Assembly (NCBI GenBank): GCA_025464625.1 | Contig: JAOAUZ010000001.1 | Location: 774,848 to 838,847, forward strand | Source of the DNA: Rickettsiales bacterium | GTDB taxonomy: Bacteria > Pseudomonadota > Alphaproteobacteria > Rickettsiales > SXRF01 | Length of the DNA stretch: 64,000 nt | Direction: 5' to 3' | Shown here: positions 1 to 64,000 of the stretch, piece by piece | Numbering within the stretch: position 1 is the first letter of the stretch | Layout of the letters: each line of letters begins with the position of its first letter | The notes under the pieces: generated by a model | Databases searched by the model: none | What the model saw: the letters and a program-made list of their open reading frames with translations, nothing else | What the model was told of the DNA's origin: nothing | Program-made: the position numbers and the translations under genes

Positions 1-80
1 ACATCATGATTCAAGCGTTGTGCCTTCACACTTGCTGGATTGACCTTAAAATTTTCAAGTTTAGCTACAGGTTCAGCCAT
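1..80 (-). CDS. Partial hypothetical protein (N-terminus only)
   Basis: The reverse strand starts with ATG at 80, and an AGGAG ribosome-binding site lies 4-8 nt upstream (85-89). The reading frame stays open to the window edge and gives 26 residues beginning MAEPVAKLENFKVNPASVKA. No family is recognised from so short a piece. The good ribosome-binding site and open frame are the only support. The gene runs off the left edge, so its length and function are unknown. Confidence 0.55.
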   Translation of the reverse strand, partial: MAEPVAKLENFKVNPASVKAQRLNHD

Positions 81-215
81 AAATTCTCCTTAGATTACTT
101 AATAACCACAACAATATCACACGGATATTCTAAATAGTGTTAAAGTTTTATGACAACTCTTGTGAAAGAGATTTGATGATAAATAATATGTAATACAAAG
201 GTTTAACTAAGAACC

Positions 216-551
216 CTAAACCGAAACACCTTTTTGTTGCTCCTGTTTGACGGAAGCATTTGAGCTGGATAGGTCTTTGCGATTTTCCGTCATCACCGCA
301 ATTTGAGCCAAGTTTGGGTCTTTCAGGGCAGCAACCTGCGCCAGCGCAGCTTCCATATTGCCACGTTCTTTTTTCTCTGCATCGTGAGCAAGTTTATTTT
401 TTTCCAAATCCTTTATCGCAGCAACACTTTCTGGGGTAAGGCGACCATCATTACCACGCTCAACATCAAGCGGTCTCTTGAGTTGAAAAGACTCGGTGGG
501 AGTTTCTATAACTGAAATTTTTTCAGTTTTTGTCGAAAAATTATCAGACAT
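216..551 (-). CDS. Small hydrophilic hypothetical protein
   Basis: This is a 111-residue, charged, Gln- and Lys-rich protein with no signal peptide or membrane segment. I place the start at ATG 551 (MSDNFSTKTEK) because AGGA at 557-560 is 5 nt upstream; a TTG at 563 and an ATG at 554 in the same frame are too close to that site. The middle (about residues 45-80) is rich in Glu, Lys and Ala and probably helical. No family is recognised. It lies upstream of the partial gene at the left edge, on the same strand, with 135 nt between them. Confidence 0.6.
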   Translation of the reverse strand: MSDNFSTKTEKISVIETPTESFQLKRPLDVERGNDGRLTPESVAAIKDLEKNKLAHDAEKKERGNMEAALAQVAALKDPNLAQIAVMTENRKDLSSSNASVKQEQQKGVSV

Positions 552-647
552 CATATTCCTCAATACATATCGCTATCAATCTAACATAAGACATATATGA
601 GTAATATTAAGTTTTTATTACAATAATCAAGCCGTAAATACGGATAA

Positions 648-1586
648 TCACTGGATATACTTCTTCTTAATCCGCACCGCGCCTGCGCTAACTAAGAAAA
701 ACAACACGCCAAGCACAATGAGTGACAGCGGCCAACCGACCGAATTTACAAAATGTTCCGCTGTGAAATAACCAATGTAAGAAAGCATCGCCAGAACGCT
801 AACCACCAGCAAAGTTGTGCTGTGTGCGACCACGCTCATGTAAATCATAAAACAGGTGATAGCGAGGTATAATATCTCAAACGGTGTGTGTTTCAGTACA
901 TCAAACATACCGAATAAAAACAAAAGCGACCCTACAAAATAGGTAAGTTGCAATGTGCGCTGATAAATACTGTTACGCAAACCGTAAGCTATTAGAAGCA
1001 ACGAAGTCCCAATGATAATACCACTCCACCTTTCTGTAACACCAAGCATGTCAAACGCCACAGCAAAGAATGAACCGCCAAACCAAAGAGTGGTAAACAG
1101 CAGAATCGGAATCCGCATCGAAACAAAAGTAAGCCCTTGTTGCAGCAGCATCAGCCCAAACACTATAAGGCAAGCCAACCGCCAGTTATTAGTGTGATTA
1201 TTAAAATACTCATCAATCATCACGAATAATCCACCACATTCCAAGAGTGCTGCAACCAACATCAAAGGCGCAACGGCTGTGGGATAACGTGAATCACGCG
1301 AGAATATCACACCAAGAATATATGCAACAAAACCACTGCCCAGAGTGATGATAACGCGCATGGCACTGTTCATCTCATTCCAGAACATGCCAACATAGGA
1401 AGAAATTCCAGCAAAAATAAAAATGCCGCCCAAAATGGAGAAAATCTTCATGGCAATGCCGCTAGATTTTTCCAGAGTTTTGTCTGTTTTGCCACCACTA
1501 ATGGCTGATTCTATCTCGCTTGCAGAAATTCCATTCTGCGCTGCAAGGGTCACTATCTGTGCTAAAATATCCTGCTTGCTGGTCAT
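648..1586 (-). CDS. DUF2157-like multi-pass membrane protein
   Basis: This is a 312-residue protein. A short hydrophilic N-terminus (residues 1-40, with the helical stretch NGISASEIESAI) is followed by about nine or ten hydrophobic segments reaching the C-terminus, and it ends in a basic tail (RIKKKYIQ). The layout resembles DUF2157 membrane proteins, whose function is unknown. Translation is coupled to the upstream gene: the stop of that gene and this ATG share the ATGA at 1583-1586, with GGGAG 7 nt upstream. The two probably act together in the inner membrane. The family call is by resemblance. Confidence 0.7.
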   Translation of the reverse strand: MTSKQDILAQIVTLAAQNGISASEIESAISGGKTDKTLEKSSGIAMKIFSILGGIFIFAGISSYVGMFWNEMNSAMRVIITLGSGFVAYILGVIFSRDSRYPTAVAPLMLVAALLECGGLFVMIDEYFNNHTNNWRLACLIVFGLMLLQQGLTFVSMRIPILLFTTLWFGGSFFAVAFDMLGVTERWSGIIIGTSLLLIAYGLRNSIYQRTLQLTYFVGSLLFLFGMFDVLKHTPFEILYLAITCFMIYMSVVAHSTTLLVVSVLAMLSYIGYFTAEHFVNSVGWPLSLIVLGVLFFLVSAGAVRIKKKYIQ

Positions 1587-2194
1587 TTTTTATCTCCCGC
1601 TTCAGAGACTACCCAACCAAGAAAATTGATATTATTATATGAATAATACCTTTCTCTATTCGCTGGTGACAAATCTATCGCCCTACCATTTTTGCTGATA
1701 TTCAATCCGTTGCGGTAATTATAACCACCAAACGGGAAAAAACCGCCCGAATAATAGCCGTCTTTACCACTGAATCTATAGCCATCAGGCGCGATCGGAT
1801 TGTTATCAATCTTCAAGCCCTGTAATTCAGTAACTTCAAATTGCTGCCAATCAGAAACGTCATCTTTTTTTGCTGGAAGTTCAAAAGTTATTTCCCTACT
1901 AATCATGTTTTTGGCGCTAAAGCGGTAGAGATGTTGATTGTCACTGCAATTAACGTAATTATTTTCTTTTTTTGGATAGCTATATTTTGCTTTTATTTTA
2001 CCGCCAGCATAATCGAAATTTACTTTTGCTTCACCGCCAATACACTGATAATTCTGCACGGTAAAAATCACATCATATTGCGGTGGAGCAACTGTCCACT
2101 TAGGAATTAAAGTTGCAAGTGTAAAAAATATAACGAGTAAAACTGGAAGACCTATTCCCGCAGCCAGCGCAGGATTTTCTTTTACAAAACGCAT
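1583..2194 (-). CDS. Membrane-anchored hypothetical protein, partner of the DUF2157-like protein
   Basis: This is a 203-residue protein. It has one N-terminal hydrophobic segment (about residues 11-31, LAAGIGLPVLLVIFFTLATL) followed by a domain that should lie in the periplasm and has beta-strand character, with three Cys and many Tyr and Asn. The gene starts at ATG 2194, with AGGAG 7 nt upstream, and overlaps the next gene by 4 nt. DUF2157 proteins are often encoded beside a small GDYXXLXY-type partner, but I do not see that motif clearly here, so the function is left open. Confidence 0.65.
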   Translation of the reverse strand: MRFVKENPALAAGIGLPVLLVIFFTLATLIPKWTVAPPQYDVIFTVQNYQCIGGEAKVNFDYAGGKIKAKYSYPKKENNYVNCSDNQHLYRFSAKNMISREITFELPAKKDDVSDWQQFEVTELQGLKIDNNPIAPDGYRFSGKDGYYSGGFFPFGGYNYRNGLNISKNGRAIDLSPANRERYYSYNNINFLGWVVSEAGDKK

Positions 2195-2219
2195 ATATTT
2201 TCTCCTGTTTTATTTAACC

Positions 2220-2302
2220 GTCATCCCGTGCTTGACACGGGATCTAGAGACACAAATTACGTCTGTGTTTATAACCCTAGATCCCCGCCTTCGCGGGGAT
2301 GA
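2220..2302. repeat. Composite hairpin repeat, family A (copy 1)
   Basis: This element has two adjacent hairpins, CCCGTG-CACGGG and CCCCGC-GCGGGG. It is bounded by GTCATCCC and GGGATGAC, with CTAG-containing inner arms (GGGATCTAG and CTAGATCCC). Related copies lie at 12498-12580 and 58877-58960, with a short form at 63915-63940. It sits between asd and the membrane pair and could act as a transcription barrier between them. Confidence 0.85.
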
Positions 2303-2315
2303 CAAATCAACCTTT

Positions 2316-3350
2316 TTAATTCAATTTCTTCGGTGATAGCCCATAGTTATTGATAAGTTCTTCAGCAATCTGCACGGTGTTAAGCGCGGCACCTTTGCGT
2401 AGATTATCAGACACAATCCACATCGCCAAGCCATGTTTCACTGTTGGATCAGTACGCAGGCGCGACACAAAAACTGCATCTTCTCCAATACATTCCAACG
2501 GAGTTGCATAACCACCGTCATGCAACTCGTCATACATCACCACGCCCTCTGAATTTTCTAAAATCTCGCGCGCTTCATCCACACCAATCGGCTTTTCAAA
2601 CTCAACAACCACCGCCTCTGAATGCCCAACAAACACAGGAACACGAACGCATGTGGCAATAACCTCTATATCCTTATCAAGAATTTTCTTGGTCTCGTTC
2701 ACCATCTTTTGTTCTTCTTTAGTCGAGCCATTATCAATAAATGAATCAATATGCGGAATAAGGTTAAATGCGATGGGCTTGGTGAACAGTTCTGCTTCTT
2801 TTTTATCGTTCATAAAAAGAGCCTTGGATTGATCAAAAAGTTCGTCCATTCCTGCTTTGCCAGCACCGCTAACCGACTGATAAGTCGCCACAACAATGCG
2901 TTTGATTTTTGCCACATCATGCAATGGCTTCAGAGCAACCAACATCTGCATGGTCGAGCAATTCGGATTTGCTATAATATTGGTTTTGCGAAAATCTTTA
3001 AGCGCGGAGGCATTAACTTCAGGAATAACCAGCGCAATTTCTGGATCCATGCGGAAATATGAGGTATTATCAATAACTACGCAGCCAGCTTTCGCCGCAA
3101 TAGGGGCATAAATCTTGGAAACCGATGAACCTGGGGAAAAAAGAGCTATGTCTGTATCAGAAAAATCATAATCTTCCAACGCGCGCACTTTCAGCACTTC
3201 AGTCTCGCCGTAGCTTACTTCTTTTCCAAGTGATCTTTTGGAAGCCAACGCGACCACTTCCCTCGCTGGAAAACGGCGGTCAGAAAGGATTTTAAGCATA
3301 GCGCGACCAACATTTCCAGTTGCGCCAACAACGGCTACTTTATAACTCAT
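2316..3350 (-). CDS. asd: Aspartate-semialdehyde dehydrogenase
   Basis: The enzyme reduces aspartyl phosphate to aspartate semialdehyde with NADPH, the branch point to lysine/diaminopimelate, threonine and methionine. The 344 residues match the usual length. The N-terminus has the nucleotide-binding GATGNVG at residues 9-15. The catalytic cysteine is C131 in NPNCSTMQ, and the substrate-binding region includes the conserved stretch around SVSGAGKAGMDEL. It stands alone, divergent from cobS, with family A repeat DNA downstream. Confidence 0.97.
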   Translation of the reverse strand: MSYKVAVVGATGNVGRAMLKILSDRRFPAREVVALASKRSLGKEVSYGETEVLKVRALEDYDFSDTDIALFSPGSSVSKIYAPIAAKAGCVVIDNTSYFRMDPEIALVIPEVNASALKDFRKTNIIANPNCSTMQMLVALKPLHDVAKIKRIVVATYQSVSGAGKAGMDELFDQSKALFMNDKKEAELFTKPIAFNLIPHIDSFIDNGSTKEEQKMVNETKKILDKDIEVIATCVRVPVFVGHSEAVVVEFEKPIGVDEAREILENSEGVVMYDELHDGGYATPLECIGEDAVFVSRLRTDPTVKHGLAMWIVSDNLRKGAALNTVQIAEELINNYGLSPKKLN

Positions 3351-3449
3351 ATTATACTCATTCTCTATTAAAATTAGTGGTTAAGGGCAAAAAACCTACA
3401 CTATAATTTACATATTGTCATCTGTTGTAATTGCTAAGAAGGCAAATAT

Positions 3450-4469
3450 GTGTATTCTATGTTGGTTTATCAACCAAACAAAGCTCGTAAGCACATGACA
3501 AAACCAATGATAATTGAACACCAAATACCCGAAACACCAGACAAAGCAATCTCTGCGGAGAAGGTTTTTGGTGTTAAATGGGGCGCACCACTGCCTGCAT
3601 TTTCAATCAAAACCGAGCATGTGCCTGATATAGACCCTGATTATTATTTTGAGCCAAATGCAACGCGCGCGATACTTGCTGGTTTTGTATATAACCGCCG
3701 CGTGCTGGTGCAAGGGTTTCATGGAACTGGCAAATCAACGCATATTGAACAGATTGCAGCACGCCTCAACTGGCCGTGTATCCGCGTAAATCTCGATAGT
3801 CATATCAGCCGTACCGACCTTATCGGGCGCGATGTAATCATGCTCAAAGACGGCAAACAAATAACCCATTTTCAGGAAGGCATCCTGCCTTGGGCTTTAG
3901 GGCGACCAATGGCATTGGTGTTTGATGAATATGACGCGGGACGACCAGATGTTATGTTCGTTATCCAGCGCGTTCTGGAAGCACAAGGAAAACTGACTTT
4001 GCTGGATCAAAACCGCGTTATCACTCCACACCAATCTTTCCGAGTATTTGCTACTGCCAACACTGTTGGGCTTGGTGATTCAACTGGGCTTTATCACGGC
4101 ACACAACCAATCAACCAAGGGCAGATGGATCGCTGGAATATTGTGGCAAGCCTTGGTTATCTGAATAAAGATATTGAATATAAAATCATAAGTTCTCGCG
4201 TTAAAAATCTCTCGCCAAAACAAAAAGAAAATTTAGGGGCGATGATAGCTATGGCAAATCTCACCCGCGAAGGTTTTATGAATGGCGATTTATCAACTGT
4301 TATGTCACCACGCACTGTTATCAACTGGGCAGAAAACATGGTGATTTTTGATGATGTACACCTTGCCTTCCAACTAACATTTCTCAACAAATGTGATGAG
4401 ACTGAACGCTCTATTATCGCCGAATATTACCAGCGTTGCTTTAATAAAAATATCGCGGAACTAGTATAA
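3450..4469 (+). CDS. cobS: Cobaltochelatase subunit CobS (AAA+ ATPase)
   Basis: CobS is the AAA+ ATPase that works with CobT, and in cobalamin makers with CobN, to insert cobalt into hydrogenobyrinate diamide. The protein has the family's N-terminal FGV..PAFSIKTEHVPDID region, Walker A GFHGTGKST (residues 89-97), Walker B-like ALVFDEYDAG, and a later ATANTVG sensor region. GTG 3450 has AAGG 7 nt upstream; ATG 3495 (MTKPMII) would give a length nearer the family norm. The stop codon overlaps the next gene's ATG by one base (TAATG). No cobN is in the window, so the true substrate is uncertain. Confidence 0.93.
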   Translation: MYSMLVYQPNKARKHMTKPMIIEHQIPETPDKAISAEKVFGVKWGAPLPAFSIKTEHVPDIDPDYYFEPNATRAILAGFVYNRRVLVQGFHGTGKSTHIEQIAARLNWPCIRVNLDSHISRTDLIGRDVIMLKDGKQITHFQEGILPWALGRPMALVFDEYDAGRPDVMFVIQRVLEAQGKLTLLDQNRVITPHQSFRVFATANTVGLGDSTGLYHGTQPINQGQMDRWNIVASLGYLNKDIEYKIISSRVKNLSPKQKENLGAMIAMANLTREGFMNGDLSTVMSPRTVINWAENMVIFDDVHLAFQLTFLNKCDETERSIIAEYYQRCFNKNIAELV

Positions 4470-5533
4470 TGTATAAAAGCAATGTCAAAAGTTATAGTTT
4501 TATAGACCTGTTTGCAGGAATTGGTGGCATAAGAACTGCTTTTGAGAGACAGGGTTACGATTGTGTTTTATCAAGTGAGATAGATTCTGATTGTAGGGAT
4601 ATATATTACAAAAATTATGGAGAAATTCCTTTTGGTGATGTGAGAGAATTATCAAGTAATAGCATTGGAAAGTATGATGTCCTAACCGCTGGTTTCCCAT
4701 GCCAACCATTTAGTATTTGTGGTAGGAAAAGAGGGTTTGAAGATACAAGGGGAACACTCTTCTTTGAAATTTGTAGAATTATTAAAGATACAAATCCAGA
4801 AGTTGTATGTTTAGAAAACGTAAAGCATTTGCTCCATCACGATTCTGGAAGGACTTTAGAGTTGATATTATCATCTCTCGAAGATTTGGGATATATAACA
4901 ACTTATAAGGTATTAAATGCTATAAATTTTGGTGTCCCTCAAAACAGAGAGAGGATTATCATCATAGGCTCAAAAAAATGTGAATTTAATTTCTCCAAAT
5001 TGAAAACAACTCCTAATGTAGCAAAACTAGTTGATTTTCTTGAACAATCAGGTGATTTTGAATATTTAAGACCAGAAGAATATACATTTATTGAAAAACC
5101 AACAACGCAACCAACTGGATTAATTTTCTGCGGTTATCGTAATAAGGGAATATGGAAAAAAGGAATTAGACCGAACACCGAACATTTATCTAGGGTTCAT
5201 AGACAACCAAATAGAATTTATTCTGTTATGGGTACTCATCCAACTATTCCTTCACAGGAAACATCTGGGAGGTTTTTTATCTATATTCCTCAAGAAAATG
5301 CTGTTAGAAAACTAACTATTAAGGAATGTTATAAAATAATGGGATTTGATTATGACTTCAAAATATCTTCAAATAGGGGAAATGCCTACAAACAGGTCGG
5401 TAATTCTGTCTGCATTCCAATGATTGAAGAAATATCTAAAGAGATTAGAGCGCAACTATTGGAATTAAATGAGTCTATTTATGAACCACGCAGAAAAATT
5501 AATAGAGTTGTACAACAAGAGCTTGCTTTATGA
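4469..5533 (+). CDS. DNA (cytosine-5) methyltransferase of a type II RM cassette
   Basis: This 354-residue enzyme transfers a methyl group from S-adenosylmethionine to C5 of cytosine and should protect host DNA from the adjacent nuclease. It shows motif I (DLFAGIGGI, residues 11-19), motif IV with the catalytic Cys (GFPCQPFS), motif VI (ENV), motif VIII (QNRERI) and motifs IX-X near the C-terminus (GNSV). The target-recognition region lies around residues 215-290. Its start overlaps the cobS stop by one base and its end overlaps the nuclease ORF by 65 nt. The AT-rich codon use contrasts with cobS and cobT and suggests recent transfer. Target sequence unknown. Confidence 0.95.
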   Translation: MYKSNVKSYSFIDLFAGIGGIRTAFERQGYDCVLSSEIDSDCRDIYYKNYGEIPFGDVRELSSNSIGKYDVLTAGFPCQPFSICGRKRGFEDTRGTLFFEICRIIKDTNPEVVCLENVKHLLHHDSGRTLELILSSLEDLGYITTYKVLNAINFGVPQNRERIIIIGSKKCEFNFSKLKTTPNVAKLVDFLEQSGDFEYLRPEEYTFIEKPTTQPTGLIFCGYRNKGIWKKGIRPNTEHLSRVHRQPNRIYSVMGTHPTIPSQETSGRFFIYIPQENAVRKLTIKECYKIMGFDYDFKISSNRGNAYKQVGNSVCIPMIEEISKEIRAQLLELNESIYEPRRKINRVVQQELAL

Positions 5534-6587
5534 TTTACCTAAAAAAAACAAGATTGATAAAAAATATACAGGCTATTTAGATTGTATATCAGACAATTCC
5601 TTGTCTCAAAAAGGAGTGTTTACTGTTCTCGTTACCCTTGTGATTCACAAAATACTGCATCCAACGCAAGATATAAGACTTCATCAATCTGGCATGGAAG
5701 GTGGCTTCTCAGGAAGAACTATTGACACTCAATTCATAACTCCAACACTGAAAAGGCTAAAATTGCCATCTATGGCGGAAAGCGGTTGGCTTACACGCTC
5801 TCTTGAACAACCATACCCTTATAGCCTAGATTACAACGGAAAAATCAGCAACAGACAGGTCAAAGAATCTTTTTTGGGGGTATTGGATTTTGTTCAAAAC
5901 CATCCTGATTATTCCGAATCTGTTATGATTTATCTTCTATCAAAAGTTGGGCTAAAGATTAAAGAGAATCAAGTATCAATAACAAAAATATCAAATCCTG
6001 ATTTCCTAGACATAAACTCCATATTGAACATATTGAAGGAACATTTCTCTTCTAAGTATAGCACTCATGGAGGCTCTAAGTTACCAGTGATTGCATTGTA
6101 CGCAATCTATCAAGTTATGGTTAAAGAATTAACAAGATATTCTAATTGTGAATTAATTGCACTTGGTAGTCATACAGCATCAGATCTAACATCAAAAACT
6201 GCTGGTGATATTCAGATTTTTAAGAATGGAAAACCATTCGAAATTTTAGAAATAAAGCATGATAAGTGGATTGATGAAAATACTGTCGCCATAGCAGTTG
6301 AGAAAATCCAAAAGTATAATCCAAGTCGTTATTACATTCTGTCATTCAAGGGAATTTTGGATAGTGATAGAAAACTGATAGAAGAAGTTATAAATAATAC
6401 AAAAATAGAGCATGGTTGTCAGATAATAGTAAATGGGATTATGGATACCATTAAGTATTATTTGAGACTCATAAACTCATCAAAAGATTTCTTGGATAAT
6501 TATATTCAAATCGTAGAATCAGACGCAGAGTTAAAACCAGCTCATAAGGAAAAACTTATAGAAATTATTAACAGCTTACAGTCATGA
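5469..6587 (+). CDS. Putative type II restriction endonuclease
   Basis: This 372-residue protein directly follows a C5 methyltransferase. A PD-(D/E)XK-like active site is visible as D247 in TAGDIQIF, 14 residues before E261-I-K263 in EILEIKHDK. The stretch [16 protein letters not shown], followed by [15 protein letters not shown], looks like a conserved signature of a nuclease family, but I cannot name the family with confidence. ATG 5469 (weak TTGGA upstream) lies inside the methyltransferase end; ATG 5481 is an alternative start. Its stop overlaps the cobT start as ATGA. It is AT-rich like its partner. Confidence 0.82.
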
Positions 6588-8356
6588 ATCAAGCCACAGA
6601 CACATTAAAACATGCCATAACTGCTGCCACCCGTGCGCTTTCTGGCAAGCGTGATTTGCAGGTGGAATTCACCAACGGCGTTTCAAGTGCTGATGTTGTT
6701 TTACCTGCGTTGCTCGATATTCGCCTCTCTAAAACAATTTCTTCGATAAGAGGACATGCAGATCAAGCCGCGCTTTTTATCCGCCACCATAACCCAACAA
6801 TTCATCAAAAATTCCGTCCCGAACAATCAAGCAGCGCAACATTGTTTGATGCTCTGGAAGAAATACGCATTGAAACACTGGGCAGCGAGGATATGGAGGG
6901 CGTAAAATATAATCTATACCGCCGTTTTGAACTTGAATGTATGCAGCAGGCACTAAACCCAGATAATATACCGCTGCTAGAAAAAATTAAAATTCAAGCG
7001 CGAAAGCATATTCAACATCTGCCAATTCCAGATTTTATCGCTGGCGCGCTCGAGAAACCCACCAGCGAGGAAAATTCTATTCTGCCACTTCTGAAACAGA
7101 TGCAGTTTCATGTGAACAGCCAACAGAAATTTGCAAATCTGGCGATTGAGTTAATCGATGTTATTACGCAGGCAGCAAAAAATGGTGACGATGACGAAAC
7201 TAAAAACAATGATGCCGATACTAATAAAAACGAATCAAACAAAGAACTCTCGACGCAACAAGATAGTGAGCAAACCTCGGTTTCAGATGAAGAAGATTCC
7301 CAAAAATCTGAAAGCATAGTTCAGGCTGGTTCACCACCAAGCGAACAAGCCATGTTGCAAAAGGGTGAGGATAGCAATGTGGATAACCGTTCACCCTATC
7401 CTTTTAATCACTTTGAAGCAAAACCAGCGGAGAAAGTCTATCACGCCTACACTACGCGCTTTGATGAGGTAATATTAGCCAGCCAACTTGCAAGCGAAAT
7501 AGAAATAAAAAACCTACGCCTTCAGCTTGATCAAAAACTCACCCAATTTCAAAGCGTCACCTCACGCCTTGCTAATCGCCTGCAACGCCTGCTCCTTGCC
7601 AAACAAGCGCGGACTTGGCTTTTTGATGAAGAAGATGGGATGATTGATAGCCGTAAATTATCGCGGGTTATCACCCAACCGAATTACGAACAGTTTTACA
7701 AGCGGGAAAAAGATACTGATTTCCGTGATACAGTAGTGACATTGCTTATTGATAATTCTGGTTCAATGCGCGGTCGCCCTATTACCATTGCCGCCCTGTC
7801 CGCCGATATTATCAGTAGAACGCTTGAAAGATGCGGAGTAAAAGTAGAAATTTTAGGCTTCACTACCAGAGAATGGAAAGGTGGAATCTCTTACAAAGAA
7901 TGGGTGAAAGCTGGAAAACCGCCACGCCCCGGTCGTCTCAATGATTTACGACACATAATCTATAAACCAGCCGATGTTAATTGGCGGAAGTCCAATAAAA
8001 ATATCGGACTGATGCTAAAGGACGGCTTACTCAAAGAAAATATCGATGGTGAGGCAATATTATGGGCGTGCGACCGCCTGCTGGCACGCCCTGAGCAACG
8101 GCGCATCTTAATGGTGATTTCTGACGGCGCGCCAGTTGATGATAGCACTCTCTCCTGCAACACGGGTAGTTATCTGGATACACATCTGCGCGAGGTTATT
8201 GCCAAGGTGGAAAAGCAACTGCCTATTGAACTGGTCGCCATTGGCATTGGGCATGATGTCACACGCTACTATAGCCGCGCTGTAACAATTTCCGAGATTG
8301 ATAAGCTAGGCGAAACTATGACCGAGCAGCTGGTGAGTTTGTTTAGTAAGCATTAA
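6584..8356 (+). CDS. cobT: Cobaltochelatase subunit CobT (VWA protein)
   Basis: CobT partners CobS in the chelatase complex, as in the two-subunit AAA+/VWA machines related to BchI/BchD. The 590 residues comprise an N-terminal CobT domain, an acidic Ser/Glu/Asn-rich linker (about residues 200-265), and a C-terminal von Willebrand A domain with the metal-binding MIDAS motif DNSGSM beginning at D390. The start overlaps the stop of the nuclease gene. The stop overlaps that of the convergent methyltransferase gene at 8353-8356. CobS and CobT were presumably adjacent before the RM cassette arrived. The cellular substrate is unproven without cobN. Confidence 0.93.
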
Positions 8357-9084
8357 ACTTTCTTCGCCACCAGCATCAGAGAAAGACCGAAAGGCAAAGG
8401 AACGCGCGGGAATAAAAAACGTTCCGCAGAAACTAGTTTCGTAAGGATTTTGTTGATTGCTGGGGCAGGAATTTTTGTGCCGATTGCATGTTCATTTTTA
8501 GCGCGGAAGAAGTCCAGCATCCTCGCAGCAACTGCAACTGGGAACAAAAAGAAATTCCAATAATTCAGATATTCTATCCTAAAGCCAGCAGCTTTAATTT
8601 TTTCCTTCAGCTCCGTTTTGCCATAACGACGGAAATGATGATGCATCTTATCATGACGTGAAAAAAGGCATTGAAAAGCAGGAACAGTGAGCAGAAGTAC
8701 ACCTCCTTGTGATAGCCGCCCAGCCACTGCAGCAAGAGCAGCGCGATCATCCTCTATATGTTCCAACACATCAAACATAGTTATTAAATCAAACTGCTCA
8801 CCTGAAAACGGAATTTCATCAGGAAGTTTTCCATAAGCAACAGAGCCAATATTTCGCTGGGTACTATGTTCACGAACCTGATCGTTCATCTCGCAGGCAA
8901 AAACCTCGCCATAGGCAGAGAGCATGGAAAGATTGCCACCTGCGCCACAGCCCAAATCCAAGATTTTAGCGTTTTTAGGAATTTTTATAAGATTAAGAAC
9001 ATAGCTGGTAATCGCACGTCTGGAAACAAACCACCAATGAGTTTCCTCCTGTTCAATCAGTTCGCTATAGACCTGCGAGTCCAA
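8353..9084 (-). CDS. Class I SAM-dependent methyltransferase
   Basis: This 243-residue protein has the Rossmann methyltransferase fold. Motif I is [10 protein letters not shown] (about residues 43-52), an acidic residue ends the second strand (FACEMN), and [13 protein letters not shown] is the post-motif region typical of small-molecule or lipid methyltransferases. N-terminal [13 protein letters not shown] is a conserved opening of this subfamily. The C-terminal part has a hydrophobic stretch ([15 protein letters not shown]) that may touch the membrane. The substrate cannot be told. It is convergent with cobT, sharing the TTAA at the stop codons, and starts 3 nt after rpmB ends. Confidence 0.85.
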
Positions 9085-9087
9085 CGT

Positions 9088-9384
9088 CTAAGCCGCAGCT
9101 TTAGCAAGCAGCTTTTTCTTAATTTGGCGCTTCAGTTTAGCTGCTTCTGGTGTCATTTTTGTTGCGCTATGGCTCAAAAGATAACCATCCAGCCCACCAT
9201 TATGCTCGATGCTGCGCAGAGTAGCAGCGGTTACGCGCAAAGGAACATTCACGCCCAGAAGATCGCTTTTAAGCGAAACATGCTGAAGGTTAGGCATGAA
9301 GCGCGTACGGGTTTTGTGGTTAGAATGGGACACTTTATTACCCGATTGAGAGCCTGTTCCCGTGATTGCGCAACGTCTAGACAT
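9088..9384 (-). CDS. rpmB: 50S ribosomal protein L28
   Basis: bL28 is a component of the large ribosomal subunit. The 98 residues show the family opening MSRRCAITG, the central GNKVSHSNHKTRTRF and the basic C-terminal helix (KLKRQIKKKLLAKAAA). This is a common length for alphaproteobacterial L28. The gene is followed 3 nt later on the same strand by a methyltransferase gene, which may be co-transcribed. Confidence 0.97.
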   Translation of the reverse strand: MSRRCAITGTGSQSGNKVSHSNHKTRTRFMPNLQHVSLKSDLLGVNVPLRVTAATLRSIEHNGGLDGYLLSHSATKMTPEAAKLKRQIKKKLLAKAAA

Positions 9385-9478
9385 GATACTACCTTCTGAT
9401 TTTTTTAAATTAAAGAGGCTGCATTTTTAAGGGTGCGATGCCAGTAAGTCAAGCGGTTTTTACCTAGATTATACAATG

Positions 9479-9596
9479 AAATTCGCTCTGCTTTAGCGAA
9501 AATGGCTAATTTACGAGAACCGCAGCGGAATGTAGTTTATACATGAGCAGCGGAAGCGCAGGAAATAGTCATTTGCAGCAAAGCAGAGTAGAATTT
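9479..9596. repeat. 118-bp imperfect inverted-repeat element
   Basis: The left arm, 16 bases at 9479-9494 (AAATTCGCTCTGCTTT), pairs with the right arm at 9580-9596 (AAAGCAGAGTAGAATTT). Inner shorter complementary pieces (ATGGCTAATTT near the left, AAATAGTCAT near the right) extend the foldback. It contains no ORF. Its right arm ends at the stop codon of the LdtR-like gene, so it may act as that gene's terminator or be a MITE-like element. Confidence 0.6.
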
Positions 9597-10053
9597 ACTT
9601 AACTTTGTGGATGTTATTGATGTAGTGCGTCCAAAAATTCTCTAGGCTAGTCAGAGTCTTATTCAAGGCAACAAGATCCGCACTGCTAGTGTCTTTAGAC
9701 AAAACATCAACGTTACGCTGATAAAGAGCATCTATCTTTGCACATAGCCCAACCGCCTTATCAGAAAGTTTGATGCGTGTTGAACGTTTGTCGTGTGGAG
9801 CGCGCTCCTGTACCAAATAGCCATTTTCCACCAGATTTTTGACGTTATATGACACGTTTGAGCCAAGATAATAGCCACGATTGGTAAGCTCACCTATGGT
9901 AAGTTGTTCATCACCAATATTATAGAGAATCAGGGTTTGCACGTTGTTCACGTCGTCAATTTTGAGCCTATCAAGCTCCGCCTTGACCACATCGAGAAAA
10001 CGACGGTGCAAGCGTTCGATAAGCAAAATAGAATCTGTATAAACCTGTTTCAA
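9595..10053 (-). CDS. ldtR: MarR-family winged-helix regulator, LdtR-like
   Basis: This is a DNA-binding regulator of the MarR family. LdtR in Rhizobiales controls an L,D-transpeptidase and the stress response. The protein resembles LdtR in IERLHRRFLDVVKAE, the recognition region TNRGYYLGSNVSYNVKNLVENG, and the wing with DKRSTRIKLSDK. I choose TTG 10053 as the start because AGGAG at 10061-10065 is 7 nt upstream; the ATG at 10098 would put this site inside the gene. That gives 152 residues. It is divergent from an ABC-F gene; the targets are unknown, so the symbol is by resemblance. Confidence 0.8.
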   Translation of the reverse strand: MKQVYTDSILLIERLHRRFLDVVKAELDRLKIDDVNNVQTLILYNIGDEQLTIGELTNRGYYLGSNVSYNVKNLVENGYLVQERAPHDKRSTRIKLSDKAVGLCAKIDALYQRNVDVLSKDTSSADLVALNKTLTSLENFWTHYINNIHKVK

Positions 10054-10228
10054 CTGTATTCTCCTAAAACATTTACAAAAGCCACCACTGACCACCATAG
10101 CCCATAAATATTAACATTTAGTTTATGATATATTTCAAATTTAATAATATACCAAAGAATTGATAGACAAAGAGCCATAAATCACTACATATACCGCTCG
10201 AATTAATAAAATATATAAGCTGAACATC

Positions 10229-11848
10229 ATGTTATTTATCAACAACCTTACCTTCCGTATCGCTGGGCGTACCTTGCTTGAGAATGCCTCCATCAGCATT
10301 AATGCTGGGCAGAAAGTTGGGCTAGTGGGCCCAAACGGCACTGGAAAATCCACACTTTTTAAACTTATTTCTGGAGAATATCAGGCGGATACGGGCGATA
10401 TAACTGTGATAAAAGGTGCGAGCTTGGGCATGGTGCGCCAAGACCTTCCCGAAGATGATACGCCTGTTATCGATGTTCTTCTGGCAACGGATACTGAGCG
10501 AGCCAGCCTGTTTACCGAAGCAGAAACCTGCGAAGATCCCGACCGTATCGGCTATATCTACACACGCTTGGAAGAAATTGGCGCGTATGATGCCCCTGCC
10601 CGCGCTGCCACGATTCTTTCTGGTTTAGGTTTTAGCGAAGCAGCGCAAAACAGCCCAATTTCTGATTTTTCGGGTGGCTGGCGGATGCGCGTTGCCCTTG
10701 CTGCGGTGTTATTCTGCCAACCGAATTTGTTGCTGCTTGATGAACCCACCAACCATCTGGATTTTGAGGCGATGGTGTGGCTGGAAAATTATCTTATGAA
10801 ATTCACCGAGACACTCGTCATCATCAGCCATGACCGCGATATTCTCAATAAAACCGTAACTCACATTGCCCACTTAGAAAATAAAAAACTAACGCTCTAC
10901 ACAGGCACTTATGATGAGTTTGAGCGCAAACGCGCGGAAAAATTATTAGGGCAGCAGGCACTACATGAAAAACAAATGGCGCAAAAAGCCCACATGCAGA
11001 AATTTATTGATAGATTCGGCGCAACGGCGAGCAAGGCACGTCAAGCGCAAAGCCGCCTGAAAGCTATTCAGAAGATGGATATTGTTGATGCGGTGATGGC
11101 AGACCGCGTGACTGCTTTTGAGTTTCCCGAGCCTGACCAGCAAAAATCACCTATGTTGGTTTTGGAGCATGTTGAGGTTGGTTATGAAGTCGGCAAACCA
11201 GTTTTGAAACGGTTGGATTTACGCATAGATGCCGATGACCGCATCGCCCTGCTTGGCGCGAATGGTAACGGTAAATCGACATTGGTGAAATTGCTTTCTG
11301 GACGCCTGCAACCGCTTAGCGGGCAGATCCATAAATCCAGCAAACTCCGCGTCGGTTATTTCGCGCAGTTCCAGACTGATGAGCTTGATGTTCTGCAAAC
11401 GCCGTTTGAGGTGATGAAAGATGCTATGCCCAAAGGCACTGCTGAATCAAAAATCCGCGCAGCACTAAGCAAATTTGGGTTCGATAAACATAAGGCAGAT
11501 ACTGTGGTTGGTGATTTATCAGGTGGTGAAAAAGCCCGCCTGCTCTTTTGCCTGATGAGTTTTGACGCACCGCATATCATGCTGCTCGATGAACCAACCA
11601 ACCATCTGGATATGGATGCGCGTGAAGCATTGATGCAGGCACTGAATAATTATAAAGGCGCGGTGATTCTGGTTAGCCATGATCCGCATCTGGTGGATTC
11701 GGTGGTGGACAGGCTGTGGCTGGTGGCTGATGGCACTTGTAAACCATATAATGATGACCTTGAGGCTTACCGTAAACTGGTGGTCGCCCAACGCAAAAAA
11801 GAACGCGAAGAAACAAAGAAAGAAGCACGGAAGAAAAAGACGGGGTGA
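10229..11848 (+). CDS. ABC-F family ATPase (translation factor type)
   Basis: This is a soluble protein with two ABC domains and no membrane segments, typical of ABC-F factors that act on the ribosome. Domain 1 has Walker A GPNGTGKST (about residues 34-42), signature FSGGWRMR and Walker B LLLLDEPTNHLDF. Domain 2 has GANGNGKST, signature LSGGEKARL and MLLDEPTNHLDM. The linker between them (about residues 235-300) is Lys/Gln/Ala-rich. A charged tail rich in Lys and Glu ends the protein. It is closest in look to the YheS/Uup group, but the exact subfamily is undecided. Confidence 0.93.
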   Translation: MLFINNLTFRIAGRTLLENASISINAGQKVGLVGPNGTGKSTLFKLISGEYQADTGDITVIKGASLGMVRQDLPEDDTPVIDVLLATDTERASLFTEAETCEDPDRIGYIYTRLEEIGAYDAPARAATILSGLGFSEAAQNSPISDFSGGWRMRVALAAVLFCQPNLLLLDEPTNHLDFEAMVWLENYLMKFTETLVIISHDRDILNKTVTHIAHLENKKLTLYTGTYDEFERKRAEKLLGQQALHEKQMAQKAHMQKFIDRFGATASKARQAQSRLKAIQKMDIVDAVMADRVTAFEFPEPDQQKSPMLVLEHVEVGYEVGKPVLKRLDLRIDADDRIALLGANGNGKSTLVKLLSGRLQPLSGQIHKSSKLRVGYFAQFQTDELDVLQTPFEVMKDAMPKGTAESKIRAALSKFGFDKHKADTVVGDLSGGEKARLLFCLMSFDAPHIMLLDEPTNHLDMDAREALMQALNNYKGAVILVSHDPHLVDSVVDRLWLVADGTCKPYNDDLEAYRKLVVAQRKKEREETKKEARKKKTG

Positions 11849-11851
11849 GCG

Positions 11852-12274
11852 TTATTTCTGCTGTTTGCTACATTCAATATCAAAATTGCCACGAGTACCA
11901 CTATCTTTAACAAGATCTATAGTTTTACAATCAGCATCCTTTACACGGAAGATACTGTCACGACCAGCATACCGTATCAGAGTTGGTATGTTGCTAGAAA
12001 TAAAAGCAGGAGTTTCGACGCTTGCCTTTGCCTTCTCTAACTTTTCTTTTTCTTGATTGCATACATTAATCTGACTTTCTTTGAGTCCTATGTTGCTTTG
12101 TAAGTTTGATATACTGCTTTGTAACTCATGGATTTCTTTAGAATAATACATTTGTGATAGCCATGTTCCTGCTGATATAAGCAATAAAATAATTATTAAA
12201 ATAGATTTCTTAGCAGCAAATAATTTATCTTTTTCTCCGTGCAAAAATTCAATTATTTTAATTGTTTCTAACAT
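11852..12274 (-). CDS. Single-pass membrane protein with a coiled coil
   Basis: This 140-residue protein has a short cytoplasmic start, a hydrophobic helix (about residues 24-42, ILIIILLLISAGTWL), and a heptad-like coiled coil (about residues 47-85, with Gln, Asn, Glu and Lys). A small C-terminal domain carries two Cys (DADCKT and IECSKQ) that could pair in the periplasm. No family is recognised. It is convergent with the ABC-F gene, 3 nt apart. Confidence 0.6.
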   Translation of the reverse strand: MLETIKIIEFLHGEKDKLFAAKKSILIIILLLISAGTWLSQMYYSKEIHELQSSISNLQSNIGLKESQINVCNQEKEKLEKAKASVETPAFISSNIPTLIRYAGRDSIFRVKDADCKTIDLVKDSGTRGNFDIECSKQQK

Positions 12275-12408
12275 TTATTTTATTCCTAATTATTTCTTAT
12301 ACGTTCCACCATACCTAACTAAAAATGCTTGTAAAGTGGTTGCCGTCATACCGCTGTAGAGCGGTATCTACGCCAAGCAACTAGCTTTTTCCGTATGGTT
12401 AGGCATGG

Positions 12409-12428
12409 ATGCCAGCCTGCGCTGGCAT
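12409..12428. repeat. Hairpin repeat, family B (copy 1)
   Basis: This is the perfect palindromic hairpin ATGCCAGCCTGCGCTGGCAT, followed by GACAA. An identical 20-base copy is at 16231-16250, downstream of rimO and upstream of recG. Confidence 0.85.
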
Positions 12429-12439
12429 GACAAGAAAAT

Positions 12440-12475
12440 GGATTGCCACGAATGCTACGCATTCTCGCAATGACG
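12440..12475. repeat. Hairpin repeat, family C fragment
   Basis: The sequence GGATTGCCACGAATGC...GCATTCTCGCAATGACG is a shorter relative of the 54267-54384 element, sharing the GGATTGC and CGCAATGACG ends. Confidence 0.7.
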
Positions 12476-12497
12476 ACATATCTTCTTCCACCTCTGC

Positions 12498-12580
12498 CAT
12501 CCCCGCGCAGGCGGGGATCTAGGGCTACAAATTCTATCAGTGGTTTTGTCCCTAGATCCCGCATCAAGTGCGGGATGACA
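12498..12580. repeat. Composite hairpin repeat, family A (copy 2)
   Basis: Two hairpins (CCCCGC-GCGGGG and CCCGCA-TGCGGG) with CTAG-bearing inner arms, in the opposite orientation to the copies at 2220 and 58877. The spacer between the hairpins resembles the reverse complement of the 58877 spacer relative to the hairpins. Confidence 0.85.
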
Positions 12581-12608
12581 AGGAAATTGGCTGGGTAACA
12601 ATAAATAA

Positions 12609-13091
12609 TCAATGCCAAGAAAGCCGTAATTCTCCTGTTTTTCCTTCGGACATTGATTTTTTTACCTCTGAGAAAAATGCCAGCTCTTGATATGCCTTCA
12701 AAATATCTTGTGTTGATTGTAAAACATGCTTAATAGCTTTTTCACCATCTTCCCTAAACTCACTAACACCAGCTATCTCAACTTTACTAGTTGGATCATA
12801 TTTATCTGGTGATGGCAAAACCCGTGATTCGATTATCTTATTAGCAAAATCCACACTCTCCTTAAATCGCTCAAGAAACCCCTTATTTACCGCATCATCG
12901 GCAAGAACTTTGCCACACATCTTTTCCGCGCGGGCATGGAATTTGTCCATATCCTTCAGATATCCGTCTGTGAAAATAACAAATTTCTTGACTTCAGAAC
13001 CCAATCCACCTGCAAACTGAGAAAATTGGACACGTTCAACCAATTTATCACGCGCTTCTATACATTCTGCTCTTAAATCTTTACTAGACAT
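12609..13091 (-). CDS. Helical hypothetical protein
   Basis: This 160-residue soluble protein is rich in Lys, Glu and Asp and probably mostly helical. It has no signal peptide or membrane helix, and no catalytic motif or family is recognised. The C-terminus (ELRLSWH) ends at the edge of the repeat cluster, so part of the tail may have been altered by repeat insertion. It is divergent from tRNA-Cys, 143 nt away. Codon use looks ordinary for the window, which favours a real gene. Confidence 0.6.
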   Translation of the reverse strand: MSSKDLRAECIEARDKLVERVQFSQFAGGLGSEVKKFVIFTDGYLKDMDKFHARAEKMCGKVLADDAVNKGFLERFKESVDFANKIIESRVLPSPDKYDPTSKVEIAGVSEFREDGEKAIKHVLQSTQDILKAYQELAFFSEVKKSMSEGKTGELRLSWH

Positions 13092-13234
13092 GCTATTCCC
13101 TTAATTTGCTTGGGCTTGAGTATATCATTAATTTATGTTAAAGTCATTGGGCAATATGAGGAAATTTGAGGATTGTAAAAGATGTTGACCAAACAGCATA
13201 TCCGCGCTTAGTATGTGCGCCCTCACATCTTTGG

Positions 13235-13309
13235 GGCTAGGTAGCAAAGTGGTAATGCACGGGACTGCAAATCCTGTATTCGGGAGTTCGATTCTCCCCC
13301 TGGCCTCCA
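13235..13309 (+). tRNA. tRNA-Cys (GCA)
   Basis: It folds as a full cloverleaf. The acceptor GGCTAGG (13235-13241) pairs with CCTGGCC (one G-T pair). The D arm is GC...GC, the anticodon stem is CGGGA/TCCTG around loop CTGCAAA with anticodon GCA, and the T arm is GGGAG-TTCGATT-CTCCC. The encoded 3' end TCCA lies at 13306-13309. Its length is 75 nt. Confidence 0.95.
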
Positions 13310-13506
13310 TATTTTTATCTTTTTTATCTAATAAATTTACATTAACTTACGCCCATGGTATTTTTGATACGCTGGCTACGCCGCGCGCAGCATGCGCTCT
13401 CGGCGCATATTGCGATTGCGTTTATACGCAATATAAAAAACATGTTGGTTTTTTGCTAGATAGAACTATATTCCAACAAAATGTTTATTATTCGGTGAGG
13501 ATTTAA

Positions 13507-14823
13507 GTGAAAAAAACTCTGACGATTTCCAATCTATTTCTTGTTGTGTCAATGATGGTGGCAGCTATTTTTACCACGAGGGCGTATGCCGCTGAAACTT
13601 TTTATATAGAAATCGGCTCGCCAGCCAGCGTTGAAGAAACGCGTGATGAATGGCAGAATTTATCCAAAAAATATAAATCATTGCTCGGGAAATTGACTTT
13701 CTATCCTAAAGCTATCGTAAATGAACAAGGTGAAACAACTAATATTATTCAAGCTGGACCTATTGAGGAAAAAAGCAGAGCGCAAAAAATATGTAATTCA
13801 CTCTTTGCCAAAGACATCCCCTGCTTCGTTATTGAAGGAATAGAAAAAAAACCACCGACTATGTCTGTTGGAATTGCCCATATCGGCAGCTCTTCATCAA
13901 GAAACCTATTTTCTGGATTAGGAGAAACTATTGGCAGCGCGCCACAAGTATTAGCTGATGGTGGAAATGACAGCGAACAATCTTCATCGGAAACTTCCCA
14001 AGAACAAGAAGTTGCACAAGAAGGTGAAGTGGCTGTTGCTCAGGCTATAGCTGTTCCACTCAGTGACCGCACCAATGATGATAATTTAGGGCAAATAAAG
14101 GTAAAGGCAGCAACAAGCAATAAACCTATAGAAAATGTTAGGGTAAAAAACTTCTCCCCGATTGAATTTACCTCCCGTGAAAATGGCGGTCTGATTATTG
14201 AAAAATTTCCAACTGAGAAATCCGCAAAAAAATTCTGGGGTTATGTAAAAGATAACCATCCTGATGATGTTGATGGTTTGAAAATACACATTCAACGAGA
14301 TTTATTTGCTGGAAAAGATAGCGGTATTCAAATTAAAGTTTATCCATTTGCAAATGGGGATGATGCCGCTGCGTTTTGTGCAAAAGCAGTCAATGATTTT
14401 GGCAGCGTGTTAGAGTGTCATTATGAGGCAAATAATGCCTTGGTTTCGGATGATGCAGAGTATAAACGTGGCGATTCTTATGCAGAACGTCGTCAACTAA
14501 CACAAAGAAGAGTTCCTGCACAACAGGCAGAAATTCAGACCAATGAATCTTTAGTTGCCGTTAGTGATTTGGCAGAAAAAGAATTCTGGGCGCAGGTTGC
14601 AATTGCCGACAGCAAGGATGAAGCGATGCATCGCTGGAAAGAGATACAGAAAAAGAATTCTGCCACTGTTAAAGGCATAGCCAGCAAACTTGCATCTTCA
14701 TCATCGGCTTATGCAAAATACAGCATACGTCTTGGTGCATTTGAAAATGAAGATGATGCCAATGCGCTATGCAATAAATTGCAGATGCGTGGCGTTGATT
14801 GCCTAGTAGTTTCTACTAACTAA
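13507..14823 (+). CDS. Secreted SPOR-like repeat protein
   Basis: This 438-residue exported protein starts at GTG 13507, with GAGG 6-7 nt upstream. Residues 1-29 form a signal peptide ending TRAYAAE. At least two regions look like SPOR (peptidoglycan-binding) modules: near residues 30-117 ([13 protein letters not shown]... then [20 protein letters not shown]) and at the C-terminus ([18 protein letters not shown]... then [19 protein letters not shown]). A middle region (about 215-320) may be another divergent copy. Ser/Glu-rich linkers separate them. SPOR domains bind denuded glycan at septa, so a cell-envelope role is likely. It is convergent with rimO, overlapping by 8 nt. Confidence 0.75.
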
Positions 14824-16174
14824 CTACGTTACCGAACAGATCATAATCGTCTGATTTTTCAATCAGTACATTTACGATTGTTCCAGCCAGAACACGACTT
14901 TTGCTTTTTACATGCACCACGCCATCAATCTCTGGCGCGTCGGCAGCGCTGCGCCCGATGATACCTTCTGGCGTTACCGAATCTATAAGCACTGGAATGG
15001 TTTTCCCAACTTTTTTCTTCAGGCGTTTCGCGCTAATTTTCTGTTGAACCTGCATAAAGCGATTCCACCTATCCTCGATAACATCCTGTGGAACATGGTT
15101 GGGCAGAGCGTTGGAATCAGCATCGGAAACATTTTCATAACGGAAGCAGCCAACGCGGTCTAGCTGTGCTTCTTTCAGCCAATCAAGCAGGAACTGAAAA
15201 TCTTCCTCTGTTTCACCTGGGAAGCCAACAATAAAGGTGGAACGCAGAGTAATATCTGGGCAGATTTTCCGCCAACTTGCTATACGTTCCAGAACTTTTT
15301 CCTGATTGGCAGGACGGCGCATATTTTTAAGCACATTTGGCGAAGCATGCTGGAACGGTATATCAAGATATGGCAGGATTTTGCCAGCTGCCATTAAATG
15401 CACAACCTCATCCACATGCGGATAGGGATAAACGTAATGCAAGCGCACCCACGCACCAAGCTCACCCAACGCCTCGCAGAGATCATAAAATTTGGCGCGA
15501 ACTTCTTTGCCATTCCAATCACTCTTGGCGTATTTGGTATCAATGCCGTAAGCACTAGTATCCTGCGAAACTATCAGCAATTCCTTCACACCAGAAGCAA
15601 CCAATCTTTCTGCTTCACCAAGAACATCAGCTGCTGGTCTGCTCACCAAATCACCGCGCAATTTTGGGATAATACAGAATGAACAACGGTTATTACAGCC
15701 TTCGGAAATTTTAAGGTAAGCATAGTGACGCGGAGTGAGTTTTACACCTTGCGGCGGCAACAAATCCAGATATGGCTCATGCAGTGGCGGCACTGCTTTA
15801 TGCACAGCATTTAACACCGATTCATATTGCTGTGGTCCTGTTATGGCAAGCACGTCAGGGTATTTACTGCGGATAAGTTCTGGAGTTGCGCCCATGCAGC
15901 CCGTGACTATCACTTTTCCGTTTTCAGAAAGTGCTTCGCCAATGGCAGAAAGTGATTCCTCGCGCGCGCTATCAAGGAAACCACAAGTGTTGACCACCAC
16001 CACATCAGCATCGCCATATCCACCAGAGAATTCATAGCCCTCGGCGCGAAGCTGGGTAAGAATCCGCTCGGAATCCACCAACGCCTTCGCGCAGCCAAGA
16101 CTGATAAACCCAACTTTTGGTGCTGTTTCTTTAGATAATCTTGTCATACCAGACAGCTCAATTTTCTTAGCCAT
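14816..16174 (-). CDS. rimO: Ribosomal protein S12 methylthiotransferase RimO
   Basis: RimO is a radical-SAM enzyme that methylthiolates an Asp of ribosomal protein S12. The 452 residues contain the N-terminal UPF0004 domain ([15 protein letters not shown], with cysteines in GCAK, VNTCGFL and VTGCMG for the second iron-sulfur cluster). The radical-SAM motif is C160-x3-C164-x2-C167, and a C-terminal TRAM domain covers about residues 385-450. The opening [11 protein letters not shown] and the QDTSAYG motif separate it from MiaB. Confidence 0.96.
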
Positions 16175-16230
16175 TCGCTGCGCTCATGGAAAAAATTGGC
16201 TTCTGGTATCCAATAATTTCTTTCCACTAG

Positions 16231-16250
16231 ATGCCAGCCTGCGCTGGCAT
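16231..16250. repeat. Hairpin repeat, family B (copy 2)
   Basis: Identical 20-base palindrome to 12409-12428, also followed by GACAA. It sits in the 141-nt gap between recG and rimO, both on the reverse strand. Confidence 0.85.
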
Positions 16251-16315
16251 GACAATTAAAAATATTTTTCATGCAAGGCTTATACAAGCAAGGCTTTCTC
16301 TAGGCAAGAGCTTAT

Positions 16316-18466
16316 TCATTGATACCCAAATAACTGTAATAACAGCGAAAGTGCCTTTCCACGCTCTGTTTCCATAGGTTTGCTGCCATCCAAAAACTGG
16401 GTTATATCTTCGCGTGCTTGCTCCAAAAGCTCCTGATGCTCCAATAAATCAGTAAAAATGAAGCGTGGCAGCCCACTTTGCCTAGTTCCCAGCAAATCAC
16501 CTCCGCCACGAATGGCAAGATCCGCCTCAGCAATGCGGAAACCATCCTCTGTTTCACGCAAAATTGAAAGGCGAGACTGTGCCACCTCCCCTGCGCTTTC
16601 GGAACAAAGCAAAACGCAGGCACTGGCTTTGTCACCACGCCCCACGCGACCGCGCAATTGGTGTAGTTGTGACAGACCAAAACGCTCGGCCTTTTCAATC
16701 ACTATAATAGTAGCGTCACGCACATCCACCCCTACTTCCACCACCGTTGTAGCAACCAACAGTCTGGTTTTTCCTGCGGCAAAATCGTGCATTACCGCGT
16801 CACGTTCATCACCCTTCATCTGCCCATGAACTAATCCAACCACGTCACCAAATCGGGCTTTGAATTCTGTATAACGCGATTTGGCAGCTGCTATGTCATT
16901 TTCAATATTGATGCCCTCACCCCAACCCTCTCCCAAAGGGAGAGGGAGAAGTTCGGAATTATCCTCTATCAGCGGGCATATCCAATAGACTTTTTCACCA
17001 CGCTCTAATGCAGATTTTAATCGCTCCATTATCTCATCATAACGTGAAAGTGGAATTACACGGGTAGTGATGGCTGGACGGTGCGCTGGTTTTTCTTTGA
17101 GCAGCGAACATTCCATATCACCATATAATGTCATGGTAAGCGAGCGTGGAATTGGCGTTGCCGTCATGTGCAAAATATGCGGTGCGTGACCTTTGCTTGA
17201 GAGTGCCATGCGCTGATTGACACCAAAGCGATGCTGCTCATCAATTACTATAAACGCCAGATTGGCAAATTCCACACCTTCCTGAAATAGCGCGTGTGTG
17301 CCAATAATTATGTTGATTTTTCCACTTGCGAGATTATCAAGGATTTCCTTCCGCTCCCTGCCTTTTATCCGCCCTGAAAGCATAGCAACCGACACTGGCA
17401 GATTTTTTGTAAGATTTGAAATTACCTCAAAATGTTGACTAGCAACAATTTCGGTGGGAACCATCAGCGCGCATTGCAGACCCTGCTCCACAGCACGAAG
17501 CATAGAAAGCAGAGCGACAATGGTTTTTCCGCTGCCCACATCGCCTTGCAAAAGCCTGCCCATGCGGTTTCCTGAAGCTATATCGTCAGCAATTTCTTTC
17601 AACACCGATATTTGCCCAGCAGTAAGTTTATAGGGAAGTTCCAAGAGCAATTTTTCTGTCAGTTCGCCTGTGCCTGTTATTTTTTCTCCCGCCTGCTGCT
17701 GGCGTTTACGGCGAAGTATGGCAAGGTGTAACTGGTTGGCGAGCATCTCATCATAAGCAAGGCGCATCCTCTCTGGTGAGATTGGTTGCAAATTTTCCTG
17801 CGTCTGCGGATTATGCGCTGCAATCAGTGACTGTTTCCAGCTTTTCCAATTTTTTGCAGTGAGTGTTTCTGGCGCAAGCCACTCGGGAAGCTCTGATGCT
17901 TTCTCTAACGCTTCGGTCACTATTTTATAAATCCGCCTGCTGGTTAGCCCTAAAGTTAGCGGATAAACTGGCTCTGGCTTCTGCACATCGGCGAGTTTAT
18001 CAACAGTGGTAATGATGTCGGGATGGGTCATCTGCAAACGATAATCAAACTTCTCGGTGCGCCCGCTTATCACCCGCATCTGCCCAACTGGCAGAGCCTG
18101 TTTCAGATAATCCTCGCGCGGATTAAAAAATATCAAGGCAATATCACCAGTTTCATTGGAACAAATAACTTTATATGGTTTTTTGCCATAACGCCTTGCG
18201 CTTGCTGGCGGCGGCTGGTGCATTTCAACCTTCACCACAAAAGTTGCAATCACCCCATCTGGCGCAGAAACAAGCGGACAGGTAAAACGCCTGTCAAGCA
18301 AGCCAACTGGTAGGTGAAATAATAAGTCACGAATGATAGGGATTTTTGCACCAGAAATAGTCGTCGATGTAGGCAGCAAACGGCATAATGCCTCCGATGT
18401 AGAGCCACCAACGCCCTTAACCCGCGTTATCGCTGAAAATAAATAATTTAGAATTTCATGTCGCAT
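16316..18466 (-). CDS. recG: ATP-dependent DNA helicase RecG
   Basis: RecG is a branch-migration helicase that remodels stalled forks and Holliday junctions. The 716 residues have an N-terminal wedge/OB domain (about 1-200) and helicase motifs including Walker A GDVGSGKT, DEQHRFG (motif II), TATPIPRS (motif III), QLRGRVGRG (motif VI) and the C-terminal TRG region (DLLGTRQSGLP). Residues about 505-518, with LPLPLGEGWGEG, are encoded by a hairpin repeat inserted in frame between motifs III and V, in a loop before the second helicase lobe's VHGQMK. It is divergent from a pilin-like gene. Confidence 0.96.
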   Translation of the reverse strand: MRHEILNYLFSAITRVKGVGGSTSEALCRLLPTSTTISGAKIPIIRDLLFHLPVGLLDRRFTCPLVSAPDGVIATFVVKVEMHQPPPASARRYGKKPYKVICSNETGDIALIFFNPREDYLKQALPVGQMRVISGRTEKFDYRLQMTHPDIITTVDKLADVQKPEPVYPLTLGLTSRRIYKIVTEALEKASELPEWLAPETLTAKNWKSWKQSLIAAHNPQTQENLQPISPERMRLAYDEMLANQLHLAILRRKRQQQAGEKITGTGELTEKLLLELPYKLTAGQISVLKEIADDIASGNRMGRLLQGDVGSGKTIVALLSMLRAVEQGLQCALMVPTEIVASQHFEVISNLTKNLPVSVAMLSGRIKGRERKEILDNLASGKINIIIGTHALFQEGVEFANLAFIVIDEQHRFGVNQRMALSSKGHAPHILHMTATPIPRSLTMTLYGDMECSLLKEKPAHRPAITTRVIPLSRYDEIMERLKSALERGEKVYWICPLIEDNSELLPLPLGEGWGEGINIENDIAAAKSRYTEFKARFGDVVGLVHGQMKGDERDAVMHDFAAGKTRLLVATTVVEVGVDVRDATIIVIEKAERFGLSQLHQLRGRVGRGDKASACVLLCSESAGEVAQSRLSILRETEDGFRIAEADLAIRGGGDLLGTRQSGLPRFIFTDLLEHQELLEQAREDITQFLDGSKPMETERGKALSLLLQLFGYQ
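16913..16953. repeat. Hairpin repeat, family D, inside recG
   Basis: GCCCTCACCCC followed by the stem CCTCTCCC-AAA-GGGAGAGG, related to half of the 51943-52033 element. It lies in frame inside recG and adds about 14 residues. Confidence 0.85.
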
Positions 18467-18593
18467 GAGGCGCAGATTAGCTGATTATAACCTAATCGTC
18501 TATTGCCTAAACATTGATATAATTCATTTTTTATTAATGTTTTTATGTTAGAATGGTTCGATAATTTATTACTAAATAATCAATTAGGTTATC

Positions 18594-19508
18594 ATGCAAT
18601 CGAATTCTACCACCGCCTCAAATTATAATAGCAATCATAATGGCTTCACGTTTTTTGAAATATCACTAATATTGGTCATAATCGGATTCTTAATTGGCGG
18701 AATAATGGTTGGAAAAGAACTTACAAAATCTTCGAAGCTGCGCTCGGTAATTTCTGACATAGAAAAATTCAATGCGGCGGCGAATGCCTTTCAAAATAAA
18801 TATAACTGCATCCCCGGTGATTGCAAAAACGCGTCTGATTATTTTGGTCTATTCGCAACTTGCAATTCAAGCAGTGCCACTAATAATACATGCAATGGTG
18901 ATGGTGACGGGCAGGTAAAACTACAATCTCCCGCTGCAAATTTTTCGAAGAATGACGAATCGGTGTTGTTCTGGCAACATTTATCTCTTGCTGGTCTTAT
19001 AGCGGGTAAATATTCTGGCATTCTGGGATGGGGACCATATGTTGATTCAACCAATGTTCCCATGTCTAGGCTAGAAAGTGGCTGTTATAGCGTCGATTAT
19101 TCCTCCTCTGCTGCTATTGCTGCCAGTCATTTTGTTCCAATGACTATAGTCACTGGCGGAGCGGATGGAACGTATCAGAATTTTTTTGCCGTGGGAAATC
19201 CAACCACTAATAATGGGACGGGAATAGCCCATACAAGCTGTACTGCTGGGTTATATTCATTACCAGCTTTTGATGCTTACACTATTGATAATAAGATTGA
19301 TGATGGTGGTCCATTCAGCGGAAATGTACAATCACCGTTTAATGTCTACGGTGGGGATCATAATTGGTCTGGGCGTACTGACACTGGCGTTGCCATTCCC
19401 GGCTGCACCAGTTATGATGATAGCGGAACTATGGAATATTCATGGGTAGGATATGATATAAATGCAGAAAAAACTGCGTGCCAGCTATTTTTCAATGCTT
19501 CGTTCTAA
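18594..19508 (+). CDS. Type IV pilin-like / pseudopilin protein
   Basis: This 304-residue protein has the prepilin signature after a long hydrophilic leader: cleavage is expected after the Gly of NGFTFFE, giving F+1 and Glu+5, followed by the hydrophobic helix ISLILVIIGFLIGGIMVG. The conserved pilin-like stretch AFQNKYNCIPGDCKNASDYFG comes next. The globular domain is large, Gly/Ser/Asn-rich, with several Cys. It is exported and assembled or retained in the inner membrane by the type II/type IV pilus machinery. No other pilus assembly gene is adjacent; the only neighbours are recG and a PAS-GGDEF-like gene. Confidence 0.85.
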   Translation: MQSNSTTASNYNSNHNGFTFFEISLILVIIGFLIGGIMVGKELTKSSKLRSVISDIEKFNAAANAFQNKYNCIPGDCKNASDYFGLFATCNSSSATNNTCNGDGDGQVKLQSPAANFSKNDESVLFWQHLSLAGLIAGKYSGILGWGPYVDSTNVPMSRLESGCYSVDYSSSAAIAASHFVPMTIVTGGADGTYQNFFAVGNPTTNNGTGIAHTSCTAGLYSLPAFDAYTIDNKIDDGGPFSGNVQSPFNVYGGDHNWSGRTDTGVAIPGCTSYDDSGTMEYSWVGYDINAEKTACQLFFNASF

Positions 19509-19522
19509 TATGTAAGGTAGCG

Positions 19523-20431
19523 TTATACCGTAGCATCTACCAGTATATTAAGCGCGCCAGCATCAAGGCTATCAAGTGCAACCTCGCAGCGCTCAAGCAC
19601 TTTTTTGTCGCTATTTAATGCGGAAATAGCAAAAAAGCTTATGCTTGCGCTAAGACTAATCGATTTCTTATCTTCATCTACAAATGGATTAGAGGCAACC
19701 TGCCAGCGTAGGCGGTTAAGAACAAGGCGTTCTGAATCTTTGGTGATATCCACCAGCAACACACCAATACGACCATCACCAACACTGCCAACAACGTCAT
19801 CAGGGCGTAAGCATCTGCTGGCGGTAGATGCCACAAATTTCACTATCTCGTTGCAAACAGAATTACCATTCTTAGACAGCAATTTATTATAACCATCAAT
19901 CTGCAACACAGCAAAACACGAGAGCATATCACTGCTGTTCGCGTGATGTTTCATCAGTTCAATATCTTTAACTAGAGACGCTCTATTCGGCAAGTCGGTC
20001 TGTGTATCTAAAGATTCATGCCCCTTAAAATTTTCCTTAATAATCTGACGAACCGCATCGTTTTTTCTAACTCCAATAGCATCCTGAAGTACCAATGAAA
20101 AAAATGCGGAACTACCAGTCGATTCAGTGCGGGATATTTTGGTTCTATAAGATTTTTCCTGACCGTTTTTCCCAACAATGCTGAAACTCTGCACTTTCGA
20201 AAGAACCGAACCCACATCATTGCTATCATTCTCAAAATCAATATATTCCGTAAGCAGTTCAGCAATCCGTGGAGGTAGAATATTACTCAGAGGTCTAGAA
20301 ACAACTTCCGACGGTTCAAAGCCAATAAGACCTTTCGCCGCATCATTAATCTCGCTAATGGTTACCAGTTTTTCTCTATTATTCTGACAAATGGTAAGAA
20401 CTGCATCGTTGGGACGGTGATTAATTGGCAT
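19523..20431 (-). CDS. PAS plus degenerate GGDEF domain protein
   Basis: This is a 302-residue soluble protein. Residues 1-125 look like a PAS sensor domain (ISEINDAAKGLIGFEPSEV... SYRTKISRTE). Residues about 140-300 follow the GGDEF fold (DTQTDLPNRASLVKDIE, FAVLQIDGYNKL, SISLSASISFF). The signature loop reads VGSVGDGRIGVLL where active diguanylate cyclases have RxGGDEF, so synthesis of c-di-GMP is unlikely. It may act as a sensor or binding protein. It is divergent from sdhE. Confidence 0.8.
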   Translation of the reverse strand: MPINHRPNDAVLTICQNNREKLVTISEINDAAKGLIGFEPSEVVSRPLSNILPPRIAELLTEYIDFENDSNDVGSVLSKVQSFSIVGKNGQEKSYRTKISRTESTGSSAFFSLVLQDAIGVRKNDAVRQIIKENFKGHESLDTQTDLPNRASLVKDIELMKHHANSSDMLSCFAVLQIDGYNKLLSKNGNSVCNEIVKFVASTASRCLRPDDVVGSVGDGRIGVLLVDITKDSERLVLNRLRWQVASNPFVDEDKKSISLSASISFFAISALNSDKKVLERCEVALDSLDAGALNILVDATV

Positions 20432-20525
20432 AAACTTTAGAACCTTACGCTTGTATATTTCAGCCTGTTATTCTAACTTGCCTATATGAAGAAAGTATTA
20501 ATTTTCAAAATACCTTGAATTATCT

Positions 20526-20783
20526 ATGGAAAATGACACTCGTTTAAAACGCCTGCGCTACCGCAGCTGGCATAGGGGTTGGAAAGAAACCGACCTGATT
20601 CTTGGCGAATTTGCTGATGAAAATCTGGATAAAATGGATGCCACTACAATTGATATTTACGAGCAATTGCTCGATGAAAATGATGCCGATATTTGGGATT
20701 GGCTAGTAGGTAAACTTCCGCCTAAAAATCCTGCCTACGCACCAATTCTAGAAAATCTGAAGGCTTACGGGCAGAAAATTTAA
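20526..20783 (+). CDS. sdhE: FAD assembly factor SdhE
   Basis: SdhE (DUF339) promotes covalent attachment of FAD to the flavoprotein subunit of succinate dehydrogenase. The 85 residues carry the family's functional motif RGxxE as R17-G-W-K-E21, and the C-terminal acidic pattern LDENDADIWDWLVGK. It lies 3 nt upstream of mfd, the usual alphaproteobacterial arrangement sdhE-mfd. Confidence 0.95.
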   Translation: MENDTRLKRLRYRSWHRGWKETDLILGEFADENLDKMDATTIDIYEQLLDENDADIWDWLVGKLPPKNPAYAPILENLKAYGQKI

Positions 20784-20786
20784 CAA

Positions 20787-23700
20787 ATGACCACCATTTC
20801 TTCCACCTTATCGGGTGTTCCTGCCAGCGCACAAGCCCTTGCCCTTTCCCACTTGATTGAAGGTAGACTTGCGCCATTACCTGCTCCGAGCAGTATTTTG
20901 CACATCGCAACTAGCGATCGTGCGCTGGAATCATTAGCGCAGGCTTTGGTGTTTTTTTCACCAAATACTGAGATACTGACTTTTCCCGCATGGGACACCA
21001 TGCCTTATGATCGTTCTTCACCGCAATCCAGCATTATGGCGGCACGGATGAAAGTTTTGGGAATATTGTCTGCTGGAAATAATAATAAAAAATCTCGTAT
21101 AATCCTCACCACCGCCAGTGCGATATTACAAAAACTTCCACCCCGTGAAATAATGGGGCGGGTGGCGTTTTCGCTTAAGGTTGGTGATAAATTAAAGCCT
21201 GATGCGCTTACTGCTTATTTGATTGAGCAAGGTTACAGACGTTCGGGCAAGGCTATGGAAGCTGGCGAGTTTGCTCTGCGTGGCGGGATTATAGACATTA
21301 TTCCCTCGGGCATGAGTGACGGTGTGCGGATTGATTTATTTGGCGATGAGGTGGAAAGTCTTAAATCTTTTGATCCGATGACGCAATTAAGCAGCGCAGC
21401 AGTTGATAATCTTACACTTTCGCCGATGAGCGAAGTTTTATTAAACGAAAAAACCATTACTTGTTTTCGTGAAGGATACCGTGATTTATTCGGAGCAGTA
21501 AGTAAGGAAGACCCGTTTTACGAAGCGATTTCCCAAAACACAAATTATGCAGGTATGGAGCATTGGTTGCCATTATTTTATGAGCGCACTGCTAGCTTGT
21601 TGGAATATTGTGATGGCGCGCTGATTACCATGGATAGCGAGGCGCAAACCACCATAAACGAGCGTCAGGAATCTATCCTTGATTATTATGAAGCTCGTAA
21701 AACCGCAACCAGCATGACTTCCAAGAAAAATAGTTTCGCTAGCGGAAGCATTTATAACCCGATTTTGCCTGATAGTTTTTTTATTATGAAAGAGGCGTGG
21801 GAAAAGGTTTTAGCAACACATGATAATTTGGCTTTCTCGCCATTTCATGAGGCTGCCACCGCTAATTCTATAGCTTTGCAATTGCGCCCAACTTTACGTT
21901 TTGTGCAAGGGCAGGCTGATAACACGCCTTTTGACCAACTAAAAACGCAAGCGGATAAAGGCAAGGCAATCATGATTGCCTGCTTCTCGCAAGGCTCGCG
22001 TGAGCGGCTGCAAACCTTGCTGATGGAGCATGGATTTCATAGCATCCGCATTGAAAATTGGCGGGAAAGTAAAAACATCAAAGGCAAAACTATTGGTTTG
22101 GCGGTGTTGCCACTGGAACAAGGTTTTGAAACTGAGAGCCTATATGTTTTCAGCGAGCAGGATATTCTTGGTGAGCGCATCACCCGTGCGGTAAAAAAGA
22201 AAAAAACTTCCGATGTATTTTTGCAAGAAGCCTCCAACTTTGCCGAGGGTGATTTGGTGGTGCATAAAGACCATGGCATTGGTCGTTTTGAAGGGCTTAT
22301 AGCCCTTGAAGTTTCAGGCGCAGCGCATGATTGCCTGAAGATAATTTATGCTGATGATGATAAGTTATTTTTGCCTGTAGAAAATATAGAGATGGTGTCT
22401 CGCTTCGGGCTGGATGATGAGAATATCCAGCTTGATAAACTCGGCGGTGCATCATGGCAAAACCGCAAAGCCCGCCTGAAACAACGTATAAAAATTGCTG
22501 CTGAAGCATTGCTGAAAATTGCCGCCGAAAGAAAAATAAAACAGGCAAATGTAATTGATACACAAGCAGTCAGTTATGATGATTTCTGCGCTCGCTTCCC
22601 CTATGTGGAAACTGAGGATCAGGCTCGTGCCATCACTGAAGTATTAGAAGATCTCCGCTCTGGCAAACCAATGGATAGGCTGGTGTGTGGCGATGTTGGT
22701 TTTGGAAAAACAGAGGTGGCACTTAGGGCAGCATTTGTTGCTGCATGTAACGAGGAAGAGCCACTGCAAGTCGTCCTTGTTTGCCCGACTACACTTCTTG
22801 CCCGTCAGCATTTCCGTAATTTCCGTGAGAGGTTTGCAGGGTTTCCTGTGACCGTGCGCCAGCTTTCACGCATGGTGACGGCTTCAGCGCAAAAAGACAC
22901 TAAAGAACAACTGGAAAGCGGCGGAGTTGATATTGTAATCGGCACGCATGCCCTGCTTTCCAAACAAATAAAATTCAAAAAACTCGGGCTGGTGATTGTT
23001 GATGAAGAGCAGCATTTTGGCGTGGGGCAGAAAGAAAAACTTAAAGAATTAAAATCGGATGTCCATGTTTTGACATTGTCGGCAACACCTATCCCTCGCA
23101 CGTTGCAGATGGCTCTTACAGGTGTGCGGGATTTAAGCTTGATAACCACACCGCCAGTGGACAGGCTTGCCATACGCTCGTTTGTGATGCCGTTTGACCC
23201 TGTGATTATCCGTGAAGCGATGATGCGGGAACTACACCGTGGCGGTAAATGTTTTGTGGTAACGCCACGCATAAAATATATTGCTGATTTGAAGTGGCAA
23301 ATTGCCGAGCTTGTGCCTGAAGCTAAAATCGCTGTGGCGCACGGGCAGCTTACACCCACCGAATTAGACGGCATCATGAATGATTTTTATGATGGCAAAT
23401 ATGATGTTTTGATTTCCACTGCTATTATTGAATCAGGCTTGGATATTCCCACCGCTAACACGATGATTATCCATAATGCCCATTTGTTCGGTCTGGCGCA
23501 GCTATACCAGATGCGAGGGCGGGTAGGGCGAGGAAAAACTCGGGCTTATGCTTATTTTCTACTGCCGCACCACCGTGAACTAACCAAAAACGCCACTAAA
23601 CGCCTAGAGGTGATGCAAACTCTGGATACTCTCGGTGCAGGCTTTACCCTTGCCAGCCATGACATGGATATTCGTGGATTCGGGAATTTGGTAGGCGAAG

Positions 23701-24263
23701 AACAATCGGGGCATATCAAAGAAGTTGGTATTGAGCTTTATCAACAGATGTTGGAAGAGGCGGTTGCATCGCTGCGCTCAGAGGTTAGAGATCAGGGGGC
23801 AGAGGTCAGTGAGGAAGGGTTTAGCCCGACCATCAATCTGGGGATTTCTGTGCTGATACCTGAGGATTATGTGAATGATTTACAGCTACGCTTGGGGTTA
23901 TATCGCCGTGTGGCGGGAATGGATACCGAAGAAGAAATAAACAGCTTCGCCGCTGAACTGGTTGATAGATTTGGTGATATGCCGCAGGAAGTGCAACACC
24001 TCATCACCACTCTAAACTTAAAATTACTGTGCAAAAAAGTGGGTATCGAGCGCATTGATACAGGCGCAAAAGGTGCTGTTATATCTTTCCATAATAATTA
24101 TTTTGCTAAGCCTGAAGCATTGTTGAAACATATTGAGCGCAACCCTAAACGTCTCAAATTCCGCCCCGACCAAAAGCTGGTGTTTACCCACGAATTTAAG
24201 GATTTAAATGATAAAATATCAACAATTAAGAGGCTACTTCTGGAGTTGGTTGGGTTGGTTTAA
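20787..24263 (+). CDS. mfd: Transcription-repair coupling factor Mfd
   Basis: Mfd displaces RNA polymerase stalled at DNA lesions and recruits UvrA. The 1158 residues contain the N-terminal UvrB-like region, the RNA-polymerase-binding domain (FAEGDLVVHKDHGIGRFEG), Walker A GDVGFGKT (G635-T642), DEEQHFG, SATPIPRTL, and the C-terminal TRCF domain. Near residues 998-1010 the sequence SEVRDQGAEVSEE is encoded by a family E repeat (23779-23816) inserted before the C-terminal domain, where other Mfd proteins have a variable linker. It ends 62 nt before the C gene of an RM system. Confidence 0.97.
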   Translation: MTTISSTLSGVPASAQALALSHLIEGRLAPLPAPSSILHIATSDRALESLAQALVFFSPNTEILTFPAWDTMPYDRSSPQSSIMAARMKVLGILSAGNNNKKSRIILTTASAILQKLPPREIMGRVAFSLKVGDKLKPDALTAYLIEQGYRRSGKAMEAGEFALRGGIIDIIPSGMSDGVRIDLFGDEVESLKSFDPMTQLSSAAVDNLTLSPMSEVLLNEKTITCFREGYRDLFGAVSKEDPFYEAISQNTNYAGMEHWLPLFYERTASLLEYCDGALITMDSEAQTTINERQESILDYYEARKTATSMTSKKNSFASGSIYNPILPDSFFIMKEAWEKVLATHDNLAFSPFHEAATANSIALQLRPTLRFVQGQADNTPFDQLKTQADKGKAIMIACFSQGSRERLQTLLMEHGFHSIRIENWRESKNIKGKTIGLAVLPLEQGFETESLYVFSEQDILGERITRAVKKKKTSDVFLQEASNFAEGDLVVHKDHGIGRFEGLIALEVSGAAHDCLKIIYADDDKLFLPVENIEMVSRFGLDDENIQLDKLGGASWQNRKARLKQRIKIAAEALLKIAAERKIKQANVIDTQAVSYDDFCARFPYVETEDQARAITEVLEDLRSGKPMDRLVCGDVGFGKTEVALRAAFVAACNEEEPLQVVLVCPTTLLARQHFRNFRERFAGFPVTVRQLSRMVTASAQKDTKEQLESGGVDIVIGTHALLSKQIKFKKLGLVIVDEEQHFGVGQKEKLKELKSDVHVLTLSATPIPRTLQMALTGVRDLSLITTPPVDRLAIRSFVMPFDPVIIREAMMRELHRGGKCFVVTPRIKYIADLKWQIAELVPEAKIAVAHGQLTPTELDGIMNDFYDGKYDVLISTAIIESGLDIPTANTMIIHNAHLFGLAQLYQMRGRVGRGKTRAYAYFLLPHHRELTKNATKRLEVMQTLDTLGAGFTLASHDMDIRGFGNLVGEEQSGHIKEVGIELYQQMLEEAVASLRSEVRDQGAEVSEEGFSPTINLGISVLIPEDYVNDLQLRLGLYRRVAGMDTEEEINSFAAELVDRFGDMPQEVQHLITTLNLKLLCKKVGIERIDTGAKGAVISFHNNYFAKPEALLKHIERNPKRLKFRPDQKLVFTHEFKDLNDKISTIKRLLLELVGLV
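23779..23816. repeat. Repeat, family E, inside mfd
   Basis: TCAGAGGTTAGAGATCAGG followed by CAGAGGTCAGTGAGGA matches the left arm of the 29441-29526 intergenic element. It is in frame in mfd. Confidence 0.8.
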
Positions 24264-24275
24264 TTGCGGGCATAA

Positions 24276-24325
24276 GTGACTTATAGTCCGTAGACTTATT
24301 ATCAACATATCGTGATTATGTTTAC
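24276..24325 (+). promoter_or_regulatory. C-protein operators OL and OR and leaderless C/R promoter
   Basis: OL is GTGACTTATAGTC at 24276-24288. OR is a weaker GACTTATTATC at 24293-24303. A -35-like TAGACT (24291-24296) and a -10-like GATTAT (24314-24319), 17 nt apart, place +1 about 7 nt later at the ATG (24326). OL lies just upstream of the -35 element and OR overlaps it. This is the activation-then-repression layout known for C.AhdI and C.Esp1396I. The roles of the sites are inferred. Confidence 0.75.
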
Positions 24326-24592
24326 ATGGCAAAAAATAATATCAAATCTTTAAATCTTCTCGTTTCTCAGGTCATTCGTCGCCTTAGAAATGATATGGGT
24401 ATAAGCCAAGAGGAATTGGCAGACAGGTGTGGTTTAGATAGAACATATATTTCTGCTGTTGAGAGAGGGCGACGAAACATCACTATTGGTAGCTTATCCA
24501 GAATAGTTGTTAGCATGGAACTAACTGAACACGACTTCCTTCAGGAATTAATTAATCAAATATATATTGCTGAAGAAGAAGCCGATGAATAA
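24326..24592 (+). CDS. RM controller (C) protein, XRE/HTH_3 family
   Basis: This 88-residue protein has a helix-turn-helix domain (about residues 12-70) including SQEELADRCGLDRTYISAVERGRRN, close in pattern to known C proteins such as C.Esp1396I (which share LDRTYIS and an ERxxRN step). C proteins dimerise on C-boxes to delay restriction enzyme synthesis after entry into a new host. The operators upstream of this gene and of the methyltransferase gene support this role. It overlaps the nuclease gene by 8 nt. Confidence 0.9.
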   Translation: MAKNNIKSLNLLVSQVIRRLRNDMGISQEELADRCGLDRTYISAVERGRRNITIGSLSRIVVSMELTEHDFLQELINQIYIAEEEADE

Positions 24593-25340
24593 TGAATATA
24601 TTTTTAATGGCACAAAAGCGTATAAGATGCTTAGAGGTCATGAGATACCATCGCAAAATTTTGTAGATGCAGCCATTAAATTTGATGAGCTTATACAAAA
24701 ATTTCATGAATTTGAAATTGATATATCATCTCTCTTAGGAATGCGTAATCTCAGTGCATTTGTTGGTGAACTTTATGCAAGCTGTCTTATTAAAAGCACA
24801 GGTAAAACCTTTAGAAAAAACCCCCATCAGGATGGATATCCTGATCTTTTGCTAATGGATGAGATAGGAGAAAAACTATGGAAATCACTTGATTCAAGGC
24901 TACGAGAAAAATCACCGTTTAGCCCTTTTGCAACTGGCGGTATTGAAATTAAAGCGACATGTGGCGATATTCCAAGTGCAAAACAATTCACCAAAAAAGG
25001 GATTATTAAGCCAGATATTGGAGACCAAAGAATTACTTATGTAAAAAATGTTAACTGGAAAGCTCATCACAGAGACACCAACAATTTGTTAGGTTTGTAT
25101 TGGGATTTCATTAATAAGAAACCAAAAATAGTTGGTTTGTTTTACTGCAACGAACTATTGGTAGATGACTGGGGTAAAATTGTTCATCCTACTGATGGTG
25201 GTGGGAGGACAACATCCGTTTCTATTATGGGAAAGAGCGGTATTAGAAAAATGTGTTCATCTTGGGTATGTATATTAAACGACTCACGCTACATAGCTTT
25301 CTTCGAAAGATATGGCAGTATTAAAATTACTTCTGGGTAG
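24585..25340 (+). CDS. Type II restriction endonuclease (C-controlled RM)
   Basis: This 251-residue protein starts at ATG 24585 (MNNEYIFNGTKAY), inside the end of the C gene and preceded by GAAGAAGAAG; an upstream in-frame TTG is less likely. A PD-(D/E)XK core is visible: the acidic residue in GYPDLLLMDE is followed after a helical insertion by GGIEIKATCGD (E-x-K). No specificity can be assigned. It is placed between a C gene and a convergent C5 methyltransferase gene, with 57 nt of 3' overlap with the latter. It is AT-rich compared with mfd. Confidence 0.88.
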   Translation: MNNEYIFNGTKAYKMLRGHEIPSQNFVDAAIKFDELIQKFHEFEIDISSLLGMRNLSAFVGELYASCLIKSTGKTFRKNPHQDGYPDLLLMDEIGEKLWKSLDSRLREKSPFSPFATGGIEIKATCGDIPSAKQFTKKGIIKPDIGDQRITYVKNVNWKAHHRDTNNLLGLYWDFINKKPKIVGLFYCNELLVDDWGKIVHPTDGGGRTTSVSIMGKSGIRKMCSSWVCILNDSRYIAFFERYGSIKITSG

Positions 25341-26621
25341 TAATTCCTTCTTATCCATTGCATTAATTATATGGTTGAAGATTATAGCCAAACCTTTTGG
25401 TGGAATACTCTCACCGATTACCTCACGAATGGTTTTATCTGAAACAGGTTTGCCATCTAGTCGTTCCCAATGATAATTAAAATCATTCACTGTATGAATA
25501 ATAAACGCCTCTAAAAGCGATAACACCCTGTTTTGTGTAGGATGCAGCTTCTGATCACTGCATGCATAAGATAAATTTCTTGTTAAAGCACTTGCTGGTA
25601 GATCTCCTCTCATTCTTTTATATGCACTAGTAAAGCCAGACATTAAACGATATTCTCCGTCTTCTTTTACCCAAGGTCGTGGCAGTAATTCACCACATCT
25701 TTTACATCTAATTGGTGTGCATTTGTGCGCTCTATTTATTCCTTCTCCATTTTTTGAAGCAGAATGTGTTGGGTTCTCAATACAACCACAAGTAATGCAT
25801 TGATTATCAAAAGCTCCCTTGCCAGCAGGTGTTCTTGAAACCCATAAATATTTTTCTTCATCAAGTAAAGGTACGCGATGAAACGGTAAACTGGAAGTTG
25901 CAGTTTGTTTATTTTTAGCATCTAACGGAGGTAAATCAGATATAACATCAAGAACACTCACCCATTTTTTCTGTAATAAAGATGGTGACTGTGAATGCGT
26001 TGTTTCAGGCATGATGCTTCGTTTTTTTATTAGATTATCAACAATGTTCGTATCTCGTGAAAATACAGTTATCAGCCTTTGTCTTCTTTGTGGTATGCCA
26101 TAATCTGCAAATTCAACCACTTCCCATTTTCCTGTATAACCTTTAAGGCAAGAACTAAGAATTTCAGTCATAGTCGCAAAACTACCGTTTCTATCAGCAA
26201 TAATTGTTCCTGCCATTTCAGGAACATTCTCAATTACAATTATTTTTGGCTTGAGCTGATTGGCAATCTCAATAACTTCCAATATAAGAAGATTTCTTTC
26301 ATCAATTTCAGGCTTTATCCCTGCTCGTATGCCAGCAAGAAGTTTTCCTCTGCCATTTTTAGACATACCTTGACACGGGGGTGTAGCAAACAAAATATCA
26401 AGTTGGCGACCCTTTAAAGCCTCAACTGTTGAACCAATGATTTCATTTTTAAGATTTCTAATATCTCCGACAATCATATTGGTTTCAGGAAAATTTCGTT
26501 TAAACAATTCAGCACGTTCAGGCAAGTATTCGTTTGCCACTAAAACACTCACTCCTGCACTTCTTAGTGCAAGATCACCTATTCCAGCCGAAGAAAATAA
26601 ACTAATTGCATTTTTTTTCAT
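25284..26621 (-). CDS. DNA (cytosine-5) methyltransferase (C-controlled RM)
   Basis: This 445-residue enzyme methylates C5 of cytosine at the cognate site. Visible motifs are I (SLFSSAGIGDLA), IV with catalytic Cys (ATPPCQGMS), VI (VIENVPEMA) and VIII (QRRQRLI). A Cys-rich cluster (CITCGC, then CKRCGEL about 30 residues later) between motif VIII and the C-terminus looks like a zinc ribbon. I start it at ATG 26621, not at the more distant 26657, because the promoter and C-box occupy 26625-26657. The transcript should be leaderless. Its 3' end overlaps the nuclease gene tail to tail. Confidence 0.93.
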   Translation of the reverse strand: MKKNAISLFSSAGIGDLALRSAGVSVLVANEYLPERAELFKRNFPETNMIVGDIRNLKNEIIGSTVEALKGRQLDILFATPPCQGMSKNGRGKLLAGIRAGIKPEIDERNLLILEVIEIANQLKPKIIVIENVPEMAGTIIADRNGSFATMTEILSSCLKGYTGKWEVVEFADYGIPQRRQRLITVFSRDTNIVDNLIKKRSIMPETTHSQSPSLLQKKWVSVLDVISDLPPLDAKNKQTATSSLPFHRVPLLDEEKYLWVSRTPAGKGAFDNQCITCGCIENPTHSASKNGEGINRAHKCTPIRCKRCGELLPRPWVKEDGEYRLMSGFTSAYKRMRGDLPASALTRNLSYACSDQKLHPTQNRVLSLLEAFIIHTVNDFNYHWERLDGKPVSDKTIREVIGESIPPKGLAIIFNHIINAMDKKELLPRSNFNTAISFEESYVA

Positions 26622-26624
26622 AAA

Positions 26625-26657
26625 GTGACTTATAGTCAACATCTTTAATGTTGTCAA
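26625..26657 (-). promoter_or_regulatory. Methyltransferase promoter with overlapping C-box
   Basis: On the reverse strand, TTGACA (26652-26657) and TATAAG (26629-26634) are separated by exactly 17 nt. Seven nt further is the A of ATG 26621, so +1 coincides with the start codon. The C-box GTGACTTATAGTCAAC (forward strand 26625-26640) covers the -10 element, and its GTGACTTATAGTC core is identical to OL upstream of the C gene. C protein should therefore repress the methyltransferase once it has accumulated. Confidence 0.85.
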
Positions 26658-26697
26658 TTATAAATATTCTGACTAAATACTACTAATAAAATAATCA

Positions 26698-29397
26698 TCA
26701 CTCACCATCTGCGGATTTTATAGGTAAGGTGAAGGTGAATACTGCGCCTGTTCCTTCATCAGCATTTTTTGCCCATATTTTTCCGTCATGAGCATTGATA
26801 ATTCCGCGACAAATCGCCAGCCCCAAGCTGCCATCGCCACTAGTTCCTGCATAGAATTTGTCAAATATTTTCTCTTCTTCGCCGTGCTTAATTCCCACTC
26901 CATTATCGGCAACTACTACCTGAATATCTGGTTTGTTGATCGTCGCCTGAATAGTTATGGTTGTACCTGCCTGCGTGTGTGCAGCGGCATTTTCTAGTAA
27001 ATTAATAAGTACCTGTTCAATGAGCAATCCATCTATCCTAAGCAGTGGCAAGCCATGCTCAATGTCAGTTATAACCTTATGACCTACCAATTTCTGCTCC
27101 ACACGCATGAGTGCCGAGCCTATCAATTCCTCAATAAAATATAATTCTTTATTCAGTTTTACCGAGCCAGATTCAAGGCTGGTAACGTCTAATAAATTCG
27201 TTACCATTCGTGCCAAACGCGCTCCCTCTTCATGAATAGAGCGTAACAACTCTGTTTTATATTCATTAGTTATCTTATCTCCCTCAATAAGCAAAGTGCT
27301 GGCGGCACTAGTTATGGCAACAAGCGGTGTACGCAGATCATGCGAAACAGAAGATAATAGTATATTTCTTAGCTTTTCGCTTGAGGCCTCTATCATGGTT
27401 TTTTCTACCATTTCCGCGGCATGGGCGCGCTCCAAAGCGGAAGCGGTTATGCCAGAAAACGCCTCTATCAACTCGATTTTATCAGTGGAATAGCCAATTG
27501 TATTTTCCTCATGTGGCATTAAACCGATTACACCCATTACCCCGCTTGAAGCAATAATCGGTGTATAAAAAGCACTGGCACTCGGAAGAGTATCAGTTCC
27601 AAGCCCAGCATTCTGTTTGTGGGAAAAAGCCCAACGGGCTACGCTTTCTTCACGAACAGGATCAGCATTATGCAAATCGCTATGAGTTTCCGCCACTACT
27701 GTTTGCAGCTCGCCCTTATCATCAGGCAGCCATAAAAATACGTTACTATCCAGTACTTCCGCAATATGCTGCGCTGCCACCTGAGCCAGATTAACCTTGC
27801 CACGATTAGCTGTAAGTTCACGGCTCATGGCAAATAGGCTGGATGTATTCTTTTCACGTTTACGAGCACTAATCGCCTGCAAACGCAACCTTGAAGTTTG
27901 CGAACCAACTATAATGCCCGTAAGCAGCAGCACGCAAAAAGTTATTATGTGTTTTTCATCAGCAATTTTGAAAGCATTATACGGTGGAATGAAAAAGAAA
28001 TTGAAACTAATTGCCGAAAGAAACGTGGCTATCAATGAGGGAACGCGACCGTAACGCAGTGCAACGCCAACAACACTCACCAAATACAACATAACAAGAT
28101 TTGAGGGATCAACATATTTTCTGACTGGAAACATTAATAAGGTAACCAGCAAGGTTATACCGACCGCCATCGCATAATATTGCCAAGGTGTATGAGTTTT
28201 CCAGAATGGCGAGCGCAGACCTTTGCGATCCTCAGTGTCACCTGTAACTACATAAACGTCAATGTCACCAGAACCGCGAATAATTTCATCGGCAAGCGTT
28301 CCGAAAACAAACGCCAGCAAGCGCGACTTATTGGGTTTTCCAACAATTATTTTGCTTATACCGTTAGCACGAGCATACGCCAGAATATCTTCAGAAGCCC
28401 TTCTCTGCCCCTGTATAATTTCAGTTCTCGCACCCATGCGGTCAGCTAGGCGCAGTGTCCGTTCAACGGCCTCCTGCCCTTCCTTGCTCAATTGGAAATG
28501 CCGTTCATTCTCAATATAAATCACCGTCCATTGTGATTTAAGACCGCCTGACATGCGCTTTGCCGTACGCACTAATTTCCCAGAAAGTGTATCGGGCCCG
28601 ATGCAAACCAATATTCGATCTGCACCGCTCCAGCCTTGCGCCCCACCCGTACCAGTTTTATACACATCCATCAGTGCATCAACACGCTCGGCAGTCCGCC
28701 TGAGTGCAAGTTCACGCAGTGCTATCAAATTACTTTTTTTGAAGAAATTCTGTGCTGCACGTTTTTTTGCATCATTGGCAATATAAACCTTGCCCTCACT
28801 AAGGCGTTTAAGCAATTCTTCGGATGGTATATCAACCAGCGAAATTTCATCGGCCTTATCAAAAATGGCATCTGGTACTGTTTCTTTCACCCAAACACCA
28901 GTAATGCGCGCCACAACATCATTCAGACTTTCAAGATGCTGCACGTTGATGGTGGTATATACGTTAATCCCAGCATCAAGCAGTTCTTCAACATCCTGCC
29001 AGCGTTTGGGATGGCGTGACCCAGGGGCATTGGTATGCGCCAGTTCATCAAGCAAAATCAATTGCGGTTTGCGGACGAGAGCAGCGTCAAGATCAAATTC
29101 TTTAATTAGAGTTCCGCGATATTGTACCTCACGGTGTGGCAAAATCGGCAAGCCATCTAAGAGCTTCTTAGTTTCCTCACGTCCGTGAGTTTCCACCAAA
29201 CCGATAATTACGTCCACCTTGTCATTTAGGGCAGACCTGCCCGCGGAAAGCATGGCATAAGTCTTGCCCACACCAGCACACGCTCCGAAGAAAATTTTGA
29301 GTTTTCCACGCGCATTGCTCGCCTGTAACTGCTCTTTCTCCTCAGCCTTTATACGGCTGAGAAGTTCATCTGGATCGGGGCGCGAGTCATCATTCAT
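26698..29397 (-). CDS. kdpD: Osmosensitive K+ sensor histidine kinase KdpD
   Basis: KdpD senses potassium/osmotic state and phosphorylates KdpE. The 899 residues have the N-terminal KdpD domain with Walker A GACAGVGKT and LLDELAHTNAPGSRHPKRWQDVEELL, a USP-like domain (about 250-370), four membrane helices (about 400-505), a GAF-like region, a HisKA domain with phospho-acceptor H686 in SSVSHDLRTP, and a HATPase domain (NLLENAA, ADNGVGI, GLGLAICRG-like). No kdpE follows and no kdpFABC precedes; an RM system lies downstream and recA upstream. It could pair with a distant regulator. Confidence 0.96.
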   Translation of the reverse strand: MNDDSRPDPDELLSRIKAEEKEQLQASNARGKLKIFFGACAGVGKTYAMLSAGRSALNDKVDVIIGLVETHGREETKKLLDGLPILPHREVQYRGTLIKEFDLDAALVRKPQLILLDELAHTNAPGSRHPKRWQDVEELLDAGINVYTTINVQHLESLNDVVARITGVWVKETVPDAIFDKADEISLVDIPSEELLKRLSEGKVYIANDAKKRAAQNFFKKSNLIALRELALRRTAERVDALMDVYKTGTGGAQGWSGADRILVCIGPDTLSGKLVRTAKRMSGGLKSQWTVIYIENERHFQLSKEGQEAVERTLRLADRMGARTEIIQGQRRASEDILAYARANGISKIIVGKPNKSRLLAFVFGTLADEIIRGSGDIDVYVVTGDTEDRKGLRSPFWKTHTPWQYYAMAVGITLLVTLLMFPVRKYVDPSNLVMLYLVSVVGVALRYGRVPSLIATFLSAISFNFFFIPPYNAFKIADEKHIITFCVLLLTGIIVGSQTSRLRLQAISARKREKNTSSLFAMSRELTANRGKVNLAQVAAQHIAEVLDSNVFLWLPDDKGELQTVVAETHSDLHNADPVREESVARWAFSHKQNAGLGTDTLPSASAFYTPIIASSGVMGVIGLMPHEENTIGYSTDKIELIEAFSGITASALERAHAAEMVEKTMIEASSEKLRNILLSSVSHDLRTPLVAITSAASTLLIEGDKITNEYKTELLRSIHEEGARLARMVTNLLDVTSLESGSVKLNKELYFIEELIGSALMRVEQKLVGHKVITDIEHGLPLLRIDGLLIEQVLINLLENAAAHTQAGTTITIQATINKPDIQVVVADNGVGIKHGEEEKIFDKFYAGTSGDGSLGLAICRGIINAHDGKIWAKNADEGTGAVFTFTLPIKSADGE

Positions 29398-29440
29398 ATT
29401 GAGCTATATTACTCAATTGCCGTTTATACACAAGTCAGTA

Positions 29441-29526
29441 ATCAGAGGTTGGAGGTCAGGGATCAGAAAGGGATACATGGTTACCTTTTCTCCTGAATCC
29501 CGAATCCTGACCTCTGATCCCTGATT
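29441..29526. repeat. Inverted repeat, family E (intergenic copy)
   Basis: The arms ATCAGAGGTTGGAGGTCAGGGATCAG and, after a central section, CCTGACCTCTGATCCCTGAT can form a long stem. Parts of the same sequence occur inside mfd (23779), thiC (33824) and purL (53226). It lies between divergent kdpD and recA; no LexA-type box is visible around it. Confidence 0.8.
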
Positions 29527-29609
29527 TAGAAATTAATCATTTGCACACAATTATAAAGCGTGTAGATTGCAAACTGGTCAAGAATAATTCATAAATTGGG
29601 GGAATAGCC

Positions 29610-30641
29610 ATGGATAAAAATAAAGCACTAGAAACTGCCCTGAGCCAAATTGAAAAAACCTTCGGCAAAGGTTCAATCATGAAGCTTGGTGACAATAAAA
29701 TGGAAGCTATCGAAGCAACCTCTACTGGCTCGCTTGGTCTTGATATTGCGCTTGGTGTTGGTGGTGTGCCGCGCGGTCGCGTTATCGAAATATTTGGTCC
29801 TGAAAGTTCTGGCAAAACCACCCTCACACTGCATGTTGTCGCTGAAGCGCAAAAAAAAGGTGGTACATGCGCGTTTGTGGACGCAGAACATGCACTCGAC
29901 CCAATCTATGCCAAAAAACTTGGCGTTAATATTGATGAGTTACTTATTTCACAACCTGACACTGGTGAGCAGGCATTGGAAATTGCAGATACTCTGGTTC
30001 GTAGTGGCGCGATTGATGTTGTGGTTATCGATTCTGTTGCTGCGCTCGTCCCTAAAGCCGAACTTGACGGCGAAATGGGTGATTCACATATGGGCTTGCA
30101 AGCACGTCTTATGAGCCAAGCTCTGCGCAAACTTACTGGTTCTATTTCACGCACCAATTGCACCGTTATTTTTATTAACCAGATCCGCATGAAAATTGGT
30201 GTGATGTTCGGAAGCCCTGAAACTACTGCTGGTGGTAATGCACTGAAATTCTACGCTTCTGTGCGCCTCGATATTCGTCGCATCGGTGCGATTAAGGAAA
30301 AAGAAGAAGTTGTCGGCAACCAGACCCGCGTGAAAGTGGTAAAAAACAAAGTTGCACCTCCGTTCCGCATTGTTGAATTTGATATTATGTATGGCGAAGG
30401 AATTTCTAAAACTGGTGAGCTGATTGATCTCGGCGTTAAAGCTGGAATTATTGAAAAGTCTGGTTCATGGTTCTCTTATGGCGACCAGCGCATTGGTCAG
30501 GGTCGTGAAAACGCAAAACAGTTTATGAAAGATAATCCTAAAGTGGCGGATGAAGTAGAAAAGAAAATCCGCGCTAACGCTGGCATAATTTCCGCTGTCT
30601 TAAAAGGTGAACCAGCAGAATTTGCCGAGGATGCCGCTTAA
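29610..30641 (+). CDS. recA: Recombinase RecA
   Basis: RecA forms filaments on single-stranded DNA, catalyses strand exchange and triggers LexA self-cleavage. The 343 residues have Walker [10 protein letters not shown], the Walker [11 protein letters not shown], loop L1 around [21 protein letters not shown], loop L2 with [29 protein letters not shown], and a short acidic C-terminus ([10 protein letters not shown]). GGGGGA sits 8 nt upstream of ATG. No SOS box of the GTTC-N7-GTTC or CTGT-N8-ACAG type was seen upstream. It is followed 18 nt later by alaS. Confidence 0.98.
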
Positions 30642-30659
30642 TTTTAAGGTTATTTGATT

Positions 30660-35290
<4,631 letters not shown>

Positions 35291-35323
35291 AATTTAAGAG
35301 AAACGTAAAAATAAGAGTTTAAT

Positions 35324-35620
35324 ATGCATTTTGATTATGTCGTATATAAACTAACTTTCCCAAATGGAAAAATATATGTTGGAAAAGATATAGGCGGAAA
35401 TGGACATTCTTTGCGTTATTTTGGTTCATGGAATAATGAAAGCGTAGAGAAGGATTTTACTAAAGAGCAACTCCTAAATTTTATTATTCGTAAGGAAATT
35501 TTATTTGAATCAAAAGATAAAAAAGAAGTTGGTAAAAAGGAAACAGAGTTTATTCGTTTTCTAAAATCAAACGACCCTACTATTGGATATAATCAAACCC
35601 ATCGCTCTAGGAAAATATGA
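35324..35620 (+). CDS. Small GIY-YIG-like protein
   Basis: This 98-residue protein resembles the GIY-YIG nuclease core. YVVYKLTFPNGKIYVGKD stands for the first two strands, GSWNNES for the turn, and KKETEFIRFLKSNDPTIGYNQT for the helix carrying the metal-binding Glu and the final GYN strand. The catalytic Arg of the central helix may be in FIIRKEI. GIY-YIG domains occur in homing endonucleases and repair nucleases. It is AT-rich, sits between thiC and an FAD reductase gene, and overlaps the latter by 4 nt. Activity is unproven. Confidence 0.65.
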   Translation: MHFDYVVYKLTFPNGKIYVGKDIGGNGHSLRYFGSWNNESVEKDFTKEQLLNFIIRKEILFESKDKKEVGKKETEFIRFLKSNDPTIGYNQTHRSRKI

Positions 35621-36678
35621 CCAAAACTGACGTTCTCATAGCTGGTGGTGGATTTGCGGGGTTGGAGTGTGCGCGGGTATTGGCTGCGGCTGGCGTTTCG
35701 GTGACGCTGCTGGAGCGCAAGAAGGCTGCGGGCGTGGGGATGCACACCACAGGCATAATCGTTGGTGAATGTGCCGAGGAGTTTGCTATTCCTGAACGTG
35801 TCACGCGCAAAGTCACCGATGTGCGCTTATTCGCCCCTAACCTTAAATATATAGACCTGCACGCACCTGATTATTTCTTCCTGACTACCGACACCCCTGC
35901 CCTTATGCAGCATCTCTCTGACGAGGCAGAAAAAGCAGGCGCAACTATTCTATATGACACGCCTTATGAAAATGCCGTAGAAAAAGATGGAATGATTTCG
36001 GTAAATGACGGTGCGTTTACTTGCAAATTTTTAATCGGTGCGGATGGCCCACGCTCAAAAGTTGCTGACCATTTCAACCTTGGGCAAAACACAAAATTTT
36101 TACTCGGTGCAGAAGCAGAATATGAAGGCTTAAACCTTCCACAAAATAGTTTTTATTGCTTTTTAGATCAGGTGCAGGCTTATGGCTATCTAGGTTGGGT
36201 GATACCAAGTGTTGGAGTTACACAAGTGGGCGTGGCGTGCCGTATGCCACAGCGACCAGACATTGACGCATTCGCTGGACGGATGAAAGATGTTGTAGAT
36301 TTTTCAGAGGCAAAAGTGGTTGCCAGACGCGGCGGATTAATTCCAGTTGGCGGCTTGGTTTCACCCTTTGCGCGCGGCAATGTTATTTTGCTTGGTGATT
36401 CGGCTGGAATCGTCTCTCCGCTTACGGCTGGAGGGATTCACACCGCTCTGCATTATGGCAAAATTCTTGGTGAGACCATAGCCAAACATTTGCATGAAAA
36501 CGGTGAACATCCAGCATCTGTGATGGCAAAAATTTATCCGCGTTTTTATCTTAAACAAGGACTACGAAAAATATATGAACATCTTGCGCCAAATTGGTTG
36601 CTGAATGTCGCACTCACAAATCCAATTTTTAAATTTATTGCAAGCGACGTATTTTTCAGAAGAAAAACATTGCGCTAA
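35617..36678 (+). CDS. FAD-dependent oxidoreductase, geranylgeranyl reductase-like
   Basis: This 353-residue flavoprotein has the N-terminal dinucleotide motif DVLIAGGGFAGLECARVLA with the acidic residue LLERK, an IGADGPRSKVA motif (residues about 140-150), and a second FAD motif GNVILLGDSAGIVSPLTAGGIH. This set fits the geranylgeranyl reductase / digeranylglycerophospholipid reductase and related monooxygenase group. The substrate is unknown, but isoprenoid or lipid chains are the family norm. It follows a GIY-YIG-like gene with ATGA overlap. Confidence 0.85.
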   Translation: MTKTDVLIAGGGFAGLECARVLAAAGVSVTLLERKKAAGVGMHTTGIIVGECAEEFAIPERVTRKVTDVRLFAPNLKYIDLHAPDYFFLTTDTPALMQHLSDEAEKAGATILYDTPYENAVEKDGMISVNDGAFTCKFLIGADGPRSKVADHFNLGQNTKFLLGAEAEYEGLNLPQNSFYCFLDQVQAYGYLGWVIPSVGVTQVGVACRMPQRPDIDAFAGRMKDVVDFSEAKVVARRGGLIPVGGLVSPFARGNVILLGDSAGIVSPLTAGGIHTALHYGKILGETIAKHLHENGEHPASVMAKIYPRFYLKQGLRKIYEHLAPNWLLNVALTNPIFKFIASDVFFRRKTLR

Positions 36679-36842
36679 AAATAAGTATTAAAAAACTATA
36701 AATTGTTGTAGCGCGAGATAAGTTTTTCTTATAGGTTTTAGAAGATAACGCACCAACTAAAAAAATTATATGCGTATTATAATTGCCATGTTGGTGTTTT
36801 GTGTCTCAGAAATAACGCCAAATATATAGCAGGAGAGTGAAC

Positions 36843-37598
36843 ATGTTCCGTCGTAAAGAAGAAGGTCTATTTGATTCCGACATTGATCAAGATCAAACAC
36901 AAAATGAATCCGCTCAGGACGATAAATCAGCTGGTCAGCAAGCGACATCTAGTTTTAATGCTAGCAGCACTGCCCACAGCGCGTCGTCGCCTGCTGCGTC
37001 TTCAACGTCTGGCGCACAGGCTGCTGCCCGCCCTAACAACCCTGCTGCACCAACAGCAAATTCTTTCCGCCCAGCGACTGCTGCCTCTCCTGCTGCTCCG
37101 CTTGCAGCCGACTTGACACGCAACCGCCTTCCAGAAGCAAAACAACCAGCAACCAGCGTTACTGCTAGCTTTGCTACCCCGCTTCCTATGCCTGGAAGCG
37201 ATAAATCAAAAGGAGTTAAGCGCGTTCTTACTGTTGGCAATGACATATTGCTAAAAGGTGAAATTGCGACTTGCGACCGTTTGGTTATCGAGGGTAAGGT
37301 TGATGCAACTCTTAATGACGTTCACACCGTTGAAATCGCTGAGTGCGGCTCTTTCAAGGGTTCTGCACAGATTGAAGACGCTGAAATCAGTGGTTTATTC
37401 GAAGGTGAACTGACTGTTCGCGGTCGTTTGGTTATCTATGCTACTGGCAAAGTTCGTGGTAAAATTTCCTATGGAGAAATTGAAATCGAGCGCGGCGGTG
37501 AGCTAACTGGAGAAATCAAAATGGCTGGAGCTTCAATGGCTGCCGCCCGCCCAATCGCTCGCGCAAGCTCATTAAAAGATGATCGTGTAGCAGCATAA
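36843..37598 (+). CDS. Bactofilin family cytoskeletal protein
   Basis: Bactofilins polymerise without nucleotide and organise cell shape, stalks or division sites. The 251 residues start at ATG 36843, with AGGAG 7 nt upstream (the GTG at 36837 is too close). A long Ala/Ser/Pro/Thr-rich N-terminal tail (about residues 15-120) precedes the beta-helical DUF583 core (KRVLTVGNDILLKGEIATCDRL ... GLFEGELTVRGRLVIYATGKVRGKISYGEIEIERGGELTGEI). The tail is longer than in many bactofilins. A strong terminator follows. Confidence 0.93.
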   Translation: MFRRKEEGLFDSDIDQDQTQNESAQDDKSAGQQATSSFNASSTAHSASSPAASSTSGAQAAARPNNPAAPTANSFRPATAASPAAPLAADLTRNRLPEAKQPATSVTASFATPLPMPGSDKSKGVKRVLTVGNDILLKGEIATCDRLVIEGKVDATLNDVHTVEIAECGSFKGSAQIEDAEISGLFEGELTVRGRLVIYATGKVRGKISYGEIEIERGGELTGEIKMAGASMAAARPIARASSLKDDRVAA

Positions 37599-37617
37599 GC
37601 TATTGATTTTTAATTAT

Positions 37618-37650
37618 AAGCCCGATGGGAAACCGTTGGGCTTATTTTTT
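37618..37650 (+). terminator. Rho-independent terminator after bactofilin
   Basis: The stem AAGCCCGATGG and CCGTTGGGCTT closes a GAAA loop, with only two imperfect pairs, and is followed by ATTTTTTATT. Confidence 0.9.
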
Positions 37651-37774
37651 ATTATTGACATAAAAATGTCATTAAATTGTAACACTAATTACTAATAAAT
37701 CCTTTATTATCGCTCGCTATATAGGTATGATTACACATATATAGACTAATGATTTGTTCCCTGAAGAGGATTGT

Positions 37775-38311
37775 ATGGCTACGGTACAAAAAGAATATAC
37801 GATGGATGATTATAAGGCTGGATATAATGATATCACAGCTCTTTGTGATTGTGCTGAGGAATTGCTGGCGACCGTTGAAAATCCTGTGGTTAACAATCCA
37901 CAGTCGCAATTGGATTTGATTGAACCATTGATTAATGAAATTGCTGATGCTTCTGATGTTCTTGCGGAAGAGTTCTTGCTGGTTGCTGAAAGCAAAAAAA
38001 ACCGTAGCTCTAATAAATTTAGCAAGAAGCGTATTGAGTCCGCTCTGCGTAGGATTTTTGTTACCATCAATGAGTATCAGGAAAACACCAAACTGCTTGC
38101 CAAGAAAACTGGTAGCGCCGCAATCAATGTTGCTGCTCCTATCGTGCAAAAAATACAGAAGCAACTGGACAAGGTTGTTGCTATATTTTTTGAATTTGCT
38201 CAGATTTCTCTGCAAAGCATCATGAGCAAAACCGAGCTTGATGCCCTTAGGGTGCGTGACAGTCGCATTGCTCTGATGATGCATCAATATAGCCTCTCCC
38301 AACACAACTAA
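37775..38311 (+). CDS. Helical hypothetical protein
   Basis: This 178-residue soluble, mostly helical protein starts at ATG 37775 (MATVQKEYTMDDYK), with GAAGAGGA 4 nt upstream; a TTG at 37754 precedes that site and is rejected. It has an acidic N-terminal half and a Lys-rich middle (KKNRSSNKFSKKR), with no signal peptide. Residues about 110-160 are amphipathic. No family is recognised. It stands alone between the bactofilin terminator and an inverted-repeat-rich gap. Confidence 0.7.
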   Translation: MATVQKEYTMDDYKAGYNDITALCDCAEELLATVENPVVNNPQSQLDLIEPLINEIADASDVLAEEFLLVAESKKNRSSNKFSKKRIESALRRIFVTINEYQENTKLLAKKTGSAAINVAAPIVQKIQKQLDKVVAIFFEFAQISLQSIMSKTELDALRVRDSRIALMMHQYSLSQHN

Positions 38312-38360
38312 ACTTTATCTGTAGTTGTTCTTATTTTAAGATACGCTCGCTTCGCAGCGG

Positions 38361-38423
38361 AAAATCGATCTTTCGGATTCGATTTTCATAGTCATTATGC
38401 ATAAAAATTATACATAATGACTA
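38361..38423. repeat. Two adjacent hairpins in an intergenic gap
   Basis: The first hairpin is AAAATCGA (38361-38368) with TCGATTTT (38379-38386). The second, at 38388-38423, has the arms ATAGTCATTATG and CATAATGACTAT around an AT-rich loop. The second stem could serve as a terminator or a protein site; no poly-T tract follows. Confidence 0.7.
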
Positions 38424-38462
38424 TAAATAATCCTTCATCTGGAGACTGGTTAGTCTATAATC

Positions 38463-39653
38463 GTGCCTATGGTTAGGAATTATGATGTAATAATTGTCGG
38501 TGCTGGCTTAGTTGGAATGAGCATAGCTTTGGCTTTGGCACGCTCTGGAATAAATGTCGCAGTAATCGAAAAAACAAATATAAATACACAGTTTGAACCA
38601 GAATTTGATGGGCGGGTAAGCGCGATTGCACTTGGTTCACAGCGCATCTTGGATAATATCGGCGCGTGGAAATTTATGCGGGATCATGCCGAACCAATTC
38701 TCGACATTCGCGTTACAGAAGGAGCAACGCCTTTCTTCCTGCATTATGACCATAAAGAAATTGGGGATGAGCCTTTTGGTTACATAGTTGAAAACCGCCA
38801 TATACGCCACGCGCTGCATCAGGCAGCATCACAACTGAAAAATATCACGCTTATTGATAATTTTACAATAAAAACTCTTACCCAAGATTCTCATAAAGCA
38901 ACCATCACAAGCAACAAAAACGAAGCATTGCAAGCATCTCTGCTCATAGCATCCGATGGTAAAGCATCGCAGATGCGTACGCTTGCTAATATAAGTGCAA
39001 CAGAATGGGATTATAATCAGACAGCTATAGTCTGCACCATAGAACATAGCCTTCCGCATCATGGGCTGGCACAGGAACGCTTTTTTCCAGTAGGTCCTTT
39101 TGCTGTGTTGCCAATGATGAATAATAAATCATCCCTAGTTTGGGTCGAACCTAACGATCGGGTAAAAATATATCTGGAGTTGCCAGAAGAAGAATTCGTC
39201 CAAGAAATTAGCGAAAGAATTGGTGGTTATTTGGGTAAGATTAAAACCGTTGGAAAGAGATTTTCATATCCCCTATCACTGCTTCACGCAAAAAAATATA
39301 CATCAACTCGGATAGCTTTAATCGGTGATGCCGCGCATGGAATGCACCCTATTGCTGGGCAGGGGGTTAATCTTGGGTTTCGTGATGTTGAGGTTCTAGC
39401 TGAATTAATCAATAAGCAATATTCATTGGGATTAGATATTGGCGGTGAAGATTTGCTCGCAAATTATGCAAGCTTAAGAAATTTTGATAATGTCACAATG
39501 CTCGCCATAACTGACCTGCTTAATCGTTTATTTTCTAACAATATTATTCCTATACGGGCAATGCGCGATATAGGGCTGTGGACAGTAGGAAAACTGCCAC
39601 CTCTTAAAAAGATGTTTATGCGCCATGCCATGGGATTAAAGGCTAAAATGTAA
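38463..39653 (+). CDS. UbiH/COQ6-type FAD monooxygenase
   Basis: These flavin hydroxylases act on the ring of ubiquinone precursors. The 396 residues have the N-terminal FAD motif DVIIVGAGLVGMSIALALARSG, the family motif DGRVSAIALGSQRIL (residues about 48-62), and the second FAD motif ALIGDAAHGMHPIAGQGVNLGFRDV. The C-terminal region (MLAITDLLNRLFSNN...RDIGL) is also typical. Whether it hydroxylates C5, C6 or C1 cannot be told. GTG 38463 and ATG 38469 are both possible starts and neither has a clear ribosome-binding site. Confidence 0.92.
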   Translation: MPMVRNYDVIIVGAGLVGMSIALALARSGINVAVIEKTNINTQFEPEFDGRVSAIALGSQRILDNIGAWKFMRDHAEPILDIRVTEGATPFFLHYDHKEIGDEPFGYIVENRHIRHALHQAASQLKNITLIDNFTIKTLTQDSHKATITSNKNEALQASLLIASDGKASQMRTLANISATEWDYNQTAIVCTIEHSLPHHGLAQERFFPVGPFAVLPMMNNKSSLVWVEPNDRVKIYLELPEEEFVQEISERIGGYLGKIKTVGKRFSYPLSLLHAKKYTSTRIALIGDAAHGMHPIAGQGVNLGFRDVEVLAELINKQYSLGLDIGGEDLLANYASLRNFDNVTMLAITDLLNRLFSNNIIPIRAMRDIGLWTVGKLPPLKKMFMRHAMGLKAKM

Positions 39654-39730
39654 AAATTATATCCGCCAATGTATCCAACAAATTATAAATTTACTTGCAT
39701 AAAACGTTAAGCTTGCCTACAATCAACCAC

Positions 39731-40414
39731 ATGAAGATAATAAACTTTTTAATATTTATTTGCTCTTTGTTATTAATAACCGCGCAAGCATCGCCTGTGT
39801 CGGCATCTTCGTCGCATCAATTTATTGTAGTGGTATATGGTGACATACTGACATCCAACACATATCTTTCACCAGAACAAACATTTCCTGCCCAACTTGA
39901 AAAAAGACTTAGAACCACTGGATTTGAAGTCAACGTAACAGCAATGGGTGATACTGATTTTACCACTTCAACAGCATTAGAGAAAATAAGTTCTTTAGTA
40001 GGCATCGCACCAGACGTGGTTATATTGCAATTGGGAGAGGCAGATATAAAACGTAATTTTGGCTTTATAGGGTTTAGCACTAACTACCTAAAAATTGTTG
40101 ATGAGCTGAAGAAAGCTGGGGTGTATGTTATAGTTATGGGAACAAAAGCTCAAGAATCCAGTGATCCTGTTTACGCCGAACAGATTAAAGATTTTTTTTA
40201 TTTTAAGATAGGTCGCAGGCTGCCTTTATATCCTTATACGCTTCAAGGGGTAGTGGGCGATGAAAAATTGACAATGGGAGATAATTATCGCCCAAACCAA
40301 CATGGTGTTGCGGTGATGGTAAATGGTATCTACGGAATGGTGGACGCTGGTCTGCGCTGGAAGATAGAGGCTATTAATAAGCTTAGACAGAAGCAGGTAA
40401 AAGGTAGAAACTAG
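39731..40414 (+). CDS. Exported TesA-like SGNH protein lacking catalytic residues
   Basis: This 227-residue protein starts at ATG 39731 and opens with a signal peptide (MKIINFLIFICSLLLITAQA). The frame matches TesA-type arylesterases block by block: GDILTS where they have GDSLTA, then MGDTDFTT, LQLGEADIKR where they have LGxNDxLR, PLYPYTLQGVVGD, and DNYRPNQHGVAVM where they have DxxHPNxxG. The nucleophile Ser is Ile39, the oxyanion Asn is Ala104 and the catalytic His is Arg187. The fold seems kept but hydrolysis should be lost. It sits upstream of a tad-like gene run. Confidence 0.8.
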   Translation: MKIINFLIFICSLLLITAQASPVSASSSHQFIVVVYGDILTSNTYLSPEQTFPAQLEKRLRTTGFEVNVTAMGDTDFTTSTALEKISSLVGIAPDVVILQLGEADIKRNFGFIGFSTNYLKIVDELKKAGVYVIVMGTKAQESSDPVYAEQIKDFFYFKIGRRLPLYPYTLQGVVGDEKLTMGDNYRPNQHGVAVMVNGIYGMVDAGLRWKIEAINKLRQKQVKGRN

Positions 40415-40574
40415 TAGCCGTACCATTTATGAGCTATATATTTTAGCTAAAATTAAATCTATATTTAATCTATATTATTAATAATATTCAATAAATCCCG
40501 CTGCATTATTCACTTATTTTTAAGTTTTGGATGCTACCATTTGAGGGTGTAAGTATCACATTCTTAGGTGAGAT

Positions 40575-41150
40575 GTGGCTGTGCGACTATTAAAGAAACA
40601 AAATAATAAGTGTTGTTTAGCTCGTGATTCCGAAGGCGTTACGGCCGTAGAATTTGCTATGATTGCCCCAGTGTTCATATTGGTACTTATGGGCATAGTA
40701 GAATTTTCACTAGTTATGTTTGTAACTAGCGTAATGGAAGGCGCAACATCTGCCAGCGGTCGTTATGGAAAAACTGGATACACAGCTGCTGGAAGTACAA
40801 GGCAACAACAAATCATAGATACTGTATCTAAACGCACGGCTGGTCTGTTGGATCCAGCTCAAATTACAGTTACCACTAAAGTATACCCGTCTTTTGATTC
40901 TATTAATCAGGAAGAGCCGTATATAGATACCAACCGCAACGGCAATCATGACACTGATGAATTATATACCGATGTCAACGGAAATGGTCAGTGGGACAGT
41001 TCTGGAGTTGCTGGTCTAGGAAATGCAAATGACGTTGTCGTGTATACGGTAAGTTACCCTTGGGTAATTAATACACCAATTATAGCAAAATTTCTTGGTA
41101 GCCCTATAATTGTTTCTAGCCGAACTGTTGTTAAAAACGAGCCATATTAA
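40575..41150 (+). CDS. TadE-like pilus assembly protein (first copy)
   Basis: TadE-family proteins are membrane pseudopilins of the Tad (Flp) pilus system. The 191 residues carry the family signature DSEGVTAVEFAMIAPVFILVLMGIVEFSLVMF (about residues 17-48), with the Glu of VEFA, then a domain with Asn/Asp-rich stretches outside the membrane (DTNRNGNHDTDELYTDVNGNGQWD), which might bind calcium. The start is GTG 40575, with AGGTGAG just upstream. It heads a run of tadE-tadE-tadG-tadD-like genes. No tadA, tadB or flp is in view. Confidence 0.9.
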   Translation: MAVRLLKKQNNKCCLARDSEGVTAVEFAMIAPVFILVLMGIVEFSLVMFVTSVMEGATSASGRYGKTGYTAAGSTRQQQIIDTVSKRTAGLLDPAQITVTTKVYPSFDSINQEEPYIDTNRNGNHDTDELYTDVNGNGQWDSSGVAGLGNANDVVVYTVSYPWVINTPIIAKFLGSPIIVSSRTVVKNEPY

Positions 41151-41151
41151 T

Positions 41152-41766
41152 ATGAATATTGGAAACAATATACTTTATAGATTACTAAAAAAACTGCTTA
41201 GAACCGAACTGGGGCTAGCAGCTGTAGAATTCGCACTAGCTTTGCCGTTACTTATAGCACTTACAATCGGCTCAATCGAAGTAACAGTTTACATATTAAA
41301 AACGCAGAAGCTGGAAAGAGTATCACTCACTTTATCAGATTTGGTGGCACAGCTAACAACAGTAAGCAGCGCACAGCTCAATCAAATAGTTCCTTCGGCT
41401 GGACAAGTAATGTTACCGTATAGTTTTAGCGCTGATGGTTATGCTATCATATCATCAGTTACCAAGACCGGAAACAATTCACCAGTTATCAATTGGCAAT
41501 ATAGTAGTGGCGGAACACCACAAACAAGCAAGATTGGTGTCAGCGGTGGAACGGCCACCTTGCCAACAGGATTTGCGCTGGTGGATAAAGACACGGTTAT
41601 TATTACCGAAGTATTCTATAATTATAAGCCTATATTTTCTGGGATTATTTATAGTAACAGCCAGATGTATAGATACAGTATTTACAAACCAAGACTGGGT
41701 AATCTAACAGTTCTTGGGTCTATCTCTCCAAGCATAAAAGCAGTGAGGTCTATATGTCTCAGCTAA
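41152..41766 (+). CDS. TadE-like pilus assembly protein (second copy)
   Basis: A second TadE-type pseudopilin. The signature is LGLAAVEFALALPLLIALTIGSIEVTVYIL (about residues 20-50). ATG 41152 follows the previous stop by one base and is preferred over the upstream TTG in the open frame, giving 204 residues. The rest is a periplasmic domain with Ser/Thr/Gly-rich parts. Its end overlaps the next gene by 13 nt, so the three proteins are probably made together. Confidence 0.88.
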   Translation: MNIGNNILYRLLKKLLRTELGLAAVEFALALPLLIALTIGSIEVTVYILKTQKLERVSLTLSDLVAQLTTVSSAQLNQIVPSAGQVMLPYSFSADGYAIISSVTKTGNNSPVINWQYSSGGTPQTSKIGVSGGTATLPTGFALVDKDTVIITEVFYNYKPIFSGIIYSNSQMYRYSIYKPRLGNLTVLGSISPSIKAVRSICLS

Positions 41767-43169
41767 AAATTTGGTCACGCAATGTGCGTGTTTTTATTGA
41801 TGAACAGCGCGGTTCAGCCATCCCCATTATTGGTCTTGGTATATTTGCAATAATGTCTGCTCTGGGTGCTTCGATTGATATGTCGCGGGCGCAACTGGTA
41901 CAATCACGCATGAGCAGCGCGCTTGATAATGCTGGTCTTGCCGCAGCATCCACAGCAAGCACCACTGATATTAATTCAGAGGCATTAAAATATTTCAATG
42001 CCAACTTCCCTCCTGGATATATGGGAACAACCACAGGCACTCTAGTTGTAACACCAAATTCTGATAGTACTGTTTTGAACCTTTCTATAACAGGCTCGGT
42101 TCCAACCACTTTTATGAAAGTAGTTGGTATAAACTCTATATCTATTGCGGCCTCGGCAGAGGTAACTCGTGCCAGCAAAGGGCTTGAGGTAATTCTTGTG
42201 ATGGACAATACTGGCTCAATGACCAGCTCCGCTGGTGGCAGCGTAAGTAAAATTACCGCTGCTAAAACTGCTGGTATTTCACTAGTTAATATTATTTTTG
42301 GTAACAGCGAAGAGATCCCAAATTTATGGATTGGCTTGGTGCCTTTTTCACAGACAGTAAATATAGGAACTGGGCGTTCTGGGTGGACATCTCCCAACGC
42401 TTATAACTGGGGACCAACAAGTTGGGGTGGCTGTATAGAATCACGCAGTAATGGAACCTTGACACCACAATATGATATTACTGATGATACACCAACTACA
42501 CGTCTATTTGCTCAATATTACGCACCAGATGACGGCAATAATAATTGGATAAGCAGCACTGGCAGTTATACTATCAATAGTTCAAAAGGACCCAATCTTT
42601 ATTGCCCAAAAGCTGTAACTCCCATGACAGCAAGTAAAACTACCATATCTAACGCAATCAACGCCATGACTACTGGCGGTCTTACACATATCGACCTCGG
42701 TTTGGCATGGGGGTGGCGTATGATTTCACCAAAATGGCGCGGTCTGTGGGGTGGAGAAATGAACACAAATAATTTGCCACTTAATTATAATTCGCCACTA
42801 ATGAACAAAGCTATAATTCTGATGACCGATGGTGATAACACTCTCACTTCAGGAAAATATACAGCTTATGGCTATCCTAGTGCAGGACAACTTGGACCAA
42901 ATCCATGCCCTACATCTTCTTGCAGCACTGGTGAAACAGAACTTAACACCCGTACCACTGCGGTTTGTAACAATATTAAAGCTAACAACAGCAATGTAAT
43001 AATATATACGGTGGCATTAGGTGATAGCATCGGCACAACAGCAAAAAATATGCTGCAAGCCTGTGCCAGCAAACCAGAATATTATTTTGATAGCCCAACC
43101 ACCGATGATTTATCAGCGGCGTTTAAGAAAATTGGAGACTCTCTTGCAAATTTACGCATAAGCAAGTAA
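41754..43169 (+). CDS. TadG-like protein with VWA domain
   Basis: This 471-residue membrane-anchored protein has an N-terminal TadG-type anchor (IDEQRGSAIPIIGLGIFAIMSALGASIDMSRA, residues 15-46) and a von Willebrand A domain with the metal site D151-x-T-x-S in MDNTGSM, followed by ILMTDGDNT as the later MIDAS strand. The domain is interrupted by a long Trp/Asn/Ser-rich insertion (about residues 205-320). TadG proteins act in Tad pilus biogenesis or as cell-surface adhesion factors. It overlaps the second tadE and is followed by a lipoprotein gene. Confidence 0.9.
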   Translation: MSQLKIWSRNVRVFIDEQRGSAIPIIGLGIFAIMSALGASIDMSRAQLVQSRMSSALDNAGLAAASTASTTDINSEALKYFNANFPPGYMGTTTGTLVVTPNSDSTVLNLSITGSVPTTFMKVVGINSISIAASAEVTRASKGLEVILVMDNTGSMTSSAGGSVSKITAAKTAGISLVNIIFGNSEEIPNLWIGLVPFSQTVNIGTGRSGWTSPNAYNWGPTSWGGCIESRSNGTLTPQYDITDDTPTTRLFAQYYAPDDGNNNWISSTGSYTINSSKGPNLYCPKAVTPMTASKTTISNAINAMTTGGLTHIDLGLAWGWRMISPKWRGLWGGEMNTNNLPLNYNSPLMNKAIILMTDGDNTLTSGKYTAYGYPSAGQLGPNPCPTSSCSTGETELNTRTTAVCNNIKANNSNVIIYTVALGDSIGTTAKNMLQACASKPEYYFDSPTTDDLSAAFKKIGDSLANLRISK

Positions 43170-43179
43170 ACAATTATGC

Positions 43180-43968
43180 ATGGGAAAATTTGCAGCATAT
43201 AAATTATATATAATAATGGCTCTGGGTGCCGTGTTGCTGGCTGGTTGCGAGCAACTAGCACCAGATGTAAAATCTCCACAATCGTTTAGTGAATCCGAGT
43301 TGTTACGAAAAAATGGCAACCAGCTTATCGAAAGCGGAAACCCAAAGGAAGCTATAGTAATTTTTGACAAGCTCATCGCACTAGATCCACAAAACGCTTT
43401 AGCTTATAATGGGAAAGCCGTTGCCTTCGATCACAGCGGCAACCATTTAGCGGCACAGGATATTTATAAAACAGCCCTTTCCTTATCTCCAGATTCCGTT
43501 CCGATTAAAAACAATCTTGCGATGTCGTTTATATTGAACAATCAAATAAATCAGGCAATAAAATTACTTGAGCCTTTGGTAAAAAAAGGAGCTTCGACAG
43601 GCAAATCAATAAGTATTGTTCGTCACAATTTAGCTTTGGCATATGGAATTTCAGGACAACATGAAAAAGCCACAAAACTAAACCTGCGTGACATGACTAA
43701 AGAGCAGGCACAGGAGAATATCGATTTTTATAAAAGCTATGCTGCGCGTAATATAAAGAAATCCAAAGATGGAATTCCATTAAAAGACATAAAACAAAAT
43801 AAGAAAAATACCCCGCAAGAGGAGCAAAATATTGGTTTTATTACACCTCCTGTCCTGTCGCCCACAGTTTCTGGCAAAACTTTACCTCCAAAAACAACAA
43901 ATCCTAATAAATCAGATGTTTCTTCGAGTATAATGGGTACACCAGTGGTTTATGATTACCCTAAATAG
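43180..43968 (+). CDS. TPR lipoprotein, TadD-like
   Basis: This 262-residue lipoprotein has a signal peptide with lipobox LAGC, so acylation is expected at C23. About three tetratricopeptide repeats follow (NGNQLIESGNPKEAIVIFDKLIALDPQ, AYNGKAVAFDHSGNHLAAQDIYKTALSLSPD, and a third near 110-165). The C-terminal tail is Pro/Lys/Thr-rich and disordered. TadD is the TPR lipoprotein that supports the Tad secretin. It lies 10 nt after tadG. Confidence 0.85.
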   Translation: MGKFAAYKLYIIMALGAVLLAGCEQLAPDVKSPQSFSESELLRKNGNQLIESGNPKEAIVIFDKLIALDPQNALAYNGKAVAFDHSGNHLAAQDIYKTALSLSPDSVPIKNNLAMSFILNNQINQAIKLLEPLVKKGASTGKSISIVRHNLALAYGISGQHEKATKLNLRDMTKEQAQENIDFYKSYAARNIKKSKDGIPLKDIKQNKKNTPQEEQNIGFITPPVLSPTVSGKTLPPKTTNPNKSDVSSSIMGTPVVYDYPK

Positions 43969-44095
43969 TGTCTAATAACGCTGGATTTGTTGATATTCCT
44001 TGCCTTTTTGAGGTTTTTACAATAGCCTCCATTAACCGTGCGTTAATATCTACCAGTGTAAAGTCGTGGCATAATTTTTGGATACAATAATACAT

Positions 44096-45202
44096 ATGGT
44101 TATACCTAAACATAATTTGTTGGGATGTTTTGTTCTAGCGTTGCTGGTTTTTATCCAGCACGCGCCAGCGCAGGCGCAACTTGACCCACTTATTGAGGGG
44201 GCAAAGCTGTGTACACGCCATCTGCAACATTATGAAACCCAATATGGTATCCCGTCCCATTTACTGTCTGCTATAGCCTCCACTGAATCTGGTCGTTTCC
44301 ATGACGGTCTTAAAATAAAGCTGCCATGGCCATGGACTATCAATGCAGAAGGCAAAGGTTATTTCTTTGACACCAAAGAAGAGGCTATAATGGCAGCGCG
44401 TAAACTTCAGGCGCGTGGCGTGGAAAGCATGGATGTTGGCTGTATGCAGGTAAATATTTATCATCATCCCAATGCTTTTGCTTCGCTTGCCATTGCCTTT
44501 GAACCAGAAAATAATGTTGCTTATGCCGCTAGTTTTCTCCGTAATCTTTATCAAGAAGGAGGCTCATGGAAACAAGCTGCAAGTAATTACCATTCTAAGA
44601 CTCCAAGTCTTGGCAATAAATATATAGGTCTTGTATATGATAGTTGGATAAAGATAGTGGATAAATTACGCAATGCCCGTATAAATATAGCGAAAAGCGC
44701 GGTAAGCGGATTGCAGGAAATGAAACAAGCTGATGCTTCTCCTTCTACGGTTACCACGGCAGCTCCAAAACACATCAATGTGTCGAACTTGGAAGAGCAA
44801 AGAATTTCCAACTACAAATCACCACACATGAAAACTATCAAAGTTACATCGCAAGGCGTAACAAACCAAAGCAGCGATGCTAGAAAACGAGAAAGCGGTA
44901 TAATTGTCGTGCATCCTGAAATCACCGTAGCAAATAGCGGTACGTTGCCTATAGCCAATAAAAATAATTCGCCAGAACCTATGGTAGTGGCAGATGCTAC
45001 TCCAATTGGCATAAAACAAAGTTTGTTGGATTCACCACCTAGTGCTGGTAATAATACTATAGCATCTGCTGCTCAATCACCAGCCCCAGCCGATATAGAG
45101 GCAAAAATTATCCGCCTTGATAATAAATTGGTTACTAGCAAGCGACCAATAAATAATGTAGCAATACAAAAGGCTGGTCCTAATTTTATTTTTAATGACT
45201 AA
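44096..45202 (+). CDS. Lytic transglycosylase (SLT domain)
   Basis: This exported enzyme should cleave the glycan strands of peptidoglycan. The 368 residues start at ATG 44096 with a signal peptide ending AQAQ (residues 1-27; a TTG at 44078 is less likely). The SLT-type domain shows YGIPSHLLSAIASTESGR (catalytic Glu in TESG), DVGCMQVNIYHHP, and AASNYHSKTP (about 35-190). A low-complexity Ser/Thr/Ala/Asn tail (about 200-368) follows. The position after tad-like genes suggests it opens the wall for the pilus or secretion apparatus. Confidence 0.88.
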   Translation: MVIPKHNLLGCFVLALLVFIQHAPAQAQLDPLIEGAKLCTRHLQHYETQYGIPSHLLSAIASTESGRFHDGLKIKLPWPWTINAEGKGYFFDTKEEAIMAARKLQARGVESMDVGCMQVNIYHHPNAFASLAIAFEPENNVAYAASFLRNLYQEGGSWKQAASNYHSKTPSLGNKYIGLVYDSWIKIVDKLRNARINIAKSAVSGLQEMKQADASPSTVTTAAPKHINVSNLEEQRISNYKSPHMKTIKVTSQGVTNQSSDARKRESGIIVVHPEITVANSGTLPIANKNNSPEPMVVADATPIGIKQSLLDSPPSAGNNTIASAAQSPAPADIEAKIIRLDNKLVTSKRPINNVAIQKAGPNFIFND

Positions 45203-45216
45203 GAGACAATGAAAAT

Positions 45217-45405
45217 ATGAAAAATCGTTTTGAAGAGATAAATGTATCTTCTGCAGAAGTTAGTTGTGATGGCGGAAGTGGTGCGCTTGGACACCCTAAG
45301 GTGTATCTAAAGATTGAGCCAGAAAAGGGACATATAGCATGCCCATATTGTAGCCGTGATTATGTTCTAAAAGCAGAAAATGATAACAGAAAATCTGGTC
45401 ATTAA
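45217..45405 (+). CDS. zf-CHCC zinc-finger protein (NDUFS6-like)
   Basis: This 62-residue protein has the CHCC zinc-binding pattern: Cys in VSCDGG, His in LGHPKVYL, and CPYC in HIACPYCSRDYVL. This matches the bacterial homologue of mitochondrial complex I subunit NDUFS6, a small protein conserved in Alphaproteobacteria. It follows the lytic transglycosylase by 14 nt and is convergent with the AsmA-like gene. Confidence 0.92.
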   Translation: MKNRFEEINVSSAEVSCDGGSGALGHPKVYLKIEPEKGHIACPYCSRDYVLKAENDNRKSGH

Positions 45406-45417
45406 GGAATTAGCCGT

Positions 45418-48400
45418 TTATCGCTTTGAATCTTTGCCTTTTGCTGGCTTGTCATCAAATATATCAAATAATCCACGCAAGAAACCAGGTGTAAGAATGG
45501 ATAACGGATTAACGCTGACATCAGCTTTACTTTCTGGTCCTTTGATGCTGTAACGCGCGGCAAATACGCCCTGCCCCTCACCTCCAGTCAGCATCTCACC
45601 AAGCAGCGGCACTTTACCAAAGACATTATTAAGTGTGTATGATGGCACAACTGTTCCCTGCAAATCCAAAATTTTCTTAGGGAAAGTTATTGTGCCATCA
45701 ACAGTTATGCCAATGGCTGCGCCATAAGTTTTTCCCTTTTCTAAGGTTATGACATCATCATGCAAAGTGAACGGCATTGTCAGCTCTTTAAAACGTATTC
45801 CATTGCCTTGCAGGGCATCTATAAAACCTGTCAGGGAAGCAAGTGATAACACCTTACCCAACAAAGGAGCATCTTTTATAGTATGTTCGGTAATATACAT
45901 TTTGCCAGTCAAGGTGCTTCCGTCTTTACTTTCTTTATAATTGCCATTCAATGTTAGCTTTCCGCCATTCATTCCGTCAATTACGCCGATTGTGTGTAAA
46001 AATGCCCCCGCATCATCAGCGGTAACAGAGAGCTGCCTCTGATTTTTTGTATCTTTTGCTATTTTTACCGAAAATGGTTTTTCCGCACCTGTTTTTCCAT
46101 TTAACTTCACATTATTACAGATGTCCTTGTCGCACAATATTTCACCCTTGAATCCTGAAAGGACGCGACCTTTACCAAAAACCAGCTTTCCGATATTGGC
46201 ATTTAATTTCATGGCAGGAAAATTGGCAAAAGAAAAGCCATCACTATTACTTTCCAGATTGCTGGTTAAATCTACACTATCGCCCTCTATATCAACCTGT
46301 ATTCCGTCTTCATTTTTTTTGTAGTTAAGGTTTGAAATATTGCTGTCACCAACGATAAACTGGTCGAGATGCATAGTGGATATTTCAGAAAAATTATCCG
46401 ATAAGGTCGCAACTCCCTTAGCTGATGTTTTCTTTCCAGTAAGAGTGAAAGAACTGATTTTAAGCACAGCATCTTTTTTGTCGGTAACAAGTTCAAGATT
46501 GGCGGCTTCTTTGGCTGCTTTTTTCCAACCTATCGTACTAAAATTAACCTCAGTATCAGATAAATCGAGAGCCGCCTCCGTATGTTCAATTTTATCACCA
46601 AGTTTTACTTTGGCACTCACCCCGATATTGCCTTTTATAAAGGGAAATTCTGGATAACCAAAACGTTTTAGATATTCCGTGGCTACGCTTGCCTTGGTTT
46701 CTATAAAAGTGTCAAAATTATTTTCTGGTTTGAATAAATATTTAACATTGCCACTACCAATGACTGCACCGTTCACCTCACCTGTTCCTGTAAACTCAAC
46801 ACCGTTATTATTAACGCGAATATTGCCGTTTGCTCCTACTATATCAAATTTTTGGAGAAAATCTTTTTGCGAAACTCCTGATATTTCAGCTTTTACATCG
46901 TAAACAATTGCATCCTCCGCGCTCTGACCTTTTGGCGCGAAGAAATTAAAGCCAACGGCAGCGTTTCCTTTGACATTTCCCGTCACTGTATCTTCCTTGA
47001 GTCCAAGATGTCCTGCATGTTTTAGACGTGGCAGACCTAGAAAATGCACTATGTCTTTTGCTGGGGCATCCGCATGCAAATCAACCCTTATATACGGATT
47101 ATCAACGTTTAGATCCTCAATCAGAACTTGACCTTGGCTAAGTTTGGTTTTTTCCAGATAATCAGCCGATTCAATTTCAGCAACAAGACCCAACCCATCA
47201 ATATGAATTTTGCCTTTAACATGTTTGGCTGGCGGATGTTCTGGCAGATAGCGTATATTTATACCCTCTATCGTGATATTGGCATCAATTGCCTCTTTAG
47301 GTAATATAGGCTTCTTTAAATCGCCCTTTTTTATATCCAGAATCAACCTGTCTTCCAATATTTTCCCACCACTGATATTGCCTGTTACCCATTCCCGCGT
47401 CATCGGTGAAAGTGCTGGCGGCCAAAGATTGGCTACCTTCTCGCTAGGAACATCTTTCAATGAAATTTCTGCGCTTATTTCAGGGCTTGCGTCTGGCTCT
47501 GCTTTGGTATCAAAAAATTTTGTTTTTCCTTTTGCTGATAATTGTATTCCGTCAATATCAGCCACTAACGAGTCAATATCCAATTCATTGAAATTTTTAC
47601 TGAACATCCCGTGCAGATGTAACGAGTTTACAGGCAGTTTGGCGATCAACCTGTCAGAAACAATATTTCCTTTTCTGCCGTTAATCTCAAAACCAGCATA
47701 TTCAACACCTCCGCCAACTTCTAATGAGATATTGACTTTACCACTGATGGGAACGGCAAAAGATTTTACATCTGGAATATCGGTGAACATCCCCGCAAGA
47801 ACATCGGGCATAAGTTCAGAAAATTCTAGCTTGCCTTCAATATTGGTTTGACTGGGATTGAATAAAAATTCGGTGCGGATGCTGGAGTTGTAATCTATAG
47901 AATCCTTACTTGCCTTATAATGGATATTGGCACTGCTACTCACCTTGATTTTTCCATAGCGATCGCGATTAAGTACAATATTCAAGTCATTAGCATCAAA
48001 GAATACCGCCTGCTTGCTGTTGCGAACGCGTAGCCTCGCGTCATGAATAATGATACTGCGCAAGCGGCGAAAATTATTTTCATCTCCTTGCGATAGAAAT
48101 GATGCCAATAGCACAGAAAACGGCACGGTTGGTTCAGCTTCTGATAAAAACTCATCATTCTGTTTATCGCCCGCCTGATGAAAGCCGAACCCAAAAGTAC
48201 GGTCATCATTCTGAACAAGACTCATAAGGGGCGCATTGATGGTAAGCGAAGTAAGCATAATCCGCCCCAACGGCAAATATAACACATCAACACCCATCGC
48301 AATTTCTGGAAAAACGGTAAATACCTTTCCTTCACGGGTTAAGACTTTAACATTATTAAGGCGAATATCCACAGGATGCCGCCACCCATCCCAAATAAGG

Positions 48401-48591
48401 CGGGTTTCGCCGATTTTAACGCTATAACTGCCGTCAGAACTAGAGAGCGCGCTCTCAATGTAAGGATTAACCGATGCCAGCGAGCGTGGCCCTGTTGCCA
48501 CCCACAGCAATAGCGTGTTAAATGCCAGCAGTGCAGAAACCACTAGCATTAACATCACGCCCAATAAAAATTTAAATATTTTGCTTCGCAA
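45418..48591 (-). CDS. AsmA-like / YhdP-type DUF3971 protein
   Basis: This 1057-residue protein is anchored by one N-terminal helix (about residues 7-32) and followed by a very long beta-rich periplasmic region. Visible family features are the N-terminal GPRSLASVNPYIESAL and the C-terminal AsmA-like block (LLGKVLSLASLTGFIDALQGNGIRFKELTMPF then LDLQGTVVPSYTLNNVFGKVPLLGEML). Members such as YhdP and TamB form bridges that carry phospholipid between membranes. The length is within the YhdP range. It is divergent from glnE, 77 nt away. Confidence 0.88.
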   Translation of the reverse strand: MRSKIFKFLLGVMLMLVVSALLAFNTLLLWVATGPRSLASVNPYIESALSSSDGSYSVKIGETRLIWDGWRHPVDIRLNNVKVLTREGKVFTVFPEIAMGVDVLYLPLGRIMLTSLTINAPLMSLVQNDDRTFGFGFHQAGDKQNDEFLSEAEPTVPFSVLLASFLSQGDENNFRRLRSIIIHDARLRVRNSKQAVFFDANDLNIVLNRDRYGKIKVSSSANIHYKASKDSIDYNSSIRTEFLFNPSQTNIEGKLEFSELMPDVLAGMFTDIPDVKSFAVPISGKVNISLEVGGGVEYAGFEINGRKGNIVSDRLIAKLPVNSLHLHGMFSKNFNELDIDSLVADIDGIQLSAKGKTKFFDTKAEPDASPEISAEISLKDVPSEKVANLWPPALSPMTREWVTGNISGGKILEDRLILDIKKGDLKKPILPKEAIDANITIEGINIRYLPEHPPAKHVKGKIHIDGLGLVAEIESADYLEKTKLSQGQVLIEDLNVDNPYIRVDLHADAPAKDIVHFLGLPRLKHAGHLGLKEDTVTGNVKGNAAVGFNFFAPKGQSAEDAIVYDVKAEISGVSQKDFLQKFDIVGANGNIRVNNNGVEFTGTGEVNGAVIGSGNVKYLFKPENNFDTFIETKASVATEYLKRFGYPEFPFIKGNIGVSAKVKLGDKIEHTEAALDLSDTEVNFSTIGWKKAAKEAANLELVTDKKDAVLKISSFTLTGKKTSAKGVATLSDNFSEISTMHLDQFIVGDSNISNLNYKKNEDGIQVDIEGDSVDLTSNLESNSDGFSFANFPAMKLNANIGKLVFGKGRVLSGFKGEILCDKDICNNVKLNGKTGAEKPFSVKIAKDTKNQRQLSVTADDAGAFLHTIGVIDGMNGGKLTLNGNYKESKDGSTLTGKMYITEHTIKDAPLLGKVLSLASLTGFIDALQGNGIRFKELTMPFTLHDDVITLEKGKTYGAAIGITVDGTITFPKKILDLQGTVVPSYTLNNVFGKVPLLGEMLTGGEGQGVFAARYSIKGPESKADVSVNPLSILTPGFLRGLFDIFDDKPAKGKDSKR

Positions 48592-48668
48592 TGGCGTTTT
48601 GTCTCTTATGATGTTGGTCTAATATTATGATACTATACTAAAATGCCATATACGCAATTGAACAACAA

Positions 48669-51479
48669 ATGAAAAACCTTGATAGCAATCTAATTTTTGA
48701 ACAAGCAGCAAGTAAGGCACGCAGTCATTCAGCATTTTTGACGCGGTTACTGACGCTATATCCTGACCTGCTTTCCGATTTGCAGGAACGTGGTTCAGAT
48801 AATGTATATGAAGAATTCATCAAAAATATTTCTGAATTAGCTAAGCAAGAATTAGAACAATCTGCCCTAATAAAAGAACTGCGAATCGCTAAAGGAAAAT
48901 TGGCTCTAATTACAGCACTTGCTGACATTGCAGGAGTTTGGTCGCTAGAAAAAGTAACTGCTGCACTTTCAGATTTTGCCAGTGATTGCCTTGTTATTAC
49001 AATCAAGCATTTGCTTTATGCTGCAAAAAAGCGTGGAGATATTGACCATGCTGATATTAGTAACAGCGGTTTAATAGTCCTAGCTATGGGTAAGCTAGGC
49101 GGGCGTGAACTTAACTACTCCAGCGATATTGATTTAATATTATTCTACGAACCAAACAAGCTGGGCTATAAAGGCAGAAATAACGAACAGCATTTTATGA
49201 ACAAGCTGGCACATGATCTGGTTTCTATAATGCAGGATAGAACCAGCGACGGCTATGTTTTCCGCACCGACCTTCGCCTGCGTCCAGACCCTGCCTCCAC
49301 TCCACCAGCAGTTACGGTTGATGCCGCTTATTATTATTACGAAAGTGTCGGACAGAATTGGGAACGGGCAGCAATGATAAAAGCCCGCCCAATTGCTGGA
49401 GATATTGAGGCTGGAGAACGTTTTCTAAAAAGTCTTACGCCGTTTATGTGGCGACGTAATCTGGATTTTGCAGCTATCAAAGATATCCATTCTATAAAAC
49501 GGCAGATGGATACTAGACAAAGCAAGCAAATTAGTCCCAAAGGACATAATATAAAACTTGGTCTTGGTGGTATTCGTGAAATTGAATTTTATTCACAAAT
49601 TCACCAGCTAATTTGGGGTGGACGCGAGCCAAATCTGCGCCTACGCTCCACATGTGAAACTCTTGCCACGCTGCTGGAAAAAGGGCTGATAGATAATACA
49701 AAAGAAAATATTATGCGCACAGCTTATGTTTTCCTGCGTACACTTGAACATCGCATTCAAATGGTTGCCGACGAGCAAACTCACTCCTTGCCAAGCACTG
49801 ACGCTGAATTAAAAAATATCGCAGAATTTATGGGGTATAAAAATACAAAATTATTCTCTGATGATTTAATTACCCATCTGTCTGCTGTTCATGAAATTTA
49901 TTCTTCCTCTTTCAGCAGCGCGGAAGGGCTGGGAGACACTGGAAATTTGGTGTTTACAGGTGTAACTCATGATTCCGAGACATTAAAAACCATCCGCGAT
50001 ATGGGCTATAGCCAGCCAGAAGTGGTTTCTGAAACAATAATGGGCTGGCATCATGGCTCGTGTCGCGCCACCAGAACCAAACGCGCCCGTGAACTGCTCA
50101 CAGAAATGACCCCTGCAATTCTCAAGCGTTTATCTGAAACAGCGAATCCTGATGCTGCGTTTCTTAAATTCAATGAATTCTTAAAAAATCTTCCTGCTGC
50201 TATCCAACTTTTTTCTTTATTCCAAATGAATCCACATTTGCTTGGGCTAATCGCTGATATTATGGGCAGCGCACCAACTCTTGCAGAAACATTGAGCCAC
50301 TCTCCAGAACTATTGGACGCAGTACTTTATGAAGATTTTTATAATGACCTCCCCTCACCCTCTAATCTTGAAATACAATTGCAGGAAGCATTGAACCACA
50401 CTGAATATTTTGATGATTATATGGAAGCTCTGCGTAAGTTTCGTAATGAAAAGCAGTTTCAAGCTGGCGTACAATTCTTGAAGCACATGATTGATACACA
50501 GAAGACGGGGGTTTTCCTTAGCAATCTCGCCGAATGTATGGTTAGAAAATCGTTGCAAGCAGTGCTTGCTGAATTCGAAAAAACTTATGGCAAAATCTCT
50601 GGCGGTCGCTTTGCTATCATCGCACTAGGCAAGCTCGGTAGCCACGAAATGACGTTCAGCTCTGATATAGACCTTGTGTTTATTTATGATGCCGAAGATT
50701 ATGAAAAATTCTCCGATGGGGAAAAATCTTTCACCGCCAGTGTTTATTACAACCGCCTGACCCAACGCCTGCTAAACGCACTTGCTGGCATGGGGCGCGA
50801 TGGCAGGCTATACGAGGTGGACACGCGCCTGCGCCCATCAGGCGGACAAGGCGCGCTGGCTGCCAGCAATCAGGCTTTCAATAATTATTTTGATGAACTG
50901 GCTTGGACATTTGAATATATGGCGTTCACCAAAGCAAGAGTTATAGCTGGTGATGAATCATTAATCACTGAATTAGAAATTTTTATCAGCAAACAAATAA
51001 CCAAGAGCCGTAACTTTGATAAATTACAGCATGACGTAGTGGATATGCGTGAGCGCATAGCCAAAGAGCATGCGACCGATAACCCGTGGAATATAAAATA
51101 TATCCGTGGCGGACTAATTGATATAGATTTCATCGCACAATATTTAATGCTCCGCCATGCTCCAAATATATTAGGCGCTAAATCAGGCAATGCGCGGGAG
51201 ATTTTTACCCTGCTAAACCATGCTAATTATCTTGATAAAAAAACAACTGATGAATTGCTTGCTGCCAGCCATTTTTTAGAACAGATTTTTAATATGCTGC
51301 GCTTATGTTCAGATCATAAATTTGATGAAAAAACTGCACCAGAAGGCTTAAAAAAAATTCTTGTGGAAACAGTAAATGAAAAAGATTTTGAGCAATTACA
51401 TAATCGGCTGCTGCAAACGCAAAAGACAGTGTATGAATATTATAATTCTATAATAAAAGGAGAAAAACATGCCCAATAA
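48669..51479 (+). CDS. glnE: Glutamine synthetase adenylyltransferase/deadenylylase
   Basis: GlnE adds and removes AMP on glutamine synthetase in response to nitrogen status. The 936 residues contain two nucleotidyltransferase domains with the GS-x-D-x-D-type metal site: N-terminal GKLGGRELNYSSDIDLILFY (about 141-160) and C-terminal GKLGSHEMTFSSDIDLVFIY (about 653-672). DTRLRPSGGQGALAASNQAF follows the second. It ends 11 nt inside bcp. Confidence 0.97.
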   Translation: MKNLDSNLIFEQAASKARSHSAFLTRLLTLYPDLLSDLQERGSDNVYEEFIKNISELAKQELEQSALIKELRIAKGKLALITALADIAGVWSLEKVTAALSDFASDCLVITIKHLLYAAKKRGDIDHADISNSGLIVLAMGKLGGRELNYSSDIDLILFYEPNKLGYKGRNNEQHFMNKLAHDLVSIMQDRTSDGYVFRTDLRLRPDPASTPPAVTVDAAYYYYESVGQNWERAAMIKARPIAGDIEAGERFLKSLTPFMWRRNLDFAAIKDIHSIKRQMDTRQSKQISPKGHNIKLGLGGIREIEFYSQIHQLIWGGREPNLRLRSTCETLATLLEKGLIDNTKENIMRTAYVFLRTLEHRIQMVADEQTHSLPSTDAELKNIAEFMGYKNTKLFSDDLITHLSAVHEIYSSSFSSAEGLGDTGNLVFTGVTHDSETLKTIRDMGYSQPEVVSETIMGWHHGSCRATRTKRARELLTEMTPAILKRLSETANPDAAFLKFNEFLKNLPAAIQLFSLFQMNPHLLGLIADIMGSAPTLAETLSHSPELLDAVLYEDFYNDLPSPSNLEIQLQEALNHTEYFDDYMEALRKFRNEKQFQAGVQFLKHMIDTQKTGVFLSNLAECMVRKSLQAVLAEFEKTYGKISGGRFAIIALGKLGSHEMTFSSDIDLVFIYDAEDYEKFSDGEKSFTASVYYNRLTQRLLNALAGMGRDGRLYEVDTRLRPSGGQGALAASNQAFNNYFDELAWTFEYMAFTKARVIAGDESLITELEIFISKQITKSRNFDKLQHDVVDMRERIAKEHATDNPWNIKYIRGGLIDIDFIAQYLMLRHAPNILGAKSGNAREIFTLLNHANYLDKKTTDELLAASHFLEQIFNMLRLCSDHKFDEKTAPEGLKKILVETVNEKDFEQLHNRLLQTQKTVYEYYNSIIKGEKHAQ

Positions 51480-51939
51480 ACTTTCTATAGGCGACAAAGC
51501 CCCTGCGTTTGACATGCCAACAAACGGCGATGAGTCTGTAAGCCTTTCAGGGCTTTCTGGTAAAAACATAGTGCTATATTTTTATCCAAAGGACGACACA
51601 CCGGGTTGCACCATAGAAGCCAAAGATTTCCGCGATAATATTAAAGCCTTTGATAAATTTAACACCGTGATAATCGGAGTTTCTAAGGATTCGGTAAAAA
51701 GCCATGACAAATTTGTTGAAAAATACTGCCTGCCATTCCCCCTCGCCTCCGCTGAAAACACCAGAGTTTGCGAGGATTATGGCGTATGGAAAGAAAAAAT
51801 GAACTACGGCAAAACCTATATGGGCATCGAACGAACTACTTTTTTGATTGATAAAAAAGGCATTATCCGCCAAATATGGCACAAAGTTAAAGTAGATGGG
51901 CATGTAAATGCCGTATTGGAAGCTGTAAAAGGACTATAA
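51469..51939 (+). CDS. bcp: Peroxiredoxin of the BCP/PrxQ family
   Basis: This thiol peroxidase of 156 residues has the peroxidatic Cys C47 in DDTPGCTIEA, and the Arg of the active site later (GIERTTFLID). Many BCP proteins carry a resolving Cys five residues after the first; here that position is Lys (EAKDF), so this member is either 1-Cys or uses another Cys (C67 or C77 region). It overlaps glnE by 11 nt and precedes a hairpin repeat. Confidence 0.95.
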   Translation: MPNKLSIGDKAPAFDMPTNGDESVSLSGLSGKNIVLYFYPKDDTPGCTIEAKDFRDNIKAFDKFNTVIIGVSKDSVKSHDKFVEKYCLPFPLASAENTRVCEDYGVWKEKMNYGKTYMGIERTTFLIDKKGIIRQIWHKVKVDGHVNAVLEAVKGL

Positions 51940-51942
51940 TAC

Positions 51943-52033
51943 TTCTCCCTCTCCCTTTGGGAGAGGGTCGGGGTGAGGGCTGAGACAAAACTAAAAAAGC
52001 CCTCATCCTAACCTTCTCCCAGTGGGAGAAGGG
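51943..52033. repeat. Composite hairpin repeat, family D (intergenic copy)
   Basis: It is bounded by CTCTCCCTTTGGGAGAGG and CTTCTCCCAGTGGGAGAAGG hairpins, with complementary GTGAGGGCT and AGCCCTCAT between them. A part of it occurs inside recG. It separates bcp from purL and could stop transcription. Confidence 0.85.
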
Positions 52034-52062
52034 ACTAAAACAATTAAGGGAAAACATTAAAA

Positions 52063-54258
52063 ATGAAAACTGCCACTGCACAAAAAAATGAATTTAAAAT
52101 AACCGCTGCAATAGTAGCTGAACATGGCTTAACGCCTGATGAGTATGAGCGCGTATTGAAAGTTTTAGGACGTGAGCCGAATCTGGTTGAGCTTGGAATT
52201 TTTTCGGTGATGTGGAGCGAGCATTGCTCTTATAAAACCACGCGCAAATGGCTTAAGGAACTTCCGACCAAAGCTCCTTGGGTAATTTGCGGGCCAGGTG
52301 AAAATGCTGGAGTGATTGATATTGGTGATGGGCAGGCTGCCATTTTCAAAATGGAATCGCATAACCACCCGTCATATATTGAACCTTTCCAAGGTGCAGC
52401 AACAGGCGTGGGCGGAATACTCCGTGATGTATTTACCATGGGTGCGCGCCCAATTGCCAACATGAATGCGCTGCGTTTTGGCTCGCCCGACCATCCAAAA
52501 ACCAAACATCTGATTTCAGGTGTCGTGGCGGGAATCGGAAGCTATGGTAACTGTGTTGGTGTTCCTACTGTGGGCGGTGAGTGCAATTTTCATTCCTCTT
52601 ACAACGGTAATATTTTAGTAAATGCCATGACTGTTGGCATTGCAAATACTGACAAGATTTTTTATTCCGCAGCAGCAGGTGTGGGCAACAGCGTTGTTTA
52701 TGTTGGCTCAAAAACAGGGCGTGACGGTATCCACGGCGCAACTATGGCATCTGCCGAATTTGGTGAGGATTCTGAAGAAAAACGCCCAACTGTGCAGGTT
52801 GGTGACCCTTTTACAGAAAAGCTACTCATTGAAGCATGTTTGGAACTAATGCAGACCGACACCATCCTTGCTATTCAGGATATGGGAGCGGCTGGACTAA
52901 CCTCATCATCACTGGAAATGGCAGGCAAAGGCGGAACAGGTATTGAGCTAGAGCTAGATAAAGTGCCAATGCGCGAAACTGGCATGACACCGTATGAAAT
53001 CATGCTCTCCGAATCGCAGGAACGGATGCTGATGGTTATTAAACCAGAAAAAGAACATATTGCCCGTGCTGTTTTTGAAAAATGGGAGCTGTCATTCGCC
53101 ACCATTGGAAAAATTACTGATACAGGAAATATCGTGCTAAAAATGCATGGTGAAGTTGTCGCAGATATGCCGATCGCACCTGTTTCAACCGACGCACCGA
53201 TGTATGATAGACCGTATGAAATAAAGAGGTCAGAGGTCAGGGTTCAGGGTTCAGAGAAAGAATTGTCCCGACCTCTGCTCTCCGAACTTTGTTCCCTGCT
53301 TAAATCACCAGATTTAAGCTCCAAACGCTGGATATATGAGCAATATGACAGCATGGTTGGTAATGATACTATCGCCCGTAGTGGTGGGGACTCAGCTGTT
53401 GTGCGAGTGCATGGCACAAATAAAGCACTTGCGATTACGACTGACTGCACACCGCGCTATTGCTACTCCGATCCTGTTGAAGGTGGCAAACAGGCAGTGG
53501 CAGAAACGTGGCGCAATATAACAGCCGTTGGCGCAACACCACTTGCTATAACCAATTGCCTGAATTTTGGTAACCCACAAAAACCAGAAATCATGGGACA
53601 GATTGTAGGCTGCCTGCAAGGAATGGGTGAAGCTTGTCGTGCGCTTGATTACCCAATTATCTCTGGCAATGTTTCGCTCTATAACGAAACAAATGGAACA
53701 GCTATTCAACCAACTCCTGCCATTGGTGGTGTTGGTATTTTGAAGGATTTAAGCAAGCGCGTTGGTAACGTTTTTGTTGCCGTTGATGAAGATATTATTT
53801 TGATTGGTGAAACCAAAGGTCATCTTGGAGCGTCACTATATTTACGCGAGATTTTAGGTCGTGAAGAAGGCGCACCGCCACCTGTTGACTTAAAAGCCGA
53901 ACGAGCAAATGGAGATTTTGTGCGCTCACTTATTCAAGGCAGCAAAGTTACTGCCTGCCATGACGTTTCTGATGGTGGATTATTGGTCGCTATTGCTGAG
54001 ATGACATATAGAAATGGTATTGGTGCAAATATAACAGCAAGCGGTGACGCTGGCTTCTGGTTTGGCGAAGATCAGGCACGATATGTAATAACAGCTAAAA
54101 ATAGCACGGCTATTTTGGAAGCTACCAAAGCAAAAAACATCCCAGCCACGCTAATTGGCAAAACACAAGCTAGTCAGCTAACTGCTGAGAAAAACAGCAT
54201 ATCCGTTGCCGAGCTTAAAAATACAAATGAGAGCTGGCTACCGAATTATATGGCATAG
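52063..54258 (+). CDS. purL: Phosphoribosylformylglycinamidine synthase subunit PurL
   Basis: PurL uses ATP and ammonia from PurQ to convert FGAR to FGAM, with PurS in the complex. The 731 residues have the small PurL form with [14 protein letters not shown] (catalytic His), [34 protein letters not shown] and later [15 protein letters not shown]. Residues about 389-413 ([22 protein letters not shown]) are encoded by family E repeat DNA inserted in frame between the two halves of the enzyme, before [11 protein letters not shown]. It is separated by 3.7 kb from purS and purQ. Confidence 0.97.
53226..53300. repeat. Repeat, family E, inside purL
   Basis: GAGGTCAGAGGTCAGGGTTCAGG at the left and CCGACCTCTGCTCTCCGAAC at the right can pair as a stem like the element at 29441-29526. 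It is in frame and adds about 25 residues. Confidence 0.85.
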
Positions 54259-54266
54259 AAAAAGAC

Positions 54267-54384
54267 CTCTGCATAATGCGTTTTTCGTCATTGCGAGAAG
54301 GCATAGCCTTCGTGGCAATCCAGTAAATAAGTATTCTAAAAACTGGATTGCTTCGTTTCACTCGCAATGACGCATTATGCAGAG
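54267..54384. repeat. 118-bp foldback element, family C
   Basis: Perfect 14-base terminal inverted repeats, CTCTGCATAATGCG (54267-54280) and CGCATTATGCAGAG (54371-54384), enclose a second pair CGTCATTGCGAG and CTCGCAATGACG, and a third around ACTGGATTGC. There is no ORF. It lies after purL and is likely a MITE-like or REP-like unit that could also end transcription. Confidence 0.88.
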
Positions 54385-54521
54385 TTCTTTATAATTATTT
54401 AAAAAAATATTCTATATATTTTTAATGCTTTCTTAAAGTCATTGTATCATAATTGCATTGTTAGAAATTGTTTTGACATATTTTTTGTTAAAAAATAAAG
54501 CATATCAAAGGAAGTGATTAT

Positions 54522-56174
54522 ATGACCATCTCCCTAAAAAAGAAATTTGTTATTCTTGGTATAGTGCTGGTTTCAATAACCTTTGCCACTGAATTTCTTA
54601 ATTACAAAACCACAGTAATCGCTCAAAGCCAACAGGTGGCCACTGAGGTTATACAACGGCACATGGATGCTGATATGAAACATGACGGCATACGCGGGAA
54701 TGTTTATAGCGCATTAGTTGCAGCTAAAACTGGTGATCCTGATTTGCTTAAATCTTCGCAAGAAGATATAAAAACAATGTCAGAGGAATTTGCAAAAAGT
54801 GTGGATGAAAATATTGTCTCTTATATTCCTGACGAAATAAAAAAACAATTCGAAAAGATAAAGCAATCCGTTGCCAACTATTCTGATTTTAGCAGAAAAA
54901 TATCTGCGGCAGCTAGTGATTTTGATAAAGCCATTCCTATGCTTCCTGAATTTAACAATGTATTCAGCGTGTTGGAAGAAGATCAAGAAAAAGCCAGCGA
55001 AATGATTCTTGCTTGGTCATCTGCAATTCACGCTGAATCAAAAACTTATAGCTCACTTCTACAAATTGCTCTTGGATTTTTATTGGTTGCTGCCGTTGGC
55101 TTGCCTTTATTTGCAATACTCTCAATATTCAACCCACTAGCAAACATTATTCACACAATGAATGAAATTGTTGCTGGTAATATTTCTCTTCCTATACCCT
55201 ATATTTCAAAAAACAATGAAATCGGGGATATGGCAAAATCAATACAAGTATTTAAGGATAATGCAGCGCGCGTAGCAAAACTAATAGAAGAACAAAAAGA
55301 GCAAGAGAAAATTGCTTCTGAAGAACGCCGTAGGACTCGTTTGGAATTAGCGGATAATTTTGAAGCTAACGTGAAAGGTGTGGTTGATACTGTTGCCTCT
55401 GCCGCCGTGCAGATGGAAGCATCGTCAAAATCGGTTGCCCAAAATGCAGAATCAAGCAAAATGAAACTTGGTATTCTTTCCACACAAATTGGCGGAACAA
55501 GCAGCAATATCCAGATGGTCTCAGGCGCGACATCTGAGCTTTCATCAGCCATAAACGAAATCAGCAGCCAAATTGCCAAAGCTACGGCTATCACTTCCAG
55601 CGCTGTGCATGATGCTGAAAAAGCCGATACCACAGCACAAGGGCTTAGCAGCGCATCACAAAAAATTGGTGAAGTAGTGGAAATGATTAATTCAATAGCT
55701 TCACAAATCAATCTTCTCGCGCTTAATGCAACTATCGAAGCAGCGCGCGCTGGTGACGCTGGCAAAGGTTTTGCCGTGGTTGCCAGTGAAGTTAAAAACC
55801 TTGCGGGACAAACCACCAAAGCAACTGAAGAAATTTCGCAATATATCAATGCTATTCAAGGTTCAACTTCTGAAACCGTGGGTGTTATCAAAACCATCAG
55901 CGATAAAATCTATGAGATAAACTCTATTGCCAACACCATAGCCGCAGCCGTTGAAGAGCAAGGTGCAGCAACCAAAGACATAGCCAGCAATGTGCATCAG
56001 GCAGCAACCAGCAGCGAACAAGTGATTAAAAATACCGCCGATGTATCAAAAGCCTCGCAAGATACTGGTGCTGCTGCAACACAAATGATGGCGGCTTCCA
56101 GTGAATTATCCAAGCAATCGGAAACTCTCCGCAGCGAAGTAAATAGTTTTTTAGCGAATGTAAGAAAAGGTTAG
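54522..56174 (+). CDS. Methyl-accepting chemotaxis protein
   Basis: This 550-residue transmembrane receptor has TM1 (about residues 8-24), a periplasmic helical sensor domain (25-175), TM2 (about 178-203), a HAMP domain ([18 protein letters not shown]), and a cytoplasmic signalling domain with the conserved hairpin tip [33 protein letters not shown] that contacts CheA and CheW. The ligand is unknown, and no other che gene is near. The long AT-rich gap before it (54385-54521) probably holds the promoter. Confidence 0.95.
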
Positions 56175-56283
56175 TCGCCCCAAGAAAATGGTAATATTCT
56201 GATTTATATACATTTTTCCGTTGTCGCAAAAACTTAACAAATGCCTGATTGTTTAGTGCTGATTGTCGCTGTAAAATTCGCGC

Positions 56284-56850
56284 ATGGATAATACGCAAAA
56301 TAAAGATACAAACCCCACAGAAAAAAAGGAAGGAAGCCTTGTTTCTCGTATTCTCACTGCGACTGCTTTTGGAGCTTTGCTGGCTACAAAGGTAAATAAT
56401 ATAGGAACAATAATTGATGCCAATAATGTGTTAAAAGGAAACGGTTATACATTCGGACAAAAAATCGGCTCTGTTTTTTCGGGGGAACTTTTTAGTAAAT
56501 TGGTCAACAAATACAAAGAAACTGTCAAATCTCAAACAAGGCATCCTGTTTCATCTCATATTGTCGCTGGTACAAAAATTTTCCGATATACGATAATAAC
56601 TGGCGCAATCGGAGGAGCAGCGGGAGCAGCATTAGGGTGGAAACTTGGCGGGCGCATAGAAAATTGGAAAGATATATTTAAGCACCCTTGGCAATCAACA
56701 AAAACAATGTTTGGGATAGAAAAGCCAAACAGTGAGCAAAATGAAACAGTGGTTGTAGAAAATAACAGCGAACAAGATACTTCTACAAAATGGCAGGATT
56801 ATACTAAAGAACGCCAGAAAAATTCTGTAGCTAACGGAAAAGCTGTTTAG
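56284..56850 (+). CDS. Hypothetical protein with a glycine-zipper segment
   Basis: This 188-residue protein has a hydrophilic start, then a hydrophobic stretch (about 21-37, SRILTATAFGALLATKV) and a Gly/Ala-rich segment (about 102-122, ITGAIGGAAGAALGWKLGGR) like a membrane-inserting glycine zipper. The C-terminal 45 residues are polar and disordered-looking. No family is recognised. Its TAG stop (56848-56850) overlaps the TAA stop of the purQ 3' remnant on the other strand, showing that this gene originally abutted purQ. Confidence 0.65.
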   Translation: MDNTQNKDTNPTEKKEGSLVSRILTATAFGALLATKVNNIGTIIDANNVLKGNGYTFGQKIGSVFSGELFSKLVNKYKETVKSQTRHPVSSHIVAGTKIFRYTIITGAIGGAAGAALGWKLGGRIENWKDIFKHPWQSTKTMFGIEKPNSEQNETVVVENNSEQDTSTKWQDYTKERQKNSVANGKAV

Positions 56851-56924
56851 GCAGCAAGCAAAGATTCAAAGACCCCAGCACCATCCACACCACCAAGCAA
56901 TGCCTCAGCGCAGCGTTCATGGTG
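56847..56924 (-). pseudogene. purQ: Detached, diverged copy of the purQ 3' end
   Basis: On the reverse strand this encodes ERCAEALLGGVDGAGVFESL then LAA and a TAA stop (56847-56849), the same C-terminus as intact purQ (ERCAEALLGGVDGVGVFESL then LVA). About 65 of 74 bases match 57941-58014. Most differences are at third codon positions, and only two conservative Ala/Val changes are seen, so both copies evolved as coding sequence. It abuts the convergent gene at 56850, so it is probably the original purQ end. Confidence 0.88.
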
Positions 56925-57933
56925 TCACGGAGAGTTTTGGAATAATTTCTACTAGAGAACCTTTATTTGCATCGGACTTTGTATATCCAGATTCTTGTGG
57001 AGCAAATATGCAAGATGCAGCATGATTTAGTACAGCGTCTTTGTGCCTTTCATCATTTGTTGCACTAACTATCGCTGAATATGTAAGTAGTGCATTTTGC
57101 CTATGAATATTCACTACAGCATTATGTCTATGAGCATTAAAATTCTTCACGGATAAAAATAACAGGTAGGTAATCACAGCAAAAAACAACATTTTACTGG
57201 CTATTATATTTACCGATTTATAAACATCTGATTGAGAAACATCATATGAGGGAAAAAACGTCCCCAATAGTGGTGACACAATAATACAAGAAACTAAAAT
57301 CCCCAAAATTACTATACTACATAGTAGCCAAACCTTAGCGTAAATTGTATGTGTATTACCTTCTTTGCTGAAATACTCCGCCTGTTTTGTTATACCCTGT
57401 TCAGCCGCAGCTTGACGAATTCCTTTTAAGGCTTCATCAGCTTTACTTGCTTTGCCTTTTATTTCTTCTAATAAATCTTCAACTTCTTTTTTTAGTTTAC
57501 CAGAGTTTTTGTCTCCTATGGCATTGTATTCATTAATCTTATCTTGTAATTTTTTCTCAATGTCGCTTGCTACAAGTGCGCTATAGAAACTAAAAATGGA
57601 ACTTAAGCTAGTAAAAACACTGTCATAATTATTCTTAATTTCCTTGACTAACTCATCACGACGAGTTGCAGGGTTATTATCGTCAACTTTAAATTCTCTA
57701 GCTTTTGTAAAAACATTCTTAGTTGCTTCTGCGACTTTAAAAATATTATCCAGCTTACTTTGCGGTAACTTCTCCAAGATTTCGAGAGAAATAGATCTAT
57801 ATAGTTCTACTAAAAGGTTTATTTCTCTTTTAGCTGCTACAAAACTCAGTTCCGATAACTCACGAAGAACTGGGATCGTATCATAATCTTGTAGCTCTCT
57901 GATCTTCTCTTTTGTTTCATCTATAGAAGCCAT
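56917..57933 (-). CDS. Inserted gene: coiled-coil membrane protein of unknown function
   Basis: This 338-residue protein has a long charged helical N-terminal region with coiled-coil character (about 1-190), two membrane helices (about 198-228 and 245-267), and a C-terminal domain with a distinctive motif: NAHRHNAVVNIHRQNALLTY, then SATNDERHKDAVLNHA and IFAPQESGYTK. I recall similar C-termini in accessory-genome proteins but cannot name a family. ATG 57933 is 3 nt after the purQ stop, with no Shine-Dalgarno sequence, so translation is likely coupled to purQ. The stop lies in the purQ remnant. It is AT-rich and appears foreign. Confidence 0.85.
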   Translation of the reverse strand: MASIDETKEKIRELQDYDTIPVLRELSELSFVAAKREINLLVELYRSISLEILEKLPQSKLDNIFKVAEATKNVFTKAREFKVDDNNPATRRDELVKEIKNNYDSVFTSLSSIFSFYSALVASDIEKKLQDKINEYNAIGDKNSGKLKKEVEDLLEEIKGKASKADEALKGIRQAAAEQGITKQAEYFSKEGNTHTIYAKVWLLCSIVILGILVSCIIVSPLLGTFFPSYDVSQSDVYKSVNIIASKMLFFAVITYLLFLSVKNFNAHRHNAVVNIHRQNALLTYSAIVSATNDERHKDAVLNHAASCIFAPQESGYTKSDANKGSLVEIIPKLSVTP

Positions 57934-57936
57934 AAA

Positions 57937-58617
57937 TTAAGCCACAAGCAAAGATTCAAAAACCCCAACACCATCAACACCGCCAAGTAATGCTTCAGCG
58001 CAGCGTTCAGGGTGGGGCATCATGCCAAGCACATTACGTTTTGCATTACAAATTCCCGCAATGTTAAGCAAAGAGCCATTAGGGTTACTTTCTGGCGTAA
58101 CTTCACCATCACTATTACAATAGCGGAAAATAATCTGATCATTATCCTGTAAATTTCTAAGCGTACGATGATCGGCAAAATAATTACCATCATGATGAGC
58201 AACAGGAACGGTTATAACCTGCCCTTTATTATATTTTGAGGTAAACGCTGTGTTTGTGTTTTCTACCCTGAGCTGCACTTCCTTACAGATAAATTTCAGC
58301 TTCTGATTACGCAGCAATACGCCATCAAGCAACCCAGCTTCGGTTAGAACCTGAAAACCATTGCACACACCGAGTACAAAACCTCCCTTATTCGCATGAG
58401 CAATTACTTCGCGCATGATTGGTGATTTTGCAGCAACGGCTCCACTGCGTAGATAATCTCCATAAGAAAACCCACCCGGAACCATGACCAAATCAACATC
58501 AGGAAGGCTGGTGTCACAATGCCACACCATGACTGGTTTTAGACCAGTGGCAGCAAGAACTGTCTGCGCGTCACGATCACAATTAGAACCCGGAAAAACA
58601 ATAACGGCTGATTTCAT
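57937..58617 (-). CDS. purQ: Phosphoribosylformylglycinamidine synthase subunit PurQ
   Basis: PurQ is the glutaminase of the FGAM synthase complex. The 226 residues have a class I glutamine amidotransferase fold with VFPGSNCDRDAQ, nucleophile Cys in LGVCNGFQVL (about C86), and the His-Glu pair in MMPHPERCAE. Its start overlaps the purS stop by one base. Its last 24 codons are duplicated at 56847-56924, and a foreign gene follows directly, so this 3' end probably came in with the insertion. Confidence 0.97.
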   Translation of the reverse strand: MKSAVIVFPGSNCDRDAQTVLAATGLKPVMVWHCDTSLPDVDLVMVPGGFSYGDYLRSGAVAAKSPIMREVIAHANKGGFVLGVCNGFQVLTEAGLLDGVLLRNQKLKFICKEVQLRVENTNTAFTSKYNKGQVITVPVAHHDGNYFADHRTLRNLQDNDQIIFRYCNSDGEVTPESNPNGSLLNIAGICNAKRNVLGMMPHPERCAEALLGGVDGVGVFESLLVA

Positions 58618-58859
58618 TATTCCACTAGCTCGTATTTATAATTTTCGACAACAGTGTTAGCAAGCAATGAGGAGCAGATTTTATCGAGAGTTTTTTTAGC
58701 GCTTTCAGCATCCGCGCTTTTCAGATCCACCTCAATATATTTTCCTTGGCGCACATCTTCAACTTCTGAGTAGCCCATATTATGCAACGCGCCAGTAATC
58801 GCCCGCCCTTGCGGATCAAGCACACCATTTTTTAGAGTAATATGTATTTTTGCTTTCAT
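58617..58859 (-). CDS. purS: FGAM synthase subunit PurS
   Basis: PurS is the small bridging subunit between PurL and PurQ. The 80 residues show the family pattern KIHITLKNGVLDPQGRAITGALHNMGYSEVEDVRQGKYIEV. It is translationally coupled to purQ through TAATG. A family A repeat separates it from purC upstream. Confidence 0.96.
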   Translation of the reverse strand: MKAKIHITLKNGVLDPQGRAITGALHNMGYSEVEDVRQGKYIEVDLKSADAESAKKTLDKICSSLLANTVVENYKYELVE

Positions 58860-58876
58860 TTTTTCTTCTTTCTTTC

Positions 58877-58960
58877 GTCATCCCGCACTTGATGCGGGAT
58901 CTAGAGCCATAATTTCCGTAAGTGGTTTTTGCCCTAGATCCCCGCATTCGCGGGGATGAC
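58877..58960. repeat. Composite hairpin repeat, family A (copy 3)
   Basis: GTCATCCCGCACTTGATGCGGG and CCCCGCATTCGCGGGGATGAC hairpins with GATCTAG and CTAGATC inner arms. It lies in the 105-nt gap between purC and purS, which belong to one pathway, and may attenuate transcription from purC into purS-purQ. Confidence 0.88.
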
Positions 58961-58964
58961 AATG

Positions 58965-59807
58965 TTATTTTTTCTTCTTCGTCTTTGTTTGTTTTGATTT
59001 TACTGGTTTTGATTTTGTTGGTGATTTACGTTTTGCAGGAACTTTTGCGTTTACCTCTATAACATAACTGCTTTCACCGCCATCCTGTGGCAGGACACCA
59101 AGCCTGCGCGCCACTTCGCGGTAAGCATCCTCAATCTGCCCTAAATCTTGACGGAATCTGTCTTTATCAAGTTTTTTGCCCGATTTCAGATCCCACAAAC
59201 GGCAATTATCAGGGCTTATTTCATCAGCAAGAATAATTGTCTCCCGTTCATTTTCATAAAGGCGACCAAATTCCAACTTGAAATCCACCAGACGGATACC
59301 AATTCCTGCAAACAACCCTGAAAGAAAATCATTGATGCGGAAAGCATACATGCGGATTTCATCCATCTCTTGCGGAGTACACCAACCAAAGGCAAAAATA
59401 TGTTCCTCAGTAACAAATGGATCTCCGAGAGCATCGTTCTTGTAGCAATATTCAACCATAGGATGACCAAGGGGCTTGCCTTCCTGAACATTGAAACGCT
59501 TAGAGAAACTGCCCGCCGCATAATTACGGACGATAACTTCAAGAGGCACAATCTGCACCGCTTTTATAAGCTGTTCACGCATGTTCAGAGTGCGGATGAA
59601 GTGGGTAGGAATACCCATATCATGCAAGCGCAGCATCAGATATTCCGAAATACGGTTATTAAGCACGCCTTTACCGCTAATAGTGCCTTTTTTTACGTTA
59701 TTAAAGGCAGTGGCGTCATCCTTGAAATGCTGAATCAAAGTCCCCGGTTCTGGTCCTTCAAAAAGCTGCTTTGCTTTACCTTCATAAATCGGTTTGCGCG
59801 GTGCCAT
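58965..59807 (-). CDS. purC: SAICAR synthetase PurC
   Basis: PurC joins aspartate to CAIR in purine synthesis. I start at ATG 59807 ([20 protein letters not shown]), where homologues begin, rather than at the in-frame ATGs further upstream. The core has [38 protein letters not shown], and [14 protein letters not shown] with a substrate-binding acidic motif. The last ~25 residues are an unusual Lys/Thr/Ser/Pro-rich tail ([17 protein letters not shown], then KKKK) not needed for catalysis in other PurC proteins. Length is 280 residues. It is divergent from the zeta-inhibitor gene. Confidence 0.95.
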
Positions 59808-59939
59808 ATTATATATCTTTCGTTTTTTATTTATCATGGGTACATTACTAGAGTAGTTTTTATAGAACTGCAATACTTGCGGTGAGATTTAGAATGGTTT
59901 ATATAGGCATTAAGAACAATAGTTACAATAGGAGTATAA

Positions 59940-60266
59940 ATGACTAGTTTTGATGAACGGGAAAAAGGTTTTGAACGGAAATTCGCCCATGATGAGGAAT
60001 TATCCTTTAAAGCCAATGCACTACGCAACAAAATGCTGGGGCTTTGGGCAGCGGAAAAGCTGGGTAAAAAAGATGAAGAAGCGCAGCAATATGCCAAGGA
60101 TATTGTCTTGGTGGATTTTGAGGTTGAAGGAAATAGCGACGTTATAGGCAAACTTCTAAAAGATTTCTACAGTGCCGAAATTGCTATTACGGAAGCAGAG
60201 ATAACCGCAGAAATGGAGCGTTTGCTACCAATAGCACAGAAAAAGATTATTGGAGACAAGCAATAA
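59940..60266 (+). CDS. F1-ATPase zeta-type inhibitor (DUF1476)
   Basis: DUF1476 proteins are the zeta inhibitor of the alphaproteobacterial F1Fo ATP synthase, blocking ATP hydrolysis through their N-terminus. The 108 residues match closely: MTSFDEREKGFERKFAHDEE as inhibitory N-terminus, then LRNKMLGLWAAEKLGKKDEEAQQYAKDIV and a helical C-terminus. Location beside purC is common in Alphaproteobacteria. A shifted gene neighbour encodes a TerB/J-domain protein. Confidence 0.94.
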   Translation: MTSFDEREKGFERKFAHDEELSFKANALRNKMLGLWAAEKLGKKDEEAQQYAKDIVLVDFEVEGNSDVIGKLLKDFYSAEIAITEAEITAEMERLLPIAQKKIIGDKQ

Positions 60267-60287
60267 ACACTAAGTGGGGACTTTGGG

Positions 60288-61052
60288 ATGAGAATACTGC
60301 AAGTTCTGCCAAAATTATACGTTAAACGCAATTTTGATTGGCTTGCAGCCACTGCTCACCTTCCAACGCGCGGTGTTACGGCTCTGCGCTATATGTTTTC
60401 TGGAACGAGGGATGATATTCCCGATGTTTCGGCGGAGATGATTGAGAATATTGCGCCTAAAGAAAATTCTTTCAAACACATATCTTTTACCTTTGCTGCA
60501 ATATCTCTGTCGGCAATGGTGGCACGGGCGGATGGCACTGTGTCACGCGAGGAATATCTGGCATTTCGTGATTCTTTCCCGCTGACTGGTGGAATGTGTG
60601 GCAAGATTAGGCAACTATTTTTGCTTGCATGCCAAAGCCAAACACCTCTTTCCAGCCATATATTACAAATAAAAATTCTGTTCCCACAACAGATGGATTT
60701 GTATGTTTCTCTGGTGGACAGATTATTTCGTATCGCTACAGCCGATAAACCACTGGTGCGGGAAGAAGAGCGGTTGCTGGCAAAAATAGCTCATTCACTG
60801 GGTTTAAGCCCATCTGATTACAGTATGCTTTATGATCGATATAGCAAACCGCTTGCTCCACATGTTGTGTTAGGTGTTGAAAAAAGAAGCCCTAAAAATA
60901 TTATTAAGCAGAAATATTATATGCTAATGAACCGCTATCATCCCGACCGTTATTCCTCAATTCCAACCTCACCAGAAGTGCAGATGCTGCTGACATTAAA
61001 AAGCGCAGAAATCAGCCATGCCTACCGTAAACTGACCAAGAAAGCTGCATAG
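60288..61052 (+). CDS. TerB-like plus J-domain protein (DjlA-like)
   Basis: This 254-residue protein lacks a clear membrane anchor. Residues about 60-175 resemble a TerB/tellurite-resistance helical domain (ISLSAMVARADGTVSREEYLAF). The C-terminal ~65 residues form a J domain, VLGVEKRSPKNIIKQKYYMLMNRYHPDRY, with the HPD triad that stimulates DnaK ATPase. DjlA has the same order of domains but also an N-terminal membrane helix, so this is a soluble variant. It is followed by an amidase gene 10 nt later. Confidence 0.88.
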   Translation: MRILQVLPKLYVKRNFDWLAATAHLPTRGVTALRYMFSGTRDDIPDVSAEMIENIAPKENSFKHISFTFAAISLSAMVARADGTVSREEYLAFRDSFPLTGGMCGKIRQLFLLACQSQTPLSSHILQIKILFPQQMDLYVSLVDRLFRIATADKPLVREEERLLAKIAHSLGLSPSDYSMLYDRYSKPLAPHVVLGVEKRSPKNIIKQKYYMLMNRYHPDRYSSIPTSPEVQMLLTLKSAEISHAYRKLTKKAA

Positions 61053-61062
61053 CTGCAAAACA

Positions 61063-61725
61063 ATGCTAATTATCAAAAAAATATCCCCAAATTTTGACAA
61101 TCGTGATGGGCAGAGCGTTGATATGCTGGTGCTGCATTACACTGGTATGAAATCAGGGCAGGAAGCATTGGAAAGGTTGTGTGATGAAAACGCCAAGGTC
61201 AGCGCACATTATATGGTTGCCGAGGACGGAACGATATTCCAGCTCGTGAGTGAAGATGATCGGGCGTGGCACGCTGGCGTAAGCTGTTGGCGCGGCAACA
61301 GCAACATCAACCAACGCTCTATCGGTATTGAAATAGTAAATCGTGGACATGAATTCGACTATACACCATTTCCTGAAATACAGATTAAAGCAGTTGCAGA
61401 ATTATGCAGCGATATACTCACGCGCCATAATATACCACCGCGCAATGTAGTTGGGCATAGCGACATCGCCCCTACCCGAAAAAAAGACCCTGGAGAATTG
61501 TTTGATTGGCAATTTCTGGCAAAAAAAGGGATTGGGTTGTTTCCCTTAGCCCCCTCATCCCTAACCACTACCCCCTCATCCCTCCTTGCTGATTATGGCT
61601 ATGATATAACCGACCTTCCCCAAGCTATAACTGCCTTTCAGCGTCATTTCCGCCCAAAAAATATTTCTGGAATATGGGATGATGAGTGCGCCAAGCTGCT
61701 TGCAGCCCTCCTTGCAATGGTATAG
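61063..61725 (+). CDS. N-acetylmuramoyl-L-alanine amidase, AmpD-like
   Basis: This zinc amidase of 220 residues removes the stem peptide from muramic acid. The Amidase_2 fold shows VLHYTGMKSG (zinc His), AHYMVAEDGTIFQLV, the catalytic IGIEIVN, and VVGHSDIAPTRKKDPGELFDW (second zinc His and Asp). A C-terminal peptidoglycan-binding-like region (about 178-220, DYGYDITDLPQAITAFQRHFRP) follows. Residues about 162-176 (LAPSSLTTTPSSLL) are encoded by repeat DNA inserted in the linker. There is no signal peptide, so it may work in the cytoplasm in wall recycling. Confidence 0.9.
   Translation: MLIIKKISPNFDNRDGQSVDMLVLHYTGMKSGQEALERLCDENAKVSAHYMVAEDGTIFQLVSEDDRAWHAGVSCWRGNSNINQRSIGIEIVNRGHEFDYTPFPEIQIKAVAELCSDILTRHNIPPRNVVGHSDIAPTRKKDPGELFDWQFLAKKGIGLFPLAPSSLTTTPSSLLADYGYDITDLPQAITAFQRHFRPKNISGIWDDECAKLLAALLAMV
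61546..61586. repeat. Repeat insertion inside the amidase gene
   Basis: Tandem CCCCCTCATCCCT units (with TAACCACTA between) in a linker-coding region, resembling the CCCTCATCC half of family D. It is in frame and adds about 14 residues. Confidence 0.7.
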
Positions 61726-61733
61726 AATCACCG

Positions 61734-62172
61734 TCTGTCAGATAGCTGGATGACCGTCCGCTTTCGCACTGCGTGCTACAGCGCGACAAGCCCTATCGTT
61801 ATGAAGATGGGGTTTACCGCGCCGAAGCGCATAGTGCGAAGGCGGGAGGAAAGTCCGAGCTCCACACAGCGCAGTGCCAGATAACGTCTGGCGGGGGCAA
61901 CCTTAGGGAAAGTGCCACAGAAAATATACCGCTTCCGCGCAAGCGAGAGTAAGGGTGAAATGGTGCGGTAAGAGCGCACCGCGCTGCTGGCAACAGTAGT
62001 GGCAGGGCAAACCCCACTGGGAGCAAGACCAAATAGGAATGGTGCGTGGCTGTGCGCTTAACCATTCGGGTAGGTCGCACGAGCTGTTAAGCGATTAACA
62101 GCCTAGATGAATGGTCATCATTTCTATCGCAAGATAGGAATACAGAACTCGGCTTATAGGCTATCTGACAGA
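61734..62172 (+). ncRNA. rnpB: RNase P RNA (class A, alphaproteobacterial)
   Basis: The ends TCTGTCAGATAG (61734-61745) and CTATCTGACAGA (62161-62172) form helix P1. The conserved catalytic-core blocks are seen: GAGGAAAGTCCGAGCTCCAC near the 5' end (about 61851), AGGGTGAAATGGTGCGGTAAGAGCGCACCG, and ACAGAACTCGGCTTATAGG near the 3' end. The RNA matures the 5' ends of tRNAs. Confidence 0.96.
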
Positions 62173-62177
62173 GTTAT

Positions 62178-62246
62178 GAGTTTGGAGTGTGGAGTATAGA
62201 GTTTGGTATTCTGCTACACTCCACACTCAACACTCTACACTCTGAA
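62178..62246. repeat. Hairpin repeat after rnpB
   Basis: GAGTTTGGAGTGTGGAGT on the left and ACTCCACACTCAACACTC on the right form a long stem. It lies between rnpB and convergent pirin and may terminate either. Confidence 0.75.
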
Positions 62247-62250
62247 TTCT

Positions 62251-62943
62251 TTACGCCAAATCAAACAGCAAAATCTCGCTGCCAGCAGTTGTTTTAATTT
62301 CTTTTACTTCATCGCCAGAAAAAGAAGCTCCATCACCAGCTGCAAGTTTATTGCCATTTATTTCCGCCGAGCCTTTGGCGATTTGCAGCCAGCCGAAACG
62401 GTTTGTTGTTATATTAATTGGTAGAGTTGTTTCTTTGTCCATAACCGCCAAATATAACTTGGCATCCTGATGAATAGAAATAGCACCACCCTGCCCCTGC
62501 TCACTCGCCACTAGCTGCCATTCATTTTTATTTCCTGATGGAATCCATTCGCTATATGACGGTGTAACATTTTTAGTATGCGGCATAATCCATATTTGCA
62601 GCAGATGGCAGGGTTTATCTTCTGAAGAATTAAACTCGCTGTGGGTTATACCAGTTCCTGCGCTCATACCCTGAACTTCACCAGTTTTTATGGTGCGTCC
62701 GTTGCCCATGCTGTCTTTATGGGAAAGCTCACCGTCTAATATATAGGTGATAATTTCCATGTCACGGTGTGGGTGCGTGCCAAAACCCTGTGCTGGGGCA
62801 ATAACATCCTCATTTATCACCCGCAGCGCGCGAAAATTCATGTGCGCTGGATCATGATAATCCGCAAAAGAAAAACTATGTTTGGCATTCAGCCAACCAT
62901 GATTGACGTGACCACGCTCACCCGACTTACGAATCTCAATCAT
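62251..62943 (-). CDS. Pirin family protein
   Basis: Pirins are bicupin iron proteins; some, like YhaK and YhhW, act as quercetinases or redox sensors. I start at ATG 62943 (MIEIRKSGERGHVNHGWL), the homologues' usual start, 2 nt after the dps stop. The 230 residues carry the family metal motifs FGTHPHRDMEIITYILDGEL and the STGITHSE-like AGTGITHSEFN (His, His, His, Glu set). It follows dps and is probably co-transcribed, fitting a role under oxidative stress. Confidence 0.92.
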   Translation of the reverse strand: MIEIRKSGERGHVNHGWLNAKHSFSFADYHDPAHMNFRALRVINEDVIAPAQGFGTHPHRDMEIITYILDGELSHKDSMGNGRTIKTGEVQGMSAGTGITHSEFNSSEDKPCHLLQIWIMPHTKNVTPSYSEWIPSGNKNEWQLVASEQGQGGAISIHQDAKLYLAVMDKETTLPINITTNRFGWLQIAKGSAEINGNKLAAGDGASFSGDEVKEIKTTAGSEILLFDLA

Positions 62944-62944
62944 A

Positions 62945-63427
62945 TTATTTATTCTTGGAGTGCGATTCGACAAACCATAATTGTTTATCAAGTCCGCGTG
63001 TCATGCTGGTAAACATATCGGCACTAACTGCATCACCAAGTGCAGCAGTTTCATCAATTGCCTTACGCGCATTTTTGTTAAAAGAAGCAAGCGCGGAAGA
63101 CAGTGCATCCACATGTTTTTGGCTATCGACAGCGTCTAATGGATATTCTTTTAAGCGTGATTTTTTTGCAGCAACCCGAACCGTTCCCTGTGCGCTGCCA
63201 CCGAGCTGCATAATACGTTCAGCTATAGTATCAACCGCTAAACTAACTTCCGTAGCCAGCAAATCAAAAAGTTCGTGTAGTGCTATAAAATTATCGCCCT
63301 TCACATTCCAATGCGCTTGTTTTGTTTGATAGTGCAGATCAATTCCATCCGCGAGCAATTGCCCAAGCAGCAAATTTATTTTCTTACGGTTAGCACTTGG
63401 AAGATCATTTTTTGTGGTCTGTGTCAT
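62945..63427 (-). CDS. dps: DNA-protecting ferritin-like protein Dps
   Basis: Dps makes 12-subunit shells that oxidise iron with peroxide and coat DNA. The 160 residues start at ATG 63427, with AAAGG 7 nt upstream; an ATG at 63442 is possible but has no site. The ferroxidase residues are in HYQTKQAHWNVKGDNFIALHELFD (His, His, Asp) and LATEVSLAVDTIAERI (Asp, Glu). It ends 1 nt before the pirin gene. Confidence 0.95.
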   Translation of the reverse strand: MTQTTKNDLPSANRKKINLLLGQLLADGIDLHYQTKQAHWNVKGDNFIALHELFDLLATEVSLAVDTIAERIMQLGGSAQGTVRVAAKKSRLKEYPLDAVDSQKHVDALSSALASFNKNARKAIDETAALGDAVSADMFTSMTRGLDKQLWFVESHSKNK

Positions 63428-63556
63428 AATGAAACCTTTCATATATTGGTTAAATAAGAAGCATTATATTTGTAAGTAGGTTGTTTATTTAGTAAAACAA
63501 GGTGTCAATAAAAAAATGCGTTTAGAAAAATAAAAAACTTTTGACAATCTTTTATC

Positions 63557-63664
63557 TTGCAAATTAGGTCAATTTTTTTCTATACTATCAGACGTGCGAT
63601 GAAGAGTTCTTCCGCCACCTGCGACAAAAAAGCAACATAAAAAGTGAAGTTAGGTATCGCAGGT
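63557..63664 (+). promoter_or_regulatory. Promoter and hairpin-bearing leader of the DUF465 gene
   Basis: TTGCAA (63557-63562) and TATACT (63581-63586), 18 nt apart, form a good sigma-70 promoter. The predicted leader of about 125 nt contains the perfect 8-base pair ACCTGCGA (63617-63624) and TCGCAGGT (63657-63664), plus a smaller GAAGA...TCTTC. The structure might regulate translation or be processed as a small RNA. Confidence 0.55.
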
Positions 63665-63717
63665 ATGTTGACCGTAATTATTTAAAGTAATTATTCATAG
63701 AAAGGGTTGATACAATT

Positions 63718-63906
63718 ATGTCTATTCAAGCTCATGTTGATTCACTATCCGAAAAACGCTCCCAAATTAAAGAACAGATCACCGCAGAAATGAATCACCC
63801 CTCCCCGAATTTTGAAACCATAACCAAATTAAAAAAGCAAAACCTAGCGTTGAAAGAAGAAATGCAACGTTACCTCTGCACGATGAATGAATCTGCTTCC
63901 GCTTAG
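63718..63906 (+). CDS. DUF465 / YdcH family small protein
   Basis: This 62-residue helical protein has the YdcH-type pattern: VDSLSEKRSQIKEQITAEMNHPSPNFETITKLKKQNLALKEEM. Such proteins form helical hairpins of unknown role and are common in Alphaproteobacteria. AAAGGG sits about 8 nt before the start. It has its own promoter and a strong terminator. Confidence 0.9.
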   Translation: MSIQAHVDSLSEKRSQIKEQITAEMNHPSPNFETITKLKKQNLALKEEMQRYLCTMNESASA

Positions 63907-63914
63907 TGCATATA

Positions 63915-63944
63915 GTCATCCCCGCCTATGCGGGGATGACTTTT
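63915..63944. terminator. Perfect hairpin terminator made of a short family A repeat
   Basis: GTCATCCCCGC-CTAT-GCGGGGATGAC is an 11-bp perfect stem followed by TTTT. It is the outer half of the family A element and probably ends transcription of the DUF465 gene, and of the convergent gene from the right. Confidence 0.88.
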
Positions 63945-63945
63945 A

Positions 63946-64000
63946 CTATCTCTCTATAAACCCCAGCACATATCCCGTTATATTGCATTCCGCAGTCGCT
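63946..64000 (-). CDS. Possible C-terminal end of a gene running off the right edge
   Basis: A reverse-strand frame (63999 downward) reads ATAECNITGYVLGFIER and stops with TAG at 63946-63948, just beyond the terminator hairpin. Its place next to a shared terminator suggests a convergent gene. Another frame stays open a little longer, so the assignment is tentative. No family can be told. Confidence 0.35.
   Translation of the reverse strand, partial: ATAECNITGYVLGFIER

Follow-up and report, generated by a model that had tools for sequence, protein, structure and literature searches.

Residues T36, Y37, R46 and S52 of the controller (C) protein of the restriction–modification (RM) system Esp1396I read the DNA (PMC4041747). 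The affinities of the Esp1396I sites span 1–230 nM, with OR being the weakest (PMC3758141), and the operator on the methyltransferase promoter, OM, is bound at a sub-nanomolar Kd (PMC3758141, PMC4041747). Repression of the methyltransferase (M) by C is described as unusual in the Esp1396I literature (PMC4041747). Leaderless C transcripts are already known as common (PMC4824078, PMC2997769, PMC5333194). Here, we compare these systems with a locus from a Rickettsiales genome, analysed within a stretch of 64,000 nucleotides (the window).

The cassette and its insertion site

The cassette (24264–26697, not strand-specific; 2434 bp) was delimited as the insert that separates the mfd stop codon from that of kdpD and contains the C, restriction endonuclease (R) and M genes with their control sites and nothing else. 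Genome comparison with the congener G003, in which mfd and kdpD meet tail to tail with overlapping stop codons, identified the empty site. The G+C content is approximately 35–38% in the cassette compared with 43–47% around it, and a close relative of M was absent from all three of the congeners examined. Neither a target-site duplication nor a mobile element was seen when the cassette ends were inspected by eye. Judged from its sequence, the cassette as a horizontally acquired, compact type II RM system under an Esp1396I-type C protein is a well supported assignment.

The C gene (24326–24592, + strand) was identified using phmmer and PADLOC and is predicted to encode a controller protein of 88 residues. 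Its nearest solved relative is C.Esp1396I (3clc; phmmer 2e-13), with which it shares 42–46% identity, and the positions matching the four DNA-reading residues are conserved. Together with the PADLOC Control_protein match (7e-18), this marks the product as a putative helix–turn–helix controller that retains the DNA-reading residues. The R gene (24585–25340, + strand; 251 residues) matches PADLOC REase_II (9e-63) and shares 8 nt with the C gene, the same overlap as in pEsp1396. No family match to R was found in Pfam or NCBIfam, a profile of 73 R homologues matched none of the PDB sequences and, with R alone as the query, no relative was found among viral contigs. The motif P86 D87…E121-x-K123 is nevertheless invariant across the 73 homologues, and the predicted model (pLDDT 94.5) has a PD-(D/E)XK-like fold, with its best Z-score (8.6) to NaeI and further matches to SwaI, EcoRV and HincII, all at modest Z-scores of 6–8.6. 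A relationship of R to antibodies, raised by weak PDB sequence matches, was rejected as these were judged to be chance.

The M gene (25284–26621, − strand; 445 residues) encodes a C5-cytosine methyltransferase that is matched over its length by Pfam DNA_methylase (1e-38). It is convergent with the C-R operon, and all three frames are open. The cassette pairs a PD-(D/E)XK nuclease of a putatively SnaBI/BsaAI-like sequence family with a C5 methyltransferase, in the manner of a type IIP RM system. R and M share 57 bp at their 3′ ends (25284–25340), a tail-to-tail arrangement that differs from that in Esp1396I.

Elsewhere in the window, a second C5 methyltransferase gene (4469–5533) overlaps an open reading frame without a Pfam match (5469–6587). 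The two lie between cobS-like (3450–4469) and cobT-like (6584–8356) genes and look like another RM pair.

Operators and promoters

Three C-protein sites are predicted. The distal site upstream of C, OL (AGTGACTTATAGTCCGTA, 24275–24292, + strand), was assigned from its identity to OL of pEsp1396 and its recurrence in relatives. The proximal, weaker site OR (GTAGACTTATTATCAACA, 24290–24307, + strand) was placed by the Esp1396I OR register and overlaps the predicted −35 element; both sites precede the C/R operon. The third, OM (TGTTGACTATAAGTCACT on the − strand, 26624–26641), covers the −10 element of the M promoter. The original prediction that OL and the C-box of M are identical over 13 bases is borne out, as GTGACTTATAGTC occurs exactly at 24276–24288 and 26625–26637; the identity in fact extends to 15 bases (AAGTGACTTATAGTC, 24274–24288 and 26623–26637). 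The 1.9 Mb genome holds no other exact copy of GTGACTTATAGTC, and dinucleotide-preserving shuffles of both 100-nt stretches shared any exact 13-mer in only six of 20,000 trials. The proposed likeness to the Esp1396I operators also stands: GTGACTTATAGTCCGT, comprising 16 bases of OL and spacer, is identical to OL of pEsp1396, and the OL/OR/−35/−10 register is the same. Sites were scored by their matches to symmetric half-sites, a measure of similarity rather than affinity. The scores are 16 for OM, 14 for OL and 12 for OR, compared with 17, 14 and 12 in Esp1396I, where the ranking is partly circular because the half-sites were taken from Esp1396I and relatives. This similarity order, OM > OL > OR, is the one reported for Esp1396I.

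In all, 84,980 species genomes were scanned with three R homologues, yielding 80 loci from many phyla. In most of these C precedes R, and approximately 50 have a related M, nearly always convergent. An OL-like site (at least 13 of 16 matches) precedes 55 of 69 C genes, a set in which the window and three Esp1396I-like plasmid systems are counted, compared with 11 of 1270 background windows. An OM-like site precedes 29 of the 45 M genes accompanied by C and none of the 11 without a detected C (Fisher p = 9e-5; background 7/1575 windows). Because the loci share descent, these counts cannot be treated as independent; changes of operator class on the R tree number at least eight, and those of leader class at least four. 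The operator layout is common to dozens of related cassettes in many bacterial phyla, and the sequence comparison suggests that OM goes with C across the R family. The relatives thereby back the earlier proposal of a third operator, namely one C site located on the promoter of the convergent M. Seven loci (L035, L043, L091, L093, L097, L100 and L106) carry another class of palindrome upstream of C, examples being GCTAATTATAGT… and …ACTATAGTTAGC; this may be a distinct operator type.

The predicted M promoter, TTGACA-17-TATAAG (26629–26657, − strand), is as originally described and is the best sigma-70-like site in the window, being the sole one to match 11 of the 12 consensus bases with a 16–18 nt spacer on either strand of the window, although a scan that requires T as the last −10 base misses it. 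Seven nucleotides separate its −10 element from the ATG (26621), placing the predicted +1 on the A of this codon. The predicted C/R promoter, TAGACT-17-GATTAT (24291–24319, + strand), has eight of 12 consensus bases and ends 6 nt before its ATG (24326), again with +1 predicted on the A. It would not stand out alone; support for its position comes from the relatives. Its weak hexamers fit an activator-dependent promoter but are by themselves no evidence for one.

No Shine–Dalgarno-like sequence was found before the ATG of C or that of M, which says little in this host because such a sequence precedes the first ATG of only eight of 45 long open reading frames in the window. OL starts 50 nt before the C start codon, and a distance of 49–53 nt, the peak of the distribution, occurs in 30 of 55 loci. 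Shine–Dalgarno-like sequences are found in none of 31 loci of the short class (47–54 nt) compared with five of 22 in the long class. The strongest evidence at hand for a leaderless C/R transcript is that the start codon is kept at the position where +1 falls in the OL/−35/−10 register. For M, the distance from the start of the OM 18-mer to the ATG is 20 nt in the window and in L034, L047 and L053 and 33–48 nt in most relatives; L053 repeats the promoter geometry as TTGACC-17-TATAGT-7-ATG. Both C and M are probably translated from leaderless mRNAs starting at AUG. Of the two putative leaderless promoters originally predicted, that of C/R has good comparative support from the spacing in relatives, and that of M draws on its near-consensus promoter and a few relatives.

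Recognition site

An R homologue with 46.5% identity from Streptococcus phage phi-SsuHCJ31 (MN270268) is annotated as R.SnaBI; this link to SnaBI, which rests on the annotation of one record, led us to count TACGTA and YACGTR. The host genome contains eight TACGTA, 21 TACGTG (both strands) and 21 CACGTG, a total of 50. Two congeners contain 201, 383 and 155 (total 739) and 191, 390 and 180 (total 761), respectively, so that YACGTR is approximately 15 times less frequent in the host. The control hexamer AACGTA occurs 577 times in the host compared with 656 and 489 times in the congeners. In 392 kb of unmasked host sequence TACGTA is absent against 13 expected, the highest expectation among absent hexamers. 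YACGTR is also scarce in five carrier hosts (L031, L049, L051, L058 and L061); other carriers of the R family are low in TACGTA only or in none of these hexamers.

ACGT alone was rejected as the avoided site, as the host and G003 have similar ACGT totals and avoidance of AACGTT is not strong. Cytosine deamination was likewise rejected as the cause, since TATGTA and TACATA are at expectation. YACGTR is the site of BsaAI. The target here is likely to be YACGTR, with TACGTA possible; the avoidance is strong but not conclusive, since the other carriers have no matched controls that are non-carriers and the host has other RM systems.

A further member of the genus, G002, avoids ACGT altogether and was therefore left out as a control. 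Only 20 ACGT occur in 97 kb compared with approximately 378 expected by composition, which suggests that G002 has a different ACGT-specific system. Hexamers containing CCGG, as well as GGCGCC and GTGCAC, are strongly depleted in the host relative to a congener, suggesting that several further restriction systems are, or once were, present.

Proposed circuit and known systems

We consider it highly probable that the locus is an acquired Esp1396I-type, C-controlled cassette in which M is expressed first and C/R later, C and M are probably leaderless and the target is YACGTR or TACGTA. When the cassette enters a cell, its near-consensus M promoter would fire first, leading to methylation of the host DNA, while the weak C/R promoter would supply little C. 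Binding of a C dimer to OL would then recruit RNA polymerase, and C and R would rise. As C accumulates, it would occupy OM over the −10 element and switch M off, and C/R would be capped by cooperative binding at OR, which overlaps the −35 element. The R/M pair would recognize YACGTR (or TACGTA), with M methylating its cytosine. The genes, the sequences and places of the operators, their recurrence in relatives, the empty site and the avoidance of YACGTR are observed; protein binding, the affinity order, transcript starts, timing and specificity are all points that we infer. The anatomy would fit early M, delayed C/R and then repression of both; the original statement that the full timing circuit is encoded goes beyond the evidence, as the timing is drawn from the likeness to Esp1396I.

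The surroundings of the cassette bear on how far such a switch would matter. The end of mfd lies 12 nt from OL and that of kdpD approximately 40 nt from the M −35 element; each host gene is co-directional with the cassette unit just downstream of it (mfd with C-R and kdpD with M), and no terminator-like site was found between them, so that read-through could blunt the timing. The operators might then work, yet leadered transcripts from mfd into C-R and from kdpD into M would mostly set expression, with the timing switch minor. The leadered class among the relatives is consistent with this reading, but leadered RNA may be translated poorly from C and M starts that have no Shine–Dalgarno-like sequence, and the OL-to-ATG spacing is tightly kept in relatives with other surroundings; we regard it as unlikely. 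The same starts raise a tentative idea, to which we give somewhat more credence but still less than even weight, that leaderless, Shine–Dalgarno-free C and M starts insulate the cassette: host read-through RNA would be poorly translated, and its own promoters alone would yield C, R and M. If true, this would explain both the safe landing between active host genes and the OL-to-start spacing kept across phyla.

It could also be that C/R alone is regulated, with M constitutive and its C-box incidental or a relic. That the literature calls repression of M by C unusual (PMC4041747) would favour such an arrangement, but OM-like sites track the presence of C in the counts given above, well over background, and OM has the top score among the three sites in the window; we regard this arrangement as very improbable. 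Marginally less probable still is an RM system that is inactive or decaying. The three frames are open, the catalytic motifs of R are intact and M is matched over its length; YACGTR, moreover, is strongly avoided in the host genome and not in the two congeners.

On the preferred reading of an acquired C-controlled cassette, the comparison suggests that M is commonly repressed by C across a widespread family whose enzyme pair differs from that of Esp1396I. The strict spacing between OL and the start codon offers an easy way to test, in many phyla, whether toxic genes are under leaderless control. From the avoidance comes a recognition site that can be tested for an enzyme family that Pfam does not include.

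Compared with Esp1396I (pEsp1396, NC_004936), the locus shares the 16 bases at OL and spacer, the operator and promoter register, the C-R overlap of 8 nt, a convergent M that carries a C site of its own and a related C protein. It differs in its enzymes, as R of Esp1396I belongs to the BstXI family and its M is another kind of methyltransferase, and in the position of OM, which is reported to lie over the transcription start in Esp1396I and covers the −10 element here. The OL-to-C start distance is 77 nt in Esp1396I compared with 50 nt here, which puts Esp1396I in the other leader class. The label 'Esp1396I-type' therefore holds for the operators but not for the leader. A leaderless C transcript, predicted here, is instead known from the C/R operons of PvuII and AhdI (PMC2997769, PMC5333194), and leaderlessness is a commoner feature of PvuII/AhdI-type C genes rather than a feature of Esp1396I; those systems have other enzymes, and control of M through a C site on its promoter is not their known trait. 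Plasmid p12579_5 of Escherichia coli O55:H7 (NC_017655) has a related R (32–34%) and a C5 M (39%) in convergent orientation with a C gene, but its C protein and operators (GAATACTATTGTCTGT) are of another class. The SnaBI-like enzyme of phage phi-SsuHCJ31, a homologue of R and likewise convergent with a modification methylase, is named by annotation only, and the avoidance in our host extends beyond TACGTA to YACGTR. The C-controlled RM design was already known; what is new here is the avoidance of YACGTR together with the R.SnaBI-annotated homologue.
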